Part shown: piece by piece, positions 1-64,000 of the stretch
Layout: each line of letters begins with the position of its first letter
Position numbering within the stretch: position 1 is the first letter of the stretch
NCBI GenBank assembly: GCA_021323655.1
Contig: JAJPKO010000065.1
Span: forward strand, 157,556-221,555
From: Acidobacteriaceae bacterium
GTDB taxonomy: Bacteria; Acidobacteriota; Terriglobia; Terriglobales; Acidobacteriaceae
Length of the DNA stretch: 64,000 nucleotides
Reading direction: 5' to 3'
Notes under the pieces: generated by a model
Seen by the model: the letters and a program-made list of their open reading frames with translations, nothing else
The model's database searches: none
What the model was told of the DNA's origin: nothing
Program-made: the position numbers and the translations under genes

Positions 1-67
1 CCCAGGCTGATAGAAAATGTGTTAATTTTCATCCGGCAAGAGTAAATCCTCGCAGGAGGTCGCGGAA

Positions 68-625
68 TTGGGCAAAAGCATGGTTCCGAAGCGCCTTTTC
101 TTTACAAAAGGCGTAGGCAAACACAAGGAACGCCTCACCTCATTTGAGCTGGCATTGCGCGATGCTGGCATCGCAGCGCAGAACCTTGTCCGGGTGTCAT
201 CCATCTTCCCGCCGCAGGCAAAGCTCATTCCCCGCAAAGAAGGGCTGAAATATCTGTATCCCGGCGAAGTGGTCTTTGCCGTAGTAGCGGAAAACTCAAC
301 CCGCGAACCGCACCGCCTCATCGCATCAAGCATCGGCGTCGCGATTCCCTCAGACCGTAACACGTACGGTTACTTAAGCGAGCACCACAGCTTTGGGGAG
401 ACCGAGGAGCAGGCCGGCGAGTACGCCGAGGAGTTGGCCGCAGAAATGCTCGCCACCACACTCAACCTCGAATTCGACCCCGACAAGAGCTGGGACGAGA
501 AGAAGGAAATCTATCGCATCTCCAACAAAATTGTCCGCACCGCCAATGTGACGCAATCCGCAATTGGTGACAAGCATGGGCGCTGGACAACGACCATAGC
601 TGCGGCAATCCTCATCTTTGAATAG
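68..625 (+). CDS. Pyruvoyl-dependent arginine decarboxylase
   Basis: Cytoplasmic enzyme that decarboxylates arginine to agmatine, the first step of the putrescine route completed by the next two genes. The 185-residue length fits the PvlArgDC family. The motif VSSIFPP holds Ser44-Ser45, where the family self-cleaves to give a beta chain and an alpha chain with an N-terminal pyruvoyl group; the motif [18 protein letters not shown] is also typical. The start is TTG: AGGAGGT at 54-60 is 7 nt from it, while the in-frame ATG at 80 would be 19 nt away. A strong hairpin terminator follows, so it is probably transcribed apart from the amidase and deiminase genes. The family call is confident. Confidence 0.93.
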
Positions 626-642
626 AATAGAAGCAGGAAGAG

Positions 643-673
643 AGGCGCAGGTGATACGTGCCTGCGCCTTTTC
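643..673 (+). terminator. Intrinsic terminator after arginine decarboxylase gene
   Basis: A 9-bp perfect stem (AGGCGCAGG at 643-651 with CCTGCGCCT at 661-669) and a 9-nt loop are followed by a short T run. It lies 18 bp past the decarboxylase stop codon and separates that gene from the amidase gene. Confidence 0.8.
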
Positions 674-718
674 TCTGTCCTGCAACAAAGCTGCTGTATA
701 CGTTTTTAGAGAACCCAA

Positions 719-1642
719 ATGCCATCCACTTTGAACTACAAAATCGGACTCGTGCAGATGTCCTGCTCGCCGGACCCGGACGCGAACCTCGACAAAGCTG
801 TGGAGCGCGTCCGCGAAGCCGCCCGCATGGGCGCAAATGTCGTCTGCTTGCCTGAGCTTTTCCGCGCCCAGTATTTCTGTCAGCGCGAGGACCATGATCT
901 CTTCGATCTGGCCGAACCCATTCCCGGCCCCAGCACCGAACGGCTTGGCACCGTTGCTCGCGAGGAGAAAGTTATCATTGTTGCTTCCCTCTTTGAGCGC
1001 CGCGCGCCGGGACTGTACCACAATACCGCGGTCATTCTGCAAAAAGATGGAAGCATCGGCGGCCTGTACCGCAAGATGCACATCCCCGACGATCCGCTCT
1101 ATTACGAAAAGTTCTACTTCACTCCCGGCGATCTCGGCTTTAAAGCGTTCGATACAGCGGTAGGCAAAATCGGCACGCTCGTCTGCTGGGACCAGTGGTA
1201 CCCGGAAGGCGCACGCATTACCGCTCTTCAGGGCGCAAACGTGCTCTTCTATCCCACAGCCATCGGCTGGCATCCTTCAGAGAAAGGGCAGTTCGGCACA
1301 GCGCAGTATGAAGCCTGGCAGACCATCCAGCGCGCCCATGCCATTGCGAACGGCGTGTACGTCGGGGCGGTCAACCGCGTTGGTCACGAGCAGGGCGACG
1401 TGCGCGGAAACCGCGTCGAAGGCCCGGGACTGGAGTTCTGGGGTGGGTCGTTTATCGCCGATCCCTTCGGTCGCATCATCGCCAAGGCCTCGCACGACAA
1501 AGAGGAAATTCTGATTGGCGAAATTGACGTTCACGCCATGGAAGATGTGCGCCGCAACTGGCCTTTCCTGCGCGACCGCCGCATTGATGCCTACTCGCCC
1601 ATCGTGCACCGCTTTCTCGATAACTCCGGACTGGAAAAATAA
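719..1642 (+). CDS. aguB: N-carbamoylputrescine amidase (nitrilase superfamily)
   Basis: Hydrolyses N-carbamoylputrescine to putrescine, CO2 and ammonia. The 307-residue nitrilase-fold protein shows the full catalytic triad: Glu46 in CLPELF, Lys119 in YRKMHIP and Cys156 in LVCWDQWYPE. The stretch HIPDDPLYYEKFYFTPGD is characteristic of the carbamoylputrescine/beta-ureidopropionase branch. The following gene encodes agmatine deiminase only 23 bp away, which supplies the substrate and fixes the specificity. Together with the upstream decarboxylase the three genes give arginine to agmatine to N-carbamoylputrescine to putrescine. Confidence 0.93.
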   Translation: MPSTLNYKIGLVQMSCSPDPDANLDKAVERVREAARMGANVVCLPELFRAQYFCQREDHDLFDLAEPIPGPSTERLGTVAREEKVIIVASLFERRAPGLYHNTAVILQKDGSIGGLYRKMHIPDDPLYYEKFYFTPGDLGFKAFDTAVGKIGTLVCWDQWYPEGARITALQGANVLFYPTAIGWHPSEKGQFGTAQYEAWQTIQRAHAIANGVYVGAVNRVGHEQGDVRGNRVEGPGLEFWGGSFIADPFGRIIAKASHDKEEILIGEIDVHAMEDVRRNWPFLRDRRIDAYSPIVHRFLDNSGLEK

Positions 1643-1665
1643 ACGCAGCAAGCGCCGTACCTCTT

Positions 1666-2763
1666 ATGACGCAAACAGGGACTCCACGCGAACACGGATA
1701 CCGCATGCCCGCCGAATGGGCAGAACACGCTGCCACATGGATTGCATGGCCGCACAACGCCGAAGACTGGCCAGGAAAATTTCAGGCCATTCCGTGGGTC
1801 TATGCCGACATTGTGCGCCATCTCTCGCGCGTGGAAGACGTACACATCCTCGTCAATGATGCAGCGGCGGAAAAGCGTGCTCGCAATGTCCTCACGCGCT
1901 CCGGTGCCAACCTCGCACGGACCCATTTCCATCCGTGGCCTACCAATCGCGTATGGATGCGTGATTCAGGCCCTATCTTCATCAGGAACGCCGAAGGCCA
2001 GCTCGCCATTACCAACTGGAAGTTCAATGCCTGGGCCAAGTACGACAACTGGCAGCTGGACAACCAGGTTCCTGACCATGTTGCGAAGCAACTCCATCTG
2101 CCGCAGTGGACGCCCATGATCGGCAACCATCGCGTCGTGCTGGAAGGCGGCTCCATTGACGTTAATGGAGCGGGCACGCTCATCACCACGAAAGAGTGCC
2201 TGTTGAGCGAAGTCCAGCAGCGCAATCCCGGCATCAGCCGTGAGCAACTGGAGAAGGTCTTCCACGATTACCTGGGAATAGACCAGGTCATCTGGCTCAA
2301 CCGTGGCATCGCCGGAGACGACACGCACGGTCACGTGGACGACATCACCCGCTTCGTGAACGCAGACACTATCGTCACCGTCGTTGAGCACAACCGCGAT
2401 GACGAAAACCATTTGCCGCTCGCGGAAAATCTTGACTGCCTGAAGTCGGCGCGCAATCTCGATGGCAAGCCTTTCCACGTTGTCGAGCTGCCCATGCCTG
2501 CGCCCGTCATTTTTGATGGCCAGCGGCTTCCGGCAAGCTATGGCAACTTCTACATCGCCAACCGGCTGGTCCTGGTTCCCACATTCAATGATCCCAATGA
2601 CCGCAAGGCCCTGGGCATTCTCGCAGAGCTTTTCCCTGACCGTGAAATCATTGGCATTCATTGCGGAGACTTCATCTGGGGACTGGGCGCTCTGCACTGC
2701 ATGACCCAACAGCAACCATTGCATGGTGCAGCCGCGCCTTCGGCGCCATCCTCGGCAGAATGA
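1666..2763 (+). CDS. aguA: Agmatine deiminase
   Basis: Converts agmatine to N-carbamoylputrescine plus ammonia. The 365-residue protein belongs to the peptidyl-arginine-deiminase-like fold. It begins with the family hallmark GYRMPAEW...TWIAWPHN..DWP, carries RVWMRDSGPIF, the acidic and histidine catalytic segment GDDTHGHVDDITRF, and ends with the nucleophile Cys345 in GALHCMTQQQP. It lies 23 bp after aguB and is presumably co-transcribed with it. No clear Shine-Dalgarno sequence precedes the ATG. The last 15 or so residues are an Ala/Pro/Ser-rich tail beyond the usual end. Confidence 0.95.
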   Translation: MTQTGTPREHGYRMPAEWAEHAATWIAWPHNAEDWPGKFQAIPWVYADIVRHLSRVEDVHILVNDAAAEKRARNVLTRSGANLARTHFHPWPTNRVWMRDSGPIFIRNAEGQLAITNWKFNAWAKYDNWQLDNQVPDHVAKQLHLPQWTPMIGNHRVVLEGGSIDVNGAGTLITTKECLLSEVQQRNPGISREQLEKVFHDYLGIDQVIWLNRGIAGDDTHGHVDDITRFVNADTIVTVVEHNRDDENHLPLAENLDCLKSARNLDGKPFHVVELPMPAPVIFDGQRLPASYGNFYIANRLVLVPTFNDPNDRKALGILAELFPDREIIGIHCGDFIWGLGALHCMTQQQPLHGAAAPSAPSSAE

Positions 2764-2772
2764 CAGGTGTCA

Positions 2773-2798
2773 CATTCAAGCCGGTTTTGGCTTGAGTG
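2773..2798 (+). terminator. Stem-loop after aguA, possible weak terminator
   Basis: A 10-bp stem (CATTCAAGCC at 2773-2782 with GGCTTGAGTG at 2789-2798, one G-T pair) and a 6-nt loop lie 9 bp after the aguA stop codon. It lacks a T run, so it may act as a weak terminator or 3'-end stabiliser. Confidence 0.4.
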
Positions 2799-2841
2799 GG
2801 GCAGTTACCCTCCACAGCAGCGTGTGCTACGCTCTGGGTGA

Positions 2842-3528
2842 GTGCATCCAGAAGTTCTGCAACTGTTCCATGAGGAGTACCGGGCCCTTCGTCCGCGCGC
2901 TCCCATTCCTCCTATTCATCTGCGCTTCTACCGCTTTGCCGGCCTGAATACGACCATCCGCCTGCGGGAAGGCCACCTGAAGGTCCATCTGTCTGACCTG
3001 CTCGAAGGCGCTCCGGAGCCAGTGCTGCGGGCCATTGCGCATATCCTGCTGGCCAAGCTCTACCGCAAGCCGATAAACCCGGTGCACGCTACGCGCTACC
3101 GGCGCTATGCCTCAAGCGAGCATGTCATGCGCCAGACCGAACGCATCCGCCAGATGCGCGGGCGCAAGAAAATCTCTACCGCCAAAGGCGAATACTACGA
3201 CCTTGAAGAGGTGTTTGAATCGCTCAATCAGCGCTTCTTTCACGGGCTGATGGGCCGCCCCGTGCTGACATGGAGCGAGCACAAAGCCAAGCGGCTGCTC
3301 GGTCATTATGATGCAGCGCACAACACGATCATGGTCAGCCGCGTCTTTGACCGGAAGAATACACCGCGTTACGCCATCGAATACCTGATGTACCACGAGA
3401 TGCTGCACCTGAAGTATCCGGTCAAGGTGCGCGGCGGAAGGCGCTGCGTGCATCCTCGCGAGTTTCAGATGGAGGAGCGGCTTTTCCCTCAACTCGAAGA
3501 GGCAAAGGCCTACCTGAAGCGGTTGTGA
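2842..3528 (+). CDS. SprT-like zinc metallopeptidase family protein
   Basis: A 228-residue cytoplasmic protein with the gluzincin motif in YHEMLHLKYP (HExxH with H372-type spacing typical of SprT/YgjP-like proteins) followed by a possible third ligand in CVHPREFQMEE. The segment FHGLMGRPVLTWSEHKAKRLLGHYD resembles the SprT/DUF45 core, in which a beta strand precedes the metal helix. The GTG start comes immediately after an in-frame stop (TGA at 2839-2841), so the gene cannot extend upstream; no good ribosome site is visible and the true start could be a little downstream. The substrate is unknown. It is convergent with gltB, and the two share a terminator region. Confidence 0.72.
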   Translation: MHPEVLQLFHEEYRALRPRAPIPPIHLRFYRFAGLNTTIRLREGHLKVHLSDLLEGAPEPVLRAIAHILLAKLYRKPINPVHATRYRRYASSEHVMRQTERIRQMRGRKKISTAKGEYYDLEEVFESLNQRFFHGLMGRPVLTWSEHKAKRLLGHYDAAHNTIMVSRVFDRKNTPRYAIEYLMYHEMLHLKYPVKVRGGRRCVHPREFQMEERLFPQLEEAKAYLKRL

Positions 3529-3592
3529 CCCCCAATGTTGGGTTAAGTGTCCGTACCTCTTCACTGTTTTCACAGCACCGCATCCTGCTGAT

Positions 3593-3621
3593 CCCAGGTC
3601 TCGTTGAGACTCGTGGGCACC
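3593..3621. repeat. Degenerate member of the CCCACATCTC palindrome family
   Basis: CCCAGGTCTC-GTT-GAGACTCGTGGG followed by CACCC matches, with changes, the palindrome seen near 13087, 27588 and 48921. Like those it lies in the 3' flank of a gene. Confidence 0.45.
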
Positions 3622-3626
3622 CGGCC

Positions 3627-3666
3627 ATAAAAAAGGGCATGACCTTTATAGAGGTCACACCCTTCA
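3627..3666 (-). terminator. Intrinsic terminator for gltB
   Basis: The hairpin AAGGG-(ca)-TGACCT-loop-AGGTCA-(ca)-CCCTT spans 3633-3664. Read leftward it is followed by six T residues (the A run at 3629-3634), giving a good terminator just past the gltB stop. It may also stop transcripts from the protease gene on the other strand. Confidence 0.8.
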
Positions 3667-3702
3667 TTTCCAGAAAACAGTCGTGCCGAATGGGGCTGAC
3701 GC

Positions 3703-6700
3703 TTACAGTTTCGGCGTCAGGCGGATGAAGCGCCCGCTGTAGCGGTCCCAGTCTGAGAGCAGACGCTTGGCGCGGGTACTCCCCGTCTTTTCAGCGTGCA
3801 GCGTAATCAGGTCGCGAATGCTCTGCTGCGCTTCTGCTGAAAGAGCGTCGTAAGACTCGGGCAGCAGGAAATCGTTGTGGTAACGCTCGTCCTTGAGGAA
3901 AGTCCCGTCCTCATCAAAGACCCAGGCCAGCCCACCCGTCATGCCGGCGCCGAAATTGATTCCGGTGCTGCCCAGAATGACGGCGACGCCTCCGGTCATG
4001 TACTCGCAGCCGTGGTCGCCCACGCCTTCCACGATGGCCAGAGCGCCGGAGTTGCGGACGGCGAAGCGCTCGCCTGCGCGTCCGGCAGCAAAGAGCTTGC
4101 CGCTGGTTGCGCCGTAAAGCGCGACGTTGCCCAGAATGACGTGACGCTCGCTTTCAAGCGCGGCACGGCCCTGTCCGCGAAGGATAATTTCTCCGCCGCA
4201 GAGTCCCTTGCCCACAAAGTCATTGGCCACCCCATCAAGGGTAAGCGTCATACCGGAAACAGCGAAGGCCCCGAAGGACTGCCCAGCTACTCCTTTAAGA
4301 CGGAAGGCCACAGGTGCCTTTGGTTCGACGCCGTAGTCCTGAAGCAGGGCCAGCTCACCCGCGATGCGCGCACCGAGGGTGCGGTTTTCATTGGTGATGG
4401 TGGCTTCGACCTCAAAGGGCTTGCCTTCCTTGTAGGCAGCGACGGCCGGAGCGACCCAGGCGTCGTCAATTTCCGGATGCTCCTGCGGGCGCAGATTGCG
4501 CTTGCCTTGCCACGAACGCGGTGAATCGTTGACCGGAGCGGCCAGCAGCGGCTTCAGGTCAAGGCCGCCATCGTAACGCACCTGTTCAAGCAGGTCCGTG
4601 CGGCCGATCGCCGCTTCGAGCGAGGGCAGGCCCAGCTTCGCCAGCCAGAACTGAATGTCGCGGGCCAGTTCCTCAAAGAACTTGACCAGGTTTTCAGCCC
4701 GTCCGCGGAACTTCGCGCGCAGGTCAGGGCGCTGCGTGGCGATCCCCGTCGGGCAGGTGTTCAGATGGCATTGGCGGGCCATATCGCAACCGAGCGCGAC
4801 GAGTACCGCGGTGCCAAAGGCGTATTCATCCGCGCCAAGCATTGCAGCGTAGAGAACATCTTTTGCCGTGCGGAGGCCGCCGTCGGTACGCAGGCGAACC
4901 CGTCCGCGCAGACCGTTCCGGATCAGGATCTGCTGCGCTTCAGCCAGACCAAGCTCCCACGGATTACCCGCATACTTGATGCTCGAAAGCGGTGAAGCTC
5001 CCGTGCCTCCGTTGTGTCCCGCAATGACGATGTAATCGGCATAGGCCTTGGCCACGCCAGCTGCGACGGTGCCTACTCCGAGTTCGGAGACCAGCTTGAC
5101 GCCGATCGCCGCATTCGGATTGACCCTGCGCAAATCGTGAATGAGCTGCGCAAGGTCTTCAATCGAATAAATGTCGTGGTGCGGCGTCGGACTGATGAGC
5201 TGGATGCCGGGCTGCGCGTGGCGCAGACGCGCAATCAGCTCCGTGACTTTGTGTCCCGGAAGCTGGCCGCCTTCGCCTGGTTTCGATCCCTGGGCGATCT
5301 TGATCTCAATCTCCTCAGCATTCATCAGGTATTCCGCCGTGACGCCGAAGCGCGCCGAGGCTACCTGCTTGATCTTGTTGTTGAGCAGCGGCGCAGGGTA
5401 GTTCACGCCAGTGAGAGTGATTTCGCCCTTGGGGTCATAAACCGCGCGGTCTTCCCCACCCTCGCCCGTATTCGATCGTCCGCCAAGCATGTTCATCGCA
5501 GCGGTGATGGTCTGGTGCGCCTCCGGGCTGAGCGAGCCGAGCGACATGGCACTGGCAATAAAGCGCTTGTAGTAGTTCGACGAAGGCTCCACCTGGTCAA
5601 AGCCAAGCGGGGCCGCGGCGGGCTTGATTTCCAGCAGGTCGCGCAGCACCGACGGCTCTTTTTCGACCGCAATGCTGGCAAAGGCGCTCCAGGCCTGTCC
5701 TGCTTCCGCAACGGGAACAGATGCTCCGCGTGCAGTGCCTACCACGGTTTGCAGCAGGCGCACGGTCTGCGGCTGCCAGCCATGCGGCTCAGCCTTGTCG
5801 GCCTTGCGAAAGCGGATCCAACCGTAATCAGGCAGGTCTTTCACCGCCGTGGTGGTGATACCCGTGGTGGTGATACCTTCGCCATTGGCCGCATCACCAT
5901 TCTCGTTAAAGCTGGCAGTCCAGAGGTCGCGCACCTGGCTCTCCAGCGCAGTAAAGCCAATGCCGCCCAACGGAGCAGGTGTTCCGAAGAAGCACTTGTC
6001 CACCACTTCCTGGCTGAGGCCGAGTGAGTCAAAGAGGTGCGCTCCACGGTAGCTGTCCACCACCGAGATGCCCATCTTGGACATGATCTTGGCCAGGCCC
6101 AGATCAAAGGCGTGCAGCAGGTTCTCTTCGCCTTTTTCCGGATTGGCAGCGCGCGCCGTTTCCAGCGCCAGCCACGGGCACACCGCACCTGCTCCCATGC
6201 CGAGCAGCACAGCGCCATGATGCAGATCACGGCAGTCGCCGGCTTCCACGGCGAGACCAACACGGGTACGCTCGCCTGCGCGAATCAGCGCGTGATGCAC
6301 CGCGCCCGTCGCCAGCGCCATGGGAACCGGAATCGCATTCTGACTACATGTGCGGTCCGTCAGCAGAAGGATGGCCGCACCTCCGCGGACCAGATCAATG
6401 GCCTTGGCACAGAGATCGTCAAGCGCAGTCAGCAGGTTGCACGCGGGATTGAAAACACAATCGAGCACAGCAAGTGGAAGCTCATCCGTCAGGCCATGCT
6501 GGCGCGTGCGCAATGCTTCCATCTGCCCCAGTGACAGGAATGGTGAAGACAGTGAGAGTCCGGGCAGCGGCGCTTTCTTGTTGAGAAGATCAGGCCACGG
6601 GCCGAGACGCGTGTGCAACTGCACCACACAGGCCTCGCGCAGCGAATCAATCGGCGGATTGGTGACCTGCGCAAAGCGCTGCCGGAAATAGGCATAGACC

Positions 6701-8163
6701 GGACGCGGCGTGCGCGCCAGCGGCGCCAGCGGCGTGTCATCGCCCATGGACCAGACTGCGTCCTTGCCGTCATTGGCCATCGGCTGCAGGATCATCTTCA
6801 CGTCTTCGCGCGTATATCCAAAGCCAAGCTGCAGGCGCAGCACTTCTGCTGAATCAAGCGCCGCGACCGGCGTGTTCGGGTCGAGCGTCGTCTCTTCAAG
6901 CAGGTTCTCGTATTGCGGTGCTGCGTTGTCGAAGATCTGCAGAAGCTCATCATTCTCATAGAGCTTCTGCTTTTCTATATCGGCGACGATCATCTCGCCG
7001 GGCCCCAGGCGCCCGCTATGGACGACCTTCTCCGGATCGAGGTCTACCAGACCGGCCTCGGAACCAACGACAACGATGTCATCTGTCACGAAGAAGCGGC
7101 AGGGGCGCAGACCATTGCGGTCCAGCGCTGCGCCGATAAATCGTCCATCGGTAAAGGAAATCGCAGCCGGGCCATCCCACGGCTCCAGCACATCTTCATT
7201 GTAGGCAAAAAATGCCGAGTTGCCTTTTTCCTGCGCGGGCGGCAGCAGCAGACGCACAGATTCCGCAATGGTGCGGCCATTGTTCGCCAGCAGTTCCAGC
7301 ATTTCATCGAGGCTGGTCGAGTCAGAACCGTCCGGGCTGATGAGCGGCTTCAGCTCATCGGGAAGCAGCGGCGCGCGCGCATCCAGACGGGCGCGGTTTC
7401 CCCATACCGTATTGATTTCGCCATTGTGCGCCAGCATGCGGAACGGCTGCGCGCGGTCCCACGAAGGAGCAACGTTGGTTGCATAGCGCTGATGAAAAAG
7501 CGCGAAGTGCGTAACGAAACGCGGGTCCTTAAGGTCAGGAAAAAACTCAGGCAACAGGCGTCCGGCGCACATGCTCTTGTAAATCATCGTGGTGGACGAG
7601 AGCGAGCACACATATCCGGGCGCGCCGCTGCGCTCAAACTGCTTGCGCGCAAGATAGAGGCGGCGATTGAGATGCTCTGCGTTGTCCGAGGTAATCAGCA
7701 CTTGCCGGATGACAGGCATGGTAGAGAGGGCAATTTCTCCCAGGACTTCCGGACGGGTGGGTACATCACGCCAAACCAGCACGCGACAACCCTGTGCCGC
7801 CAGCGCCTGCTCCAGTTCGGTGTGGTCTTCTGCCACGTCGGGCGGAAAGAAGACCACGCCCACCGCCAGAGGCGCGTCGTCAGCCAGCGCAATGCTACAG
7901 GACGCGAGCAGAAATTCGCGCGGAACGCCGGTACAGATACCGATGCCGTCGCTCGACTTGCCATCCGCAGCCACTGCACCGCGATGGGCGAGCCGGGAGA
8001 GCGCAATCAGCGCCTTGTCCAGAATGTCATACGAGGGGCTGTTCTTGAGCGTGGCAATAAAACCCACTCCGCAGGATTCATGCTCAAAACGCGGATCTAC
8101 AAGGGAAGAGACACCATTGCGTCCCGCCGGTACCGGCGAACAAGAGAATTTTATGTGGCCCAT
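3703..8163 (-). CDS. gltB: Glutamate synthase, large (alpha) subunit
   Basis: Makes two glutamates from glutamine and 2-oxoglutarate. The 1486-residue length is normal. The domain order is an N-terminal glutaminase with nucleophile Cys31 in HESCGVGFIA (a 30-residue propeptide must be removed), a central domain, the FMN-binding synthase domain with GHNGGTGASPLSSIKYAG, the [3Fe-4S] cysteines CDMARQCHLNTCPTG near residue 1124, and a C-terminal beta-helix with GXGXG-like repeats. Residues about 762-772 (GITTTGITTT) come from a short tandem duplication at the linker before the synthase domain. The small subunit gltD is not adjacent and is not in this window. It is divergent from argR, with ARG boxes between the two. 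Confidence 0.97.
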   Translation of the reverse strand: MGHIKFSCSPVPAGRNGVSSLVDPRFEHESCGVGFIATLKNSPSYDILDKALIALSRLAHRGAVAADGKSSDGIGICTGVPREFLLASCSIALADDAPLAVGVVFFPPDVAEDHTELEQALAAQGCRVLVWRDVPTRPEVLGEIALSTMPVIRQVLITSDNAEHLNRRLYLARKQFERSGAPGYVCSLSSTTMIYKSMCAGRLLPEFFPDLKDPRFVTHFALFHQRYATNVAPSWDRAQPFRMLAHNGEINTVWGNRARLDARAPLLPDELKPLISPDGSDSTSLDEMLELLANNGRTIAESVRLLLPPAQEKGNSAFFAYNEDVLEPWDGPAAISFTDGRFIGAALDRNGLRPCRFFVTDDIVVVGSEAGLVDLDPEKVVHSGRLGPGEMIVADIEKQKLYENDELLQIFDNAAPQYENLLEETTLDPNTPVAALDSAEVLRLQLGFGYTREDVKMILQPMANDGKDAVWSMGDDTPLAPLARTPRPVYAYFRQRFAQVTNPPIDSLREACVVQLHTRLGPWPDLLNKKAPLPGLSLSSPFLSLGQMEALRTRQHGLTDELPLAVLDCVFNPACNLLTALDDLCAKAIDLVRGGAAILLLTDRTCSQNAIPVPMALATGAVHHALIRAGERTRVGLAVEAGDCRDLHHGAVLLGMGAGAVCPWLALETARAANPEKGEENLLHAFDLGLAKIMSKMGISVVDSYRGAHLFDSLGLSQEVVDKCFFGTPAPLGGIGFTALESQVRDLWTASFNENGDAANGEGITTTGITTTAVKDLPDYGWIRFRKADKAEPHGWQPQTVRLLQTVVGTARGASVPVAEAGQAWSAFASIAVEKEPSVLRDLLEIKPAAAPLGFDQVEPSSNYYKRFIASAMSLGSLSPEAHQTITAAMNMLGGRSNTGEGGEDRAVYDPKGEITLTGVNYPAPLLNNKIKQVASARFGVTAEYLMNAEEIEIKIAQGSKPGEGGQLPGHKVTELIARLRHAQPGIQLISPTPHHDIYSIEDLAQLIHDLRRVNPNAAIGVKLVSELGVGTVAAGVAKAYADYIVIAGHNGGTGASPLSSIKYAGNPWELGLAEAQQILIRNGLRGRVRLRTDGGLRTAKDVLYAAMLGADEYAFGTAVLVALGCDMARQCHLNTCPTGIATQRPDLRAKFRGRAENLVKFFEELARDIQFWLAKLGLPSLEAAIGRTDLLEQVRYDGGLDLKPLLAAPVNDSPRSWQGKRNLRPQEHPEIDDAWVAPAVAAYKEGKPFEVEATITNENRTLGARIAGELALLQDYGVEPKAPVAFRLKGVAGQSFGAFAVSGMTLTLDGVANDFVGKGLCGGEIILRGQGRAALESERHVILGNVALYGATSGKLFAAGRAGERFAVRNSGALAIVEGVGDHGCEYMTGGVAVILGSTGINFGAGMTGGLAWVFDEDGTFLKDERYHNDFLLPESYDALSAEAQQSIRDLITLHAEKTGSTRAKRLLSDWDRYSGRFIRLTPKL

Positions 8164-8293
8164 AGCTAACTATACTTCGCTTTCTGCTGGCAGGCAGTAA
8201 AAAAATTAACGGAAATTCAACGAAAGCGCGCTTGACTCGTGCATGCATCGCTTTTGTTTATGCGCGCAAGAAAAAACTTTTATCAGAAATATA

Positions 8294-8322
8294 TTGACAA
8301 AAGCGCACTGCATATTTATACA
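8294..8322 (+). promoter_or_regulatory. argR operon promoter
   Basis: TTGACA (8294-8299), a 17-bp spacer, and TATACA (8317-8322) form a near-consensus sigma-70 promoter in an AT-rich gap. Initiation would fall near 8329, inside the second ARG box. Confidence 0.75.
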
Positions 8323-8324
8323 AT
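8307..8324 (+). promoter_or_regulatory. ARG box 1 (ArgR operator)
   Basis: ACTGCATATTTATACAAT fits the E. coli ARG box consensus TNTGNATWWWWATNCANA at every position but the first and last. It covers the -10 hexamer. Confidence 0.72.
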
Positions 8325-8327
8325 TGA

Positions 8328-8345
8328 TTTGTATTTTTATGCAAG
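8328..8345 (+). promoter_or_regulatory. ARG box 2 (ArgR operator)
   Basis: TTTGTATTTTTATGCAAG fits the ARG box consensus at all positions but the last. It is separated from box 1 by exactly 3 bp, the spacing known for paired boxes bound by one ArgR hexamer in E. coli. It covers the expected transcription start and the ATG at 8339. Confidence 0.75.
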
Positions 8346-8383
8346 ATGGAGGCGCGCGGCATACCGGCCGCGTTTTTTCAGTT

Positions 8384-8845
8384 TTGAGTAAGACGGAAAG
8401 ACATAACGCAATCCGCGATCTGGTGGCCACCACGGCCATCTCCAACCAGGAGGAGCTGCGCCGCAAGCTCATTCGCCGCGGCTTCGATGTGACGCAGGCG
8501 ACCGTCTCGCGCGACATCCACGAGCTGCACCTGTACAAGGGGCCCAGCGGCTACGCGCTTCCCAGCGGAAATGGCAACGGGCACCTCCGTGAAGAAGAGG
8601 ACAGCGGTTTGCCTGCCGTTCATGAAGTTCTGCGAAGCTTTGGACTGAAGGTTAAGCAGGCGCAGAACCAGCTCGTCCTGATCACGGCCAGTGGCGGCGC
8701 GCAGCCTGTGGCGCTGGCCATTGATCATGAAGATTGGAAGGAAGTCGTCGGAACACTGGCCGGCGATGACACGGTCCTGATTATTTGCCCGGACCAGAAG
8801 AGTGCGTCGAAGCTGAAGGCGCGCCTGGAAGAGATGATTGGATGA
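8384..8845 (+). CDS. argR: Arginine repressor
   Basis: Arginine-responsive hexameric regulator. The N-terminal winged helix contains TVSRDIHELHLYK, near-identical to B. subtilis AhrC, and the C-terminal half holds the arginine-binding/oligomerisation domain ending GDDTVLIICPD. The reading frame is open further upstream, but the TTG at 8384 (LSKTERHNAI) lines up with the AhrC start (MNKGQRHIKI) and gives 153 residues, the usual length. The ATG at 8339 lies inside an operator only about 10 nt from the inferred transcription start. No clear Shine-Dalgarno sequence serves the TTG. It is first in the arg operon; its stop overlaps the argC start (ATGA). It probably represses itself and the whole operon. 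Confidence 0.92.
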   Translation: MSKTERHNAIRDLVATTAISNQEELRRKLIRRGFDVTQATVSRDIHELHLYKGPSGYALPSGNGNGHLREEEDSGLPAVHEVLRSFGLKVKQAQNQLVLITASGGAQPVALAIDHEDWKEVVGTLAGDDTVLIICPDQKSASKLKARLEEMIG

Positions 8846-9894
8846 CGAAGAAGATACAAACCGCAGTGATGGGAGTTTCCGGATACGCCGGAGCGGAGCT
8901 GGCGCGCATTCTGCTGCATCATCCGCAGCTCAGGGGCGTGCCGCCTGTTTTCCTCGGGCGCGCCGAGGCTGCGCAGCCGCTGACCGAACTGCATCCTCAA
9001 CTGATGGACAATAACGGCTCCCACGCGCTGAAGGTCGAGCCATTCTCGTGGGAGCTGCTGAAAGAGCGCAGCGTGGATGTTTTGTTTCTTGCGACTCCGC
9101 ATGAACAGTCGCGGGAGTGGGCGCCACAGGCGCTTGAGCACGGCATCCGCGTCGTGGACCTGAGCGGTGCGTGGCGGCTTGCCCATGCAGAAAACCGCGC
9201 TGTGTATAAATTTGCGGATGAAGGCTCGGCAGTCGCTGTCCAGACGCAGACCAAAGCTGTCTATGGAATGCCCGAGCTATATCGCGCGGAGATCAAAGAC
9301 GCGGACCTGGTCGCCAATCCCGGATGCTACTCAACTTCGGTCATTCTTCCGCTCAGGCCGCTCGTAGCCAAGGGCTGGATTGACCTTGACCGTGGCATCG
9401 TAAGCGATTCGAAGTCCGGCGTCTCCGGAGCCGGCAAGGTCCCCACCGCGAAGACACATTTTATGCATGCGGCAGACAATCTTTCTGCGTATGGCGTCTT
9501 CGGGCACCGGCACACGGGCGAACTGCTCGAACAGCTTGATCTGAAGCCAGAGCAGATCACCTTCACGCCGCATCTGCTGCCGATTCCGCGTGGCATTCTC
9601 TCGACCATTTACGTTGCCTTCAAAGAGAAGAAGACACCCGAGCAGGTCGAATCTTGCTTCCGCGAATTCTATAAAGACAGTCCGCTGGTGCGGCTCTTCC
9701 CTGCTGGCCATCTGCCGCAGATTCAGTATTCGGTGCGCACCAATTTCTGCGACATAGGATTTCAACTCGCCGTCGATGGGCGACGATGCGTCATCGTCTC
9801 CTGCCTTGACAACCTGCTGAAAGGCGCTGCCGGACAAGCGGTGCAAAACCTGAATGTAATGTATGGATGGGATGAAGCGGAGGGGTTGATATGA
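8842..9894 (+). CDS. argC: N-acetyl-gamma-glutamyl-phosphate reductase
   Basis: Reduces N-acetylglutamyl phosphate to the semialdehyde with NADPH, the third step of arginine synthesis. The 350-residue protein has the nucleotide-binding GVSGYAGAEL at the N-terminus and the catalytic cysteine in VANPGCYSTS; the motif HRHTGELLEQL is typical of the family. ATG at 8842 was chosen over an upstream in-frame start because it forms an ATGA overlap with argR and places GVSGYAG near residue 10, as usual. The stop overlaps argB by the same ATGA arrangement, so translation is probably coupled. Confidence 0.96.
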   Translation: MTKKIQTAVMGVSGYAGAELARILLHHPQLRGVPPVFLGRAEAAQPLTELHPQLMDNNGSHALKVEPFSWELLKERSVDVLFLATPHEQSREWAPQALEHGIRVVDLSGAWRLAHAENRAVYKFADEGSAVAVQTQTKAVYGMPELYRAEIKDADLVANPGCYSTSVILPLRPLVAKGWIDLDRGIVSDSKSGVSGAGKVPTAKTHFMHAADNLSAYGVFGHRHTGELLEQLDLKPEQITFTPHLLPIPRGILSTIYVAFKEKKTPEQVESCFREFYKDSPLVRLFPAGHLPQIQYSVRTNFCDIGFQLAVDGRRCVIVSCLDNLLKGAAGQAVQNLNVMYGWDEAEGLI

Positions 9895-10673
9895 AGTTCG
9901 TAATCAAACTCGGCGGAGCGACCCTTGAAAATCCTGACCTGCGCGAAAGCTGCGCCAAAGCCATCGCCGAACTGGTGAAGGACGGCAGTCAGGTAGTTTT
10001 GGTGCACGGCGGAGGCGTGCAGCTGACGCGTACCCTCAAGCAGCTTGGCAAGCAGAGCGAATTTATCGCTGGACTGCGCGTGACCGATGCCGAAACGCGC
10101 GACACGGCGCTGATGGTTCTGAGCGGCCAGGTGAATAAATCTCTCGTCGCCGCCCTGGGCAAGCATGGACAATCGGCCGTCGGTCTCTGCGGCGGCGATG
10201 GCCTCGTCTTCCGCGCACGCAAAAAACGCACGGCGCCGGACCTCGGCTTTGTGGGCGAGATTGTTGCCTCGGACCCGCGCTGGATTGAGGCCATCTGGAA
10301 GATGGGCGCTGTGCCTGTGATTTCAAGCATCGCCCTCGGCTTCGATGGCGAATACTACAACGTGAACGCCGATGAAATGGCCGCGGCCTGCGCTGCTGCC
10401 TGTAAGGCCGATGCGCTCGTCTTTCTCACCGACGTTCCCGGCGTAAAAGATGCGAACGGCGAAGTAATGCGCTGGCTCTCCATTGACCAGATTGCGAAGC
10501 TGGCCAAAGACGCAGTCATCAGCGGCGGAATGCTGCCAAAGCTCAGCGCCTGCCGCGAAGCTCTGCTTCAAGGCGTCAAGCGCGTGCGCATTCTGCCCGC
10601 CGAGGCCGCCGGCGTTCTGCCCGACTTGTGCAGCACACGCATTACGCACGGAACAGAAGTTATGGTGGCGTAA
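9891..10673 (+). CDS. argB: Acetylglutamate kinase
   Basis: Phosphorylates N-acetylglutamate with ATP, the second step of the pathway. The 260-residue amino-acid-kinase-fold protein begins FVIKLGGATLENP, carries the substrate/ATP glycine motif LVHGGGVQLT, and near the C-terminus GGMLPKLSACREAL, all expected. The short N-terminus, without the helix found in hexameric arginine-inhibited enzymes, suggests the dimeric E. coli-like form, which is usually not feedback inhibited; that is inference. It overlaps argC by 4 nt and is separated from argD by 156 bp. Confidence 0.95.
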   Translation: MKFVIKLGGATLENPDLRESCAKAIAELVKDGSQVVLVHGGGVQLTRTLKQLGKQSEFIAGLRVTDAETRDTALMVLSGQVNKSLVAALGKHGQSAVGLCGGDGLVFRARKKRTAPDLGFVGEIVASDPRWIEAIWKMGAVPVISSIALGFDGEYYNVNADEMAAACAAACKADALVFLTDVPGVKDANGEVMRWLSIDQIAKLAKDAVISGGMLPKLSACREALLQGVKRVRILPAEAAGVLPDLCSTRITHGTEVMVA

Positions 10674-10829
10674 AGGATATACGTCATTCTGGGCGAAGCG
10701 AAGAATCTTCACGTTCCTCAATTCGGTAGTCATCGCAGAGGTTCTTCGTCACTTCACCCCTGGAAGAAATTGAATAACCGCAAGATGGGCATAGGCCCTG
10801 ACTTATAAGCTTTTGGAGATTTCTCAACG
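10674..10829. repeat. argB-argD gap with a dispersed CATTCTGGGCGAAGCGAAGAATC-type element
   Basis: The gap begins with GTCATTCTGGGCGAAGCG followed by AAGAATCTTC. I recall this kind of short dispersed element from acidobacterial intergenic DNA. An inverted CGAAGAA/TTCTTCG pair spans about 10697-10750. No promoter motif stands out; argD has GGAG upstream of its ATG. It may reduce or modulate read-through from argB to argD. Confidence 0.45.
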
Positions 10830-12089
10830 ATGAAACTCGATTCCATTCGCGCGGCAGAGGCAAAACTGCTGCTCAATACCTACGAGCGCAGTCCCCTTCT
10901 CTTCGTTCGCGGAGAAGGCGTTCATCTCATAGATGAGAACGGCGACCGCTACCTTGATCTTTTGAGCGGCATCGGCGTCAATGCGCTCGGCTACGGTCAC
11001 CCGGCAGTAGTGGACACGATTGCGGAACAAAGCAAAAAACTCGTCCATATTTCAAACCTGTTCTTTCACGAAGGACAGGCCGAACTTGCCCTTCGCCTGA
11101 CGGAAAAAAGCGGAATGGACCGCGCCTTCTTCTGCAACAGCGGAACAGAGGCGATGGAGGCCGCGCTGAAACTGGCGCGCGCACATGCCGGGAAAAAGCG
11201 CTGCGAAGGCAAGGCGCTGGGCACCAAAATCCTGGCCCTCGAACACAGCTTCCACGGACGCACCATGGGCTCCGTTGCCGCCACGCACAAGGAAAAATAC
11301 CGTGAGCCGTTTGCTCCGGTCATGCCGGGCGTGGAGTTTGTCCGTTTCGATGATGTCACAGACCTGAAAGCTAAATTCTCCAATGAAGTCTGCGCCATCC
11401 TGCTTGAAGCCATTCAGGGTGAGGGCGGCATCCGCCCCGTCTCGCAGCAGTTCATCCAGGCTGCGCGCGAGCTCACGCAATCCACCGGAGCATTGCTCAT
11501 CGTGGATGAAATCCAGGCCGGACTTGCTCGCACCGGAAAATGGTTTGCCTACCAGCATTACCGCATTCAGCCGGACGTGATCACCATCGCCAAGCCGCTC
11601 GCTGGAGGACTGCCACTGGGCGCGATGCTCTGCAGGGAAGAGGCCGCGCAGGCCATTCATCCCGGCATGCACGGCACCACCTTTGGCGGAGGCCCGCTGG
11701 CTTGCGCTGTCGCCATTGCCGTAATAGACGCAATTGAGAAAGAGCACCTGCTCGACCACATCAACAAAGTAGGCAGCCACTTCCGCCAGCAGCTCGAATC
11801 GTTGAAGCAGAAGCACAGTGCCATCACCGCTGTGCGCGGACTCGGCCTGATGCTGGCCATCGAAATTGACTCCGCAGACCTGGCAAAGACCGCTCTCGGA
11901 GAGATGACAAAGCGCCGCATTCTCATCAATCGAACCAGCGAGACGGTGCTGCGTTTCCTGCCGCCTTACGTCATTCAGAAGCAGCACGTAGATGAAGCCA
12001 TTGCCGCTCTCGACGAAACCTTTACCGAGCACAGCCCTGCCTATGCCGGCGAGCACGCTCATACCCAGGGAGGAACCAAAATTGGCTAG
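10830..12089 (+). CDS. argD: Acetylornithine aminotransferase
   Basis: PLP enzyme that converts N-acetylglutamate semialdehyde to N-acetylornithine. The 419-residue class-III aminotransferase shows NSGTEAMEAALKLAR for phosphate binding, EHSFHGRTMGS, the acidic VDEIQAGLARTG, and the Schiff-base lysine in ITIAKPLAGGLPLGAM. The last 20 residues (HSPAYAGEHAHTQGG) are a tail beyond the normal end. The 3' end overlaps the argF start by 8 nt. Its place between argB and argF supports argD over other ornithine/GABA aminotransferases. Confidence 0.94.
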   Translation: MKLDSIRAAEAKLLLNTYERSPLLFVRGEGVHLIDENGDRYLDLLSGIGVNALGYGHPAVVDTIAEQSKKLVHISNLFFHEGQAELALRLTEKSGMDRAFFCNSGTEAMEAALKLARAHAGKKRCEGKALGTKILALEHSFHGRTMGSVAATHKEKYREPFAPVMPGVEFVRFDDVTDLKAKFSNEVCAILLEAIQGEGGIRPVSQQFIQAARELTQSTGALLIVDEIQAGLARTGKWFAYQHYRIQPDVITIAKPLAGGLPLGAMLCREEAAQAIHPGMHGTTFGGGPLACAVAIAVIDAIEKEHLLDHINKVGSHFRQQLESLKQKHSAITAVRGLGLMLAIEIDSADLAKTALGEMTKRRILINRTSETVLRFLPPYVIQKQHVDEAIAALDETFTEHSPAYAGEHAHTQGGTKIG

Positions 12090-13077
12090 CAAAACACTCG
12101 CAGTTCTTGAACCGGAAGCTGGTCTGGAGGCGGCGCTTGCAGGGCGCGACCTCTGCTCCATCTCTGACCTGACGCCGCAGGAAGTCTCTGCCATTCTGGA
12201 CCTTGCGCACGACGTAAAAGCACACCCCTCCAGCTATCGCCATGCGCTCGACGCAAAGCAGATGGTCATGTTCTTTGAGAAGTCGTCTCTGCGCACGCGC
12301 CTCACCTTTGAGACGGCCATCAACACGACGGGCGGCAATGCCATCTTTGTAGACCAGACACAATCGCCGCTCGGCGAGCGCGAGTCGCTGGCCGATATGT
12401 CGCGCAATCTCGAGCGTTGGGTCTCGGTCATTGTTCTGCGCACGTATGCACATGAGACCATCACGGAAATGGCCCAGTACGCCAGCGTTCCGGTCATCAA
12501 TGCACTGAGCGACCTCGAGCATCCATGCCAGGCGCTGGCCGATTTCATGACGCTCCAGGAACGCTTCGGAAACCTGAAGGGGCTCAAATTTACTTATGTC
12601 GGAGACGGCAACAACGTCTGCCATTCGCTCCTGCTGACCGCGGCGCAGCTAGGCGCGCACTGCACCATCGGTACGCCAAAGAACTACGCGCCAAAGGCCG
12701 ACATCGTTGCACAGGCCCGCGCCATTGCCAACGTGACCGGCAGCGACATCACCATCATCAACGACCCGATCGCCGCAGTCTCCGGGGCCGACGCCGTTTA
12801 CACCGACGTCTGCACTAGCATGGGCTTTGAGCATGAAGCCACCAAGCGCGCACCCATCTTCAAGCCGTATCAGGTGAATGAAACCCTGATGTCACACGCC
12901 GCTTCGCACGCTATCTTTATGCACTGTCTGCCCGCGCACCGCAATGCTGAGGTTACCGACGCTGTACTCGACGGCCCGCAGTCGGTGGTCTTCGACCAGG
13001 CCGAGAACCGGATGCACGCGCAGAAGGCACTGCTGCTCTTATTGCTGGGTGCGGGAAAGAAGGCTGTGAAGAAGTGA
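12082..13077 (+). CDS. argF: Ornithine carbamoyltransferase
   Basis: Makes citrulline from ornithine and carbamoyl phosphate. The 331-residue enzyme has the carbamoyl-phosphate motif SSLRTR, the HPCQALADF motif and the ornithine-site HCLPAHR. The frame is open upstream into argD, but GGGAGG at 12068-12073 is 8 nt before TTG at 12082 and no other start has such a site, so the gene starts within the last codons of argD. The HCLP motif favours ornithine rather than N-acetylornithine as substrate, so a deacetylase (ArgE or ArgJ) is needed; neither is in this window. Confidence 0.93.
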   Translation: MASKTLAVLEPEAGLEAALAGRDLCSISDLTPQEVSAILDLAHDVKAHPSSYRHALDAKQMVMFFEKSSLRTRLTFETAINTTGGNAIFVDQTQSPLGERESLADMSRNLERWVSVIVLRTYAHETITEMAQYASVPVINALSDLEHPCQALADFMTLQERFGNLKGLKFTYVGDGNNVCHSLLLTAAQLGAHCTIGTPKNYAPKADIVAQARAIANVTGSDITIINDPIAAVSGADAVYTDVCTSMGFEHEATKRAPIFKPYQVNETLMSHAASHAIFMHCLPAHRNAEVTDAVLDGPQSVVFDQAENRMHAQKALLLLLLGAGKKAVKK

Positions 13078-13086
13078 CGTCGCCCT

Positions 13087-13114
13087 CCCACGTCTCTTCA
13101 GGATGTGGGGCACC
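13087..13114. repeat. Palindrome of the CCCACATCTC family, after argF
   Basis: CCCACGTC-(tcttcag)-GATGTGGG then GCACC lies 9 bp beyond the argF stop. It is related to the copies near 3593, 27588 and 48921. It could fold in the argF-argG mRNA as a processing or stability element. Confidence 0.6.
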
Positions 13115-13125
13115 TCGAAACATAA

Positions 13126-15948
<2,823 letters not shown>

Positions 15949-15962
<14 letters not shown>

Positions 15963-16470
15963 GGCGCGCCTTCAGGATGCAACCAATATCTTCGAGCTGG
16001 TCAACAGTCTCTCCGGCGACGGCACGCTTCTGCGCCGCGCCTTTGCGGAAATCTGCGAGAACGTGCGCGACTTCACCGTGGCCGAAAGCGACTCCGGAAT
16101 CTTCCTGGGCTGCGGCGCGCTCCATCTCTACGGGCCGCATCTGGCCGAGGTACGCTCCATCGTCGTCCGACCAGAAGCCAAAGGCCAGGGCGCGGGCGCA
16201 AATATCCTGAATGCGCTGCTTGAAGAAGCAGAAGACCACGGTGTGGGATGCGTCTGCCTCTTCACGCGCATTCCTGATTTCTTTTTCAAGTATGGATTTC
16301 GCGTGGTGGAAGACCGCGCCGCGCTTCCTGACAAAATCTTCAAAGATTGCCAGAACTGCCCGCGTCTTTACCGTTGCGATGAAGTGGCCATGGCCCGTGG
16401 GCAGGTGCCGAAGGTCTCAATTCTGGGCCCAAGAGTGGAAGCGGAACAACTGGTGCGTCTGGCCGGATAG
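15949..16470 (+). CDS. argA: ArgA-like GNAT acetyltransferase (probable N-acetylglutamate synthase)
   Basis: A 173-residue single-domain GNAT protein with acetyl-CoA-binding VRSIVVRPEAKGQGAG and the NAGS-like C-terminal part CLFTRIPDFFFKYGFRVVED.ALPDKIFKDC. This resembles the acetyltransferase domain fused to the end of ArgH in Moritella and Vibrio (argH(A)); here it is separate but overlaps argH by 14 nt. As no argJ and no kinase-like argA are nearby, it likely makes N-acetylglutamate to start the pathway. A cysteine-rich insert, CQNCPRLYRC, lies near the end. It has no amino-acid-kinase domain, so arginine feedback must work differently, if at all. Function is inferred from homology and context. 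Confidence 0.85.
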
Positions 16471-16475
16471 CCGCG

Positions 16476-16961
16476 CTACGAGCAGATTTCCATCTTGTAC
16501 TTCTCTGCCAGCGCCAGCAAACGATGCAGCGTGTCCGGCTCGTCTTCCCTGTCTTTGTCGTCTCGCTTGCCCGGCTTCCCCACTTCGGCCAGCAGCTCTT
16601 CAAAGCCGCCGGGAGAAAACACCACCAGCAATCTGCCCGGAATCGCGCCCACGTTTTTGTAGGTGTGCGGCGTCCCCTTCGGAATGCGGACAAAGTCTCC
16701 GTCCGCCAAATCCAGAATCTTGCCGCCAAGAATGACGGAGAATGCTCCTTCAATCACGTAGAAGCACTCATCCTCTCCGTGGTGAATGTGCGGGGGCGGC
16801 CCATTTCCCGGGAACGACTCAATCTCCACGATCGAGTAGGCCCCGCCCGTCTGTTCAGGCAAGGTTTTGATCGCGTAAAAATCGCCCATGAGCCAGAAAG
16901 AGCGGCCCTGTCCTGTTTCGAGGACATGAGAGGATGGGTCGGCAATGAGGTTACTGCTCAT
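16476..16961 (-). CDS. Cupin-domain protein
   Basis: A 161-residue protein with one conserved beta-barrel cupin domain: motif 1 PPPHIHHGEDECFYVIEG supplies three histidines and a glutamate for a metal, and motif 2 is DFVRIPKGTPHTYKN. It has no signal peptide. The C-terminal 50 residues are charged and helical. Such proteins include dioxygenases, isomerases and quercetinase-like enzymes; the substrate cannot be told. It is convergent with argA, only 5 bp away, and faces the same way as the ABC genes. Confidence 0.8.
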   Translation of the reverse strand: MSSNLIADPSSHVLETGQGRSFWLMGDFYAIKTLPEQTGGAYSIVEIESFPGNGPPPHIHHGEDECFYVIEGAFSVILGGKILDLADGDFVRIPKGTPHTYKNVGAIPGRLLVVFSPGGFEELLAEVGKPGKRDDKDREDEPDTLHRLLALAEKYKMEICS

Positions 16962-17029
16962 GGTAAAGTGCTGACCGATTGTAGCCGGATTTCACCGGAC
17001 ATGTGCAATGAAAATCTGTAGAGCGCGGA

Positions 17030-17830
<801 letters not shown>

Positions 17831-17850
17831 CCGAAAATACTCCTGCTTGC

Positions 17851-19245
17851 TTATGTGGCCGAGTCGTTTGTGTCTTTGCTTGTGTTCACCGGGGTCGTAT
17901 CACGCTTTACCAGCGCCCCGTCCTTCAGCGTGCGCAGGGTCCGGAACGTACCTGTAACGATCTCGTCGCCATCCTTCAGGCCGCTGGTGACTTCGATGTC
18001 GGTGGCGCCTGTAATGCCTGTGGTGATCGGCACAAAATGCACCCGCAGCTTGCCCCTCTTGTCCGGGCGGATGACAAAGACGCCCTGCTGCTTCTGCGCG
18101 TCCTGCGATGCGCCGTCTGTGGATGCGGAGGTCTGCTCCACATGCGGCTTATTATTCTTTTGATTCTCAGGCGCGCGCAAAGTAAGCGCCTGGATCGGAA
18201 TCGAGAGCGCATTTTCCCGCCGCGCTGTAATGATCTTTGCCGTCGCGGAGAGTCCAGGCTTCAACTCATCAGAGGTTTGGTCCAGCGTGACCACCACCTT
18301 GAAGTCCTTCGCCTCTTCCGTTCCGGTGGTGGACTGGCTGGTCGCCAACCCCGTCGAGCGCAAAAGCGCCTGGTTGCCTACTTCCGTCACATGGCCCTTA
18401 AAGACCTTGCCCGGCAGCGCATCCACCGTTACGTCCGCTTGCTGCCCCAGCGCTACATTCACTATGTCCGTTTCGTCTACCTTCACTTCCGCCGTAATCA
18501 CGGACATATCGGCCAGGGTCATCAGGGTTGAACCTTCGGCGTTCTGGATACCAACAACCACCGTCTCGCCCTCGCGGACCGGAAGGTTCGTTACCAGCGC
18601 ATCAAACGGCGCAACGCTGACGGTCTTGTTCAGAGCGTCTTCGTTGTAGCGCAGCGTGGCCACCTGGTTGGCCAGGTGCCCGCGTGCGGACTCGGTCTGG
18701 GCCTTGGCCTGCGCCAGCGAAGCCTGTGCCTGGGCCAGGGTCGCTACGTCCGTGTCAAAGGCGGCCTTTTTGGCGTCATAGTCGGCCTTTGAGACCAGCT
18801 TGTCCGCATACAGAGCCTGATACCGCTGCCAATCCAGCCGCTTCTGCTCAAGGTCGGCCTTGGCGTGCTCCACATTGGCTTCGGCAGTCTTTTCCGCGGC
18901 AATGTAGGAGGCGATATCAGTCTTCGCGGCGGTAATGGCGGCCTTCTGGGCTTCCACATTGGCCTCCGGTTGCACGCTTTCCACCGTCGCCAGAACCTGG
19001 CCCTTCTTTACGTGGTCGCCTTCTTTTACGTAAAGATGGGTGATGCGTCCAAAGGCGGTAGCGCCAATGTTGACGTAGGTCTTCGGCTTAATCTGCCCGG
19101 TGCCGCTTACTACGGCCACCAGGTTCCCGCGCACTACCTTGCCGGTAAGGACTTTGGTGTATCCGGACTGCGCCCGGACCACGGTCAAAGCGACGATCCC
19201 CACAACAGCCACAATCACAGCAGCAATAATTACGATTTTCTTCAA
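17851..19245 (-). CDS. Periplasmic adaptor (MacA/HlyD-type membrane fusion protein)
   Basis: A 464-residue protein anchored by an N-terminal membrane segment ([20 protein letters not shown]). It has a split lipoyl domain ([25 protein letters not shown] ... [19 protein letters not shown]), a long Ala/Gln/Lys/Glu-rich hairpin with heptad character between them, a beta-barrel domain and a membrane-proximal domain. It links an inner-membrane transporter to an outer-membrane channel. With the following MacB-like ATPase it suggests a tripartite exporter, though the permease is missing here. Its loop near residue 365 is rich in Lys, Gln and Ser and probably disordered. Confidence 0.9.
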
Positions 19246-19512
19246 GCAGGTTTCTTCCTGTATCTTGCGGTGTCTGCCTCAGAAATACGCAAACCATGCC
19301 TCCCCGGTTCCAGGGAAACGTATATTTCCGGCGCCGCAAAACTCTCTTCCCTCAGGTGGCATCCATGATAACAGGTACGTATCTTGTTTTAGCTTCCTGA
19401 AATACATCTCTCCCGTCTAAAAAGCAGTATCGCTGCCCGCCCGGAATTGCTTGTATTCTGTCTTTACAAATCCGTAAAATAAAAGGGCGGTAGAGGGGTA
19501 ACCAGTATCAGT
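19246..19512. promoter_or_regulatory. Divergent control region between adaptor and GWxTD genes
   Basis: This 267-bp gap separates divergent genes. For the rightward gene, TTGTAT (19451-19456) and TAAAAT (19475-19480), 18 bp apart, make a plausible promoter. No clear leftward promoter was picked out. No ORF or repeat of note is present. Confidence 0.4.
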
Positions 19513-21288
19513 ATGTGGAAGGGCCGTTTTCCTGTAATTTTCGCGATCTCTCTTGGAGTCATCGCGACTTCATTGGCGCAACAGACGCAAAGCACTTCTC
19601 AAATCCAGAACACCCCGGACAATCAGCCGCAACTGAAGCAGCGCAGCACCACTCCGGATGCCAGCGATGCCGCATCCGACGACTCGCAGCAGGATCCGCT
19701 CAAACGCCAACTCTCCGACAAACAGCGCTTTAAACAGCAAAAAGAGCTGAAGCAGGAGCTCAAAGGCCCTTACAGAAAGTGGGTGGACGAGGACGTCCGC
19801 TGGATCATCACCGACCAGGAACTCAAGGCATTCAAAAGCCTCAGCAACGACGAAGAGCGCGACGCCTTCATCGAACAGTTCTGGCAGCGCCGCAATCCTA
19901 ACCCCGATTCCCCTGAGAACGAGTACCGCGAAGAGCACTACCGCCGCATCGAGTACGCAAACGAGCACTTCGCCGCCGGAAAGCCCGGCTGGAAAACCGA
20001 CCGCGGCATGATCTACATCAAGTACGGCAAGCCTGACTCGATTGACTCGCACCCCAGCGGCGGAACCTATGACCGCCCGATTGAAGAAGGCGGCGGTACC
20101 ACCTCGACCTTCCCCTTTGAAGTCTGGCACTACCGCTACCTCGAAGGCATCGGCGAAAACATTGACATTGAGTTTGTAGACACCTGCATGTGCGGTGACT
20201 ATCACATGACCATTGACCGCTCAGAGAAGGACGCGCTGCTGCACGTCCCCGGCGCCGGCCTCACCATGTATGAGCAGATGGGTATGGCCAAGCAGGCGGA
20301 CCGCTTCAAGGGTGGCCTCGAAGCGCTCGGCAACGGCCCGATGTCCAGCATGCAGCAAAGCAAGCAGTTTGACCGTCTCGAGCAGTACGCCAAATTGCAG
20401 GCACCTCCGGTCATCAAGTTCAAAGACCTTCAGCTTGAATCGTTCATGTCGAACCACAAGCTGATGACCGGCCCATACTTCCCCTTCGATGTGCGCACGG
20501 ACTTTGTCAAAGTGACCGACGACACCGTCCTGGTGCCCATCACGCTTCAGATCAAGAACCGCGACATCACCTTTAACACCAAGGATGGCGTCGCCACCGG
20601 TGAAGTCCACATCATCGGCCGCGTCTCCACCATTACCGACCGCATCGTGCAGAGCTTCGAGGACACGGTCGAGGTACAGGAGCCAGCCGAGCTGCTCACC
20701 AAGGCGCTCGACTACAAGCGGCTTTACTGGAAGGCGCTTCCGCTCCGCCCCGGTCGCTACCGCATTGACATAGGAATTAAGGACGTAAACAACCCCGACC
20801 ACCTCGGTATCTTTGCCCAGGCCATCAACGTTCCGCGCTATGACGACGACAAGCTGGCTTCGTCTTCGCTGATTCTGGCCGACCGCATGGAGCTGGTGCC
20901 GTCCAAGGAAATCGGCGCAGGCAACTTCGTCATCGGCAATACGAAACTCTTGCCAGCGGTCACCGCTAATCCTACAATTCCCGTAACCTTCCAGCGGTCG
21001 CAAAAGCTGAATTTCTGGATGCAGGTGTACAACCTGGGGATTGACGAAAAGAGCAAGCAGAACAACGCGACGGTCCAATACCAAATCATTGATCTTGCGT
21101 CTAATAAGTCAATCCTGGACATGCAGGAGGACTCAAAGAAGCTGGGCGCAAATTCCGATCAGTTGACTCTGGAACACAGCGTCCCCCTTGCCAACCTGCA
21201 ACCCGGGAAGTATGAATTAAAGATCAAGGTCAACGACAGCATCTCCAACCAGGAGATTGCCCAGTCGGCGAGCTTTACAGTGCAGTAA
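19513..21288 (+). CDS. Secreted GWxTD-domain protein
   Basis: A 591-residue exported protein: signal peptide (IFAISLGVIATSLAQ), a Gln/Ser/Asp-rich low-complexity stretch to about residue 75, then the GWxTD domain, with GKPGWKTDRGMIYIKYGKPD and the preceding FIEQFWQRRNPNPDSPENEYREEHYRR. The C-terminal half is rich in beta strands and ends IAQSASFTV. GWxTD proteins are widespread in Acidobacteriota and related phyla; their function is unknown, though an envelope or secretion-related role is often suggested. The next gene encodes a barrel protein and may be co-transcribed. A CMCG motif near residue 220 could bind metal or form a disulfide. Confidence 0.85.
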   Translation: MWKGRFPVIFAISLGVIATSLAQQTQSTSQIQNTPDNQPQLKQRSTTPDASDAASDDSQQDPLKRQLSDKQRFKQQKELKQELKGPYRKWVDEDVRWIITDQELKAFKSLSNDEERDAFIEQFWQRRNPNPDSPENEYREEHYRRIEYANEHFAAGKPGWKTDRGMIYIKYGKPDSIDSHPSGGTYDRPIEEGGGTTSTFPFEVWHYRYLEGIGENIDIEFVDTCMCGDYHMTIDRSEKDALLHVPGAGLTMYEQMGMAKQADRFKGGLEALGNGPMSSMQQSKQFDRLEQYAKLQAPPVIKFKDLQLESFMSNHKLMTGPYFPFDVRTDFVKVTDDTVLVPITLQIKNRDITFNTKDGVATGEVHIIGRVSTITDRIVQSFEDTVEVQEPAELLTKALDYKRLYWKALPLRPGRYRIDIGIKDVNNPDHLGIFAQAINVPRYDDDKLASSSLILADRMELVPSKEIGAGNFVIGNTKLLPAVTANPTIPVTFQRSQKLNFWMQVYNLGIDEKSKQNNATVQYQIIDLASNKSILDMQEDSKKLGANSDQLTLEHSVPLANLQPGKYELKIKVNDSISNQEIAQSASFTVQ

Positions 21289-21463
21289 GTGCAGTAGAGG
21301 TAGAAAGACCAGGACAAAACGGCCGCAAGAGCCGCGCGTCCTCAAACGAAATACAGCGATTTTGGGGCACGGCCAGGAGTACGGACGGGCCGCCTGCCGT
21401 CCTTCGGAGGAGTGGTTTTCCGGAGAGCGTCAGCCGGTTCTGAAGACGACAAAATCGGTGACA

Positions 21464-23167
21464 ATGATAGTTCCCAAACTGCGAATCAAGATCGGCCCAG
21501 TGCTTGCATTGTTCATGACCATGCTCGTGCTGCCGGTATACGCGGAAGGCCCGGCCACCGTGTCAGGCGTGGTTCGTGATGCCAGGGGAACACCGCAGGT
21601 CGGAGCGCTGGTCGAACTTCTCGGGCCCAATCTCTCAGTCCTCGCCCAGACCTTTACTGATGAGCACGGCCGCTATTCCATCCCCGAAGTCCGCCCCGGT
21701 ACCTACAACGTCAAAGCCACCGGCTCGCTCTTTCTGCCTACGCTGCGCGAAAACCTTCGCGTCCTCGCCAACTCCCGTATCGTTGTCAACCTTACCCTGA
21801 ACACCCTCTACGAGGCCTTCCGCTGGCTCCCTGCGCAGCCGCGCCAGGCCAGCGAACCGCAGGACGACTGGACCTGGACCCTGCGCCTCTCCGCCAACCG
21901 CCCGCTCCTTCGCCTTCTCGAAAACGGTCCGCTCGTGGTTGTCTCTGACGGTGACGGCTCTGCGCCTTCGCTTAAGGCACGCGTCGTGCTCCGCGGCGGC
22001 TCCAATCAGTTTGGAGACGGCGGCGTCCACAACGACTTTGAGGTCGAGCACTCCAACGGCGACGGCCAGTCCGTGCTTCTGCGCGCCGACCTCAGCCAGC
22101 CCGACAACACCACCGCTCTCACCTCCGTCAACGCCTCGCTAGGCTACGCCCGCGACCTCGGCGCCGGGCGCACCTTCCGCTCTGTCGTCTCCTATCAGGA
22201 CCGCCCCGCAATTCAGGGCGGCATTCAGGACCAGGGCATGCAGGCCGTCGTCCTTCGCACCGCTGAAACCATGGAACTGATGGAGGGCCTCTCCGCCGAA
22301 TTCGGCAGCGAACTTCAGGCCGTCCACCTCGGGCAGAGCCAGTTCGCCAGCCACCCCTTCGGCGGCATCACCCTGCACTCTGAGAACAACGAGCTCTCGT
22401 ATCACGTCGCCACCGCTCCGGGCGCCCAGCGCGCCAACGAAATTGACCGCGAGAACACCCTCGCTCCCGCTCTTGCAGAAAGAGATGGCAAACTGCTTCT
22501 TGAGCACGGTCTGCACCAGGAGCTCTCCTTCGCGCACCGCGATGGCAACACCAGCATGCGCATGACCGTCTTCCACGACCAGATCAACAACCCGGCCATC
22601 AATGGTGGAGGCGTCCTTTCCGCCGCTGACTGGAACAGCGGCAACCTGCTCTACGACCCCAACACCGACCTGCTCAAAGTGGCCGGACAGAACTACTCAT
22701 CCAACGGCGTTCTCGCCGAAATGAACAGCCAGATGAACGACGACCTCTGGCTCAGCCTCGCATTTGCGCTTGGCAACTCGCTCGCCATGGACGCCGTCTC
22801 CGGTCCGGTTTCTCTCGAAGACGGCATCACCAATCTGCGCCCGCGCAACGCCGAGATGTTCTCCGCCAGCATGACCGGCAAGATGCGCCGCACCGGAACG
22901 CAGTGGCGCGCTTCCTATCGCTGGCAGCCCATGGACACGGTCACCGTCGTCGCCCCGTTCGGTTCCTCGCTCCCTTCGCCCTATCTCAGCCTCTACGTTC
23001 GCCAGCCCATCCACTGCCGCGCTCTTCCTTATCGCATGGAAGCCCTGATTGACGTCCGCAATCTTCTCGCCCAGGGCTATCGTCCCTTCGTCACAAAAGA
23101 CGGCAGCACCATGTACTTCGCCCAGGCCGAGCGCAGCCTTCAGGGCGGTCTCGCCTTCAACTTCTGA
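21464..23167 (+). CDS. Outer-membrane barrel protein with N-terminal carboxypeptidase-regulatory-like domain
   Basis: A 567-residue exported protein. After a signal peptide (VLALFMTMLVLPVYA) comes a carboxypeptidase regulatory-like/CnaB-type domain (VSGVVRDARGTPQVGALVELLG... GRYSIPEVRPGTYNVKATG), then a long region of alternating aromatic strands typical of TonB-receptor barrels, ending with GGLAFNF, where the final Phe is the usual assembly signal. No TonB box or plug domain is visible, so transport is doubtful. The ATG at 21464 was chosen because the upstream extension is arginine-rich and would bury the signal peptide. Its place behind the GWxTD gene suggests a shared envelope role. Confidence 0.75.
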   Translation: MIVPKLRIKIGPVLALFMTMLVLPVYAEGPATVSGVVRDARGTPQVGALVELLGPNLSVLAQTFTDEHGRYSIPEVRPGTYNVKATGSLFLPTLRENLRVLANSRIVVNLTLNTLYEAFRWLPAQPRQASEPQDDWTWTLRLSANRPLLRLLENGPLVVVSDGDGSAPSLKARVVLRGGSNQFGDGGVHNDFEVEHSNGDGQSVLLRADLSQPDNTTALTSVNASLGYARDLGAGRTFRSVVSYQDRPAIQGGIQDQGMQAVVLRTAETMELMEGLSAEFGSELQAVHLGQSQFASHPFGGITLHSENNELSYHVATAPGAQRANEIDRENTLAPALAERDGKLLLEHGLHQELSFAHRDGNTSMRMTVFHDQINNPAINGGGVLSAADWNSGNLLYDPNTDLLKVAGQNYSSNGVLAEMNSQMNDDLWLSLAFALGNSLAMDAVSGPVSLEDGITNLRPRNAEMFSASMTGKMRRTGTQWRASYRWQPMDTVTVVAPFGSSLPSPYLSLYVRQPIHCRALPYRMEALIDVRNLLAQGYRPFVTKDGSTMYFAQAERSLQGGLAFNF

Positions 23168-23437
23168 TCTGCCTTAGTTGGTTGTGTCGCAGCTGGGCTT
23201 GTTTTGAGAGGGCTCGACCTGGGTCTGTTTGGAAGGGGTACGGCTTCAGCCGTGCCGATGAAAATGAAAAACAAGGCGCTTAAAGCCCCCGAGGGAATTT
23301 GGGAAATTCAAACTAAGCCGCCTTTTTCGCGGCCTCGTTTCACTATTTTCCTGTGTTATATTTTTCATAGAGCGTTCGCCACCGAACGCTTTCCGCAAAA
23401 AAGAAATCCATCCGGTTTTCTTCCCGCCACGCAAAGT
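23168..23437. repeat. Intergenic region with GGCTTCAGCC-type palindrome
   Basis: No gene is seen in this 270-bp gap. ACGGCT-TC-AGCCGT at 23240-23253 matches the layout of GGGGCT-TC-AGCCCC at 40466-40479, suggesting a second family of small palindromic repeats. The stretch just before tRNA-Lys presumably holds its promoter. Confidence 0.45.
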
Positions 23438-23513
23438 GGACGCGTAGCTCAACTGGCAGAGCATTCGACTCTTAATCGACAGGTTGTAGGTTCGATTCCT
23501 ACCGCGTCCACCA
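23438..23513 (+). tRNA. tRNA-Lys (CTT)
   Basis: Acceptor GGACGCG/CGCGTCC, D arm GCTC/GAGC, anticodon loop CTCTTAA giving CTT, T arm GTAGG-TTCGATT-CCTAC, discriminator A and an encoded CCA. The top pair of the anticodon stem is a T-C mismatch. The 3' end lies 9 bp from the end of the convergent glycosyltransferase gene. Confidence 0.96.
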
Positions 23514-23522
23514 AACGATTCG

Positions 23523-25001
23523 CTACTTCCCCGGAAGCGGCACCATCCGGTAAAGCACAAGATCATCCCTGTCCGGATCATCAAACGCGCGAAAATGCGC
23601 CACCTCTTTCAGCGAATATTGCGTGTTGATGTCCGCCACGGACCCAGGATCCAGTTCGTTCCACGCCGCGTACCAGCCCGGCCTGTAAACGCGAATGCGC
23701 GTAGGCAGATCATACGTCCCAAAGTCATCACAAATCGAAGGCAGATGCGTTATGAGCGTAATGTCTGCTCCGCTGATCGAGAGCAGCAGGCGGTTCCCAC
23801 TCGAATGCTCATCAATGTAGCGCGTAAGATTCTCCGCCGCATTTACAAACGTATATTCCGGATGGAGCGCAAACCCAGCCATCATGCGCACGTTCAGGGC
23901 CAGCCCGGCCAGAACCACCGCCAGCGCCGCAGCACCGGCATACCGCCACCGTTCCCAAAGCGCCACGAGCCCCAGGCACACCACAAAGACCAGCGGAAAC
24001 GCAATCACCTGGTAATACCGCGGCTGCATGTTGTTGTGGTAGCCAATAAAGAACACATACCCGGCAATGGCCAGCAGCGATGCAGCAAACAGCGGATTAC
24101 GCCACAGCCCGCGCAACACTTGCAGAGACAACACCACTATCAGCACCGCCAGAACAGCCAGCGGCTTGCTGATCCACAGCGCACCATGCGCGGCATGCCA
24201 GTAGGCGGTCAGCCATCCTCCCAGCGTCACCGGCTGCGGCATCTGGTTAACGGCAAAAAGATAGTAGTAGTCATTCAGATAGCGCGGATGCACGACCAGA
24301 AAGTAATACGCGCTCCATGAAACCACCGTTGCACCCACAGTCACTGCGGCATATTTCACAAATACGCGAATGCGGTACTCCGTAATGTGCCACAGCAGAA
24401 ACACCGCCGCAGGCAGCAGAAAAATCCCTGTCGTCTTGGTCAGAATGGCCAGTGTCAGGCATAATCCCGACAAAATAAGCAACGCATACCGCGGTCCCGC
24501 CCCCGCCCGAGGCGCTCGCAAAATCAGCAGCCACGCCAGCAGTGTCCAGAAGATCAGCATCGGCTCCAGCAGCGCCAGTCGGCTGAACGAATACAGAAAG
24601 GCATTGCCCGCCAGCAGCGTCAACGCCAGCAGCGCCACCCAGCTCTTCTGCCCCAGCGTGCGAAGCAGCGCCCAGCTCAGCAGCAGATTGGCCGCAAACA
24701 CCGCCAGCGCCAGCACCCGCGCCGCCACAATGCTGACCCCGGTAAAGTGGAAGAGCACTCCTTCAAAAATCGGCCACACCGGCACCGCCGCCGCCGGGTT
24801 AAAGTCGCCCGGAACACGCCATGACCCGGTCAGAATGTACCGGACAGCCGCGCTCCCATACCACCCCTCGTCCGTGTACTTGGAGTAGTCCATCCACGGA
24901 GAAAAATTCGGGAAATCCGCACGCAGATGAAGCAGATGGACGGCATACAGCGCGCACAGCACAGCCCCCCATAAAAACATAAGGATGCGTACCCGGCTCA
25001 T
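23523..25001 (-). CDS. Membrane glycosyltransferase, GT39/ArnT-like (GT-C fold)
   Basis: A 492-residue integral membrane protein with about 11 hydrophobic segments. The first periplasmic loop carries the acidic motif YTDEGWYGSAAVRY, the catalytic signature of GT-C enzymes that use lipid-linked sugars (protein mannosyltransferase and ArnT families). The C-terminal soluble part is shorter than in PMT. The donor and acceptor cannot be named. It starts inside the end of the upstream SDR gene (4-nt overlap), so the two form an operon. Confidence 0.82.
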   Translation of the reverse strand: MSRVRILMFLWGAVLCALYAVHLLHLRADFPNFSPWMDYSKYTDEGWYGSAAVRYILTGSWRVPGDFNPAAAVPVWPIFEGVLFHFTGVSIVAARVLALAVFAANLLLSWALLRTLGQKSWVALLALTLLAGNAFLYSFSRLALLEPMLIFWTLLAWLLILRAPRAGAGPRYALLILSGLCLTLAILTKTTGIFLLPAAVFLLWHITEYRIRVFVKYAAVTVGATVVSWSAYYFLVVHPRYLNDYYYLFAVNQMPQPVTLGGWLTAYWHAAHGALWISKPLAVLAVLIVVLSLQVLRGLWRNPLFAASLLAIAGYVFFIGYHNNMQPRYYQVIAFPLVFVVCLGLVALWERWRYAGAAALAVVLAGLALNVRMMAGFALHPEYTFVNAAENLTRYIDEHSSGNRLLLSISGADITLITHLPSICDDFGTYDLPTRIRVYRPGWYAAWNELDPGSVADINTQYSLKEVAHFRAFDDPDRDDLVLYRMVPLPGK

Positions 25002-25723
25002 AATCCCAGTCCGCCATCCACACTCAAAATCTGCCCGGTAATAAAGTGCGGTCCGGTGGCAAAAAACATCACCGCCGCCGCCACATCTTCCTGCGTTCCG
25101 TTGCGCTTCATCGGTGTCTTCTGGGCAAAGTGCTCGTAGTCTTCTGCCACTTCTCCATTCACAATCATTCCTGGCGCAACGCAGTTCACGCTGATCTCCG
25201 GCGCAAAGGCCTTTGACATCGTCTGCGTCAGCATGTGCAGCGCCGCCTTCGACGTGCAGTAGTGCCCATGCGTAGGCCAGGGGTGCAGCCCACCCAGCGA
25301 ACCAATGTTGATGATCCTCCCCCGGGCGGCCTTCAGGTGCGGATACGCCGCCTTCGCCATCAGGAACGGTCCCCGCGTGTTGGTCTCAAACATCGCGTCC
25401 CATTGCTCCAGCGAAATCTCCTCCAGCTTCGCCGTCTCAAACAACCCGGCATTGTTCACCAGCAGATCCAGCCGTCCAAATTCCTTCACAACTGCCGCAA
25501 CCGCCGCTTCTACATCCACTGCATTCCGCACATCACAGCGCACTGCCTGCGCGCGGACGCCAGCCGCCTGCAAATCGTCCACCGTTTGCTGCGCCTCTTT
25601 TTCTGAGCCGCGATAGGTAATAGTAACGTCCGCACCGGCCCTCGCCAGCGTCAGCGCCAGCGCCCGCCCGATGCGCCTGGCTGCGCCCGTGACCAGCGCG
25701 GTCTTTCCCTGTAAACTGTTCAT
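24998..25723 (-). CDS. Short-chain dehydrogenase, pteridine-reductase-like
   Basis: A 241-residue NAD(P)-dependent oxidoreductase. Its cofactor motif is TGAARRIG, where an Arg replaces the usual glycine (TGxxxGIG); this TGxxxR form is the mark of pteridine reductases and FolM. It also has LVNNAGLF, the catalytic Ser in INIGSLGG and YCTSK, and ends ITGQILSVDGGLGL. A role in reducing dihydropterin or dihydrofolate is likely but not proven. The start was set at the MNSLQGKTALVTGAA methionine, which gives the usual distance to the cofactor motif; the frame is open 19 codons further. It overlaps the glycosyltransferase gene by 4 nt. Confidence 0.88.
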   Translation of the reverse strand: MNSLQGKTALVTGAARRIGRALALTLARAGADVTITYRGSEKEAQQTVDDLQAAGVRAQAVRCDVRNAVDVEAAVAAVVKEFGRLDLLVNNAGLFETAKLEEISLEQWDAMFETNTRGPFLMAKAAYPHLKAARGRIINIGSLGGLHPWPTHGHYCTSKAALHMLTQTMSKAFAPEISVNCVAPGMIVNGEVAEDYEHFAQKTPMKRNGTQEDVAAAVMFFATGPHFITGQILSVDGGLGL

Positions 25724-25838
25724 ATAAACTGATTTTACCCGCCCGAAGCGAAACCCTCTTTCGGTGGAACACAGGAACAAACTGCAACATTTTGAGTGCA
25801 GCCAGCATCTTAGTTAGCAAATTCTTTGAGGCAGCCCC

Positions 25839-26534
25839 ATGCTTTCCCAACTTCCGCGCATTGTTCTTATGGCCATCGCCTTTTGGCCGCTCATGGAAAG
25901 CTGTTCTCATTCGGCCCACAACAATAATCCGCTTCAATCCAGCGCCCCGGTCCTGCAAAGCGATGACGTGCCGCATCTGCGCCGCGAGGGCAATCCCAAT
26001 GCTCCATACCTGGTTGCTGCTGGAAATAAACCCCCGCAGTTAATGCGCCGCTCCGACGCGGACACCGCGAGCAACACCACATCAGCCGAACCCTGTGACG
26101 GCAAAAACCTCTCCGTGACCGAAATCGCTGCCGCCGTCAACGGCGACTACCATGCCGTCAAGCTGGCCTTCTACAACCAGGGACTCACAGCCTGCAAGCT
26201 CGGCGGCTTCCCCACCGTTTCCCTGCTCGATAAAAACGGCAACCCGGTCTCCAGCGTCAGCGTGCAGAAGGTCACAGAGTCTACCGTCCGCGCAAAACTG
26301 GACGAAGGCTCCGTGCAGCAGGCATCTGCCGCCCCACAGGCACACCTCGTCATTGCTCCACGCGCCGAAGCATGGTTCCAGATGGGCTGGACCACCGGCG
26401 ACGGATGCCCCACCATCTCCCGCATCAGCGTCTCCGCCCCCGGATCAACTGAGACCTTCACCATCAACCACCCCCTGGCGGTATGTGACGGTCGCGTCGA
26501 GATCACATCGCTCCACCCCGACAACGCAGATTAA
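25839..26534 (+). CDS. DUF4232-domain exported protein
   Basis: A 231-residue protein with a hydrophobic N-terminus (LPRIVLMAIAFWPLMESC) that may be a signal or poor lipoprotein signal, then a disordered linker, then from about residue 85 a DUF4232-like beta-sandwich (CDGKNLSVTEIAAAVNG..HAVKLAFYNQGLTACKLGGFPTVSLLD). Such domains are seen in secreted proteins of many soil bacteria with no known function. It is divergent from the SDR gene across 115 bp. Confidence 0.7.
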   Translation: MLSQLPRIVLMAIAFWPLMESCSHSAHNNNPLQSSAPVLQSDDVPHLRREGNPNAPYLVAAGNKPPQLMRRSDADTASNTTSAEPCDGKNLSVTEIAAAVNGDYHAVKLAFYNQGLTACKLGGFPTVSLLDKNGNPVSSVSVQKVTESTVRAKLDEGSVQQASAAPQAHLVIAPRAEAWFQMGWTTGDGCPTISRISVSAPGSTETFTINHPLAVCDGRVEITSLHPDNAD

Positions 26535-27023
26535 AAAATAAGTCGTTCCAACAATCAATGTCCGGGAATTACCCCCGGAACTGTTATCCTGAATTTTAGG
26601 AGCAGGTCAATGCAAAGAGAAACACCCAATCTCCGGCCATCCTGGGTCTTCACAGTCCGCGCGAAGCGCGCTCCAGCAGGAATAGAATCACGTAAGTATT
26701 TATCTATCAATACTCTATAAACAGAGTAGAGGGGTCAAATCCCCGGGTTTCCCATACCTCGCGCAGCGAGAGGGTGGAAACCACAACCGCCAACCCTAAA
26801 CAAATTGTCTTGCGAAGCAGGGCCCTTGCAGGATGCAACGAGCAGGAGCATCGGCCATGACCACGCAAAAATAGGCTAAAGCATTGAAGACAAAGCATCT
26901 CTGTACAGGGTATCTGCTCTAAGTTATAGAAAACAGACGATCTCCGCACAAAGCAGGGTAGAACCAGAACTCTTCCCCCTAAAGCCAATAGATAGAATAC
27001 TTTACAGGAAAGCAGGGGGAGGA
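26535..27023. other. Mostly non-coding region with repeat-like tail
   Basis: This 489-bp region has lower coding character than its surroundings. It holds a possible short ORF at its left end. Near its right end, ATAGAATACTTTACAGGAAAG followed by CAGGGGGAGG resembles the segment at 47715-47742. No RNA gene or promoter could be assigned with confidence. Confidence 0.5.
26610..26720 (+). CDS. Possible small protein, 36 residues
   Basis: ATG preceded by AGGAG (26598-26602) at 7-nt spacing opens a 36-codon frame coding a basic peptide (MQRETPNLRPSWVFTVRAKR...). No membrane segment or known motif is present. The ribosome site is better than those of most genes here, which is the main support; it could still be chance. 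Confidence 0.25.
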   Translation: MQRETPNLRPSWVFTVRAKRAPAGIESRKYLSINTL

Positions 27024-27506
27024 TCAATGCGGCTGAGGTTGCGACTGTCCCTCTTCCGGCTTCGGAGTCTGCACCTCGTCCTGCCCACCCACCTGAGAAC
27101 CATCATGCTTCTCATAGATGGAATACTGACGGCCCGGCGGGTTCAGCTTCACATGGATCTCCTCCGTCGGCCCCTCCAGAACATAATCAGCCCCATAGGT
27201 TTGGTAGCCTTTCGCAATGACCTGGAGACGCACGGTGTCGCCAATTGGAACCACGTCGAGTACGGCCTTGCCATCCTCATTGGTCTTTAACTCCATGTTG
27301 CCGTCGTCCTTGCCATTCTTGATCGGATGGAAGACAACGCCTGCATTCTCTACCGGTTTTCCGTTCGGCCGGGTGACCGTCACGGTAATCTTGCAGGTCG
27401 GCGGTGGCGGCGTGTACTTGCGCCCGCGCTTTGCCTGCTGGGCACTCAGGACAAGAGGAAGACATACGGAGAGGACAGCAACCCTACGAACAACTGCAAA
27501 GGCCAT
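27024..27506 (-). CDS. Small secreted protein with carboxypeptidase regulatory-like domain
   Basis: A 160-residue protein: signal peptide (VAVLSVCLPLVLSAQQ), then one beta-sandwich domain (CKITVTVTRPNGKPVENAGVVFHPIKNGKDDGN... KAVLDVVPIGDTVRLQVIAKGYQTYG) like the regulatory domain of carboxypeptidases, and a Gln/Pro/Glu-rich C-terminal tail. These domains bind or scaffold in the periplasm or at the surface. It is probably monocistronic; 130 bp with a palindrome separate it from the TonB receptor gene upstream. Confidence 0.75.
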   Translation of the reverse strand: MAFAVVRRVAVLSVCLPLVLSAQQAKRGRKYTPPPPTCKITVTVTRPNGKPVENAGVVFHPIKNGKDDGNMELKTNEDGKAVLDVVPIGDTVRLQVIAKGYQTYGADYVLEGPTEEIHVKLNPPGRQYSIYEKHDGSQVGGQDEVQTPKPEEGQSQPQPH

Positions 27507-27587
27507 GTCTCCGATTGTAAGGAACTGACATGCCCCCTGAGAAGAGTCGCCCCAGAAATTCTGAGGGAGATTAAGGATACCGGATGT

Positions 27588-27610
27588 CCCACATCTCGAA
27601 GAGATGTGGG
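27588..27610. repeat. Perfect CCCACATCTC-GAA-GAGATGTGGG palindrome
   Basis: This is a 10-bp perfect stem with a 3-nt loop, the best-preserved copy of the family, 27 bp beyond the stop codon of the TonB receptor gene. It may act as an mRNA 3'-end hairpin for that gene. Confidence 0.7.
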
Positions 27611-27636
27611 TTTTCGCCTGTCAATGCGGGATCGTT

Positions 27637-30099
27637 CTACTGCTTCAATTTTCCCAAAGCAAACCGCAGTCCGGTCCGGAAATTGAACGGCAGCGAAGGA
27701 TACCCGATCGGCCCGATATGCTGATTGCTCAACACATTATCCACCTGGGCGTAGATGCCCATCCAGGGCGTGATCTGATACACGCCGCCAAAATCGAGCT
27801 TGGCATACCCGTAATCGAGATTACGGTTCGGCAGCAGCATAGAGTAGTCGCCGCTCACGCTGGTGTAGTTGTCAATAAAAGTGGAGTCGTCGCTGCGGCT
27901 CGAAAAAGCCCCATTCCCGATCAGCGTGTAGTGCTTGCCGGTATAAGTAGCAGAAATGAATCCGGTATGCGGAGGGCGCCGGAATGGTCTCGCTCCACGC
28001 AGCGGCGCATACTCCCCAATAGGAAGGTTCGGGAACAGTGGATTCACCACTGGCTGCAATGCGCTCGACGTGAATGAGCGCTGCACCACTGCATCCAGAT
28101 AGGTATATCCGCCGCGCAAAAAGATGTTCTTGCCGATGCCATATTGCATCTCGCTCTCGATTCCCTGCGCGCTGAATGCCTGCGAATTGAGCGTCGGCGA
28201 GACAAACGCAGCGTTATAGGCAGCGATGATCTGCTCCACCTCTGATGGTGGAAGCTGCGGTAGAAGCTGATACAACGCGCTCAGCGGGACCGACTCGATC
28301 TGGTCGCCAAACTCGTTATGGAAGTAGGTCGCTCGGAAGAGCACACGCTCGCTGAAAAGGCTCTGCTCCACACCGCCATCGTAGCTGCGCGAACGCTCGG
28401 CACCGATCGGACGCACGCCGAATTGTGCCGCTGCTCCCGGCCCTCCGTAAGTGTTCAGCACTTGGTAAAGCGAATCAAACTGGTCGGTAATCGTCGGCTC
28501 TTTCACGCCTTTGGCAAAGTTAAAGTTCAACTTGGTGCCATGGAAGACGCCTCCTCCGGGACGGACCACATAGTAGGACAGGCCGACGCGTGGCGTGCCC
28601 TCGGTCCCGTAAATCTGGTTCTTTTCAATGCCGCCGCCCAGCGAATAGAAAAAGCGGTTCCGGATGTCTCCGCCAATCTGGAGCATGTAATCGTAATTGG
28701 TCCGCTCCAGCGTGTCGTTCAGGAAGCCGGGATAAAAGTCCTTTCCGCGCTCATCTTCAAAGCGGAATCCACCAACAAACATCATGTGCGGCGAAAACTG
28801 ATAATCGGCCTGCGCGTACAGATTGTCGCGATTGGAAACCAGCTCCGTGGTGGAAGGATAATTGCCCGGATAATTGAGAATGGCCTGTCCGCCGACGGTA
28901 TATCCATTCGCACCCTTGATCGTGACCGGAAGACCAACATAGGCAAACACGTCCGGATCGTAGATTCCAGCAGGCGACCATTGGGTGGACTCCTCGCGCT
29001 TGCGCGCTAGTCCATAGCGGACAACCCCATGCAAGCGGTCAGAGAAGCTATGATCTATGGCTCCAGTCGCGAAGATGTCCTGGTCCGATTGCTTTGCATC
29101 GTTGGCAATCTGGTAGAACTGGTATGCACCCGGCAGCCCGGTAGCGATATCTGCATTGCGAAATGTTCCGCGGATGGTTGTTGCCGAAGACCAGGCCCAT
29201 CCTAGGTTCGCTGTCTCGACGATATTGTGATATTTGTCCTGCGGAATGGAATTCTTGGTTTGAAGATCGCTGAAGCCACCATAGTAATCCAGCGCTCGAT
29301 GCGTTCCGCCGAACTGCACCTCATTGCGATACGTACCGAAGTTTCCTGCATCTCCTTCGTACATCAACGAGGGAAACGGAGTAGAACCGCGTGGCGTGCT
29401 GAAGCCGATGGCTCCTGCCGCAGCATCCGAACCATAAAGCACGCTGTTCGGTCCGCGATAGGCCTCGGCCTTCTCTACTCCCGTTGAGGAGATGGTCGCA
29501 AGATCAAAGCGTCCGCCAATGTCCTCAATCGGCGAGCCATCAAAGAGAACCTTGTTCGCATCAGAGTTGCCGCCGCGAATGAAGATGCTGGTAACTCCGC
29601 CGCGCTGGCCCTCCTGAACAACGTTGGTTCCGGCCACCTGCCGCAGAATGTCAACCATGTCAGCGCGGTTCAGGAAGTCCGTCTTGCTCAGCCCGGTAAT
29701 GGCCGCGCTCACCTGTCCCTGCGGCAGCGGAGTTCCCGTCGCCGTCACAACAACCGATTGCCGCACCCACTCCGGCTCAAGGACAATGTTCTGCTCAACC
29801 GCATCGAGCGAGCCGCCGTAGAAGCTGTTCGTCGCAAGCTGCCGGAAAGACTGGCCTCCGGCGAGCACGTAAAAACGCCCGCTGGACGAAGTAGAAAGAT
29901 AATAGCTCCCGTCGCCCTGGGTCTTTCCGGCGACAATCACTTTTCCGTTCTGAACAAGCGCAACATCGGCATCGGCAATGCCTGCCCCCAGCGGATCGGT
30001 TACACGTCCGCGCACTACGACGGCCTGTAACGGTGTCGCAGCAAGCAACAGGCAAGCAGAAAGAAGGGTAAAGCGGCCACGCCGCAGAAGTTCGAGCAT
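27637..30099 (-). CDS. TonB-dependent receptor, probably for cobalamin
   Basis: An 820-residue outer-membrane receptor. It has a signal peptide (LLSACLLLAATPLQA), a carboxypeptidase-like beta domain (VVVRGRVTDPLGAGIADADVALVQ), a plug domain (QVSAAITGLSKTDFLNRADMVDILRQVAGTNVVQEGQRGG), and a 22-strand-type barrel. A cobalamin riboswitch directly upstream makes vitamin B12 or a corrinoid the likely substrate, a BtuB-like role with a different N-terminus. The last residues are GLRFALGKLKQ, so the usual terminal aromatic is missing. No B12 ABC transporter gene is adjacent. Confidence 0.9.
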   Translation of the reverse strand: MLELLRRGRFTLLSACLLLAATPLQAVVVRGRVTDPLGAGIADADVALVQNGKVIVAGKTQGDGSYYLSTSSSGRFYVLAGGQSFRQLATNSFYGGSLDAVEQNIVLEPEWVRQSVVVTATGTPLPQGQVSAAITGLSKTDFLNRADMVDILRQVAGTNVVQEGQRGGVTSIFIRGGNSDANKVLFDGSPIEDIGGRFDLATISSTGVEKAEAYRGPNSVLYGSDAAAGAIGFSTPRGSTPFPSLMYEGDAGNFGTYRNEVQFGGTHRALDYYGGFSDLQTKNSIPQDKYHNIVETANLGWAWSSATTIRGTFRNADIATGLPGAYQFYQIANDAKQSDQDIFATGAIDHSFSDRLHGVVRYGLARKREESTQWSPAGIYDPDVFAYVGLPVTIKGANGYTVGGQAILNYPGNYPSTTELVSNRDNLYAQADYQFSPHMMFVGGFRFEDERGKDFYPGFLNDTLERTNYDYMLQIGGDIRNRFFYSLGGGIEKNQIYGTEGTPRVGLSYYVVRPGGGVFHGTKLNFNFAKGVKEPTITDQFDSLYQVLNTYGGPGAAAQFGVRPIGAERSRSYDGGVEQSLFSERVLFRATYFHNEFGDQIESVPLSALYQLLPQLPPSEVEQIIAAYNAAFVSPTLNSQAFSAQGIESEMQYGIGKNIFLRGGYTYLDAVVQRSFTSSALQPVVNPLFPNLPIGEYAPLRGARPFRRPPHTGFISATYTGKHYTLIGNGAFSSRSDDSTFIDNYTSVSGDYSMLLPNRNLDYGYAKLDFGGVYQITPWMGIYAQVDNVLSNQHIGPIGYPSLPFNFRTGLRFALGKLKQ

Positions 30100-30130
30100 A
30101 TCTCCTCCGTTCCCCTCGGAACTGGGTATT

Positions 30131-30290
30131 TGTATGCTGAGGCCGGTCTCCTGACTCTGCGCGCCCTGCCTGCCGCCTTCCCGGATTTTCCAGTGGCTCG
30201 TGGCATGGCATCAGCTTGTGCTGCTTGCGCGCTTACAGTTGCGGGGCAGTGGCGGATTCCCACCGCCTTCCCGAACACCTCATGCATTGG
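30131..30290 (-). promoter_or_regulatory. Cobalamin riboswitch
   Basis: Read leftward, the leader contains conserved core elements of the B12 aptamer: CGGTGGGAATCCGCCACTG, then CCCCGCAACTGTAAGCG, then GAGCCACTGG..CGGGAAGGC, and finally AGTCAGGAGACCGGCC, closed by a bulged outer stem (TATGCTGAGG/CCTCATGCAT). It ends about 30 nt before the receptor start codon, so translational control is likely, in keeping with shut-off by adenosylcobalamin. The outer limits are approximate. Confidence 0.92.
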
Positions 30291-30385
30291 GTGGTGTACG
30301 CAACAAGGACTTCCCTGCGCGTTTCTCTTCCGTTCTGTACCGGAAATACGATTATTCGTGAGGAGGAAGGTCAAAGTCAAAACCC

Positions 30386-30414
30386 TTGTTATCACAGCTG
30401 TAACGGACTATAGT
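30386..30414 (+). promoter_or_regulatory. Promoter for the membrane/TPR protein gene
   Basis: TTGTTA (30386-30391), a 17-bp spacer and TATAGT (30409-30414) lie 19 bp before the ATG. This implies a very short leader. Confidence 0.5.
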
Positions 30415-30432
30415 GCTTGCACACTATCTTCC

Positions 30433-31122
30433 ATGACATTCTTAGCAGCATTGACGCAGGGCCTCTATCCGTTTGAGATCGTGCTGCTGTTTGGCGGCAT
30501 CGTTCTGCTGATCATCCTGCTTGCCGGCTTGGTTGCTGGCCTCATTCGCGGAAAAATCCCTTCCCTGCTGGTGTCGCTGTTCATCATTGCCATTCTGATG
30601 ATCGCTTATCCCAGCGTGCAGTCCATTAAGTACAAAGATCTGACCGTCACCTTGAACGACCAGTTGAAGCAGATGCTTCAAAACCCGACGGACCCGAATG
30701 TGCGAAACAATGTCGCCGAATTGACGAACAAAGTGGCGGCGCGTCCGACGAGTGTCGCAGCCACGGTCGCCACACTGGCAAGCGCCCAGTATGCATTGGG
30801 GAAACAACAACCTGCGCAGGAAAACTTGAATAAAGCGCTCCAGCTTGATCCGCAACAGCCAACTGCGCTCGAGCTGAAAAGCAAGATCGTGTCGGTCGGA
30901 CGGCTGCAGCAATTGACCAGTACAGTGCAGCGGGAGCCTGTAAACGGAGCGGCCAGGCAACAGCTTGAGGAGGCCGCAGCAGAAGTAGACCGGATGCCTC
31001 TGGCCAATCCTCAGGCCCTTACATCGCTGGCGAAAGCACAACAAATAATGGGAAATGAGGAAGCTGCCCAACAGACGGAAAAGAAGGCAATGGCTATCCG
31101 ATCAGGCGCATTCAAGCGTTGA
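30433..31122 (+). CDS. Membrane-anchored protein with TPR-like domain
   Basis: A 229-residue protein with two N-terminal membrane helices (FEIVLLFGGIVLLIILLAGLVAGLI and IPSLLVSLFIIAILMIAYP), followed by an Ala/Gln-rich helical region containing TPR-like repeats (LASAQYALGKQQPAQENLNKALQLDPQQPTALELKSKI). The frame runs further upstream through the riboswitch, but the ATG at 30433 starts just before the first helix and fits the promoter. Function unknown; probably a membrane scaffold. Confidence 0.72.
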   Translation: MTFLAALTQGLYPFEIVLLFGGIVLLIILLAGLVAGLIRGKIPSLLVSLFIIAILMIAYPSVQSIKYKDLTVTLNDQLKQMLQNPTDPNVRNNVAELTNKVAARPTSVAATVATLASAQYALGKQQPAQENLNKALQLDPQQPTALELKSKIVSVGRLQQLTSTVQREPVNGAARQQLEEAAAEVDRMPLANPQALTSLAKAQQIMGNEEAAQQTEKKAMAIRSGAFKR

Positions 31123-31136
31123 GGCTGGCTGAAAGC

Positions 31137-31213
31137 TGGTGACCCCGGGAAGATTCGAACTTCCGACACGCAGTTTAGGAAACTGCTGCTCTATCCACCT
31201 GAGCTACGGGGCC
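31137..31213 (-). tRNA. tRNA-Arg (CCT)
   Basis: Leftward: acceptor GGCCCCG/CGGGGTC, anticodon stem GCAGT/ACTGC with loop TTCCTAA (anticodon CCT), T loop TTCGAAT, discriminator A and an encoded CCA. It lies between convergent protein genes. Confidence 0.96.
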
Positions 31214-31278
31214 ACTCTTGAATATTCTAACCTGCTCGGACCCGCCTTCAGCCGCAGGCGGGAATCTGAGATCGAGCG

Positions 31279-32271
31279 CTACTTGCCGGCCGGCACGGGA
31301 AAGCTGTCTCGGGTTTCCAGTGTCAGGCTCTGCGCGTTTGGATCCGCAACTCGGCGCATGGTAATCTCGGCACGTTTCCCTGAAATTCGAATCACAAGGT
31401 AATGGTAGTTAATGTGCGGCGGTTGCACCTTTGCATTGCGACCATAGTGGTCTTCACTGCCTCGCACAAGCACGGGGTAAGGCTTTGCTCCACCTCCGCC
31501 TGAAACAAGGTAGGTAATGCCGTTGCGCTCAAAACGCTCGTAATTGTGAATATGCCCGTTCAGGACGATGAACTTTGCATGAGATTTAGGCACTTCACTT
31601 TCGAGAAGCTCACGCAGCGAGATTTCATTCTCGCCGGGCAGGCCAGCGGCAATCTGTGATTGCACGTCATTCATCCAGGGCATGTGGTCAAGAATGAAAA
31701 CGAAATCAACAGCAGATGGCAGATGTTCCAGCTGTGACTGGAACCAGAGGCGTTGCGGCGAACCCTGACCGCTCGCCTGTGTAGCATCCAGAGAGATGAG
31801 ATAAACATTCCCGATCTGTGCTGAATAGTAGAGGTGGTTTTTAAGCTCCGGAAAATTCTGAAGGTAATTTGCCACACCTGCATCATGGACATCTTTTACT
31901 TCATGGTTGCCCATCGTGGGGAAAATCCAGAGGTGTTCCGCTCGCCATAGCGCCGTTTCCTGCTGGTAAATCTTCCAGTCTGCCGGGTTGGAGCCGATAA
32001 AGGGAGTGTCTCCGGTCAGAAAAACAGCAAAGGGTCTTTCTTCTGCTACGGCTTTTACCAGAAATTGCCGGATTTTCGGGTTTGTATCTGTAACATCGGC
32101 TGTATCGGTAAATCGGGTGTCACCATATGCAACCAGCTTGATGGGTTGACCTGGCGCAATTCCATTCACGACAATCGTAGGACCGATGGCGGGCGGCGCG
32201 GTTTGACTCCAGGCACAGAACGACACTGCGAAACAAGCGATTAGAAGGGCCCGGCAGACTTTTGCAGTCAC
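31279..32271 (-). CDS. Secreted calcineurin-like metallophosphoesterase
   Basis: A 330-residue exported protein. It has a signal peptide (ALLIACFAVSFCAWSQ) and the dinuclear-metal motifs in order: VAYGDTR, FLTGDTP, TMGNHE, ILDHMP and VLNGHIHNYE, followed by the family's GGGGAKPYP. It resembles the purple-acid-phosphatase branch; the substrate is unknown. The GTG at 32271 overlaps the thiS stop codon (GTGA) and places the signal peptide at the N-terminus; a longer frame starting 24 codons upstream would lie inside thiS. Confidence 0.85.
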   Translation of the reverse strand: MTAKVCRALLIACFAVSFCAWSQTAPPAIGPTIVVNGIAPGQPIKLVAYGDTRFTDTADVTDTNPKIRQFLVKAVAEERPFAVFLTGDTPFIGSNPADWKIYQQETALWRAEHLWIFPTMGNHEVKDVHDAGVANYLQNFPELKNHLYYSAQIGNVYLISLDATQASGQGSPQRLWFQSQLEHLPSAVDFVFILDHMPWMNDVQSQIAAGLPGENEISLRELLESEVPKSHAKFIVLNGHIHNYERFERNGITYLVSGGGGAKPYPVLVRGSEDHYGRNAKVQPPHINYHYLVIRISGKRAEITMRRVADPNAQSLTLETRDSFPVPAGK

Positions 32272-32486
32272 GGCTGGAGACCACCCCCAACAAAATGTAC
32301 GATTTCGAGCTTGTCTCCAGAATGCAGAGAGACGGATTCCCAATTGGAGCGCGGAACAATCTCGCCGTTATGTTCAATCGCGACGCGATCGCCTTTCAGC
32401 CCCAGATGGGCAAGAAGCTGAGAAATAGTGGAGTTAGCCTCGAGGGACGGGAAATCCTTCTGCTGTCCATTGATGACGAGCTGCAT
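32268..32486 (-). CDS. thiS: Sulfur carrier protein ThiS
   Basis: A 72-residue ubiquitin-like protein that carries sulfur as a C-terminal thiocarboxylate in thiazole synthesis. Family features: a short MQLVINGQQKDF start, VAIEHNGEIVPRSNWESVSLHSGDKLEIVHFVGGG. Unusually, three residues (LQP) follow the terminal glycines, which should be free for activation. The neighbours are a phosphoesterase and a small membrane protein, not thiG, thiF or thiO. The 3' end overlaps the phosphoesterase start by 4 nt. Confidence 0.88.
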   Translation of the reverse strand: MQLVINGQQKDFPSLEANSTISQLLAHLGLKGDRVAIEHNGEIVPRSNWESVSLHSGDKLEIVHFVGGGLQP

Positions 32487-32511
32487 GATTTGAGGGTAGC
32501 AGAGACGGGGG

Positions 32512-32706
32512 CTACCGCAGCCATCGCCAAAGTGCCCAGACCGCCGCCGACATAATCACCAGGGCCGCATTAAAAAGGAAAACAAAAACGAGGCCGCGCA
32601 TGCATCCAAGCCCATCATCTATGGGCCGGGAGCTTTGCTCCAGAACTTCTTGTGTTTCAGCAGGAATGCCAGTAAGGCGTCGAATCGAATGACCGAGGGT
32701 GTTCAT
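32512..32706 (-). CDS. Small single-span membrane protein
   Basis: A 64-residue protein with a C-terminal membrane helix (GLVFVFLFNAALVIMSAAVWALW). The ATG is preceded by AAGGA at 5-nt spacing on the leftward strand. It lies 25 bp before thiS and is likely in its operon. The function is unknown. A longer in-frame start upstream is possible but lacks a ribosome site. Confidence 0.55.
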   Translation of the reverse strand: MNTLGHSIRRLTGIPAETQEVLEQSSRPIDDGLGCMRGLVFVFLFNAALVIMSAAVWALWRWLR

Positions 32707-32883
32707 ATGAATCCTTATGGCACTGTATCGGCGTGTCAGCGTAGGTACTTGAGAGAGATCGCGGAAATTCCATCGCACTGTTTCAATCTGGAACAGCGGC
32801 CAAGAATTACAAATTCCAATACCTGGCGGAATTCAGTTGTGCTTAAGCCCAATCGCAGAAGATTGTAGCCAGGAGAACCATTC

Positions 32884-33342
32884 ATGACTCAAAGAATGTT
32901 TACTGCGACGATTTGTGCCCTGCTGTTCACCGGATACGCTTCCGCTGAAAAGCTCATTCACAAAGCTGACATGCCGCAGGCTGTCCGGAAGACTGCTGAT
33001 GCCCAAAGACAGGGGGCTGTAGTGCGCGGCTATTCCAAAGATAGCGAGAATGGGCAAGTCGAGTACGAGGAGGAACTGCTGGTAAACGGACATACAAAAG
33101 ACATCACCATGGATGCGCGTGGCAACGTGATGGAAGTGGAGGAAGAGGTGGCCTTGTCTTCTCTGCCGCAGAGCGTACAGAGTGCTCTGAAGAACCGTGC
33201 GCCACAAGGACAGATTCGCAAAGTAGAGTCGCTCACAAAAGGAGGCAAACTAGTGGCATATGAGGCGCAGGTATACACAAACGGAAAGCATTCCGAAATC
33301 CAGGTGGGACCAAATGGAGAGCGCCTGGCACACGAAGAATAG
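32884..33342 (+). CDS. Secreted PepSY-like domain protein
   Basis: A 152-residue exported protein: signal peptide (MFTATICALLFTGYASA) then a PepSY-like/BLIP-like domain, where LPQSVQSALKNRAPQGQIRKVESLTKGGKLVAYEAQV is the conserved core, preceded by a possible second copy (MPQAVRKTADAQRQGAVVRGYSKDSENGQVEYEEELLVNG). Such proteins may inhibit or fold peptidases, or bind metals, in the periplasm. AGGAG lies 9 nt before the ATG. Confidence 0.7.
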   Translation: MTQRMFTATICALLFTGYASAEKLIHKADMPQAVRKTADAQRQGAVVRGYSKDSENGQVEYEEELLVNGHTKDITMDARGNVMEVEEEVALSSLPQSVQSALKNRAPQGQIRKVESLTKGGKLVAYEAQVYTNGKHSEIQVGPNGERLAHEE

Positions 33343-33385
33343 CATCGCCTTCAACCTGTATTCATGCGGCTTTCCTGAAACTTTC

Positions 33386-33415
33386 TTGACGTAGATACCG
33401 CTCAGAAACTACTCT
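33386..33415 (+). promoter_or_regulatory. Possible nuo operon promoter
   Basis: TTGACG (33386-33391) and TACTCT (33410-33415), 18 bp apart, lie 18-47 bp before nuoA. The -10 is poor. Confidence 0.35.
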
Positions 33416-33432
33416 CAGAAGAGAGGGTTTTG

Positions 33433-33840
33433 ATGCAGGGCGCACACTACTACTGGAATTATCTGCCGCTGTTGCTACAGATTCTGGCTGCGTTCGCGCT
33501 TGCTGCCGGAATGGTAGGTGCATCATGGCTGATTGGCCGGCGCCGCAACACCAAAGCCAAGCTCGATGCCTATGAATGTGGCATTCCCGTAGACAGCGAT
33601 ACCCGCGGACGCTTTTCCGTGGGTTTTTATATGGTGGCAATGCTCTTCATCCTGTTTGATGTGGAAGCCGTTTTCATGCTGCCATGGGCGGTAATTTACC
33701 GCGAGCTGCCAAAGATTTCCGGATCGCGCCTCTTTGGTTTCTGGGAGATGCTGGTTTACCTCGGCTTTGTTGCCGTCGGCATTTTCTACGTCTGGAGAAA
33801 GGGCATTCTTGACTGGTCTGCCGACAAGGGCGACCTGTAA
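33433..33840 (+). CDS. nuoA: NADH-quinone oxidoreductase subunit A
   Basis: A 135-residue membrane subunit of complex I with three helices. The family motif YECGIPV in the first loop and SVGFYMVAMLFILFDVEAVFMLPWAV are clear. The ATG at 33433 has GAGAGGG upstream; an in-frame TTG lies one codon earlier. It is first in the nuo operon. The usual neighbour nuoB is missing downstream. Confidence 0.95.
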   Translation: MQGAHYYWNYLPLLLQILAAFALAAGMVGASWLIGRRRNTKAKLDAYECGIPVDSDTRGRFSVGFYMVAMLFILFDVEAVFMLPWAVIYRELPKISGSRLFGFWEMLVYLGFVAVGIFYVWRKGILDWSADKGDL

Positions 33841-33856
33841 GTTACCAACAATAGCG

Positions 33857-33872
33857 GCACGAATGTTCGTGC
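33857..33872. repeat. GCACGAA-TG-TTCGTGC hairpin in the nuoA-nuoC gap
   Basis: A 7-bp perfect palindrome sits in the 76-bp gap where nuoB is normally found. It may be an mRNA processing or stability element. Confidence 0.5.
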
Positions 33873-33916
33873 GAATGTAACTGAATCGGCTGAAAATTGA
33901 AATTTAGAAGGACGCA

Positions 33917-34411
33917 ATGGACTCAGCTGTTCTAGGGAAAGATACTGTACTGGCGGCGCTGCCGGAAAACCGGGCACTCTCTTCTCTTTTGGCGTGGAAG
34001 GCCGAGGCCGTTCTGGACGCGACATACGATCGCAAAGAGTTGACGATTACGATTGCACGCGATGAGATTCGTGGCGCATGTCAAACCTTAAAAAACGCTG
34101 GCTACAACTTCTTTGAAGATGTGACCTGCGTGGATTGGTATCCGACAGAACCGCGCTTTCAGATCACCTACCATCTTCTTTCTCACTCCCTGAAAGAACG
34201 CGTCCGGCTCATCTGCCCGGTCGAGAGTATTGATCCCAGCATTGACAGCATTACATCCATCTGGCCTGCGGCCAATTTTTATGAACGCGAGGTCTGGGAC
34301 CTTTTTGGCGTGCGCTTCCACGGACACCCCGAGCTGCGCCGCATCATGATGCCGGAAGAGTGGGAAGGACACCCATTGCGTAAAGACTATCCCGTGGAGG
34401 GCTACCGTTAA
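33917..34411 (+). CDS. nuoC: NADH-quinone oxidoreductase subunit C
   Basis: The 164-residue 30-kDa-type subunit of the peripheral arm of complex I. The conserved part is YEREVWDLFGVRFHGHPELRRIMMPEEWEGHPLRKDYPVEGY. It is not fused to NuoD, unlike in E. coli. The TAA stop shares its last base with the nuoD ATG. Confidence 0.94.
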   Translation: MDSAVLGKDTVLAALPENRALSSLLAWKAEAVLDATYDRKELTITIARDEIRGACQTLKNAGYNFFEDVTCVDWYPTEPRFQITYHLLSHSLKERVRLICPVESIDPSIDSITSIWPAANFYEREVWDLFGVRFHGHPELRRIMMPEEWEGHPLRKDYPVEGYR

Positions 34412-35652
34412 TGCCGAAGGCCCCCGAGCTTGCCGAGTTTGTTGAGACTTCTACCCTGCTGAAGGCGCGTCCGGAAGAAGGCGCAAAAGACCGCACCATG
34501 GTCCTGAACATGGGCCCGCAGCACCCATCCACGCATGGCGTGCTTCGTCTGGTGATCGAAATTGACGGCGAAACGGTGCTGAAGGTCGTTCCGGACATCG
34601 GCTACCTGCACACTGGAATTGAGAAGACCTGCGAGGCAAAGTTCTACCAGCAGGTCGTCCCCTTGACCGACCGCATAGACTACCTGTGTCCGATGACCAA
34701 CAATCTGGCCTACTGTCTAGCGGTCGAAAAGCTGCTTCAGCTTGAAATTCCTGACCGCGCGCAGTGGCTCCGCGTCCTTTTGAACGAACTGACGCGGCTC
34801 AACTCACACCTGGTCTGGCTGGGCACGCACGCCATGGACATCGGCGCGCTGACCGTCTTCCTCTATTGCTTCCGCGAGCGCGAAGAGATTCTGCGCATCT
34901 TCGAGCATGTCTCTGGCCAACGCATGATGACCTCCTACTTCCGTGTGGGAGGGTTGTCGCTGGAGCCGCCGATTGACTTCTTTGATCGCGTGCGCAGATT
35001 CATTAAGGTCATGCCGGAGAAGATTGACGAGTATGAGAATCTTCTGACGGGCAATCCGATCTTCATAAATCGCCTCAAAGGCGTTGGCTATCTCAGCCCG
35101 GAAGACGCGATTTCGCTCGGTGTGACAGGCCCCCCCCTGCGCGCATCCGGCGTGGATTGGGACCTGCGGCGCGACATGCCGTATTCGAGTTACGAAAAGT
35201 TCCAGTTCAAGGTACCGGTTTCGAATGACGGCGATGTATGGGCGCGCTATCTCGTCCGCATTCAGGAGATGCGCGAGTCGGTGAAGATTGTCGAGCAGGC
35301 GCTCGAAGGAATGCCGGAAGGCCGCATTACAGCCGATGCTCCCAAAGTCGTATTGCCAGACCGCGAGAAGATGAAGACCCAGATGGAGTCTCTCATCTAT
35401 CACTTTAAGATTGTGACGGAAGGCTTTACCGTTCCGGCTGGCCAGGTGTACCAGGCAGTTGAATCGCCGCGGGGCGAGATGGGCTATTACGTTGTCAGCG
35501 ATGGCACGGCCAAGCCGTATCGGGTTCACATGCGCAATCCTTCCTTCGCCACATTACAGGCATTGCAAACCATGTGCGCGGGACGGCTGATTGCGGATGT
35601 GGTGGCTGTCATTGGCTCCATTGATATTGTGCTTGGAGAGATTGACCGGTGA
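34411..35652 (+). CDS. nuoD: NADH-quinone oxidoreductase subunit D
   Basis: The 413-residue 49-kDa-type subunit that forms the quinone site with NuoB. Signatures are NMGPQHPSTHGVLRLV, GYLHTGIEKTCE, DRIDYLCPMTNN and the C-terminal GSIDIVLGEIDR. The first 30 residues are an extra N-terminal stretch (PELAEFVETSTLLKARPEEG). GGAGG precedes the start. The last codons overlap a GTG-started unknown gene. Confidence 0.96.
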   Translation: MPKAPELAEFVETSTLLKARPEEGAKDRTMVLNMGPQHPSTHGVLRLVIEIDGETVLKVVPDIGYLHTGIEKTCEAKFYQQVVPLTDRIDYLCPMTNNLAYCLAVEKLLQLEIPDRAQWLRVLLNELTRLNSHLVWLGTHAMDIGALTVFLYCFREREEILRIFEHVSGQRMMTSYFRVGGLSLEPPIDFFDRVRRFIKVMPEKIDEYENLLTGNPIFINRLKGVGYLSPEDAISLGVTGPPLRASGVDWDLRRDMPYSSYEKFQFKVPVSNDGDVWARYLVRIQEMRESVKIVEQALEGMPEGRITADAPKVVLPDREKMKTQMESLIYHFKIVTEGFTVPAGQVYQAVESPRGEMGYYVVSDGTAKPYRVHMRNPSFATLQALQTMCAGRLIADVVAVIGSIDIVLGEIDR

Positions 35653-35999
35653 CGGAAGCAGTTCCCGATCAGCGGCTTTTTCAGGAGCTGTGGATTTCAT
35701 TTGTTGCACTCATTCGGTCGTATGTAGCTGGATACGATCTGGGCCGCGCTACGGGGCATACTCTGTTAGAAGCAAATGAAGCTGACCTGAGCATTCAATC
35801 ACCGCGAAAGCGCCTGGATGTACGCTTTGATAGCAGGAATGGCAAGGGTGTCTGGGCAGTTTCCGTTGAGCGAGAGCTGGAAAATGGAAACTTTCAGTTC
35901 GCGCGGGACAGTCAGGTTCGCCTGAGCGACCGTCGCGGGACAGTGGATATGGAAATTGCAGCAGAGGCCTTGACGGCCAAAGTTTTGGATGAGGAATAG
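35649..35999 (+). CDS. Unknown protein encoded within the nuo operon
   Basis: A 116-residue soluble acidic protein that I do not recognise. Its GTG start overlaps the nuoD stop (GTGA), and it ends 12 bp before nuoE, so it is translated with complex I genes. It begins with a predicted helix (LFQELWISFVALIRSYVAGYDL) and continues as likely beta strands (LDVRFDSRNGKGVWAVSVERELENGNFQFARDSQVRLSDRRGTVDMEI). No cysteine cluster or membrane segment is present. It may be an assembly factor or accessory subunit; this rests only on position. Confidence 0.75.
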   Translation: MTEAVPDQRLFQELWISFVALIRSYVAGYDLGRATGHTLLEANEADLSIQSPRKRLDVRFDSRNGKGVWAVSVERELENGNFQFARDSQVRLSDRRGTVDMEIAAEALTAKVLDEE

Positions 36000-36011
36000 G
36001 GAACATTTAGG

Positions 36012-36521
36012 ATGAGCACTCCTGCAACCACAATTTTTTCACCGGAGACGGCGGCGCGGTTCGACCGCCTGGTCACCCTGTATCCGGTGCGGCGCTCGGC
36101 GCTGATTCCTATGCTGCTCTATGCGCAGGATGAGGTTGGCTATATCTCCGATGAAGTTGTAAAGGAAGTTGCCCAGCGCATTGGCATTACCGAGCTCGAT
36201 GTTCGGAACGTGCTCAGCTACTACTCCATGCTGCGGACCAAGCCTGCGGGCAAATACAACATTCAGGTATGCACCAATATCTCCTGCATGTTGCGCGGCG
36301 GGTATGAGATTCTTGAGCACTGCAAACAGCGACTTGGCATTGGCCATAAGGAAGTAACTCCCGACGGGCAATTTTCCCTCGAAGAGGTTGAGTGCATCGG
36401 CGCCTGTTGCTGGGCACCTGCCATTCAAGTCAACTACGACTTCTACGATGAATTAACTCCAGAAAAAATGGACGCAGTCCTCGAAGAGTACAAGACTGGA
36501 CGAGGAAAGGAGACAAGATAA
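36012..36521 (+). CDS. nuoE: NADH-quinone oxidoreductase subunit E
   Basis: The 169-residue 24-kDa-type subunit of the NADH module. A four-helix start precedes a thioredoxin-like fold with the [2Fe-2S] ligands VCTNISC and ECIGACC. The family segment LDVRNVLSYYSMLRTKPAGKYNIQVC is clear. The stop is 1 bp before the nuoF ATG. Confidence 0.95.
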   Translation: MSTPATTIFSPETAARFDRLVTLYPVRRSALIPMLLYAQDEVGYISDEVVKEVAQRIGITELDVRNVLSYYSMLRTKPAGKYNIQVCTNISCMLRGGYEILEHCKQRLGIGHKEVTPDGQFSLEEVECIGACCWAPAIQVNYDFYDELTPEKMDAVLEEYKTGRGKETR

Positions 36522-36522
36522 G

Positions 36523-37830
36523 ATGCCACGGCTCGTCTCCCATCCCGATGAAGTAAAAATTATCTCTCGCCGTTTTGGCCAGGGTGCGGAAAACCTCGAC
36601 AAGTACCTCGAACTGGACGGGTACAAGGCCACGCAACTTGCGCTGGAGAAAGGCGCCGACTGGATCATTGCGGAGATGAAGGCCAGCGGCCTTCGTGGGC
36701 GCGGCGGAGCAGGTTTCCCCACCGGAATGAAGTGGTCGTTTGTACCGAAGCAATCGGACCGCCCGAAGTACGTGCTTGTGAATGGCGACGAAAGCGAGCC
36801 TGGGACCTGCAAAGATCACCTTATCTTTTTGCATGATCCTCATGCGGTGATTGAAGGCACCATTATTGCCGGACTTGCCATCGGCGCCAAGATGGGCTTT
36901 ATCTACCTGCGCGGCGAGTACCGTTATCTGCTCAAGATCATGGAGAAGGCCGTCGCCGACGCCTATGCGCGCGGTTTTCTCGGCAAGAACATCTTCGGCT
37001 CTGGTGTTGATTTTGATGTCGTCACGCAGACCGGAGCAGGCGCCTATGAAGTCGGCGAAGAGTCGGCCCTGATGGAGTCGCTGGAGGGTAAGCGCGGCGT
37101 GCCGCGCATCAAGCCGCCCTTCCCGGCTGTTGTTGGACTGTATGGTGGTCCGACCGTCATCAACAATGCTGAGACGATCGCCACTGTTCCGCACATTCTG
37201 CTGATGGGCGGAGAACCATATGCAAAGATTGGCTCAGAGCGCAATGGCGGAACGCGTCTGTTCGGCATCAGCGGACACGTGGAACGCCCGGGTGTTTACG
37301 AGCTGCCGATGGGTTACAACCTAAAGAAGGCCATCTACGAAGTTGCCGGTGGTGTGCGCGGCGGGCGAGGTCTGAAGGCGGTTGTGCCCGGAGGTTCTTC
37401 CACCCCGGTGTTGAGGCCGGAAGAAATTGATGTGGGACTCGACTTTGACCAGATGGGCAAGGCAGGCACAATGCTTGGCTCGGGCGGGATCGTCGTGATT
37501 GATGACCAGACCTGTATCGTCGAATTTGCGCTGCGGACGATTGCCTTCTACCAGCACGAAAGCTGCGGATGGTGCATCCCCTGCCGCGAAGGAACCGACT
37601 GGCTGAAGAAGACCATTGGACGCGTCCACGCGGGCGGCGGAGTGGACAAGGACCTCGACAACATCCGCTACCTCGCAGAAAACATGATGGGCCGGACCTT
37701 CTGCCCCCTGGGCGACGCGGCGGCGATGCCGACGCTTGGGTTCATCAAGAAGTTCCGCAGCGAATTTGAAGACCACTTAAACGGAAAACCGTGCCCTTAC
37801 GCCAGGCATGAAGAGTTAGTAGGCGCGTGA
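36523..37830 (+). CDS. nuoF: NADH-quinone oxidoreductase subunit F
   Basis: The 435-residue 51-kDa-type subunit that binds FMN and NADH. Motifs are LRGRGGAGFPTGMKW, VNGDESEPGTCKD, GAGAYEVGEESALMESLEG, and the N3 [4Fe-4S] ligands CGWCIPCREG with a later Cys in MGRTFCPLGDAA. AAGGAG lies upstream of the start. A gap of 229 bp separates it from nuoG. Confidence 0.97.
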   Translation: MPRLVSHPDEVKIISRRFGQGAENLDKYLELDGYKATQLALEKGADWIIAEMKASGLRGRGGAGFPTGMKWSFVPKQSDRPKYVLVNGDESEPGTCKDHLIFLHDPHAVIEGTIIAGLAIGAKMGFIYLRGEYRYLLKIMEKAVADAYARGFLGKNIFGSGVDFDVVTQTGAGAYEVGEESALMESLEGKRGVPRIKPPFPAVVGLYGGPTVINNAETIATVPHILLMGGEPYAKIGSERNGGTRLFGISGHVERPGVYELPMGYNLKKAIYEVAGGVRGGRGLKAVVPGGSSTPVLRPEEIDVGLDFDQMGKAGTMLGSGGIVVIDDQTCIVEFALRTIAFYQHESCGWCIPCREGTDWLKKTIGRVHAGGGVDKDLDNIRYLAENMMGRTFCPLGDAAAMPTLGFIKKFRSEFEDHLNGKPCPYARHEELVGA

Positions 37831-37857
37831 AGGGAGCGGAACCAGAGGAAGGCCATT

Positions 37858-37944
37858 ATGATAACTGGCGTCCAATGCGAGATTGCAAACCGCCTGATAT
37901 CGCTTCGTGGTAATTCTCTGAGTGTGCAGGAGAACCAGGATTGA
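37858..37944 (+). CDS. Possible 28-residue peptide between nuoF and nuoG
   Basis: ATG with GAGGAAGG about 5 nt upstream opens 28 codons (MITGVQCEIANRLISLRG...). The remaining part of the gap to nuoG shows no ORF but ends with AAAGGAAG before nuoG. The peptide could be a remnant or regulatory leader; the support is only the ribosome site. Confidence 0.22.
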   Translation: MITGVQCEIANRLISLRGNSLSVQENQD

Positions 37945-38059
37945 TCAACACGAAGAATTGTTCAGAAAACTTGTCGCAAAATCAATAAGCACGATTCAGG
38001 ATAGAAAGCCTGGAAAAGGGTGCAAAAAGTAACAGCGGCCCAAAGCGCAAAAGGAAGAA

Positions 38060-40408
38060 ATGGCTGACGTAACGTTTACAGTAGACGGCAAAAAACTTAC
38101 CGCTCCCGCCGGGACGCTGCTCATTGATGCCTGCAAGGCTGTGGGCATTGAGATTCCTGCCTTCTGTTACTATCCCGGACTCTCGCTCCAGGCGGCCTGC
38201 CGCATGTGTGTGGTGCGCATTGAAAAAATGCCGAAGCTGCAGACGGCCTGCACCACCACCGTGGCTGAAGGCATGGTCGTCCAGACCGAGACGGACGAGA
38301 TCAAGCAGGCGCGCAAAGCCACCATTGAATTATTGCTTGGAAATCATCCGCTCGATTGCCCCGTTTGTGACGCTGGCGGCGAGTGCGAACTGCAGGACAT
38401 GACTTTCAAGTACGGCGCTGCGGAATCGAAATACGTCGAGATCAAGCAGCACCGCGAAGAGCAGCAGTGGTCTCCGGTGGTCTTCTTTGACCGCCCGCGC
38501 TGCATTCTCTGCTACCGCTGCGTCCGCGTCTGCGGCGAGGGCATGGACGTTTGGGCGCTCGGTATTCAGAATCGCGGTGTCAGTGCCGTAATCGCGCCCA
38601 ATGGCCAGGACCATCTCGAGTGCGAAGAATGCGGCATGTGCATTGACATCTGCCCCGTCGGCGCACTGACTTCCGGTACCTACCGCTACAAGACCCGCCC
38701 GTGGGAAATGACTCACGTGGCGACCATCTGCACGCATTGCGGCGACGGCTGCAAGACCACTCTGGGCACCCGCCGTTCCAATGACGGAATGGAAATTGTG
38801 CGCGGAGACAACCGCGACAAGAGCGGCATCAACGGCGACTTCCTCTGCATCAAGGGCCGCTATGCCTTTGACTTTGCCAACCGCACGGAACGCCTGACCA
38901 AACCGCTCGTCCGCCAGGCCGATGGCCAGTTCAAAGAAGCCTCCTGGAGTGAGGCGATTGATTTCGCTGCGAAGAGGCTCCGTGAAATTCGTGAGAGCAA
39001 AGGCGGACAGGCCATCGGTGTTATCGGCTCGAACCGCACCACGAACGAAGAAAATTATCTGCTGCAAAAATTCGCACGTACGGTGCTCGGCACCAACAAT
39101 ATTGACCATCACCGCACGGTTGATTACGTCTCATTTGCTGCGGCCCTGGCCGGAAAATCAGAACGCACGGCATCTCTGCGGGACACAGCCAATGCGCCAG
39201 CCATTCTGCTGCTGGGCAATGACCCAACCGAACAACATCCGGCGCTCGCGTGGAACCTGCGCAGCAATGTCCGCCTGAACCGCGCGCGGATTTACATCGC
39301 CAACCACGCTGAGATCAAGCTGCGGCGCCAGGCAAAGCAGTTCCTCGAAATTCCGAAGGATGGCTACGCATCGCTGGTGCAGTATCTGGCTGGGAATGAT
39401 TCGGTCGTTGCAGCCAATGAACAGACGGCTGCTTTCCGCGACGCGATTCGCAAGGAAGAGTCGCTGCTGATTATCTTTGGTTCGGAGTTCCGCGGTCGCG
39501 ACATTCAGGCCCTTGTGGAATTTGGCCTCTCGTTGCCAAATACAAAGTTCGTCCTGCTGGGCGATTACGCCAACTCGAGGGGTGCTGCAGACATGGGTCT
39601 GTTGCCCGATACTCTGCCCGGATACGTTCCGGTGGCGAGCGCAGCTCATTTTGCTGACGAGTACGGCGCAGTTCTGCCCCAGAACGCCGGCCTTGACCTG
39701 TTGCAGATGTTCGATGCAGCGCAGAGTGGCAATCTGGCAGCGCTCTATGTCGTCGGATCGAATCCCGTCACACGCTATGGAGTGGATCCGGCTGTACTCA
39801 AAAATACCTTCGTCATCGTGCAGGACATGTTCCTGACTGAAACGGCACAGCTTGCCGATGTGGTCTTCCCGGCAGCCAATCTCTACGAAAAAGCGGGAAC
39901 CGTTACGAACACATACGGGGACATTCAACTTGTAAAGAAAGCCGCAGATAAAGCGGGCGTTCGTTCGGATTTCGAATTGATCGTCCGTCTCGCCGATCGT
40001 ATGGGTGCTGATCTGAAGAAGCTTGTTCCCTTCGGCCGCGGTGTTCGCGCCGACATGGGCCAGACCCGCGGCGCGCAGTCAGGTGAGGCCGATCGCCACA
40101 GCGTGTGGCTGGCTGCCCATGGACTTGAGCCGAAGCTCAGCCCGTTTGATCCGTTTGCGACGCTCGACGAAATTCAGCGTCTCGTGCCGAGCTACAGCTT
40201 CTCGCGTCTTGAGTTGTTGGCGGGAAGCGACCAGCACGCCAAATCTGAGCTGGTGCAGATTTCGGCTGCTCCGGCGCGACGCGATCTGGTACTTCCTTCG
40301 CAGGACACGCTCTTCACTTCAGGAACTCTGGGGCGCTACAGCGACAAGCTGAAGGAAGTACTGGACTCACATACAACGCCAAAGCCTGTAGAGGCAGCGG
40401 CAGACTAA
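38060..40408 (+). CDS. nuoG: NADH-quinone oxidoreductase subunit G
   Basis: The 782-residue 75-kDa-type subunit. The N-terminal ferredoxin domain has Cys36, Cys47, Cys50 and a fourth Cys for N1b; HPLDCPVCDAGGEC binds N5; CILCYRCVRVC and CEECGMCIDICPVGAL follow; CTHCGDGC opens the molybdopterin-oxidoreductase-like domain (N7-type site). The rest is an inactive molybdopterin-binding fold. Residues from about 665 include a Gly/Arg-rich insert (GRGVRADMGQTRGAQSG). AGGAAG precedes the ATG. Confidence 0.96.
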   Translation: MADVTFTVDGKKLTAPAGTLLIDACKAVGIEIPAFCYYPGLSLQAACRMCVVRIEKMPKLQTACTTTVAEGMVVQTETDEIKQARKATIELLLGNHPLDCPVCDAGGECELQDMTFKYGAAESKYVEIKQHREEQQWSPVVFFDRPRCILCYRCVRVCGEGMDVWALGIQNRGVSAVIAPNGQDHLECEECGMCIDICPVGALTSGTYRYKTRPWEMTHVATICTHCGDGCKTTLGTRRSNDGMEIVRGDNRDKSGINGDFLCIKGRYAFDFANRTERLTKPLVRQADGQFKEASWSEAIDFAAKRLREIRESKGGQAIGVIGSNRTTNEENYLLQKFARTVLGTNNIDHHRTVDYVSFAAALAGKSERTASLRDTANAPAILLLGNDPTEQHPALAWNLRSNVRLNRARIYIANHAEIKLRRQAKQFLEIPKDGYASLVQYLAGNDSVVAANEQTAAFRDAIRKEESLLIIFGSEFRGRDIQALVEFGLSLPNTKFVLLGDYANSRGAADMGLLPDTLPGYVPVASAAHFADEYGAVLPQNAGLDLLQMFDAAQSGNLAALYVVGSNPVTRYGVDPAVLKNTFVIVQDMFLTETAQLADVVFPAANLYEKAGTVTNTYGDIQLVKKAADKAGVRSDFELIVRLADRMGADLKKLVPFGRGVRADMGQTRGAQSGEADRHSVWLAAHGLEPKLSPFDPFATLDEIQRLVPSYSFSRLELLAGSDQHAKSELVQISAAPARRDLVLPSQDTLFTSGTLGRYSDKLKEVLDSHTTPKPVEAAAD

Positions 40409-40465
40409 GAAACCACTTGGGTAGAAGCATTGGCCGTGGGCCGATGAACGAAGACAAGTAACAAA

Positions 40466-40479
40466 GGGGCTTCAGCCCC
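40466..40479. repeat. GGGGCT-TC-AGCCCC palindrome in the nuoG-nuoH gap
   Basis: Same layout as the element at 23240-23253, suggesting a dispersed small repeat. It could fold in the nuo mRNA between the hydrophilic and membrane gene sets. Confidence 0.5.
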
Positions 40480-40503
40480 GGCCAAACTTTTCTGGAAGGC
40501 CTG

Positions 40504-41556
40504 ATGGAATCGAGTATCTGGATTTTTCTGCTGTTGAGCGTACTGAAGGTCGCCGTGGTCACGGTGATCCTGCTGACAGCGGTGGCATATACCGTATTAC
40601 TGGAGCGCAAGGTGGTTGGGCGCATCCAGAACCGCTGGGGCCCCAGCCGCGTCGGGCCCTTCGGCCTGCTCCAGCCCTTGGCGGACGGCATCAAGCTCTT
40701 CCTCAAAGAAGACCTGATGCCCTCAAATGTCTACAAGCCGCTTTACATCGCCGCGCCAATGATCGCGCTCACCTGCGCGCTCATCTCGATCGGAGTGGTT
40801 CCGTTTGGCAAAGAGGTCTTCGTCAAAGGTGTAGACATCTTCCAGATCTCAGACATCAACATCGGGCTCCTGGTTATTCTCGGAGTCACTTCTGTTGGCG
40901 TCTACGGCATTGCCCTCTCGGGTTGGTCATCCAACAGCAAGTACTCCTTGCTTGGCTCTCTCCGGTCAAGCGCGCAGCTTGTGAGCTATGAGCTGGCGCT
41001 GGGGCTCTCGCTTGTAGGAGTTGTCCTTCGCGCCGGATCATTCCGTCTGCGCGATATCGTTGATATCCAGTCCACGCATGGACTACTCTCCTGGAACGTT
41101 TTCGGCGGCCTGCAGTTTGTCGCCTTCTTTATCTATTTGACGGCGGCCTACGCGGAAACGAACCGCGCTCCCTTCGACCTTCCGGAAGCCGAAAGCGAAT
41201 TGACTGCCGGGTACCACACCGAATACAGCTCAATGAAGTTTGCCATGTTCTTCATGGCCGAGTACGCGAACATGATCACTGTAAGCTGTGTGGCAACGCT
41301 GCTTTTCCTGGGCGGATGGTCCAGTCCCTTCGGCAACCTGCTTCCTGCCTGGGGAGGACCAGTCGTGCAGGCGCTGCTTCCGGTTTTCTGGTTCGTGGTA
41401 AAAGTGTTCTTTTTCCTGTTCCTTTATATCTGGGTACGCGGAACGTTGCCGCGCTTCCGGTATGACCAACTGATGGGTTTCGGTTGGAAGTTCCTGCTAC
41501 CGGTGGCAATTCTTAACATCATTGCGACGAGCTTGTGGTTGGCTTATCGCGTTTAA
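40504..41556 (+). CDS. nuoH: NADH-quinone oxidoreductase subunit H
   Basis: The 350-residue membrane subunit that joins the two arms and forms part of the quinone chamber. Motifs are ERKVVGRIQNRWGPSRVGPFGLLQPLADGIKLFLKED and ETNRAPFDLPEAESELTAGYHTEYS. About eight helices are visible. GGAAGG is upstream. nuoI, which normally follows, is absent; nuoJ comes next after 36 bp. Confidence 0.97.
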   Translation: MESSIWIFLLLSVLKVAVVTVILLTAVAYTVLLERKVVGRIQNRWGPSRVGPFGLLQPLADGIKLFLKEDLMPSNVYKPLYIAAPMIALTCALISIGVVPFGKEVFVKGVDIFQISDINIGLLVILGVTSVGVYGIALSGWSSNSKYSLLGSLRSSAQLVSYELALGLSLVGVVLRAGSFRLRDIVDIQSTHGLLSWNVFGGLQFVAFFIYLTAAYAETNRAPFDLPEAESELTAGYHTEYSSMKFAMFFMAEYANMITVSCVATLLFLGGWSSPFGNLLPAWGGPVVQALLPVFWFVVKVFFFLFLYIWVRGTLPRFRYDQLMGFGWKFLLPVAILNIIATSLWLAYRV

Positions 41557-41592
41557 GGTTCGTACGATTACTGACGTGGTGAACGCAAACAC

Positions 41593-42090
41593 ATGCACTT
41601 AGTTCTGTTCTTCATCTTCGGAGGGTTGTGCGTAGCTGGAGCGCTGAATCTGCTCCTGCAACGGCACCCCATTAACAGCGCGCTGTCGCTCATCGTGGTG
41701 ATGACCTCGCTGGCTGTGCTGTATCTGCTGCTTGGGGCCGAATTTCTCGCCGCCGCGCAGGTCATTGTCTACTCCGGCGCAATCATGGTGCTGTTTACCT
41801 TTGTCATCATGCTGTTGAATGCCGGACGCGAAGAGAAAACCCACGGCAGCAAGGCGGCTTATATCGTCGGCTTCCCTGGCGCGGCCGCGATTCTCGGTGT
41901 TCTGGCATACATTTTCCTCAAGCAGAGTGGCAATCTTGGATCAGCGAAGCTCGGTGAATATCTTGTCACTACATCTGATCTCAGCCGCGTGCTCTTCCGC
42001 GACCTGCTGCTGCCGTTTGAAGTGACCTCTGTCCTGATTTTGATTGCGATTCTGGGCGCTGTCGCGCTTGCAAGAAAGGGGCATGAATAG
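41593..42090 (+). CDS. nuoJ: NADH-quinone oxidoreductase subunit J
   Basis: A 165-residue membrane subunit with five helices. Family features are [52 protein letters not shown], whose third helix holds the conserved glycine of the pi-bulge. It overlaps nuoK by 8 nt. Confidence 0.95.
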
Positions 42091-42394
42091 TATGGTCCCG
42101 ATCTCTTATTACCTGGTCCTGAGCGCGATTCTTTTCTCGATCGGGGTCGGCGCATTTCTGATCAAACGCAATATCATAACGGTCTTCATGTCCATTGAGC
42201 TGATGCTGAATGCCGTCAACCTCACCTTTGTGGCCTTTGCGCATCAGTGGCGGCATGTTAGTGGGCAAATTTTTGTCTTCTTTGTGATGGTGGTGGCCGC
42301 CGCTGAAGCCGCTGTGGGACTGGCGATCATCATTGCGATCTTCCGTACCCGCAACACACTCAACGTTGACCAAGTGGATTTGATGAAACTATGA
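42083..42394 (+). CDS. nuoK: NADH-quinone oxidoreductase subunit K
   Basis: A 103-residue membrane subunit with three helices and the conserved acidic residues in [12 protein letters not shown] and [11 protein letters not shown]. The ATG at 42083 (with AAAGGGG upstream) gives the usual length; the in-frame frame is open earlier within nuoJ. A second ATG lies three codons on. It overlaps nuoL by ATGA. Confidence 0.95.
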
Positions 42395-44376
42395 CCAGTT
42401 CCCTCCATCTCTGGCTGATTCCGATCGTCCCCTTCGCCGGATTTCTGGTGAACGGTCTACTGGGCCGCCGTTTTCCCAAAGCGATGGTAACAGCCATCGC
42501 GTGGATTGCCACGGTCATTCCCTTTATTCAGGTACTGACCATAGCGGCGCGCTTCAGCTCGCTTGCACTGCCCTATTCAGAAAACCTGGGTCGCTGGATT
42601 GTTGCTGGCAACTTCCATGCCGACTTCACCTTTGCGCTTGACCAGCTCACTTTGATCATGCTGCTCGTGGTCACAGGTGTCGGCTTTCTGATTCATATCT
42701 ACTCTGCTGGATATATGGTGCACGAGGACGGCTATTGGAGGTTCTTCGCTTATCTAAACCTCTTCATGTTTTTCATGCTGACGCTGGTTCTGGCGGAAAA
42801 CTTCCTGCTCCTGTTTGTGGGCTGGGAAGGTGTGGGTCTTTCCTCCTACCTGCTGATTGGCTACTACTTTGACCGTGATTCTGCCGCGAGCGCTGGCAAA
42901 AAGGCCTTTGTGGTCAACCGTATTGGTGATTTCGGTTTCCTGATTGCGCTCTTTCTTCTTATCGCACATTTCGGGACCCTGAGCTTCAGCGGAATCTTTT
43001 CGCAGATCACCCTGCATCCTGAATGGCAATGTGGATTTCTTACCCCAATCGCGCTCTTTCTGGTGATGGGGGCGACGGGTAAGTCCGCGCAGATTCCTCT
43101 CTACGTCTGGCTGCCGGATGCCATGGAAGGCCCGACACCTGTCTCTGCTCTGATCCACGCGGCAACAATGGTGACCGCTGGCGTTTACATGATCGCCCGC
43201 TCGCATGTTATCTTTGACCGCTGCCCGTTAGCACTCACCACAGTTGCGGTGATCGGCGCAGCCACTGCACTCTTTGCGGCGACCATCGGACTTGTCCAGA
43301 CGGACATCAAGCGCGTCCTTGCGTACTCGACTGTTTCGCAGCTTGGATATATGTTCCTGGCCTGCGGCGTCGCTGCTTATTCCGCCGGAATCTTCCATCT
43401 GCTGACACATGCCTTCTTTAAAGCGCTGCTCTTCCTCGCGGCCGGCTCTGTCATCCACGCCCTGAGCGGCGAACAGGACATGCGCGTAATGGGCGGCCTG
43501 CGCAAAAAGATTCCCATCACCTTCTGGACGATGACGATGGCTGTTTTTGCCATTGCCGGGATTCCGCCTTTCGCCGGATTTTTCAGTAAGGACGAGATTC
43601 TGTATCAAGCGTTTATTTCGCCCAATGGCGCTGGCAAAATCCTGTGGTTCGTTGGACTGCTCACCGCCGCACTGACCTCGTTTTATATGTTCCGGCTCTG
43701 GTATCTCACCTTCTTCGGCGAAAGCCGGGCGCATGAGGCCGCTGCGCACACCCCTGAACCGAGCCACCATGCGGAGAAGGAAGAGCACAAGCATCCTGTG
43801 CATGAAAGCCCATGGGTCATGTTGCTGCCGCTCGTCATCCTTGCCATCCTTTCGGTGATCGGCGGATGGGTGGGTGTTCCCGCGGCCCTTGGTGGACATG
43901 CTGAGTTCTTCCACTTCCTTGCTCCGGTCACGCAAAACGGAACCGAAGCGGCGGAGGGCAGCAAGTCTCTGGATCTGCTGCTGACAATTGCTTCTGTTGC
44001 CGCGGCGGTGATCGGCTGGTTTGTCGCGCACCTGATGTACTTCATGAAGCCGGAGCTGCCGAAGCAGCTCGCCGCGAATCTGCGCGGCCTTTACACGCTC
44101 CTGTTGAACAAGTACTGGGTGGATGAACTGTATAGCGCTGTGATTGTCACACCTCTTCTGCTGGTTTCCCGTTACGTACTAAAAGGGCTGCTGGATACAG
44201 GTGTGATCACCGGCGGCAGTCTTGCCATGGCGTATACAACACAGGGTGTTGGATCACTTCTGCAGCGGTGGCAGTCAGGCAATATCCGATCCTATGCCGG
44301 GTGGCTTGCCATTGGCGCGGCGGCGCTTCTGCTGCTGACATATTTTGGGTTTGGCGCGCACTTCTCGTTTCGGTAA
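42391..44376 (+). CDS. nuoL: NADH-quinone oxidoreductase subunit L
   Basis: The 661-residue antiporter-like proton-channel subunit with about 16 helices and the long lateral helix region at the C-terminus. Motifs are [52 protein letters not shown] and [15 protein letters not shown]. The loop at about residues 450-470 is rich in His and Glu ([14 protein letters not shown]). Confidence 0.97.
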
Positions 44377-44406
44377 GTGCGCCTTTATACATTAAGGAAC
44401 GTATTT

Positions 44407-45921
44407 GTGTTGAACGATTCCATTTTGTCGCTGATTACGTTTGTGCCGACTGCGGGCGCATTCGTTGTCGCTTTCCTGCCAAGGCGCGGAAAGGTCATCC
44501 AGTGGTTTACTCTGCTGGTGACGCTGACCACCTTCGTGCTTACACTGCACCTGCCTGCACATTTCAACTATGGGCAGACGGGCTTCCAGTTTGAGCAGGA
44601 TCGCGCCTGGATCACCAGTCCGAATATCCGCTATCACCTTGGCGTGGATGGCATTTCGACCTGGCTGGTGGTGCTGGTCGGCTTTCTTTCCATTCTGGGC
44701 GTGCTGGCTTCGTGGAATGCCATTTCGACCCGCACGAAGGAGTTCTACTTTCTCTTCCTCATCCAGCAGACGGCGATGCTTGGTGTCTTTGTATCGCTCG
44801 ACATGTTCCTCTATTACGGTTTCTGGGAACTGTCGCTGGTTCCGATGGCCATTCTTATTGCTATGTTCGGGCGGAACCGCGGTCCACAGGCGGCCATCAA
44901 GTTCTTCCTCTATACGTTCATTCCGTCGGCGCTGCTGCTGGTCGCGCTGCTGTGGCTCTATTCGAAGACTGGCACATTTGACTTCGTAGAAACGCAGAAG
45001 TTCCTCTCGCAATATGGAGCGCTGCTCTCGCCGCAGGCACTGTGGTGGGTCTCCCTGGCATTCCTGGCCGCCTTTGCTGTAAAGGTCCCGGTGTTCCCGC
45101 TGCATGGCTGGCTGGCAGATGTCTTTTCAGAGGCTCCGACAGCGATGGCAATGGTAGTGGCCGGAAAACTTGGCCTCTATTCCATCATTCGCTTCAACCT
45201 TGGGCTGTTTCCCGAGCAGTCGCGGCAGATTGCGCCGCTCATGATTGCTCTGGCTGCGATTGGCGTCCTCTATGGTGCACTGGTTGCTCTGGTGCAGGAT
45301 GATATGAAGCGTCTGATTGCCTTCTCGACGGTCGGGCATCTCAGCCTGATTCTTCTTGGCATCTTCTGCTTCACCGTGGTTGGACTGAATGGCGCGGTCT
45401 ATCACGTCATCAATCACGAGTTTTCCGGAGCGGCCTTCCTCATCCTGCTCGGCATTCTTTATGAGCGCTATGGCACATATGAGATGTCAAAATATGGCGG
45501 GCTCGCGGCGAAGCTTCCACGCATGGCGACGCTCTATATCATCACTACCTTGTCGCTCATTGGCTTGCCGATCCTGAATGGCTTTGTCGGCGAGTTCCTG
45601 ATTCTCAGCTCCAGCTTCGGCGTGCATCCCGGATGGGCAATTGCAGCGACCGTGACAGTCATTCTCAATGCAGGGTACATGCTGCTCCTGATACAGAAGG
45701 TCTTCTTCGGTCCTGAGTCGCATCTGGTAGCGTCACATCCGCACTCGGACATTGTGGCACGCGAAGGCTTCGCTCTGGTCCCTGCTGCGGTCCTGATGCT
45801 CGTGCTTGGCGTTGCTTCTCCTTACTGGATCCGTACGATTGATACTGCTGTGAGCAGGCTGGCGCAGAATGTGGCGCACGTGACTTCAACACTCACCACG
45901 ACGATTGCGGAGAAGCGATAA
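44407..45921 (+). CDS. nuoM: NADH-quinone oxidoreductase subunit M
   Basis: The 504-residue antiporter-like subunit. Motifs are [49 protein letters not shown] and [12 protein letters not shown]. The GTG at 44407 is preceded by AAGGA with 8-nt spacing; a TTG follows directly, and the frame extends ten codons upstream without a better start. The stop is 2 bp before nuoN. Confidence 0.95.
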
Positions 45922-45923
45922 CC

Positions 45924-47393
45924 ATGAACATGCAACTGGCCCGTATTCTCCCTGAAGTGATTCTCACCATTACCGGCGTGATCATCATGCTGGCCGAGCC
46001 GCTGCTGCAGAAAAATTCCAGCCGCAAGCCGCTGGGATGGTTCGCGGTCCTGGGCACGCTGGCTGCTCTGTTTGCCAGCATGTGGCAGCTGCACCTTCCC
46101 GACGGCACAGCGTACTTTGGCACGGTCCAGACGGATGCGTATAGTGTCTTCTTCCATGTGCTGATTGCCGGAATCGTCCTGGCCACCCTGCTGGTTTCGC
46201 TCGACTCCATTGACGGCAGCGCCGAGAGCGTGGGTGAGTTCTTCGCCCTGATCTGCTTTGGCGCGGTAGGCATGATGCTGATGACCTCGGCGGTTGAGCT
46301 GCTGCTGGTCTTTATCGGCCTTGAAATCTCGTCTATCTCCACCTACATCATGGCCTGCTTCCGCCGCAAAAGCGCCAAAGGGCCCGAATCGGCAATTAAG
46401 TATTTTCTGCTTGGCTCCTTCGCTACAGCGTTCTTCCTCTATGGAATCGCGCTCATCTTCGGTGCAACCGGAACTACAGCGATCGCGGCGATTGGCAGAA
46501 TACTTACCGTGGGCCAGACCCCGCTGCTGGCCGTTGTCGGGCTGGCGATGATTCTGATCGGCATCGGCTTCAAGGTCTCAGCAGCTCCGTTCCAGGTATG
46601 GACGCCGGATGTTTATGAGGGCGCGCCTTCTCCGGTGGTCGGACTCATGTCTACTGCGCCCAAGGCGGCCGCGTTTGCGGTGCTTCTGCGCATTCTTTAT
46701 GTTGCCTTCCCGCTGCTCCACTACCACTGGCAGCCGCTGGTGTGGTGGATGGCAGTACTTTCGATGTGCGTAGGCAACCTGGGCGCGCTGCGGCAGCAGA
46801 ATGTGAAGCGTATGCTGGCGTATTCCTCCATTGCAAATGCCGGGTACCTGCTCGCCGCCTTTACCGCGCTCTCGCAGGAAGGCGTTGCCGCTGCCAGCTT
46901 CTACGCGGTGACGTATGCAGCGATGAATGTCGGCATTTTTGCCGTCGTGAGCCATGCCGGAGGGTTTGGCGACCGCCTTACCCTGGTTCAGGATTATCGC
47001 GGACTGGCATACCGCTCGCCTTTACTGGGCGGGGCAATGGCCTTCTTCCTGATCTCGCTGATCGGCATCCCCTTCACTGGAGGGTTCTTCGGCAAGTTTT
47101 ATGTTTTTGCCGCCGCCCTGCACTCGGGGATGGTATGGCTGACCATCATTGGCCTGATCAACAGCGGTATCGCCTGCTACTACTATCTGCGGCTTCTGGC
47201 GGCTGTTTATTCCAAACCGGTTCACACGGACCTGCTGGACGGAATTCCGCGCCCAACGATGCCACTGCTGCTTGCTCTGGTCCTCACGGTAGCTGCCACT
47301 TTGATCCTCGGCATTGTTCCCGGGCAGGTGCTTTCGCTCGCTCGAGCGGGAGCCAATACCCTTGTTCCGTATGTAACCACCGCGATGAAGTAG
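45924..47393 (+). CDS. nuoN: NADH-quinone oxidoreductase subunit N
   Basis: The 489-residue antiporter-like subunit that ends the operon. Motifs are [76 protein letters not shown] and [19 protein letters not shown] strong terminator lies about 110 bp downstream. Confidence 0.96.
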
Positions 47394-47500
47394 GAGCGGC
47401 ACCAAAGCAAAAATTCATCGCGATACCGTGTGCGCTTATGCCTGCACACGATTGACCAGAAAGCCGCCCGGGTGCTTGACAGCTATGGTAGCCTTAAAGA

Positions 47501-47542
47501 AAGGCATGATCTCGATGCAGGGGGATCATGCCTTCCTCTTTT
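47501..47542 (+). terminator. Intrinsic terminator of the nuo operon
   Basis: An 11-bp perfect stem (AAGGCATGATC at 47501-47511 with GATCATGCCTT at 47524-47534) is followed by CCTCTTTTC. Confidence 0.8.
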
Positions 47543-47579
47543 CAGCAAAAGGTGAAGTCCGAATGCGAAGTTTTAAACC

Positions 47580-47659
47580 TAAGTCATTGAAAGTAAAACA
47601 TCCCCATACAAGAATCATGCCATAAGTGATTGAAAATAAAAGATATCCTTACAAAACCG
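47580..47659. repeat. Two imperfect ~33-bp direct repeats
   Basis: The units AAGTCATTGAAAGTAAAACA... and AAGTGATTGAAAATAAAAGA... share most bases and are separated by about 12 bp. They are AT-rich and of unknown role. Confidence 0.55.
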
Positions 47660-47857
47660 GGAGCCGGGAGAGCCTACATTTCTGAATATCGGCTGCCTGA
47701 ACCATAATCCGCCTGGATAGAAGACTTTACGAGCAAGCGGGGGTCTGGACACAGACTGGACGCGAAAATTGGGGTACCCGAAAGCTTTTAAAGTATCGGG
47801 AATTCGCAAAACAATCCCCTACGGAAGCTGCTCTCCTCTTCCCTGTAAACTGTATGT

Positions 47858-48910
47858 ATGATTCCTACGCTTGAATGGACTGCGGATGGCGTCCGCTTTC
47901 TTGATCAGACGAAGCTGCCTCTGGAAGAAACTTATGTGCTTGCCACCAGCTATGAACAGGTGGCCGATGTAATTACGACGATGGTAGTGCGGGGGGCGCC
48001 GGCGATTGGTGTTTCTGCCGCAATGGGTGTGGCTCTGGGCATAAAACAGAGCCGCGCGGCTGACCTGACCGCGCTTAAAGCAGATTTTGAAAAGATTGCG
48101 AAGACGCTGGCGGCCACGCGGCCCACAGCGGTAAACCTGTTCTGGGCCATTGACCGGATGCGGGTGCTGTTCCTGAAGCTGGTGGAGCAGCCGGGAGCAA
48201 CACATGCCAGCATTTCTGAGGCTCTGGTTCGTGAAGCGCAGACAATGTATGAGGAAGACATTGCGGCCTGCAAGGCCATGGGAGCGCACGGAGCGGACCT
48301 ACTGCCCGAAGAAGGCGGCGTGCTCACCCACTGCAACGCAGGCGCTCTGGCCACCTGCGGCTATGGCACTGCGCTGGGAGTGATTCGCACGGCGGTGGAG
48401 CATGGGCGGCAGATCCACGTATATGCAGATGAGACACGGCCCTTTCTGCAAGGCGCGCGCCTGACAGCGTGGGAGCTGATGCACGATGGTATTCCGACCA
48501 CGGTGATCTGCGATAACATGGCGGCGAGCCTGATGCGGCAGGGGAAGATTCGCGCAGTGGTTGTGGGCGCGGACCGCATTGCCGCCAACGGAGATGTGGC
48601 CAACAAGATTGGCACCTATAACGTCGCGATTCTGGCAAAGGAGCACGGAATTCCGTTTTATGTGGCCGCTCCCTGGTCCACGATTGACCTGGCGACACCG
48701 ACGGGCGAAGCGATTCCGATTGAGCAGCGCGCGGCAGTGGAAGTGACTCACCATGCCGGAAAACAGCTCACTCCACATGGAGTGGGGATTGAGAACCCGG
48801 CGTTTGATGTGACCCCTGCGAAGTATGTTGCGGCGATTATTACGGAACGCGGGGTGTTACGGGCGCCGTATGCCGAGTCGCTCGCGGGGCTGGAAGCGCA
48901 GATGGCGTAA
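47858..48910 (+). CDS. mtnA: S-methyl-5-thioribose-1-phosphate isomerase
   Basis: Isomerises methylthioribose-1-phosphate to the ribulose form in methionine salvage. The 350-residue protein shows [14 protein letters not shown], the catalytic-Cys region [19 protein letters not shown], and the acidic residue in [19 protein letters not shown]. The isomerase family also includes eIF2B-like proteins, but the full MtnA signature is present. No other methionine-salvage gene is adjacent. It is convergent with the ASADH-like gene. Confidence 0.95.
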
Positions 48911-48920
48911 ATTCAGGAAT

Positions 48921-48949
48921 TCCACATCTCTTCGGGATGTGGGCCACCC
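48921..48949. repeat. Palindrome of the CCCACATCTC family, between mtnA and asd-like gene
   Basis: CCACATC-(tcttcgg)-GATGTGGG followed by CCACCC lies 10 bp past the mtnA stop. It may serve as a 3'-end hairpin for the convergent genes. Confidence 0.6.
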
Positions 48950-48992
48950 GATCACCCTCTGACAAGCGACAACAAAACAGATATGGGGTTGG

Positions 48993-50021
48993 TTACTGGA
49001 CTTTGCCCTGGGGGCGCAGGCGGCGAAGCTCTTCAGCGCAGGCCACTGCGTTGAGTGAGGCCAGCTTGAGGTTGTCGGCCACAATCCAGACCCAGAAATT
49101 TTTGGTTTGTAGTTCTGTACCGTCGGCGGTGCGCGCCCGGACGAGAATGTCGCTTTGTCCGGCGGAGCTGAGATTGCTGGGTGCCTCGGCTTCGCCCAGA
49201 ATGACATCTACATGATCGCCGGAGAGAGCTGCTTCAAAGTGCTCGACGGTAACTGGATCCTTATAGCTGATGGCGAGCGAGATCCCATATCCGTGAAAGA
49301 CGGGAACGTGCAGAAGCTGGACCATGACTTTCGGCAATGCGCCTTCAGCCAGCGTTTCATAGTGGCGACGGATGCGCGCTTCACTGGAGATAAGGCTTAT
49401 TTTTGCGGACTCGCCCAGCCCTGAAACTACATTGAAGGCGACCTGCGTGTCATAAAGCTCTTTGGGCAGGGACTGGAAACTGAGCAGGCCGACGGTCTGC
49501 TGGTGGAGCTCGTCAAGCGCGGTGCGACCATATTCGGAAGCAGGCTCTAGAATGGTGGCGGAAGCCGACACCACTTTTGTCACTGTTTGCGCGCGCTTAA
49601 GCAGCAAGGCCAGAACCAACGCAGCGGGATGAGCGGGGGAGACGGCCGTGGTCTTCAGGTCTGGAGTCGTCCCGGACTCCTGCACCCAGGGCGCGCGCAC
49701 CAGCGCTCCCGGCTGGCTTTCCAGCTCATAGGTCATGTCTATGATGCTGGCGCCCGCCTTATGGGCGTTTTGCCAATGCTTTCGCGTGACGTCCTGCGGT
49801 CCGGTGAAGAAGACAAAATCCACACCGTTGAAAGCGTCTGGCTCAATGCGCTGGATGAACGTGACCTCGTCGCCGACGGCCTCAAGCTGGCCGAGAGAAG
49901 ATTCGTCGTCCATCAGCACGAAGTCGGATGCGCTGAAGATGGAGTCGTTTAGCGTCTCATTCAGTTCTTTGCCACGCAGAGAGGCTGCACCTACGATTGC
50001 GATCTTGTACGTATCAGGCAT
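48993..50021 (-). CDS. Aspartate-semialdehyde dehydrogenase-like protein lacking the catalytic cysteine
   Basis: A 342-residue member of the ASADH fold: N-terminal nucleotide motif IAIVGAASLRGKELNETL and C-terminal dimerisation half with HVPVFHGYGISLAISY. At the point where active enzymes have NPNCST, this protein reads VSPAHPAAL, with no cysteine; the only Cys in the protein is near residue 329. It therefore resembles the inactive USG-1-like homologues and is unlikely to reduce aspartyl phosphate. A true asd should exist elsewhere. It is downstream of the MATE gene on the same strand with a 42-bp gap. Confidence 0.82.
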   Translation of the reverse strand: MPDTYKIAIVGAASLRGKELNETLNDSIFSASDFVLMDDESSLGQLEAVGDEVTFIQRIEPDAFNGVDFVFFTGPQDVTRKHWQNAHKAGASIIDMTYELESQPGALVRAPWVQESGTTPDLKTTAVSPAHPAALVLALLLKRAQTVTKVVSASATILEPASEYGRTALDELHQQTVGLLSFQSLPKELYDTQVAFNVVSGLGESAKISLISSEARIRRHYETLAEGALPKVMVQLLHVPVFHGYGISLAISYKDPVTVEHFEAALSGDHVDVILGEAEAPSNLSSAGQSDILVRARTADGTELQTKNFWVWIVADNLKLASLNAVACAEELRRLRPQGKVQ

Positions 50022-50063
50022 GCAGTTATTTGTGTCCGGAAATTCCGGGGAAGGAACATCCCA

Positions 50064-51440
50064 TTATCGCAGGGAATGCTGTGGGTTGACAGATGCCAGG
50101 GCCGAGGAGCAGCGGGACCACTTCCAGAGCAGGGCAAGCGCAATGACAATGAGGGCGAAGGTGAGGCCGGTCCAGAGGCCAAAGATGCCCCGCTGCCGGG
50201 AAAAGCAGAGGAAATAGCCCAGCGGCAGGCCGAAGACAATGTAGCCGAGAAAATTGGCGATCATGGGCGCACGCGTTTCTCCCAGACCGCGAAGAGCGCC
50301 GGTAGCAATGGTCTGGATTCCGTCGAAGACCTGAAAGGCGGCGGCCAAAGCAAGGAGGCGCACTCCGGTGGCGATGACGACTTCCTGGTTGGTATAGATG
50401 TCCAGAATCAACCTTGGTACGGCGAGAAAGACAATCGCAGCGCAGGCCATAAAACCTGTGCCGATAGCGAGAGCGAGCCATCCTGCGCGGCGCGCCCGTG
50501 GCCCGTTGCCTGCCCCTACTGCATGACCAACGGCAACGGCTGCTGCGGCTGAGGTTCCAAGCGGGATCATATAGGTGAAGGACGCGCAATTGATCGCGAT
50601 TTGATGCGCGGCGAGCGCGACCGGGGTGAGCTTTCCCGCCATGACGGTCGCCGCGCCAAAGGAACCGACTTCCATGACGATCTGTCCTGCAGCGGGAAGG
50701 CCGAGCCTCATCAATCCACGAATGCGATGGAGGGCGACCCCAGGCCAGTGGGCAAAGAGCGGGTGCCCGCGCTCTGCTTCGTTTTTCCAGGCAACAAAGA
50801 TAAGCACAGCGGCCATATATACGCGCGCAAGGCAGGTGGAAAGCGCGGAGCCGCGCACGCCCATGGCGGGACAGCCAAAATGGCCGTAGATGAGCGCCCA
50901 GTTCCCTGCCCAGTTGATGAGATTGGCAGAGATGAGCGCGAAGGTGATGGGCTTGACCCGCTTGACTCCCTGAAGGTAACGGCGAAAGCCGGCATACAAC
51001 AGCAGAGGCAGCGTGCCCCAGTTGAGGATGCGAAGGTAGTCGGCGCTTGGCCCGGTAACAGCGGGATTGACGCCAAAGTATGGGAAGGCAAAGGGCGCGG
51101 CCCAGACGAGCAGCATGAGGATGGGGGTGAATCCAATGGCAAGATAGACTCCCTGCGAAAGCCAGCGGTGACACTCGTCGAAATCGCCGCGGCCGTATGC
51201 CTGCGAGACGACCGTATCGAGACCGAGCAGGATGCCGATGCCGAAAAGTGCGGGTGCGTAGTAGACAGCGTTGCCCATTCCGACGGCGCCGATGGCTTCA
51301 GCGCTGAGGCGGCCCACCATGATCGTGTCCACGATGGACATGGAGACCCATCCCATTTCAGAAAGCACAACAGGAATGGCCAGCGCGAGCAGCTCGCGAA
51401 ACTCTTTCCTGATGCTGAGGTTCTGGAACTGTACCAGCAT
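50064..51440 (-). CDS. MATE-family multidrug exporter
   Basis: A 458-residue inner-membrane transporter with 12 predicted helices in two halves. The first half includes LLALAIPVVLSEMGWVSMSIVDTIMVGRLSAEAIGAVGMGN, typical of the NorM-like group, with a repeat of similar pattern after residue 240 (LMRLGLPAAGQIVMEVGSFGAATVMAG). It exports cationic drugs or metabolites in exchange for Na+ or H+; the substrate is not known. Confidence 0.93.
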   Translation of the reverse strand: MLVQFQNLSIRKEFRELLALAIPVVLSEMGWVSMSIVDTIMVGRLSAEAIGAVGMGNAVYYAPALFGIGILLGLDTVVSQAYGRGDFDECHRWLSQGVYLAIGFTPILMLLVWAAPFAFPYFGVNPAVTGPSADYLRILNWGTLPLLLYAGFRRYLQGVKRVKPITFALISANLINWAGNWALIYGHFGCPAMGVRGSALSTCLARVYMAAVLIFVAWKNEAERGHPLFAHWPGVALHRIRGLMRLGLPAAGQIVMEVGSFGAATVMAGKLTPVALAAHQIAINCASFTYMIPLGTSAAAAVAVGHAVGAGNGPRARRAGWLALAIGTGFMACAAIVFLAVPRLILDIYTNQEVVIATGVRLLALAAAFQVFDGIQTIATGALRGLGETRAPMIANFLGYIVFGLPLGYFLCFSRQRGIFGLWTGLTFALIVIALALLWKWSRCSSALASVNPQHSLR

Positions 51441-51552
51441 CCTTCTACTTTATCGAATGGCATTGTGAGGGGTGAGCACGAGTATTGGTGTAGGCGGCTG
51501 ACCTTCGGAAGTGAGTGAAAAATATGTTACCGTTAAGGAAGAACGCTTCTCC

Positions 51553-51642
51553 GGAGAGATGGCCGAGTGGCTGAAGGCGCACGCTTGGAAAGCGTGTTTA
51601 GGGGAAACTCTAACGTGGGTTCGAATCCCACTCTCTCCGCCA
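51553..51642 (+). tRNA. tRNA-Ser (GGA)
   Basis: Acceptor GGAGAGA/TCTCTCC, anticodon loop TTGGAAA (GGA) on stem CACGC/GCGTG, a long variable arm TTTAGGGGAAACTCTAA, T arm GTGGG-TTCGAAT-CCCAC, and encoded CCA. Confidence 0.97.
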
Positions 51643-51703
51643 TGATGCAGCTATCCTGCCACCCGCTGACATTCTTCCGCACAATCGTTTCCCCTCCAAT
51701 CGT

Positions 51704-52450
51704 TCACCGCGATGACTGCAAAACCGCGCGGACCTCACCCAAAAGATGCCGGATTCCTTGCTCGGCGAGATTGAGCATCTGGTCCATCTGTGGGCGGGAG
51801 AACGCCAGACGCTCCGCAGTGGCCTGTACCTCAACCAGTCCACCATCTTCTGTCATTACCACGTTCATGTCCACTTCCGCCTGTGAATCTTCCTCGTAAG
51901 CCAAATCAAGCAGAATGGCCCCCTCTACTACACCAATGCTGGTTGCAGCCACCAGCTGCCTTAAAGGCGACTTCGGCAGGGTCCCGGCGGCTACCAGACG
52001 GTCAAAGGCGATGGCCATGGCGGCACAGGCCCCGGTAATGGCTGCGGTGCGCGTTCCTCCATCGGCCTGGAGCACATCACAGTCCAGAACAACCGTGCGT
52101 TCACCCAGGGCCTGCATATCCACCACGGCACGCAAAGAGCGGCCAATCAGCCGCTGGATTTCGTGGGTGCGTCCACCGATTTTGCCCCGCTCTGCCTCGC
52201 GTGGCGTCCGCGTCAGAGTGGCCCTGGGTAACATGCCATATTCAGCCGTGACCCATCCACGCCCGCTGCTGCGCAGCCATGCTGGGACGGTTTGTTCCAC
52301 CGTCGCATTGCACAGTACGCGCGTGTTGCCAACTTCGATAAGAACAGAGCCTTCAGCCATCGCTACATAATGGGGAGTGAGCCGCACCGGACGCAGAGCG
52401 TCTGCCGCCCGGCCTCCCTGTCTGAAAAATGAACCTGGATTCGCCTGCAT
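51704..52450 (-). CDS. rph: Ribonuclease PH
   Basis: Phosphorolytic 3'-exonuclease that trims tRNA and other RNA. The 248-residue length is typical. Motifs are [51 protein letters not shown] and [19 protein letters not shown], with [14 protein letters not shown] near the end. Its position next to tRNA-Ser is suggestive but probably chance. It is divergent from birA. Confidence 0.95.
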
Positions 52451-52482
52451 TCCTCACTATTGTACGAAGCCATCTCGAGGAA

Positions 52483-53283
52483 ATGACATCATTAGTTGTA
52501 ATGGATGATACGTTCCATCTTCCGGAAATGAACCAGATGCTGAAGGACACCCCCTTTGCAGGAAAGCTGCACTTCTTTCCCAGCATCTCCTCGACCAATA
52601 CATATGCCATGCAGCAGGCTGAAGCTGGGGCGCCGGACGGCTCAGTCTATTTTGCCGACCAGCAGACCGCCGGCCGGGGACGCGGCACCCACACCTGGGC
52701 CTCGCCTCCCGGATCAGGACTGTACGTGAGTATTTTGCTGCGCCCGCAAATTTCCCCCGCCGACATTTTGTGGCTGTCTTTGGCTACGGGTCTCGCTGTC
52801 CGCGAAGCAGTGCGCAAAGTCACGGTGCTCGAGTGCGACCTGCGCTGGCCCAACGATCTGCTCTTCGGAAGACGCAAATTCTGCGGCATTCTGACTGAGC
52901 TGAATGCCGAGGTCACACGGATCCGCCATGCGGTTGTTGGCATCGGGATCAATGTGCACCAGGAAGAATTTCCGCCTGATCTGCGCGAGATAGCCACCTC
53001 GCTTCATTTGGAATCAGGGCGGACATGGCCGCGCCAGGACCTGCTTGTGGCCTTGTTACAATCGCTTCATCGCGAAGTCTCAGCACTGTCTCGCGAGGCT
53101 GCGCCCGAAATTCTGAAGCGGCTGGAACAGGCCTCAAGCTGGGTACGCGGCAAACGCGTGCGCGTCGAAGAAGGTGAAGGATTTTCCGGGACGACTGAAG
53201 GCCTGGATGCGCGCGGATTTCTTCGAGTGAGGACTGCGAACGGGATGCGCACGGTCTTCTCTGGCGGCGTGCGCGAAGCATAA
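52483..53283 (+). CDS. birA: Biotin--[acetyl-CoA-carboxylase] ligase
   Basis: Attaches biotin to carboxylase carrier protein. The ~266-residue protein has the ligase domain with STNTYAMQQAEAG, the biotinyl-AMP loop GRGRGTHTWASPPGSGLYVSILL, LRWPNDLL and GIGINVHQ, and the C-terminal SH3-like domain. It lacks the N-terminal DNA-binding domain, so it is the class I enzyme without repressor activity. The start is uncertain: the ATG at 52483 has GAGG very close (2 nt), and another ATG at 52501 is possible; the frame extends into rph on the other strand. Confidence 0.9.
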   Translation: MTSLVVMDDTFHLPEMNQMLKDTPFAGKLHFFPSISSTNTYAMQQAEAGAPDGSVYFADQQTAGRGRGTHTWASPPGSGLYVSILLRPQISPADILWLSLATGLAVREAVRKVTVLECDLRWPNDLLFGRRKFCGILTELNAEVTRIRHAVVGIGINVHQEEFPPDLREIATSLHLESGRTWPRQDLLVALLQSLHREVSALSREAAPEILKRLEQASSWVRGKRVRVEEGEGFSGTTEGLDARGFLRVRTANGMRTVFSGGVREA

Positions 53284-53303
53284 TACAGAAAGACGGAGAA
53301 GAC

Positions 53304-54131
53304 ATGCTCCTGGTGCTTAATGTAAACAATACGAACATCGTCATTGCGCTTTACACGCTCAAGCCGGACGGTCTTGCCGACCAGTTGCGCGCCACCTGGC
53401 GCATCAGCACGCGTCACGGGCAGACCGCCGATGAATTCGGAATGCTGATTCGCAATCTGCTGCAGAGCGAGGGCGTGGAAACATCTGCCATCAAGTCGGT
53501 CGTGATTGCTTCTGTTGTTCCTCCCGTGGATTGGGTGCTGAGACAATTTTGCGAGCGTTATTTTCACCAGAAACCGCTCTTCATCGAGCCGGGCGTAAAA
53601 ACCGGCCTGCCCATCCTCACCGACAATCCCAGCGAAGTGGGAGCCGACCGCGTGGCCAACTGCGTCGGCGCCTTCGCAAAATATGGAGGGCCCACGATTG
53701 TGGTGGACTTTGGCACGGCCACAAACTTTGATGTCGTCTCGCGCAAGGGCGAATTCCTGGGCGGTGCCATCGCTCCCGGACTGAACGTCTCGGCGGAGGC
53801 ACTATTTGCGCGCGCGGCGCGGCTGCCGCGAGTGGAAATCAAGCGTCCCGCAAAAATCATTGGAACCAACACGGTAGACAATCTGCAGATTGGTCTCTTC
53901 TACGGGCACATCGGACTGGTGGATTACATTCTGGAGCGGATGGTCGCCAAACTCGGTGAAGGCACAAAGTGTATTGCCACCGGAGGCCTGGCCCAACTGA
54001 TCGCAAGCGAGTCGAAGTTCATTTCCGGCATTGACGATATGCTCACACTGGATGGGCTGCGGATCATCTATGACCGTAACCGCGCAGCCCGGAACCACGC
54101 GCAGGCAGAAGCACAACAGACCAAATCCTGA
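53304..54131 (+). CDS. coaX: Type III pantothenate kinase
   Basis: Phosphorylates pantothenate, the first step of CoA synthesis. The 275-residue ASKHA-fold protein has the start LVLNVNNTNIVIALY (a variant of the DVGNTNT phosphate motif with Asn in place of Asp and Gly), the pantothenate motif PSEVGADRVANCVGAF, and the second phosphate motif VVDFGTATNFDVV with GGAIAPGL. Usually the first motif reads DxGNT; here it is NVNNT, a change near a catalytic aspartate worth noting. It lies 20 bp after birA, with GGAG upstream. Confidence 0.93.
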   Translation: MLLVLNVNNTNIVIALYTLKPDGLADQLRATWRISTRHGQTADEFGMLIRNLLQSEGVETSAIKSVVIASVVPPVDWVLRQFCERYFHQKPLFIEPGVKTGLPILTDNPSEVGADRVANCVGAFAKYGGPTIVVDFGTATNFDVVSRKGEFLGGAIAPGLNVSAEALFARAARLPRVEIKRPAKIIGTNTVDNLQIGLFYGHIGLVDYILERMVAKLGEGTKCIATGGLAQLIASESKFISGIDDMLTLDGLRIIYDRNRAARNHAQAEAQQTKS

Positions 54132-54146
54132 ACCATAGTTGTAACC

Positions 54147-54830
54147 TTGGAAAACTATTTCAATTACTTTACGGAAATCGAAGAACACTTTCAGCGGCGG
54201 CGCGGATCACTGTTGCTGCTTTCTACCCTTGACTGGGCTCTGATTGAAACATGGCGGGAAGCGGGTGTTCCGCTTGAAGCCGTTCTGCGCGGCATTGATG
54301 CCGCCTTCGACAAATATGAGGCGCGCAAGACCCGTGCCCGCGTCCGCCGCGTGAACGGCCTCGCCTATTGCGCGCAGGAAGTCATGGTTGCAGTGGAGGA
54401 CATGAAGAAAGCAGCCGTCGGCGCGGCCTCTGCGCACTCTGAAGCCGCACCTGCTCCTGGATTTGAAGCAGAGCGCATTGCTGCGCATCTTGAATCCTGC
54501 GCTCGCAAACTGCAAAACGCCGGGATAATAGAGCCCGCCCAGCGCCTGCTTTCTCTGGCTTCCGGCATCCGTCTGGAGCAGCCAGACCTCGAAGAGCTGG
54601 AGCGCACGCTGACCACCCTTGAAGAAAAGCTGTATGCCCACTTGCTTACCATCACGCCAGAGGCCGACCTGACGGCCATCCGCGAACAGGCCCAGCGCGA
54701 GCTGGGGCCGTACAAGCGCCGCATGCAGGCCGTGCAGATCCGTCAGATTGAACATCAGTTCATGCACAAGCGCCTGATTGAAAAATACAAGCTGCCACGC
54801 CTCAGCCTCTTTTATATGGACCAGCAATGA
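54147..54830 (+). CDS. Unknown protein in the coaX-rlmD operon
   Basis: A 227-residue soluble, mainly helical protein that I do not recognise. It opens NYFNYFTEIEEHFQRRRGSLLLLSTLDWALIETWREAGVPLEAVLRGID, with several Arg-rich helices and a conserved-looking C-terminal RRMQAVQIRQIEHQFMHKRLIEKYKLPRLSLFYMDQQ. The TTG start is the only good one (16 bp after coaX). The stop overlaps the rlmD ATG (ATGA), so the two are translationally coupled. An RNA-binding or ribosome-related role is possible from the basic helices and coupling; this is speculative. Confidence 0.75.
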   Translation: MENYFNYFTEIEEHFQRRRGSLLLLSTLDWALIETWREAGVPLEAVLRGIDAAFDKYEARKTRARVRRVNGLAYCAQEVMVAVEDMKKAAVGAASAHSEAAPAPGFEAERIAAHLESCARKLQNAGIIEPAQRLLSLASGIRLEQPDLEELERTLTTLEEKLYAHLLTITPEADLTAIREQAQRELGPYKRRMQAVQIRQIEHQFMHKRLIEKYKLPRLSLFYMDQQ

Positions 54831-56080
54831 AGTTGCGGATCGAAAAATGCATCTATGGCGGAGCGGGGCTGGCTCGCGACGAAGGCAAAGCCATTTTTGT
54901 TCCGCTTACACTCCCAGGCGAACTGGTGCAGGCACGCATCACCGAAGATAAGCAAAGCTTTGCCAACGCCGAGCTTGAATCCATCCTGCAGCCTGCTCCG
55001 GAACGCACATCCGCGCCCTGCCCTTACTTTGGCGCATGCGGCGGATGCCATTATCAGCACGCCGCCTATCCTTACCAGATCGAAATCAAGCGAAGCATTC
55101 TTCACGAAACGCTGGAGCGCGCACGGCTCTCCCCTCTTCCAGAGATTGTTCCTGTTTCGAGTGCGCCACTCGGTTACAGGAACCGCGTCCGGCTGCATAT
55201 TTCCGAGAGGCCCTTCACGCTTTCCTACAAGCGACGCGGCTCTCACCAAAACCTGCCCATCCAGAAATGCCCTATTTCCGCTCCTGTGCTGAATGAAGCC
55301 ATCGCAGCCATAAACCAGATGGGCGAGAGTGCCGGGCTCACGTGTTTTTCTGAAGTTGAGTTCTTCACCAATCAGGCCCAGAATCAACTGCTCCTGTCAC
55401 TCTGGACCAACAAGTATCTGTCTGACACCACTCAGGTCCTGGACGCGCTGCGTGAAGTTCCTGCATTGTCCGGAGCTGCTGTCTTCACGATCAGCAACGA
55501 GAAACACCAAAGCAAAAAGATCGCCCAATGGGGAGAGCAGTCCCTTACCTATGAAGCAGGAGGACACCGCTACCGCGCCAGTATCGGCTCATTCTTTCAG
55601 GTCAATCGGTTCCTGATAGACCAGCTTACACAGATTGTCTGCAACAACCGATCCGGCAAGCTGGCATGGGACCTGTACGCCGGTGTTGGTTTGTTTTCCG
55701 TCGCGCTTGCGGAAACATTTGACCGCGTCATTGCAGTTGAATCAGCTCCGTCCTCTTCTCAGGACCTGCGCGCCAATCTGCCCGCCGGAAAGCACACCTC
55801 AGTCACCAACCATACGCTTGCATTTCTGCGCCAGCAGACCGCCGCGCCCGACCTCATCGTGCTCGACCCTCCGCGCACCGGACTCGGCAAGGAAATCACC
55901 GCCCTGCTTACCAAAGTAAGGGCCAAAACACTGGTTTATGTCTCATGTGATCCGGCAACGCTCTCGCGTGACCTCAAGTCGTTAGTAGAATCCGGCTATC
56001 GCCTCAGAGAAATGTACATGGTGGATATGTTCCCGCAGACCTTCCACCTGGAGAGTGTTGCCGTGCTTTCGCTCGATTAA
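54827..56080 (+). CDS. rlmD: 23S rRNA uracil-C5 methyltransferase, RlmD/TrmA family
   Basis: SAM-dependent methylation of uracil in rRNA or tRNA. The 417-residue protein has a short TRAM-like start, a [4Fe-4S] site in CPYFGACGGCHYQH plus a later Cys, the substrate domain, FFQVN, the SAM site DLYAGVGLFSVALAE, the LDPPRTG motif and the catalytic Cys in VSCDPATLSRDLK. The exact target (U1939, U747 or U54) is not certain from sequence alone. It is in an operon with the unknown upstream gene and probably comEC, whose start is only 26 bp downstream. Confidence 0.92.
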   Translation: MKLRIEKCIYGGAGLARDEGKAIFVPLTLPGELVQARITEDKQSFANAELESILQPAPERTSAPCPYFGACGGCHYQHAAYPYQIEIKRSILHETLERARLSPLPEIVPVSSAPLGYRNRVRLHISERPFTLSYKRRGSHQNLPIQKCPISAPVLNEAIAAINQMGESAGLTCFSEVEFFTNQAQNQLLLSLWTNKYLSDTTQVLDALREVPALSGAAVFTISNEKHQSKKIAQWGEQSLTYEAGGHRYRASIGSFFQVNRFLIDQLTQIVCNNRSGKLAWDLYAGVGLFSVALAETFDRVIAVESAPSSSQDLRANLPAGKHTSVTNHTLAFLRQQTAAPDLIVLDPPRTGLGKEITALLTKVRAKTLVYVSCDPATLSRDLKSLVESGYRLREMYMVDMFPQTFHLESVAVLSLD

Positions 56081-56105
56081 ACGCATCTGGGGCGGGGCCG
56101 CAAAT

Positions 56106-58727
56106 ATGCCCTCATCCACGCCTGAGCCACTGCGTTTTGCGCATCTGCCGTTGTTTTTCTCAGCCATCTTCTTTTCCTGCGGCATCCTTGTCTCGCGCTT
56201 TTTCTGGACGGCCCCCGGGCTGCTCTTCCTGTCTACGTTTCTTTATGCGGCCTTGTGCCTTTTCGCGGTCTGCAAAGCCCCGCGTATCTCTCTGCTCCCC
56301 GTGGCTGCCATGTTCTTCTGCCTCGGTGGGTTCTGCGCGGAAACCATCCCTTACCCCTCCCCACAGTCTGCGCTCGCTGTGTTCGCCAATGGAACGCCCA
56401 GAATCTTCGAAGGCCAGGTCACCCGTACAGGGGTAGTGCGGCAAATCCACTCCGTCCTTCCCTTCTCCAACAAAGCACGCGCCGAACAAAGCCAGCAGCT
56501 CCAGCTACGCATCACCGCGGTGGCCTCTGACGACGGCACAATGCAACCGCTCACCGGCGGCCTCTCTCTCAGCGTATACGCGCCAATGGAAGAGGCCTTT
56601 CCCTCCATCGCGTGTGGAGACACGCTGCGCACATCCGTCATTCTGCGTCTCCCCGATCATTACCTCGATCTAGGCGTCTGGGATGAGCGCGTCTATCTGC
56701 TGGACCAGGGGATCGGAGCCATCGGCAATGTAAAACTCGACGCAATCACCATCACCCGCAAAGCGCAGCGCGCTCCTTTTCCCTGCTGGCTGCATTCTCT
56801 GCAACAAAAGACAAGCTCCCGCCTCGTGGCCTTCACAGAAAATTCCCGCGACGGCTTTTTCCGCCTCAGCCGCGAAGACGCAACCATGCTCGCCGCTATG
56901 CTGACCGGAGACCGCAGCTATCTCTCACGCGGTGTGCGCGTGGGCTTCGAGCGCACCGGCTCCTTCCATCTCCTGGTGGTTTCAGGAATGCATCTTGCCA
57001 TCTTCGCCGGACTCGTATTCTGGCTGGCAAAAATGCTGCGTGCCTCCCGTGTGGCCGCCACACTACTGACCATTGCCGTCTCTCTCGCCTACGCGCTCTT
57101 CACCGGGTTCGGCCAGCCTGTACAGCGCTCGTTCTGGATGATCGCGCTGTATCTCACCGGAAGGCTGCTGTGGCGCGAGCGCAGTGCCCTGAACGCCATC
57201 GGCTTTGCCGCGCTCGGTTTGCTCATCGCAAATCCCCGCTCACTTTTTGACGCCGGCTTCCAGATGACCCTGCTGACGGTGCTGGCCACAGCGGGAGTGG
57301 CCCAGCCCATTGCGGAAAAAACATTCGCTCCGCATCTACGCGCACTCCGTAATTTATGGACGCACCAGATAGACCCATCCCTTCCGCCGCGCATCGCCCA
57401 GTTTCGCGTCACCATGCGGATCATCGCAGAACACGTGCGGCTCTTTGCCGGCCCCATGGCTGCGCGAATGCTCCCCTTCTGCACGAAAATCCTTCTGCGC
57501 TTTCTTGAGCTTCTTCTGGTTTCCGTCACCATTGAGCTGTTCATGCCCTTGCCCATGGCGATGTACTTCCATCGCATCACGGCTGCCGGAATCCCGGTCA
57601 ATCTCCTCATCGTTCCGCTGCTTGGCCTCTTATTGCCGGTTGCTATGCTCACTTTGCTCGCGGTCGTACTTCTTCCTGCCGTGGCTGTCATTCCCGCATC
57701 GGCAACCGCTGCCATCCTGCATATTGTCCTTCTTCCCGTGCGCGAATTCTCGCGTTTTCCCATCAGCGACCTGCGACTGCCTTCGCCTCCAGCACTCGCC
57801 GTTCTGGCCTGGATGTTCTGTATTGCATTCAGCATCTGGGTCGTCCGCCGGGATCGTCTGGCGAAGACCGCTGCTTTTCTTTCTCTGCTCGCAGGATCCG
57901 CCGCCATCATCGTCTGGCACAACACAGCAGGCCCGCAGCATCGCCTTGAAATTACCGCACTCGACGTGGGCCAGGGCGACTGCATTCTGGTAATTTCGCC
58001 CAACGGCAAATCGCTGCTCGTGGACGCAGGCGGAACCGCGGGCATGCACCCGGACTCAAAATTCGATATCGGCGAAGATGTCGTCTCCCAGGCATTATGG
58101 GCGCGTGGCATCAGGCATCTGGACGCGGTGGCGATCACTCACGCGCATGCTGACCACATCGGCGGGATGCCCGCAGTGCTCGAAAATTTCCGTCCCTCGA
58201 TGCTCTGGGTCGGCCACAATCCTGAGAGTACCGCGTATGATGCAATTCTCCGCGAAGCCGCAGCCATCGGAACCAACGTACACTCCTACGCCGCAGGAGA
58301 CACATTTTCATTCGGAGGAATGCAGGTCCGCGTCCTCTCACCCACCCCGGATTACACTCCGAAATCCTCGCCCAGCAACGACGACTCTCTGGTCCTCCGC
58401 ATGAGCTACGGCAACACCTCCGCCCTGCTTGAAGGTGACGCCGAGGCACCCAGCGAAGCACACATGCTCACGGAAGGCGGTCTGCGCTCAGATCTGCTGA
58501 AAGTCGGCCACCACGGCAGCAAAACATCTACCACTCCGGCTTTCTTACATGCCGTAGCACCCTCGTATGCGGTCATTTCTGTAGGGCGGTACAACTACTA
58601 CGGCCATCCCAAGCTTGAGACGCTCAAAAAGCTGGAAGACGCCCGCGCCCTCACCTACCGCACCGACCTTATTGGCGCGTCTACTTTTTATCTGGATGGA
58701 CAGCACATCAGCCCCGCCCCTCGCTAA
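56106..58727 (+). CDS. comEC: DNA internalization-related competence protein ComEC/Rec2
   Basis: An 873-residue inner-membrane channel for taking up single-stranded DNA. It has an N-terminal DUF4131-like part with an OB-type fold, the central competence domain with many helices (RTGSFHLLVVSGMHLAIFAGLVFWLAK), and a C-terminal metallo-beta-lactamase domain with LDVGQGDCILV, ITHAHADHIGGM, GHHGSKTSTTPAF and VSVGRYNYYGHP, thought to degrade the non-transported strand. The ATG at 56106 follows a GGGGCGGGG stretch; the frame is open upstream inside rlmD. It is convergent and overlaps the siroheme gene by 4 nt. Confidence 0.94.
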   Translation: MPSSTPEPLRFAHLPLFFSAIFFSCGILVSRFFWTAPGLLFLSTFLYAALCLFAVCKAPRISLLPVAAMFFCLGGFCAETIPYPSPQSALAVFANGTPRIFEGQVTRTGVVRQIHSVLPFSNKARAEQSQQLQLRITAVASDDGTMQPLTGGLSLSVYAPMEEAFPSIACGDTLRTSVILRLPDHYLDLGVWDERVYLLDQGIGAIGNVKLDAITITRKAQRAPFPCWLHSLQQKTSSRLVAFTENSRDGFFRLSREDATMLAAMLTGDRSYLSRGVRVGFERTGSFHLLVVSGMHLAIFAGLVFWLAKMLRASRVAATLLTIAVSLAYALFTGFGQPVQRSFWMIALYLTGRLLWRERSALNAIGFAALGLLIANPRSLFDAGFQMTLLTVLATAGVAQPIAEKTFAPHLRALRNLWTHQIDPSLPPRIAQFRVTMRIIAEHVRLFAGPMAARMLPFCTKILLRFLELLLVSVTIELFMPLPMAMYFHRITAAGIPVNLLIVPLLGLLLPVAMLTLLAVVLLPAVAVIPASATAAILHIVLLPVREFSRFPISDLRLPSPPALAVLAWMFCIAFSIWVVRRDRLAKTAAFLSLLAGSAAIIVWHNTAGPQHRLEITALDVGQGDCILVISPNGKSLLVDAGGTAGMHPDSKFDIGEDVVSQALWARGIRHLDAVAITHAHADHIGGMPAVLENFRPSMLWVGHNPESTAYDAILREAAAIGTNVHSYAAGDTFSFGGMQVRVLSPTPDYTPKSSPSNDDSLVLRMSYGNTSALLEGDAEAPSEAHMLTEGGLRSDLLKVGHHGSKTSTTPAFLHAVAPSYAVISVGRYNYYGHPKLETLKKLEDARALTYRTDLIGASTFYLDGQHISPAPR

Positions 58728-59353
58728 CCAGAAGACGATTCAGCGGCAGTCTTGCGGGCAAGCTGACGCGAAGGACACTCTTCCAGATCACAGACCTCGC
58801 GTTGCGCAAGAGTGTGCAGCAGCAGCTTTCGTTCTTCTCCCGCAGGCATCATTTCCAGGACTTCACGCCGAAGCGCCCCCAGCGAGGCAAGCCATGGGCC
58901 TAAGCCCTTTGGGAGCTGGCTGTCTATTTCGCGGCGCAATTGCTGGGCAAGCGCGGGGCTTTCTCCTGCCGTGGAAATTGCAATTTGCAGGTTGCCGCGG
59001 TCCACAATCGAAGGGAAATAGAAGTCACAGTTCGGCGGATCGTCTACCGAATTGCAAATGACATTGCGTTTTGCAGCTTCATCAAAGACAGCCGCGTTGA
59101 CTTCCAGCCGGTCCGTCGCCGCAACCACAAGAAACATCCCATCCAAATCAGCCGCCTCAAACTCCCGCGGATGCCAATGAATGCGGCCTTCTTCCGCAAG
59201 CGATACGACAGAAGCTTTCGCCTTCGGCGCAACCACCGTTACCTCAGCTTCTACCTTGAGCAGGCTCTGGATCTTTGATTCAGCCACCTCCCCTGCTCCG
59301 GCGACGAGACATCGCCGGCCTTTCATCTTAAGAAAGATAGGGAAAAGCGCCAT
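58724..59353 (-). CDS. Precorrin-2 dehydrogenase/sirohydrochlorin ferrochelatase (Met8/CysG N-terminal type)
   Basis: Makes siroheme from precorrin-2. The 209-residue protein has the NAD motif CLVAGAGEVAESKIQSLL and the conserved part NSVDDPPNCDFYFPSIVDRGNLQIAISTAGESPALAQQLRREI, as in CysG domain 1 and Met8. It lacks the uroporphyrinogen methyltransferase domain. It lies 21 bp after the sulfite/nitrite reductase gene, which needs siroheme, so both would be controlled by the leader upstream of that gene. The C-terminal 20 residues are an Arg/Ser-rich tail. Confidence 0.92.
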   Translation of the reverse strand: MALFPIFLKMKGRRCLVAGAGEVAESKIQSLLKVEAEVTVVAPKAKASVVSLAEEGRIHWHPREFEAADLDGMFLVVAATDRLEVNAAVFDEAAKRNVICNSVDDPPNCDFYFPSIVDRGNLQIAISTAGESPALAQQLRREIDSQLPKGLGPWLASLGALRREVLEMMPAGEERKLLLHTLAQREVCDLEECPSRQLARKTAAESSSG

Positions 59354-59374
59354 GGCTGTTATTTTACGTGTTCG

Positions 59375-61042
59375 CTATGCCACTACTGCGGGAACAGCAG
59401 CGCCGGAGAGCCGGTCGCGTATCTCTTCCACAGAGTGCCGCGCAAAATACGTGCGCAGATTGTCATCCGGATTGCGCTCGGCAAGATACGCACGCAGAAG
59501 CCGTTCCAGCGCTGCCGGAACTTCCGTTGCCGGAACGCGATACCCAGTAGAACGCGCGATTCCTGACCCTCTGCCGACACCACCGCCGACATTAAATACA
59601 TAGGCGTCCATCATCTTGCCGTCGTGCTTTGTCTTCTTGCCTTCCAGACCGATATCGGCAATCCAGTGCTGGCCGCAGCCGTTGGGGCATCCGGTCACGT
59701 GCAGCCTCAGTTGTTCGGTAAATTCGGGCAGCCGCTCTTCCATCTCTTCCACCAGCCAGCGCAGAAAGCCCTTCGTCTCCGTAATGGCCAACTTGCAGAA
59801 CTCCGTGCCAGTGCACGCAATTCCTCCGCGCCAGAATGCGGAGCCTTCCACGCGCAGGTCGATCTTGCCCAACTCATCCGCCAGTTTCAGGGCTTTCTCC
59901 GCGGGCACATTCACAATGACAAAGTTCTGCATGATTGTGGTGCGTACTTCGCCCGATCCGTAACGGTCTGCCAGATCAGCAATCGCAGCAAGCTGGTCGC
60001 CACTCAGCCGCCCACGCAGCACGGACGCGCCTACATACACCAACCCCGGCTGCTTCTGTGCATGAATGCCAACATGGTCGCGCAAAATGTCATCCGGAAC
60101 CTGCTCCTCCACACCCGGATCCAGCTTGTATCCCAGGCGCGATTCAAGTTCACTTAGGAAACTCTTCGCGGTCCATCCTTCGCGCAGAAAGAGATATTTC
60201 AACCGCGCACGGTCGCGGCTTTCACGCAGCACCTGCTGGTCGCGGAAGATTTCCGTCACGCGACGCACCACATCCAGCGCCTGTTCGGGGCGGATAAAAG
60301 CATCCAGTTTGGTTGCAAGGTGCGGCTCATTGGAAAGCCCTCCGCCCACGCGCAGAACATATCCGACCTCGTCGCCGCGGCGGATCGCCGTCAATGCCAC
60401 ATCATTCAGTTCCGGATAATTGCACCAGACCGCGCATCCTGAAACAGAAATCTTGAACTTGCGCGGAAGATTCCGGAACTCCGGATTCGCAATCAGCTTG
60501 TGCGCTATTTCAAGCGCCAGCGAAGACGCATCAATCAGCTCATCGTGCTCAATCCCGGCTAGCGGGCACCCCGTCACGTTGCGGACCACATCGCCGCATG
60601 CTCCCTTGGACGAGAGGCCCACGGCCGCCAGTGTATCCACAATCTCCGGCAGCGATTCGATTGTCAGCCAGTGCAGCTGAATGTTCTGGCGCACCGTAAT
60701 ATCGGCAAGGTTGCGCGCGTGCTTGCGCGCTATGTCCGCAATTACCCGAACCTGGTCAGAGCGCAAAATCCCATTCGGAACACCAATGCGCATCATGAAG
60801 TACTCAGTGGCTAGACCCTCCCCGCCTTTGCCGCCTACCGCGCCAATCCCATCTCCCTGGGTGTAGATCCCCCACCATTTAAAGTAAGCAGAAGCCCACT
60901 CAGGCGCGACGCTCGAACGCCCCTGACGGGCGAATTCGCGCACTTCGTTAAACGCCTCCCAAGGGTTCTTCTCGCGCTTCAGGCGCTCCATTTTCTGGGC
61001 TTTGGTTTCCTTTACTTGAGGTGTCTGGGGTGTTTCGCTCAT
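59375..61042 (-). CDS. Siroheme-[4Fe-4S] sulfite (or nitrite) reductase, ferredoxin-type
   Basis: A 555-residue one-electron-donor type siroheme reductase with two duplicated halves. Siroheme/iron-sulfur ligands are the cysteines of TGTEFCKLA and TGCPNGCGQHW. The N-terminal half has NVTGCPLAGIEHDELID and VSGCAVWCNYPELNDVAL. Family names include NirA and Sir; ferredoxin-sulfite reductase is favoured here because of the Cys-codon leader upstream and the siroheme gene downstream. A good ribosome site (AGGA) precedes the ATG. No nitrate assimilation genes are in the window, which also favours sulfite, but nitrite cannot be ruled out. Confidence 0.88.
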   Translation of the reverse strand: MSETPQTPQVKETKAQKMERLKREKNPWEAFNEVREFARQGRSSVAPEWASAYFKWWGIYTQGDGIGAVGGKGGEGLATEYFMMRIGVPNGILRSDQVRVIADIARKHARNLADITVRQNIQLHWLTIESLPEIVDTLAAVGLSSKGACGDVVRNVTGCPLAGIEHDELIDASSLALEIAHKLIANPEFRNLPRKFKISVSGCAVWCNYPELNDVALTAIRRGDEVGYVLRVGGGLSNEPHLATKLDAFIRPEQALDVVRRVTEIFRDQQVLRESRDRARLKYLFLREGWTAKSFLSELESRLGYKLDPGVEEQVPDDILRDHVGIHAQKQPGLVYVGASVLRGRLSGDQLAAIADLADRYGSGEVRTTIMQNFVIVNVPAEKALKLADELGKIDLRVEGSAFWRGGIACTGTEFCKLAITETKGFLRWLVEEMEERLPEFTEQLRLHVTGCPNGCGQHWIADIGLEGKKTKHDGKMMDAYVFNVGGGVGRGSGIARSTGYRVPATEVPAALERLLRAYLAERNPDDNLRTYFARHSVEEIRDRLSGAAVPAVVA

Positions 61043-61062
61043 TGTTTTCCTGTAGATGGAAA

Positions 61063-61094
61063 TAAAAAACCCGCTGCAGGTTGGCTGCGCGGGT
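61063..61094 (-). terminator. Attenuator terminator in the leader of the sulfite reductase gene
   Basis: Leftward: ACCCGCGCAG-CCAAC-CTGC-A-GCGGGT, a 10-bp stem with a one-base bulge, then a T run. It starts 8 nt after the leader peptide stop and ends about 20 nt before the reductase start. It lies in the 5' leader, not after a gene, so regulation is expected. The alternative partner of its 5' strand is at 61138-61149. Confidence 0.8.
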
Positions 61095-61149
61095 CTTGTG
61101 ACTTACCTGATCTCTGAAAATGCTGGAGTCATTCGTTCACAAGTCCGGC
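61089..61149 (-). promoter_or_regulatory. Antiterminator pairing (61138-61149 with 61089-61100)
   Basis: GCCGGACTTGTG (61149-61138) pairs with CACAAGACCCGC (61100-61089) through a 12-position helix with two mismatches. Its formation would block the terminator because it uses the ACCCGC strand. The first segment covers the codons of leader residues 9-12, after two of the three Cys codons. Confidence 0.65.
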
Positions 61150-61174
61150 GGAAGCACAACAACATGCACAACAT
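61103..61174 (-). CDS. Cysteine-containing leader peptide, 23 residues
   Basis: ATG at 61174-61172 opens 23 codons beginning MLCMLLCFRRTCERM and ending with TAA. Three of the first 12 residues are cysteine. It is followed at once by an intrinsic terminator and then the sulfite reductase gene. Ribosome stalling at Cys codons would favour the antiterminator, as in classical amino-acid attenuation. The ribosome site is weak, and a second in-frame ATG at residue 4 is possible. A similar role of Cys leaders is known in actinobacteria for sulfur genes; here it is inferred. Confidence 0.65.
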   Translation of the reverse strand: MLCMLLCFRRTCERMTPAFSEIR

Positions 61175-61210
61175 ATCGCCGGAATCGAGTGAGAACGAGA
61201 CATTTTCTAT

Positions 61211-61239
61211 AGCCTACCGGGTTGAAGAGGCTAGGTCAA
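61211..61239 (-). promoter_or_regulatory. Possible promoter of the leader/reductase transcript
   Basis: Leftward, TTGACC (61239-61234), a 17-bp spacer and TAGGCT (61216-61211). The -10 fits only partly; another possibility is TATAGA at 61211-61206. A transcript would start about 30 nt before the leader ATG. Confidence 0.4.
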
Positions 61240-61282
61240 GATAAAGCATCTACACCAGAGCACCCCACTCCTCTGTGTAAAA

Positions 61283-62416
61283 ATGCGATACTGGAATGTG
61301 GGCAATTCCTTCAACAATACGGTGGCCGTGGCCATGTCTGGCGGAGTGGACTCCTCTACCGTCGCGGCCATGCTCAAGGACGAAGGCTACGAGCTGGTCG
61401 GCCTCACGCTCCAGCTCTGGAACCAGCGCCGCCTTGCTGGTCACGAAGGTATGCCCGAACAGGTACAGGGCCGCTGCTGCTCCATTGACGACGTATACGA
61501 CGCGCGCCGCGTCGCCGAGGCACTCGGCATTCCCTACTACCTCATCAACGAGCAGGACCGCTTCGAGCGCGATGTCGTGCGCCCCTTCGTCTCTGAGTAC
61601 CTCGCCGGACGCACGCCCATCCCCTGCTCGCTCTGCAACAATCACCTCAAGTTTGATCAGTTGCTCGTCCGTGCCCGCCAGATCGGCGCCGACCGCATCG
61701 CCACCGGCCACTATGCCCGGAACGAGTACGACCCCCTCCGCAACCGCTGGATTCTGAAGCGCCCTGCCGACCTGAGCAAGGACCAGACATATTTCCTCTT
61801 CGGTCTCACCCAGGAGCAGCTCTCGCGCACCCTTTTCCCACTCGGCGGCTACACTAAGCCCGAGGTCCGCGAGCTCGCGCGCGAGCACGGCCTGGCCATT
61901 GCCGTAAAGCCCGACTCGCAGGAAATCTGCTTCATCCCCGGCGGCGACTACAAAAAGTTTATTGACGCCTATCTCGATGAGCAGGGCGTGGCCATGCCAG
62001 ACACCTCCGGCGAGCTTGTCTCCACCTCAGGCGAAGTCATCGGCCACCATCAGGGCATCCACAACTTCACCGTAGGACAGCGCAAGGGCCTGGGCATCTC
62101 ATCTCCTAATCCGCTCTACGTCATCCAGATAGACAGCGTGTCCCACAAGGTCATCGTCGGCAATGAATCCGAAACTACCACCCGGACATTGCGCGCCCGC
62201 AACATCAACTGGATTTCCATCTCCTCCCTCGACGCGCCCATGCGTGTGCAGGTAAAAATCCGTCACCGCCATGAACCAGCCTGGGCCACCATCGAAATGT
62301 CCGGCCCGGACGAGGTCCTTGCCACCTTCGACGATCCACAGCGCGCCGTAACACCCGGTCAGGCAGCCGTCTTCTATCACAAGGACGAGGTCGTCGGCGG
62401 AGGCTGGATCGTCTGA
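61283..62416 (+). CDS. mnmA: tRNA-specific 2-thiouridylase MnmA
   Basis: Adds the 2-thio group at U34 of tRNA-Lys, -Glu and -Gln. The 377-residue protein has the PP-loop AMSGGVDSSTVAAML, the first catalytic cysteine in IPCSLCNNHLKFD, the second in SQEICFIPGGDYKKF, and the C-terminal beta domains. The ATG at 61283 gives a slightly longer N-terminus than usual (RYWNVGNSFNNTVAVAMSGG) and lacks an obvious ribosome site. It is divergent from the reductase operon, about 45 bp from its promoter; both deal with sulfur. Confidence 0.95.
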   Translation: MRYWNVGNSFNNTVAVAMSGGVDSSTVAAMLKDEGYELVGLTLQLWNQRRLAGHEGMPEQVQGRCCSIDDVYDARRVAEALGIPYYLINEQDRFERDVVRPFVSEYLAGRTPIPCSLCNNHLKFDQLLVRARQIGADRIATGHYARNEYDPLRNRWILKRPADLSKDQTYFLFGLTQEQLSRTLFPLGGYTKPEVRELAREHGLAIAVKPDSQEICFIPGGDYKKFIDAYLDEQGVAMPDTSGELVSTSGEVIGHHQGIHNFTVGQRKGLGISSPNPLYVIQIDSVSHKVIVGNESETTTRTLRARNINWISISSLDAPMRVQVKIRHRHEPAWATIEMSGPDEVLATFDDPQRAVTPGQAAVFYHKDEVVGGGWIV

Positions 62417-62487
62417 CAACAGTCCCCTCCAGCCCATTCAACGCCAGTCCAAATTTATTAGAATGGCAAAAAGAGCAGTTTTGAAAA

Positions 62488-62706
62488 ATGCCATTCCCCA
62501 TTAAAGTTTGCGTCGTCTGCGGAGAAGAATTTGAACTGAAGCCGGACAAGCCCGGTTTCGCCAACCGCTGCCCCGAATGCAGCGAGACCGACGAAATCCA
62601 GGTCAACTCACGCGAACTCCACACCACGGGCCGCAAGGAAGCGAGCGAACTCAACGAGGCCCGCCGCGAAGCCATGCGCGACCTGCTCTATCGCAAAGAT
62701 GTCTGA
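62488..62706 (+). CDS. Small zinc-ribbon protein
   Basis: A 72-residue protein with CVVCGEEF and CPECSETD, two CxxC pairs 20 residues apart, a zinc ribbon. The C-terminal half is a charged helix (ELNEARREAMRDLLYRKDV). The function is unknown. It follows mnmA by 71 bp. Confidence 0.7.
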   Translation: MPFPIKVCVVCGEEFELKPDKPGFANRCPECSETDEIQVNSRELHTTGRKEASELNEARREAMRDLLYRKDV

Positions 62707-62783
62707 ACAAAACGACCTCGGCGATCTGGACAGAGGCCCGTTTTCTCTGTTGAACATTTCACCGGCAAACGTTACAAAGTAAT

Positions 62784-63860
62784 ATGCCGAAACCGAAGTC
62801 TGCGGGCAAAAAAGAAAAAAGCCCCTTCCTGCCGGGCCGCCCCATCAGCCTTAAAACTCTTGGCGATTATCTCGATCTCTCCCCGGCCACCATTTCGCTG
62901 GTCCTGAACAATGCCCCCGGCGTGCGCTCCATCCCCCAGGAAACCCGCGACCGCGTTCTTGCCGCTGCCAAAAAATTCGACTACCGCCCCAGCTTCTACG
63001 CGCGCTCACTGCGCCGCAAGCAGACATTCTCGGTAGGCGTTCTGGTGCCCGAGATCAGTGACGGCTATTCCATGTTGGTTATGGATGGTATCGAGGAAGT
63101 TCTCCTCGAGGAGGGCTATTTTTACCTCACTGCCAGCCACCGCCGCAAAGCCGACCTCATCGAGGAATATCCGCGCCTGCTGATGGACCGCTCCGTCGAA
63201 GGCTTCATCGCCATTGACACAGCATTGCAGCATTCGCTTCCCTTGCCTGTGGTGGCAGTCGCCAATCATAAGAAGATCGAAGGCGTAAACAGCATCATCC
63301 TCGACCACCACCGCGCCGCCGAGCTCGCATTGCACCACCTCTATCTGTTGGGGCACCGTCACATCGCCTTCATGCGCGGGCAGACCTTCAGCTCCGACTC
63401 AGAGGACCGCTGGAAGAGCTTCACCTCAGTTGCGAAGAAACTCGGCCTTGAAATCCACCCCGAACTGACCGTACAACTGGAAGTGAATGTCTCTTCGCCT
63501 GAACTCGGTTATCCAGTGGTACAGCGTCTGCTGGCGCAGAAGCGCACATTTACCGCGCTGGTTTCCTTCAATGACATCGCCGCCATCGGCGCCATCCGGG
63601 CCTTCCGCGATCACGGCATTCGCGTTCCCGAAGACGTCTCCGTCGTAGGTTTTGATGACATACAGGGTGCTGCATATCACAACCCCAGCCTGACGACGAT
63701 CCGCCAGCCCCTTCACGCTATGGGCACCACAGCGGCCCGCATGCTGTTGCAGCGCATCCGCGGAGGAGCCGATGTTCCCGACCTGACCGCTATCGTGCCC
63801 GAGCTCATCATCCGTGAATCCACCTGCCCGCCCAACTCCAGGCGTCTGGCAAAAAAGTAG
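62784..63860 (+). CDS. LacI-family transcriptional regulator
   Basis: A 358-residue regulator. The N-terminal helix-turn-helix LKTLGDYLDLSPATISLVLNNAPGVRSIPQETRDRVLAAAKKFDYRPSFYARSLRR includes the hinge helix, followed by a periplasmic-binding-protein-like sugar-sensing domain (VGVLVPEISDGYSMLVMDGIEEVLLEEGYFY ... VVGFDDIQGAAYHNPSLTTIRQP). The first 20 residues are a Lys-rich extension. No sugar genes are adjacent, so the target is unknown. Confidence 0.94.
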   Translation: MPKPKSAGKKEKSPFLPGRPISLKTLGDYLDLSPATISLVLNNAPGVRSIPQETRDRVLAAAKKFDYRPSFYARSLRRKQTFSVGVLVPEISDGYSMLVMDGIEEVLLEEGYFYLTASHRRKADLIEEYPRLLMDRSVEGFIAIDTALQHSLPLPVVAVANHKKIEGVNSIILDHHRAAELALHHLYLLGHRHIAFMRGQTFSSDSEDRWKSFTSVAKKLGLEIHPELTVQLEVNVSSPELGYPVVQRLLAQKRTFTALVSFNDIAAIGAIRAFRDHGIRVPEDVSVVGFDDIQGAAYHNPSLTTIRQPLHAMGTTAARMLLQRIRGGADVPDLTAIVPELIIRESTCPPNSRRLAKK

Positions 63861-63939
63861 CTCACTTCTGTACATGCAAAAAGGGCCTGGCCAACGAGGC
63901 TGTTACGAAACACTTGAAGTGGATTGATTGAAATGAGAA

Positions 63940-63974
63940 GATGCCCTCGCGGGAGCGGGGGCATCACTCTTTAT
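63940..63974 (+). terminator. Terminator after the LacI-family gene
   Basis: GATGCCC (63940-63946) and GGGCATC (63959-63965) form a stem with a 12-nt loop, followed by ACTCTTTA. It lies 80 bp past the stop codon. Confidence 0.5.
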
Positions 63975-64000
63975 GGGCTATATCCAAGGGGGAGGTCGCA

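What the first reader, a model, noticed from the sequence alone, without database searches (positions are those of the whole stretch)
61063..61239. Candidate cysteine-responsive attenuator in front of a sulfite reductase/siroheme operon
Seen: a 23-codon ORF with Cys at positions 3, 7 and 12; 8 nt after its stop an intrinsic terminator (10-bp stem with one bulge, then T run); about 20 nt further the reductase ATG with a good ribosome site. A second pairing, GCCGGACTTGTG with CACAAGACCCGC, would take the 5' strand of the terminator and lies over codons 9-12. This is the full plan of classical attenuation: stalling at Cys codons 3 or 7 would leave the antiterminator free and let the operon be read when Cys-tRNA is scarce. 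Known: Cys leader peptides control sulfur genes in actinobacteria. Inferred: the same logic here, in a putative acidobacterium, with a terminator-based rather than purely translational mechanism.
Basis: partly seen in the sequence, partly recalled or inferred. Interest (0 to 1): 0.85.

Follow-up and report, generated by a model that had tools for sequence, protein, structure and literature searches.

The report
Cysteine-sensing attenuator before sulfite reductase
In front of a predicted sulfite-reductase gene of a bacterium, likely an acidobacterium, lies a tiny open reading frame packed with cysteine codons and a predicted transcription stop signal that together would let the cell switch on sulfur assimilation when cysteine runs short; the same layout recurs in most of the related genomes examined and before two other operons, one of them for a likely peroxide-defence enzyme.

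Summary
The conserved leader ORF starts 29 nt further upstream: MSRSHSIPAICCACCCASAGLVNE (minus strand, 61203-61129; Cys at codons 11, 12, 14, 15, 16). A predicted terminator and then the reductase follow; among solved structures the reductase is nearest to M. tuberculosis NirA. Of 103 non-redundant reductase upstream regions, 85 have such a poly-Cys leader (0 of 10 labelled Rokubacteria, Methylomirabilota or Actinomycetota). A terminator hairpin follows in 78 of the 85 by score (controls 16-21%), in the other 7 by eye. Segments can form protector 1:2, antiterminator 2:3 and terminator 3:4; own partners pair better than partners from other species, and two control pairings do not. TGT makes up 66% of leader Cys codons, 9% in the reductases. 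The predicted promoter usually lies 4-11 nt before the start codon, so the leader is likely leaderless. Two pattern scans of the own genome found three copies: this one, one before cysD-cysN-cysH, one before a peroxiredoxin. Best reading: trp-type attenuation by charged tRNA-Cys. Nothing was tested experimentally. Cys attenuators are already proposed in mycobacteria and Rhodobacterales, so this is a new variant of a known kind.

The parts
61234..61239 (-). predicted -35 hexamer TTGACC
   Evidence: 17-nt spacer to the -10; score 8.3, just under the 95th percentile of shuffles (8.54); the stricter consensus scan listed no promoter here
61211..61216 (-). predicted -10 hexamer TAGGCT, 7 nt before the leader ATG (predicted leaderless start)
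   Evidence: the first in-frame start is 4-11 nt after the best -10 in 74 of 85 leaders, in 48 of the 51 with a promoter score over the shuffle 95th percentile, and in 6 of 76 shuffled regions over that score
61129..61203 (-). poly-Cys leader ORF MSRSHSIPAICCACCCASAGLVNE*
   Evidence: same architecture in 85 of 103 ortholog upstream regions
61156..61173 (-). Cys codons 11, 12, 14, 15, 16 (TGT TGT GCA TGT TGT TGT)
   Evidence: sequence; TGT in 300 of 454 leader Cys codons and in 76 of 881 Cys codons of the reductase genes
61177..61182 (-). segment 1, CCGGCG (protector, pairs with segment 2)
   Evidence: fold of the naked leader; swap test 1:2 in 31 of 39 clusters, p 3.5e-7; weak column signal
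61138..61150 (-). segment 2, CGCCGGACTTGTG (antiterminator 5' strand, inside the ORF after the Cys codons)
   Evidence: fold with a ribosome edge at the Cys codons; 2:3 in 34 of 39 clusters, p 1.4e-8
61085..61100 (-). segment 3, CACAAGACCCGCGCAG (antiterminator 3' strand; from 61094 the terminator 5' arm)
61064..61079 (-). segment 4, predicted terminator 3' arm CTGCAGCGGGT and T run
   Evidence: hairpin -18.1 kcal/mol; 3:4 own pairing stronger in 39 of 39 clusters
61048..61051 (-). ribosome-binding site AGGA of the reductase
   Evidence: sequence
59375..61042 (-). ferredoxin-type nitrite/sulfite reductase; predicted assimilatory sulfite reductase
   Evidence: NF007125 381 bits, below its cut-off of 594; best solved relative 1zj8, M. 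tuberculosis NirA
58724..59353 (-). siroheme synthase N-terminal domain (CysG-N), predicted second gene of the operon
   Evidence: TIGR01470, 177 bits over its cut-off of 62.3

Best explanation
This is most likely a trp-type transcription attenuator, predicted to sense charged tRNA-Cys through a 24-codon leader ORF with five Cys codons and to control a likely sulfite reductase/siroheme operon. Inferred mechanism: transcription starts at or within a few nt of the leader ATG and a ribosome begins at once. With enough Cys-tRNA it runs to the stop codon and covers segment 2; segments 3 and 4 then form the terminator and the operon stays off. When Cys-tRNA is scarce it stalls on codons 11-16, keeping segment 1 from pairing; segment 2 catches segment 3 before segment 4 is made, and polymerase reads on into the reductase. 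With no ribosome, segment 1 holds segment 2 and the terminator is the default. The choice would be kinetic, because at equilibrium the terminator usually wins. Two pattern scans of the own genome found three such leaders, the others before cysD-cysN-cysH and before a peroxiredoxin. Shown: the anatomy, its conservation, and species-matched complementarity of the alternative stems. Not shown: translation, start site, termination, or any response to cysteine.
For: Conservation: 86 of 103 non-redundant reductase upstream regions have a short ORF with at least 3 Cys in 9 codons (shuffles 11.3%, genomic control 6.6% of 4242), 59 at least 4 (1.0%, 0.7%), 36 at least 5 (0.02%, 0.09%). One, L095, is a CxxC zinc-ribbon-like false hit (my judgement), leaving 85. 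Hairpin of -8 kcal/mol or better plus T run: 78 of these 85 by score against 89 of 425 shuffles and 68 of 425 genomic segments; the other 7 by eye. Alternative stems: own pairing beats cross-species swaps for 2:3 in 34 of 39 clusters (p 1.4e-8), 1:2 in 31 of 39 (p 3.5e-7), 3:4 in 39 of 39; control pairings 2:4 (21 of 39) and 1:3 (18 of 39) do not. Folding before the 3' arm is made (77 leaders): terminator 5' arm paired upstream 0.62 with a ribosome on the Cys codons, 0.21 with it at the stop, 0.49 in shuffles (real against shuffle p 2.7e-9). In the window the antiterminator fold is -23.3 to -11.9 kcal/mol for stalls at codons 11-16; with a ribosome at the stop only a -2.7 kcal/mol fold remains. 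Codons: TGT 300 of 454 in leaders, 76 of 881 in the reductases. Start: first in-frame start 4-11 nt after the best -10 in 74 of 85. Same layout before cysD (8 of 23 evaluated loci with ORF and terminator) and peroxiredoxin (13 of 30). In genome G035 one leader precedes reductase-cysG(N)-cysG(C)-cysD-cysN-cysH.
Against: At equilibrium the full-length leader keeps the terminator in nearly every state (mean 0.82 stalled, 0.93 at the stop; only 8 of 77 switch), so control has to be kinetic. In the nascent-RNA test the naked leader is not well protected on average (0.51, against 0.62 stalled). Column-by-column covariation of the antiterminator is weak in one subtype (13 of 500 shuffles reach the paired fraction, 71 of 500 the score) and absent in the window's own subtype, whose terminator also shows none. 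For the window alone the stalled/stop contrast is modest (0.57 vs 0.36; 13% of shuffles as good at the middle Cys). The window's promoter score is just below the 95th percentile of shuffles, and a stricter consensus scan found no promoter. 8 orthologues outside the Rokubacteria/Methylomirabilota/Actinomycetota-labelled loci do not pass the leader test; two of these have a 2-Cys leader and terminator by eye, the other six show no leader. No such leader was seen close before cysK (0 of 15 loci), cysE (1 of 8, at the minimum of 3 Cys) or cysS (2 of 6, but ending at least 238 nt away).
Confidence: 0.88

Rival explanations
1. Translational attenuation as proposed for mycobacteria: the poly-Cys leader ORF controls ribosome delivery or access to the reductase start, and the hairpin is incidental.
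For: Poly-Cys leaderless short ORFs are reported to attenuate translation of downstream genes in M. smegmatis (Canestrari 2020, not read; seen only as described in PMC9031893); the leader here is also predicted leaderless.
Against: 78 of 85 leaders have a scored terminator-like hairpin with a T run (controls 16-21%), the other 7 one by eye, and the antiterminator targets the terminator 5' arm. In the window the reductase ribosome site (61051-61048) lies outside the terminator hairpin.
Confidence: 0.07
2. The Cys-rich peptide itself is the sensor: it binds a metal or is oxidised in the exit tunnel, and the ribosome stalls on peptide chemistry rather than on empty tRNA-Cys.
For: A peroxiredoxin gene carries the same leader; the authors of PMC4633059 also speculated on redox for mycobacterial Cys-rich leaders (passages).
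Against: Cys number and spacing vary freely (CCACCC, CRCC, CCCC, CMCMC), and TGT, rare in the reductase genes, is favoured in the leaders (66% against 9%), which points to decoding rather than peptide chemistry.
Confidence: 0.04
3. A chance short ORF beside a constitutive terminator or processing hairpin.
For: For the window alone several measures are unremarkable (promoter score; shuffle fraction 0.13).
Against: Conservation in 85 of 103 orthologues, species-matched stems and two further operons.
Confidence: 0.01

Closest known systems
trp-type ribosome-mediated transcription attenuators (trp, his, leu leaders; recalled)
   Same: Leader ORF with codons of the pathway's product, and protector 1:2, antiterminator 2:3, terminator 3:4 logic. 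In a permissive Rfam scan of 61000-61260 the top row is the Trp leader RF00513 (19.8 bits, gathering 41, E 0.089), far below threshold.
   Different: Cysteine instead of Trp, His or Leu; leader predicted leaderless or nearly so; targets are sulfate assimilation and a peroxiredoxin.
Poly-Cys leader ORFs of mycobacterial cys operons (PMC1262725, passages; PMC4633059, passages; Canestrari 2020, described in PMC9031893)
   Same: Poly-Cys leader upstream of sulfur genes; leaderless start (there by the authors' reports, here predicted).
   Different: No conserved terminator hairpins were found there; control is described as translational. Here a terminator-like hairpin follows every one of the 85 leaders (7 of them by eye only) and the alternative stems are species-matched.
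uORFC-8-2 motif before cysS in Rhodobacterales (PMC8632094, passage)
   Same: Leader ORF with tandem Cys codons and a 3' U run; ribosome-mediated attenuation proposed.
   Different: Different phylum, different gene (cysS), two Cys codons, mostly UGC. Here no leader was seen close before cysS in the 6 genomes looked at.

Membership tests
trp-type ribosome-mediated transcription attenuator | short leader ORF rich in codons of the amino acid made by the operon | tested here: met
   5 Cys in 24 codons; 85 of 103 orthologues. That the ORF is translated is not shown
trp-type ribosome-mediated transcription attenuator | intrinsic terminator between leader ORF and first gene | tested here: met
   predicted in 78 of 85 by score, controls 16-21%, and in 7 by eye
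trp-type ribosome-mediated transcription attenuator | alternative antiterminator between ORF end and terminator 5' arm, and a protector stem | tested here: met
   species-swap test with negative controls; column covariation is weak or absent
trp-type ribosome-mediated transcription attenuator | readthrough depends on charged tRNA and ribosome position | not testable with these tools
   only folding with assumed ribosome edges
mycobacterial leaderless poly-Cys attenuator | leaderless ORF (start codon at the transcription start) | tested here: inconclusive
   predicted: first in-frame start 4-11 nt after the best -10 in 74 of 85 leaders; 6 of 76 high-scoring shuffles; no start-site data
mycobacterial leaderless poly-Cys attenuator | no intrinsic terminator; translational control | tested here: not met
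   terminator-like hairpins in 78 of 85 leaders by score and 7 by eye
uORFC-8-2 (Rhodobacterales cysS) | upstream of cysS with the conserved motif | tested here: not met
   wrong gene; no leader close to cysS in 6 genomes: L249 and L251 pass 3 Cys in 9 codons but end at least 238 nt before the gene. Whether the motif is in Rfam was not checked
SAM riboswitch or T-box | Rfam covariance-model match | tested here: not met
   no match in the region at gathering threshold or in the permissive scan up to E 1

The most novel reading that the evidence does not exclude
Much of one order of Acidobacteriota runs a cysteine regulon without a protein regulator: leaderless poly-Cys mini-genes coupled to four-segment attenuators read the charging of tRNA-Cys and jointly control sulfate activation and reduction, sulfite reductase, and a peroxiredoxin, so that loss of usable cysteine, including by oxidation, raises both sulfur supply and peroxide defence. 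It would supply the intrinsic-terminator counterpart that was not found for the mycobacterial poly-Cys leaders.
Probability: 0.5. Interest if true: 0.75.

Novelty: new variant of a known kind. Interest (0 to 1): 0.62.

Why it matters
Cysteine attenuation has been proposed in mycobacteria, where terminators were not found, and in Rhodobacterales for cysS. A 2010 survey says that almost none of the attenuators predicted in Acidobacteria have an associated function (PMC2965389, passage). Here a complete, comparatively supported cysteine attenuator recurs across many acidobacterial genomes before three kinds of operon, predicts the physiological substrate of a NirA-type reductase (sulfite rather than nitrite), and links sulfur supply to a peroxiredoxin. 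It is directly testable in relatives with named strains, such as Terracidiphilus gabretensis or Granulicella rosea.

Tried and rejected
First pass of upstream regions in contig orientation for all 30 loci: wrong for the 17 minus-strand loci, repeated correctly. Equilibrium switch model: 8 of 77 switch, replaced by the nascent-RNA test. Column covariation: terminator significant in subtype A3, not in A2; antiterminator weak in A3, none in A2; protector in A2 weak. Other sulfur genes in six genomes: cysK 0 of 15 loci; cysE 1 of 8 at the minimum of 3 Cys (8 of the 12 loci given were looked at); cysS 2 of 6 but far upstream (6 of 12 looked at, the six over the family cut-off). One of four cysH-like loci (L233) has a 4-Cys ORF that I did not follow further. 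Own-genome scan at matches to TGYTGYNNNTGYTGY (79 hits) and TGYNNNTGYTGYTGY (88 hits): one search lists 75 ORFs of at most 60 codons with at least 4 Cys in 9 (including those from 30 loci of genome G001); 21 pass a lenient hairpin cut-off; I judged three (L115, L127, L274) to have a compact GC-rich terminator and the other 18 to be long or interrupted folds. Other Cys spacings were not scanned. Literature: eight searches of an open-licence library; no row listed showed a cysteine attenuator in Acidobacteriota or before a peroxiredoxin (some searches had more hits than rows). Canestrari 2020 is not held.

Full report
What is there. On the minus strand, 61203 to 61129, lies a 24-codon ORF, MSRSHSIPAICCACCCASAGLVNE, with Cys codons 11, 12, 14, 15 and 16, all TGT. 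A promoter-like TTGACC-17-TAGGCT ends 7 nt before its ATG. After the stop, at 61094-61064, comes a predicted intrinsic terminator (-18.1 kcal/mol), then a ribosome site and the reductase (61042-59375), followed by a siroheme-synthase domain gene. The reductase's best solved relative is M. tuberculosis NirA, 1zj8; that this enzyme reduces sulfite is recalled, not from a call. The divergent gene at 61283 is mnmA.

Correction of the first observation. In 12 aligned orthologues its Cys codons are not kept, whereas the frame given above keeps its Cys run; in the nearest genome it also keeps its exact length.

Conservation. I collected 110 reductase loci: 30 from unnamed relatives (48 of 61 genomes had a match, the best 30 matches became loci) and 80 from named genome contigs (which kept the best 80). 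Seven were dropped (four with short upstream sequence, three near-duplicates), leaving 103. 86 have a short ORF with at least 3 Cys in 9 codons, 59 at least 4, 36 at least 5; dinucleotide shuffles give 11.3%, 1.0% and 0.02%, and 4242 other segments of the same loci give 6.6%, 0.7% and 0.09%. One hit (L095) looks like a zinc-ribbon CxxC ORF, so 85 stand. The ten loci labelled Rokubacteria, Methylomirabilota or Actinomycetota have none. Of the other eight misses, L067 and L069 show a two-Cys leader with terminator, and the remaining six show no leader. Leaders occur in named strains such as Terracidiphilus gabretensis S55, Granulicella rosea DSM 18704 and Edaphobacter modestus DSM 18101, and in the second family of the order.

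Terminator and alternative stems. 78 of 85 leaders have a hairpin of -8 kcal/mol or better followed by a T run, against 89 of 425 dinucleotide shuffles and 68 of 425 genomic segments of the same length; the other seven show one by eye. I cut 78 leaders into segments 1 (before the Cys run), 2 (after it, to just past the stop), 3 (up to and including the terminator 5' arm) and 4. In 39 similarity clusters, own 2:3 pairing is stronger than cross-species swaps in 34 (p 1.4e-8), 1:2 in 31 (p 3.5e-7) and 3:4 in 39 (p 1.8e-12); controls 2:4 (21 of 39, p 0.72) and 1:3 (18 of 39, p 0.79) are not. Column counts are less kind: the terminator covaries in subtype A3 (21 sequences, 0 of 500 shuffles), the antiterminator only weakly, and the window's subtype A2 (12 sequences) shows no covariation for antiterminator or terminator and a weak signal for the protector.

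Ribosome logic. At equilibrium the complete leader mostly keeps the terminator, so I folded the nascent RNA before the 3' arm is made (77 leaders, assumed ribosome edge 13 nt past the A-site codon start). The terminator 5' arm is paired upstream with mean probability 0.62 when a ribosome sits on the Cys codons, 0.21 when it sits at the stop, 0.51 with no ribosome and 0.49 in shuffles. In the window, stalls at codons 11, 12, 14, 15 and 16 give folds of -23.3, -22.3, -19.3, -14.9 and -11.9 kcal/mol; at the stop codon only -2.7 remains; with no ribosome, segment 1 holds segment 2. For the window alone the probabilities (0.57 against 0.36) are only suggestive.

Codons and start. TGT is 300 of 454 Cys codons in leaders but 76 of 881 in the reductase genes, as expected if slow decoding matters. 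Of 85 leaders examined, 51 have a promoter score above the 95th percentile of shuffles; in 48 of these 51, and in 74 of all 85, the first in-frame start is 4-11 nt after the best -10, against 6 of 76 shuffled regions with such a score. A leaderless or nearly leaderless start is therefore predicted; no start-site data were available.

Regulon. Scanning the own genome with two Cys patterns (79 and 88 hits) and inspecting the ORFs found, I judged three to have a compact terminator: this one, one before cysD-cysN-cysH and one before a peroxiredoxin. Among relatives the peroxiredoxin has the leader in 15 of the best 30 loci (13 with terminator) and cysD in 12 of 23 evaluated loci (8 with terminator; 26 of the 30 loci were given to the script, 3 could not be placed). 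At the 3-Cys threshold some of these hits will be chance; the 8 and 13 with terminator are the firm ones. In G035 a single leader precedes reductase, both siroheme-synthase parts, cysD, cysN and cysH. No such leader was seen close before cysK, cysE and cysS in the loci looked at. A second siroheme reductase in the own genome (L141) fits the NirA family model over its cut-off and sits beside a CysJ-like flavoprotein; it is the better candidate for nitrite (inference).

Known work. Poly-Cys leaders without terminators were described in Mycobacterium, Propionibacterium and Bifidobacterium (PMC1262725, passages). Leaderless poly-Cys ORFs in mycobacteria were proposed as cysteine attenuators (PMC4633059, passages) and reported to act on translation (PMC9031893, passage). 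A Cys leader with a U run precedes cysS in Rhodobacterales (PMC8632094, passage). No Rfam family matches the region at threshold; the permissive scan lists the Trp leader at 19.8 bits, gathering 41. I therefore call it a new variant of a known kind.

Noticed in passing
L115:1468-1640 (G000:C3, about 151296-151468): A peroxiredoxin gene preceded by leader MERLAPTCMCLCCCCCCCCTVRVCS (8 Cys in a row) and a terminator-like hairpin; a similar ORF in 15 of the best 30 loci of relatives, 13 with terminator. Suggests that cysteine attenuation reaches peroxide defence.
   Followed up: partly
L355 (G000:C17:13500-23000): cysD-cysN-cysH operon with its own poly-Cys leader MDCRCCCSTSASRQGCGRCK and terminator-like hairpin, about 197 kb from the window's leader on the same contig.
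   Followed up: partly
L141:2034-5665 (G000:C34): Second siroheme reductase (NirA family NF007126, over cut-off) next to a CysJ-like flavoprotein; the two Cys pattern scans have no hit near it, and no other search for a leader was made there.
   Followed up: no
window 30124-30294, minus strand: Cobalamin riboswitch (RF00174, 83.4 bits); the gene it would control was not examined.
   Followed up: no
upstream of the reductase in L012, L015, L084: Very long Cys runs in leaders (6 to 8 Cys in 9 codons), more than attenuators of other amino acids usually have (recalled); why so many is unexplained.
   Followed up: no
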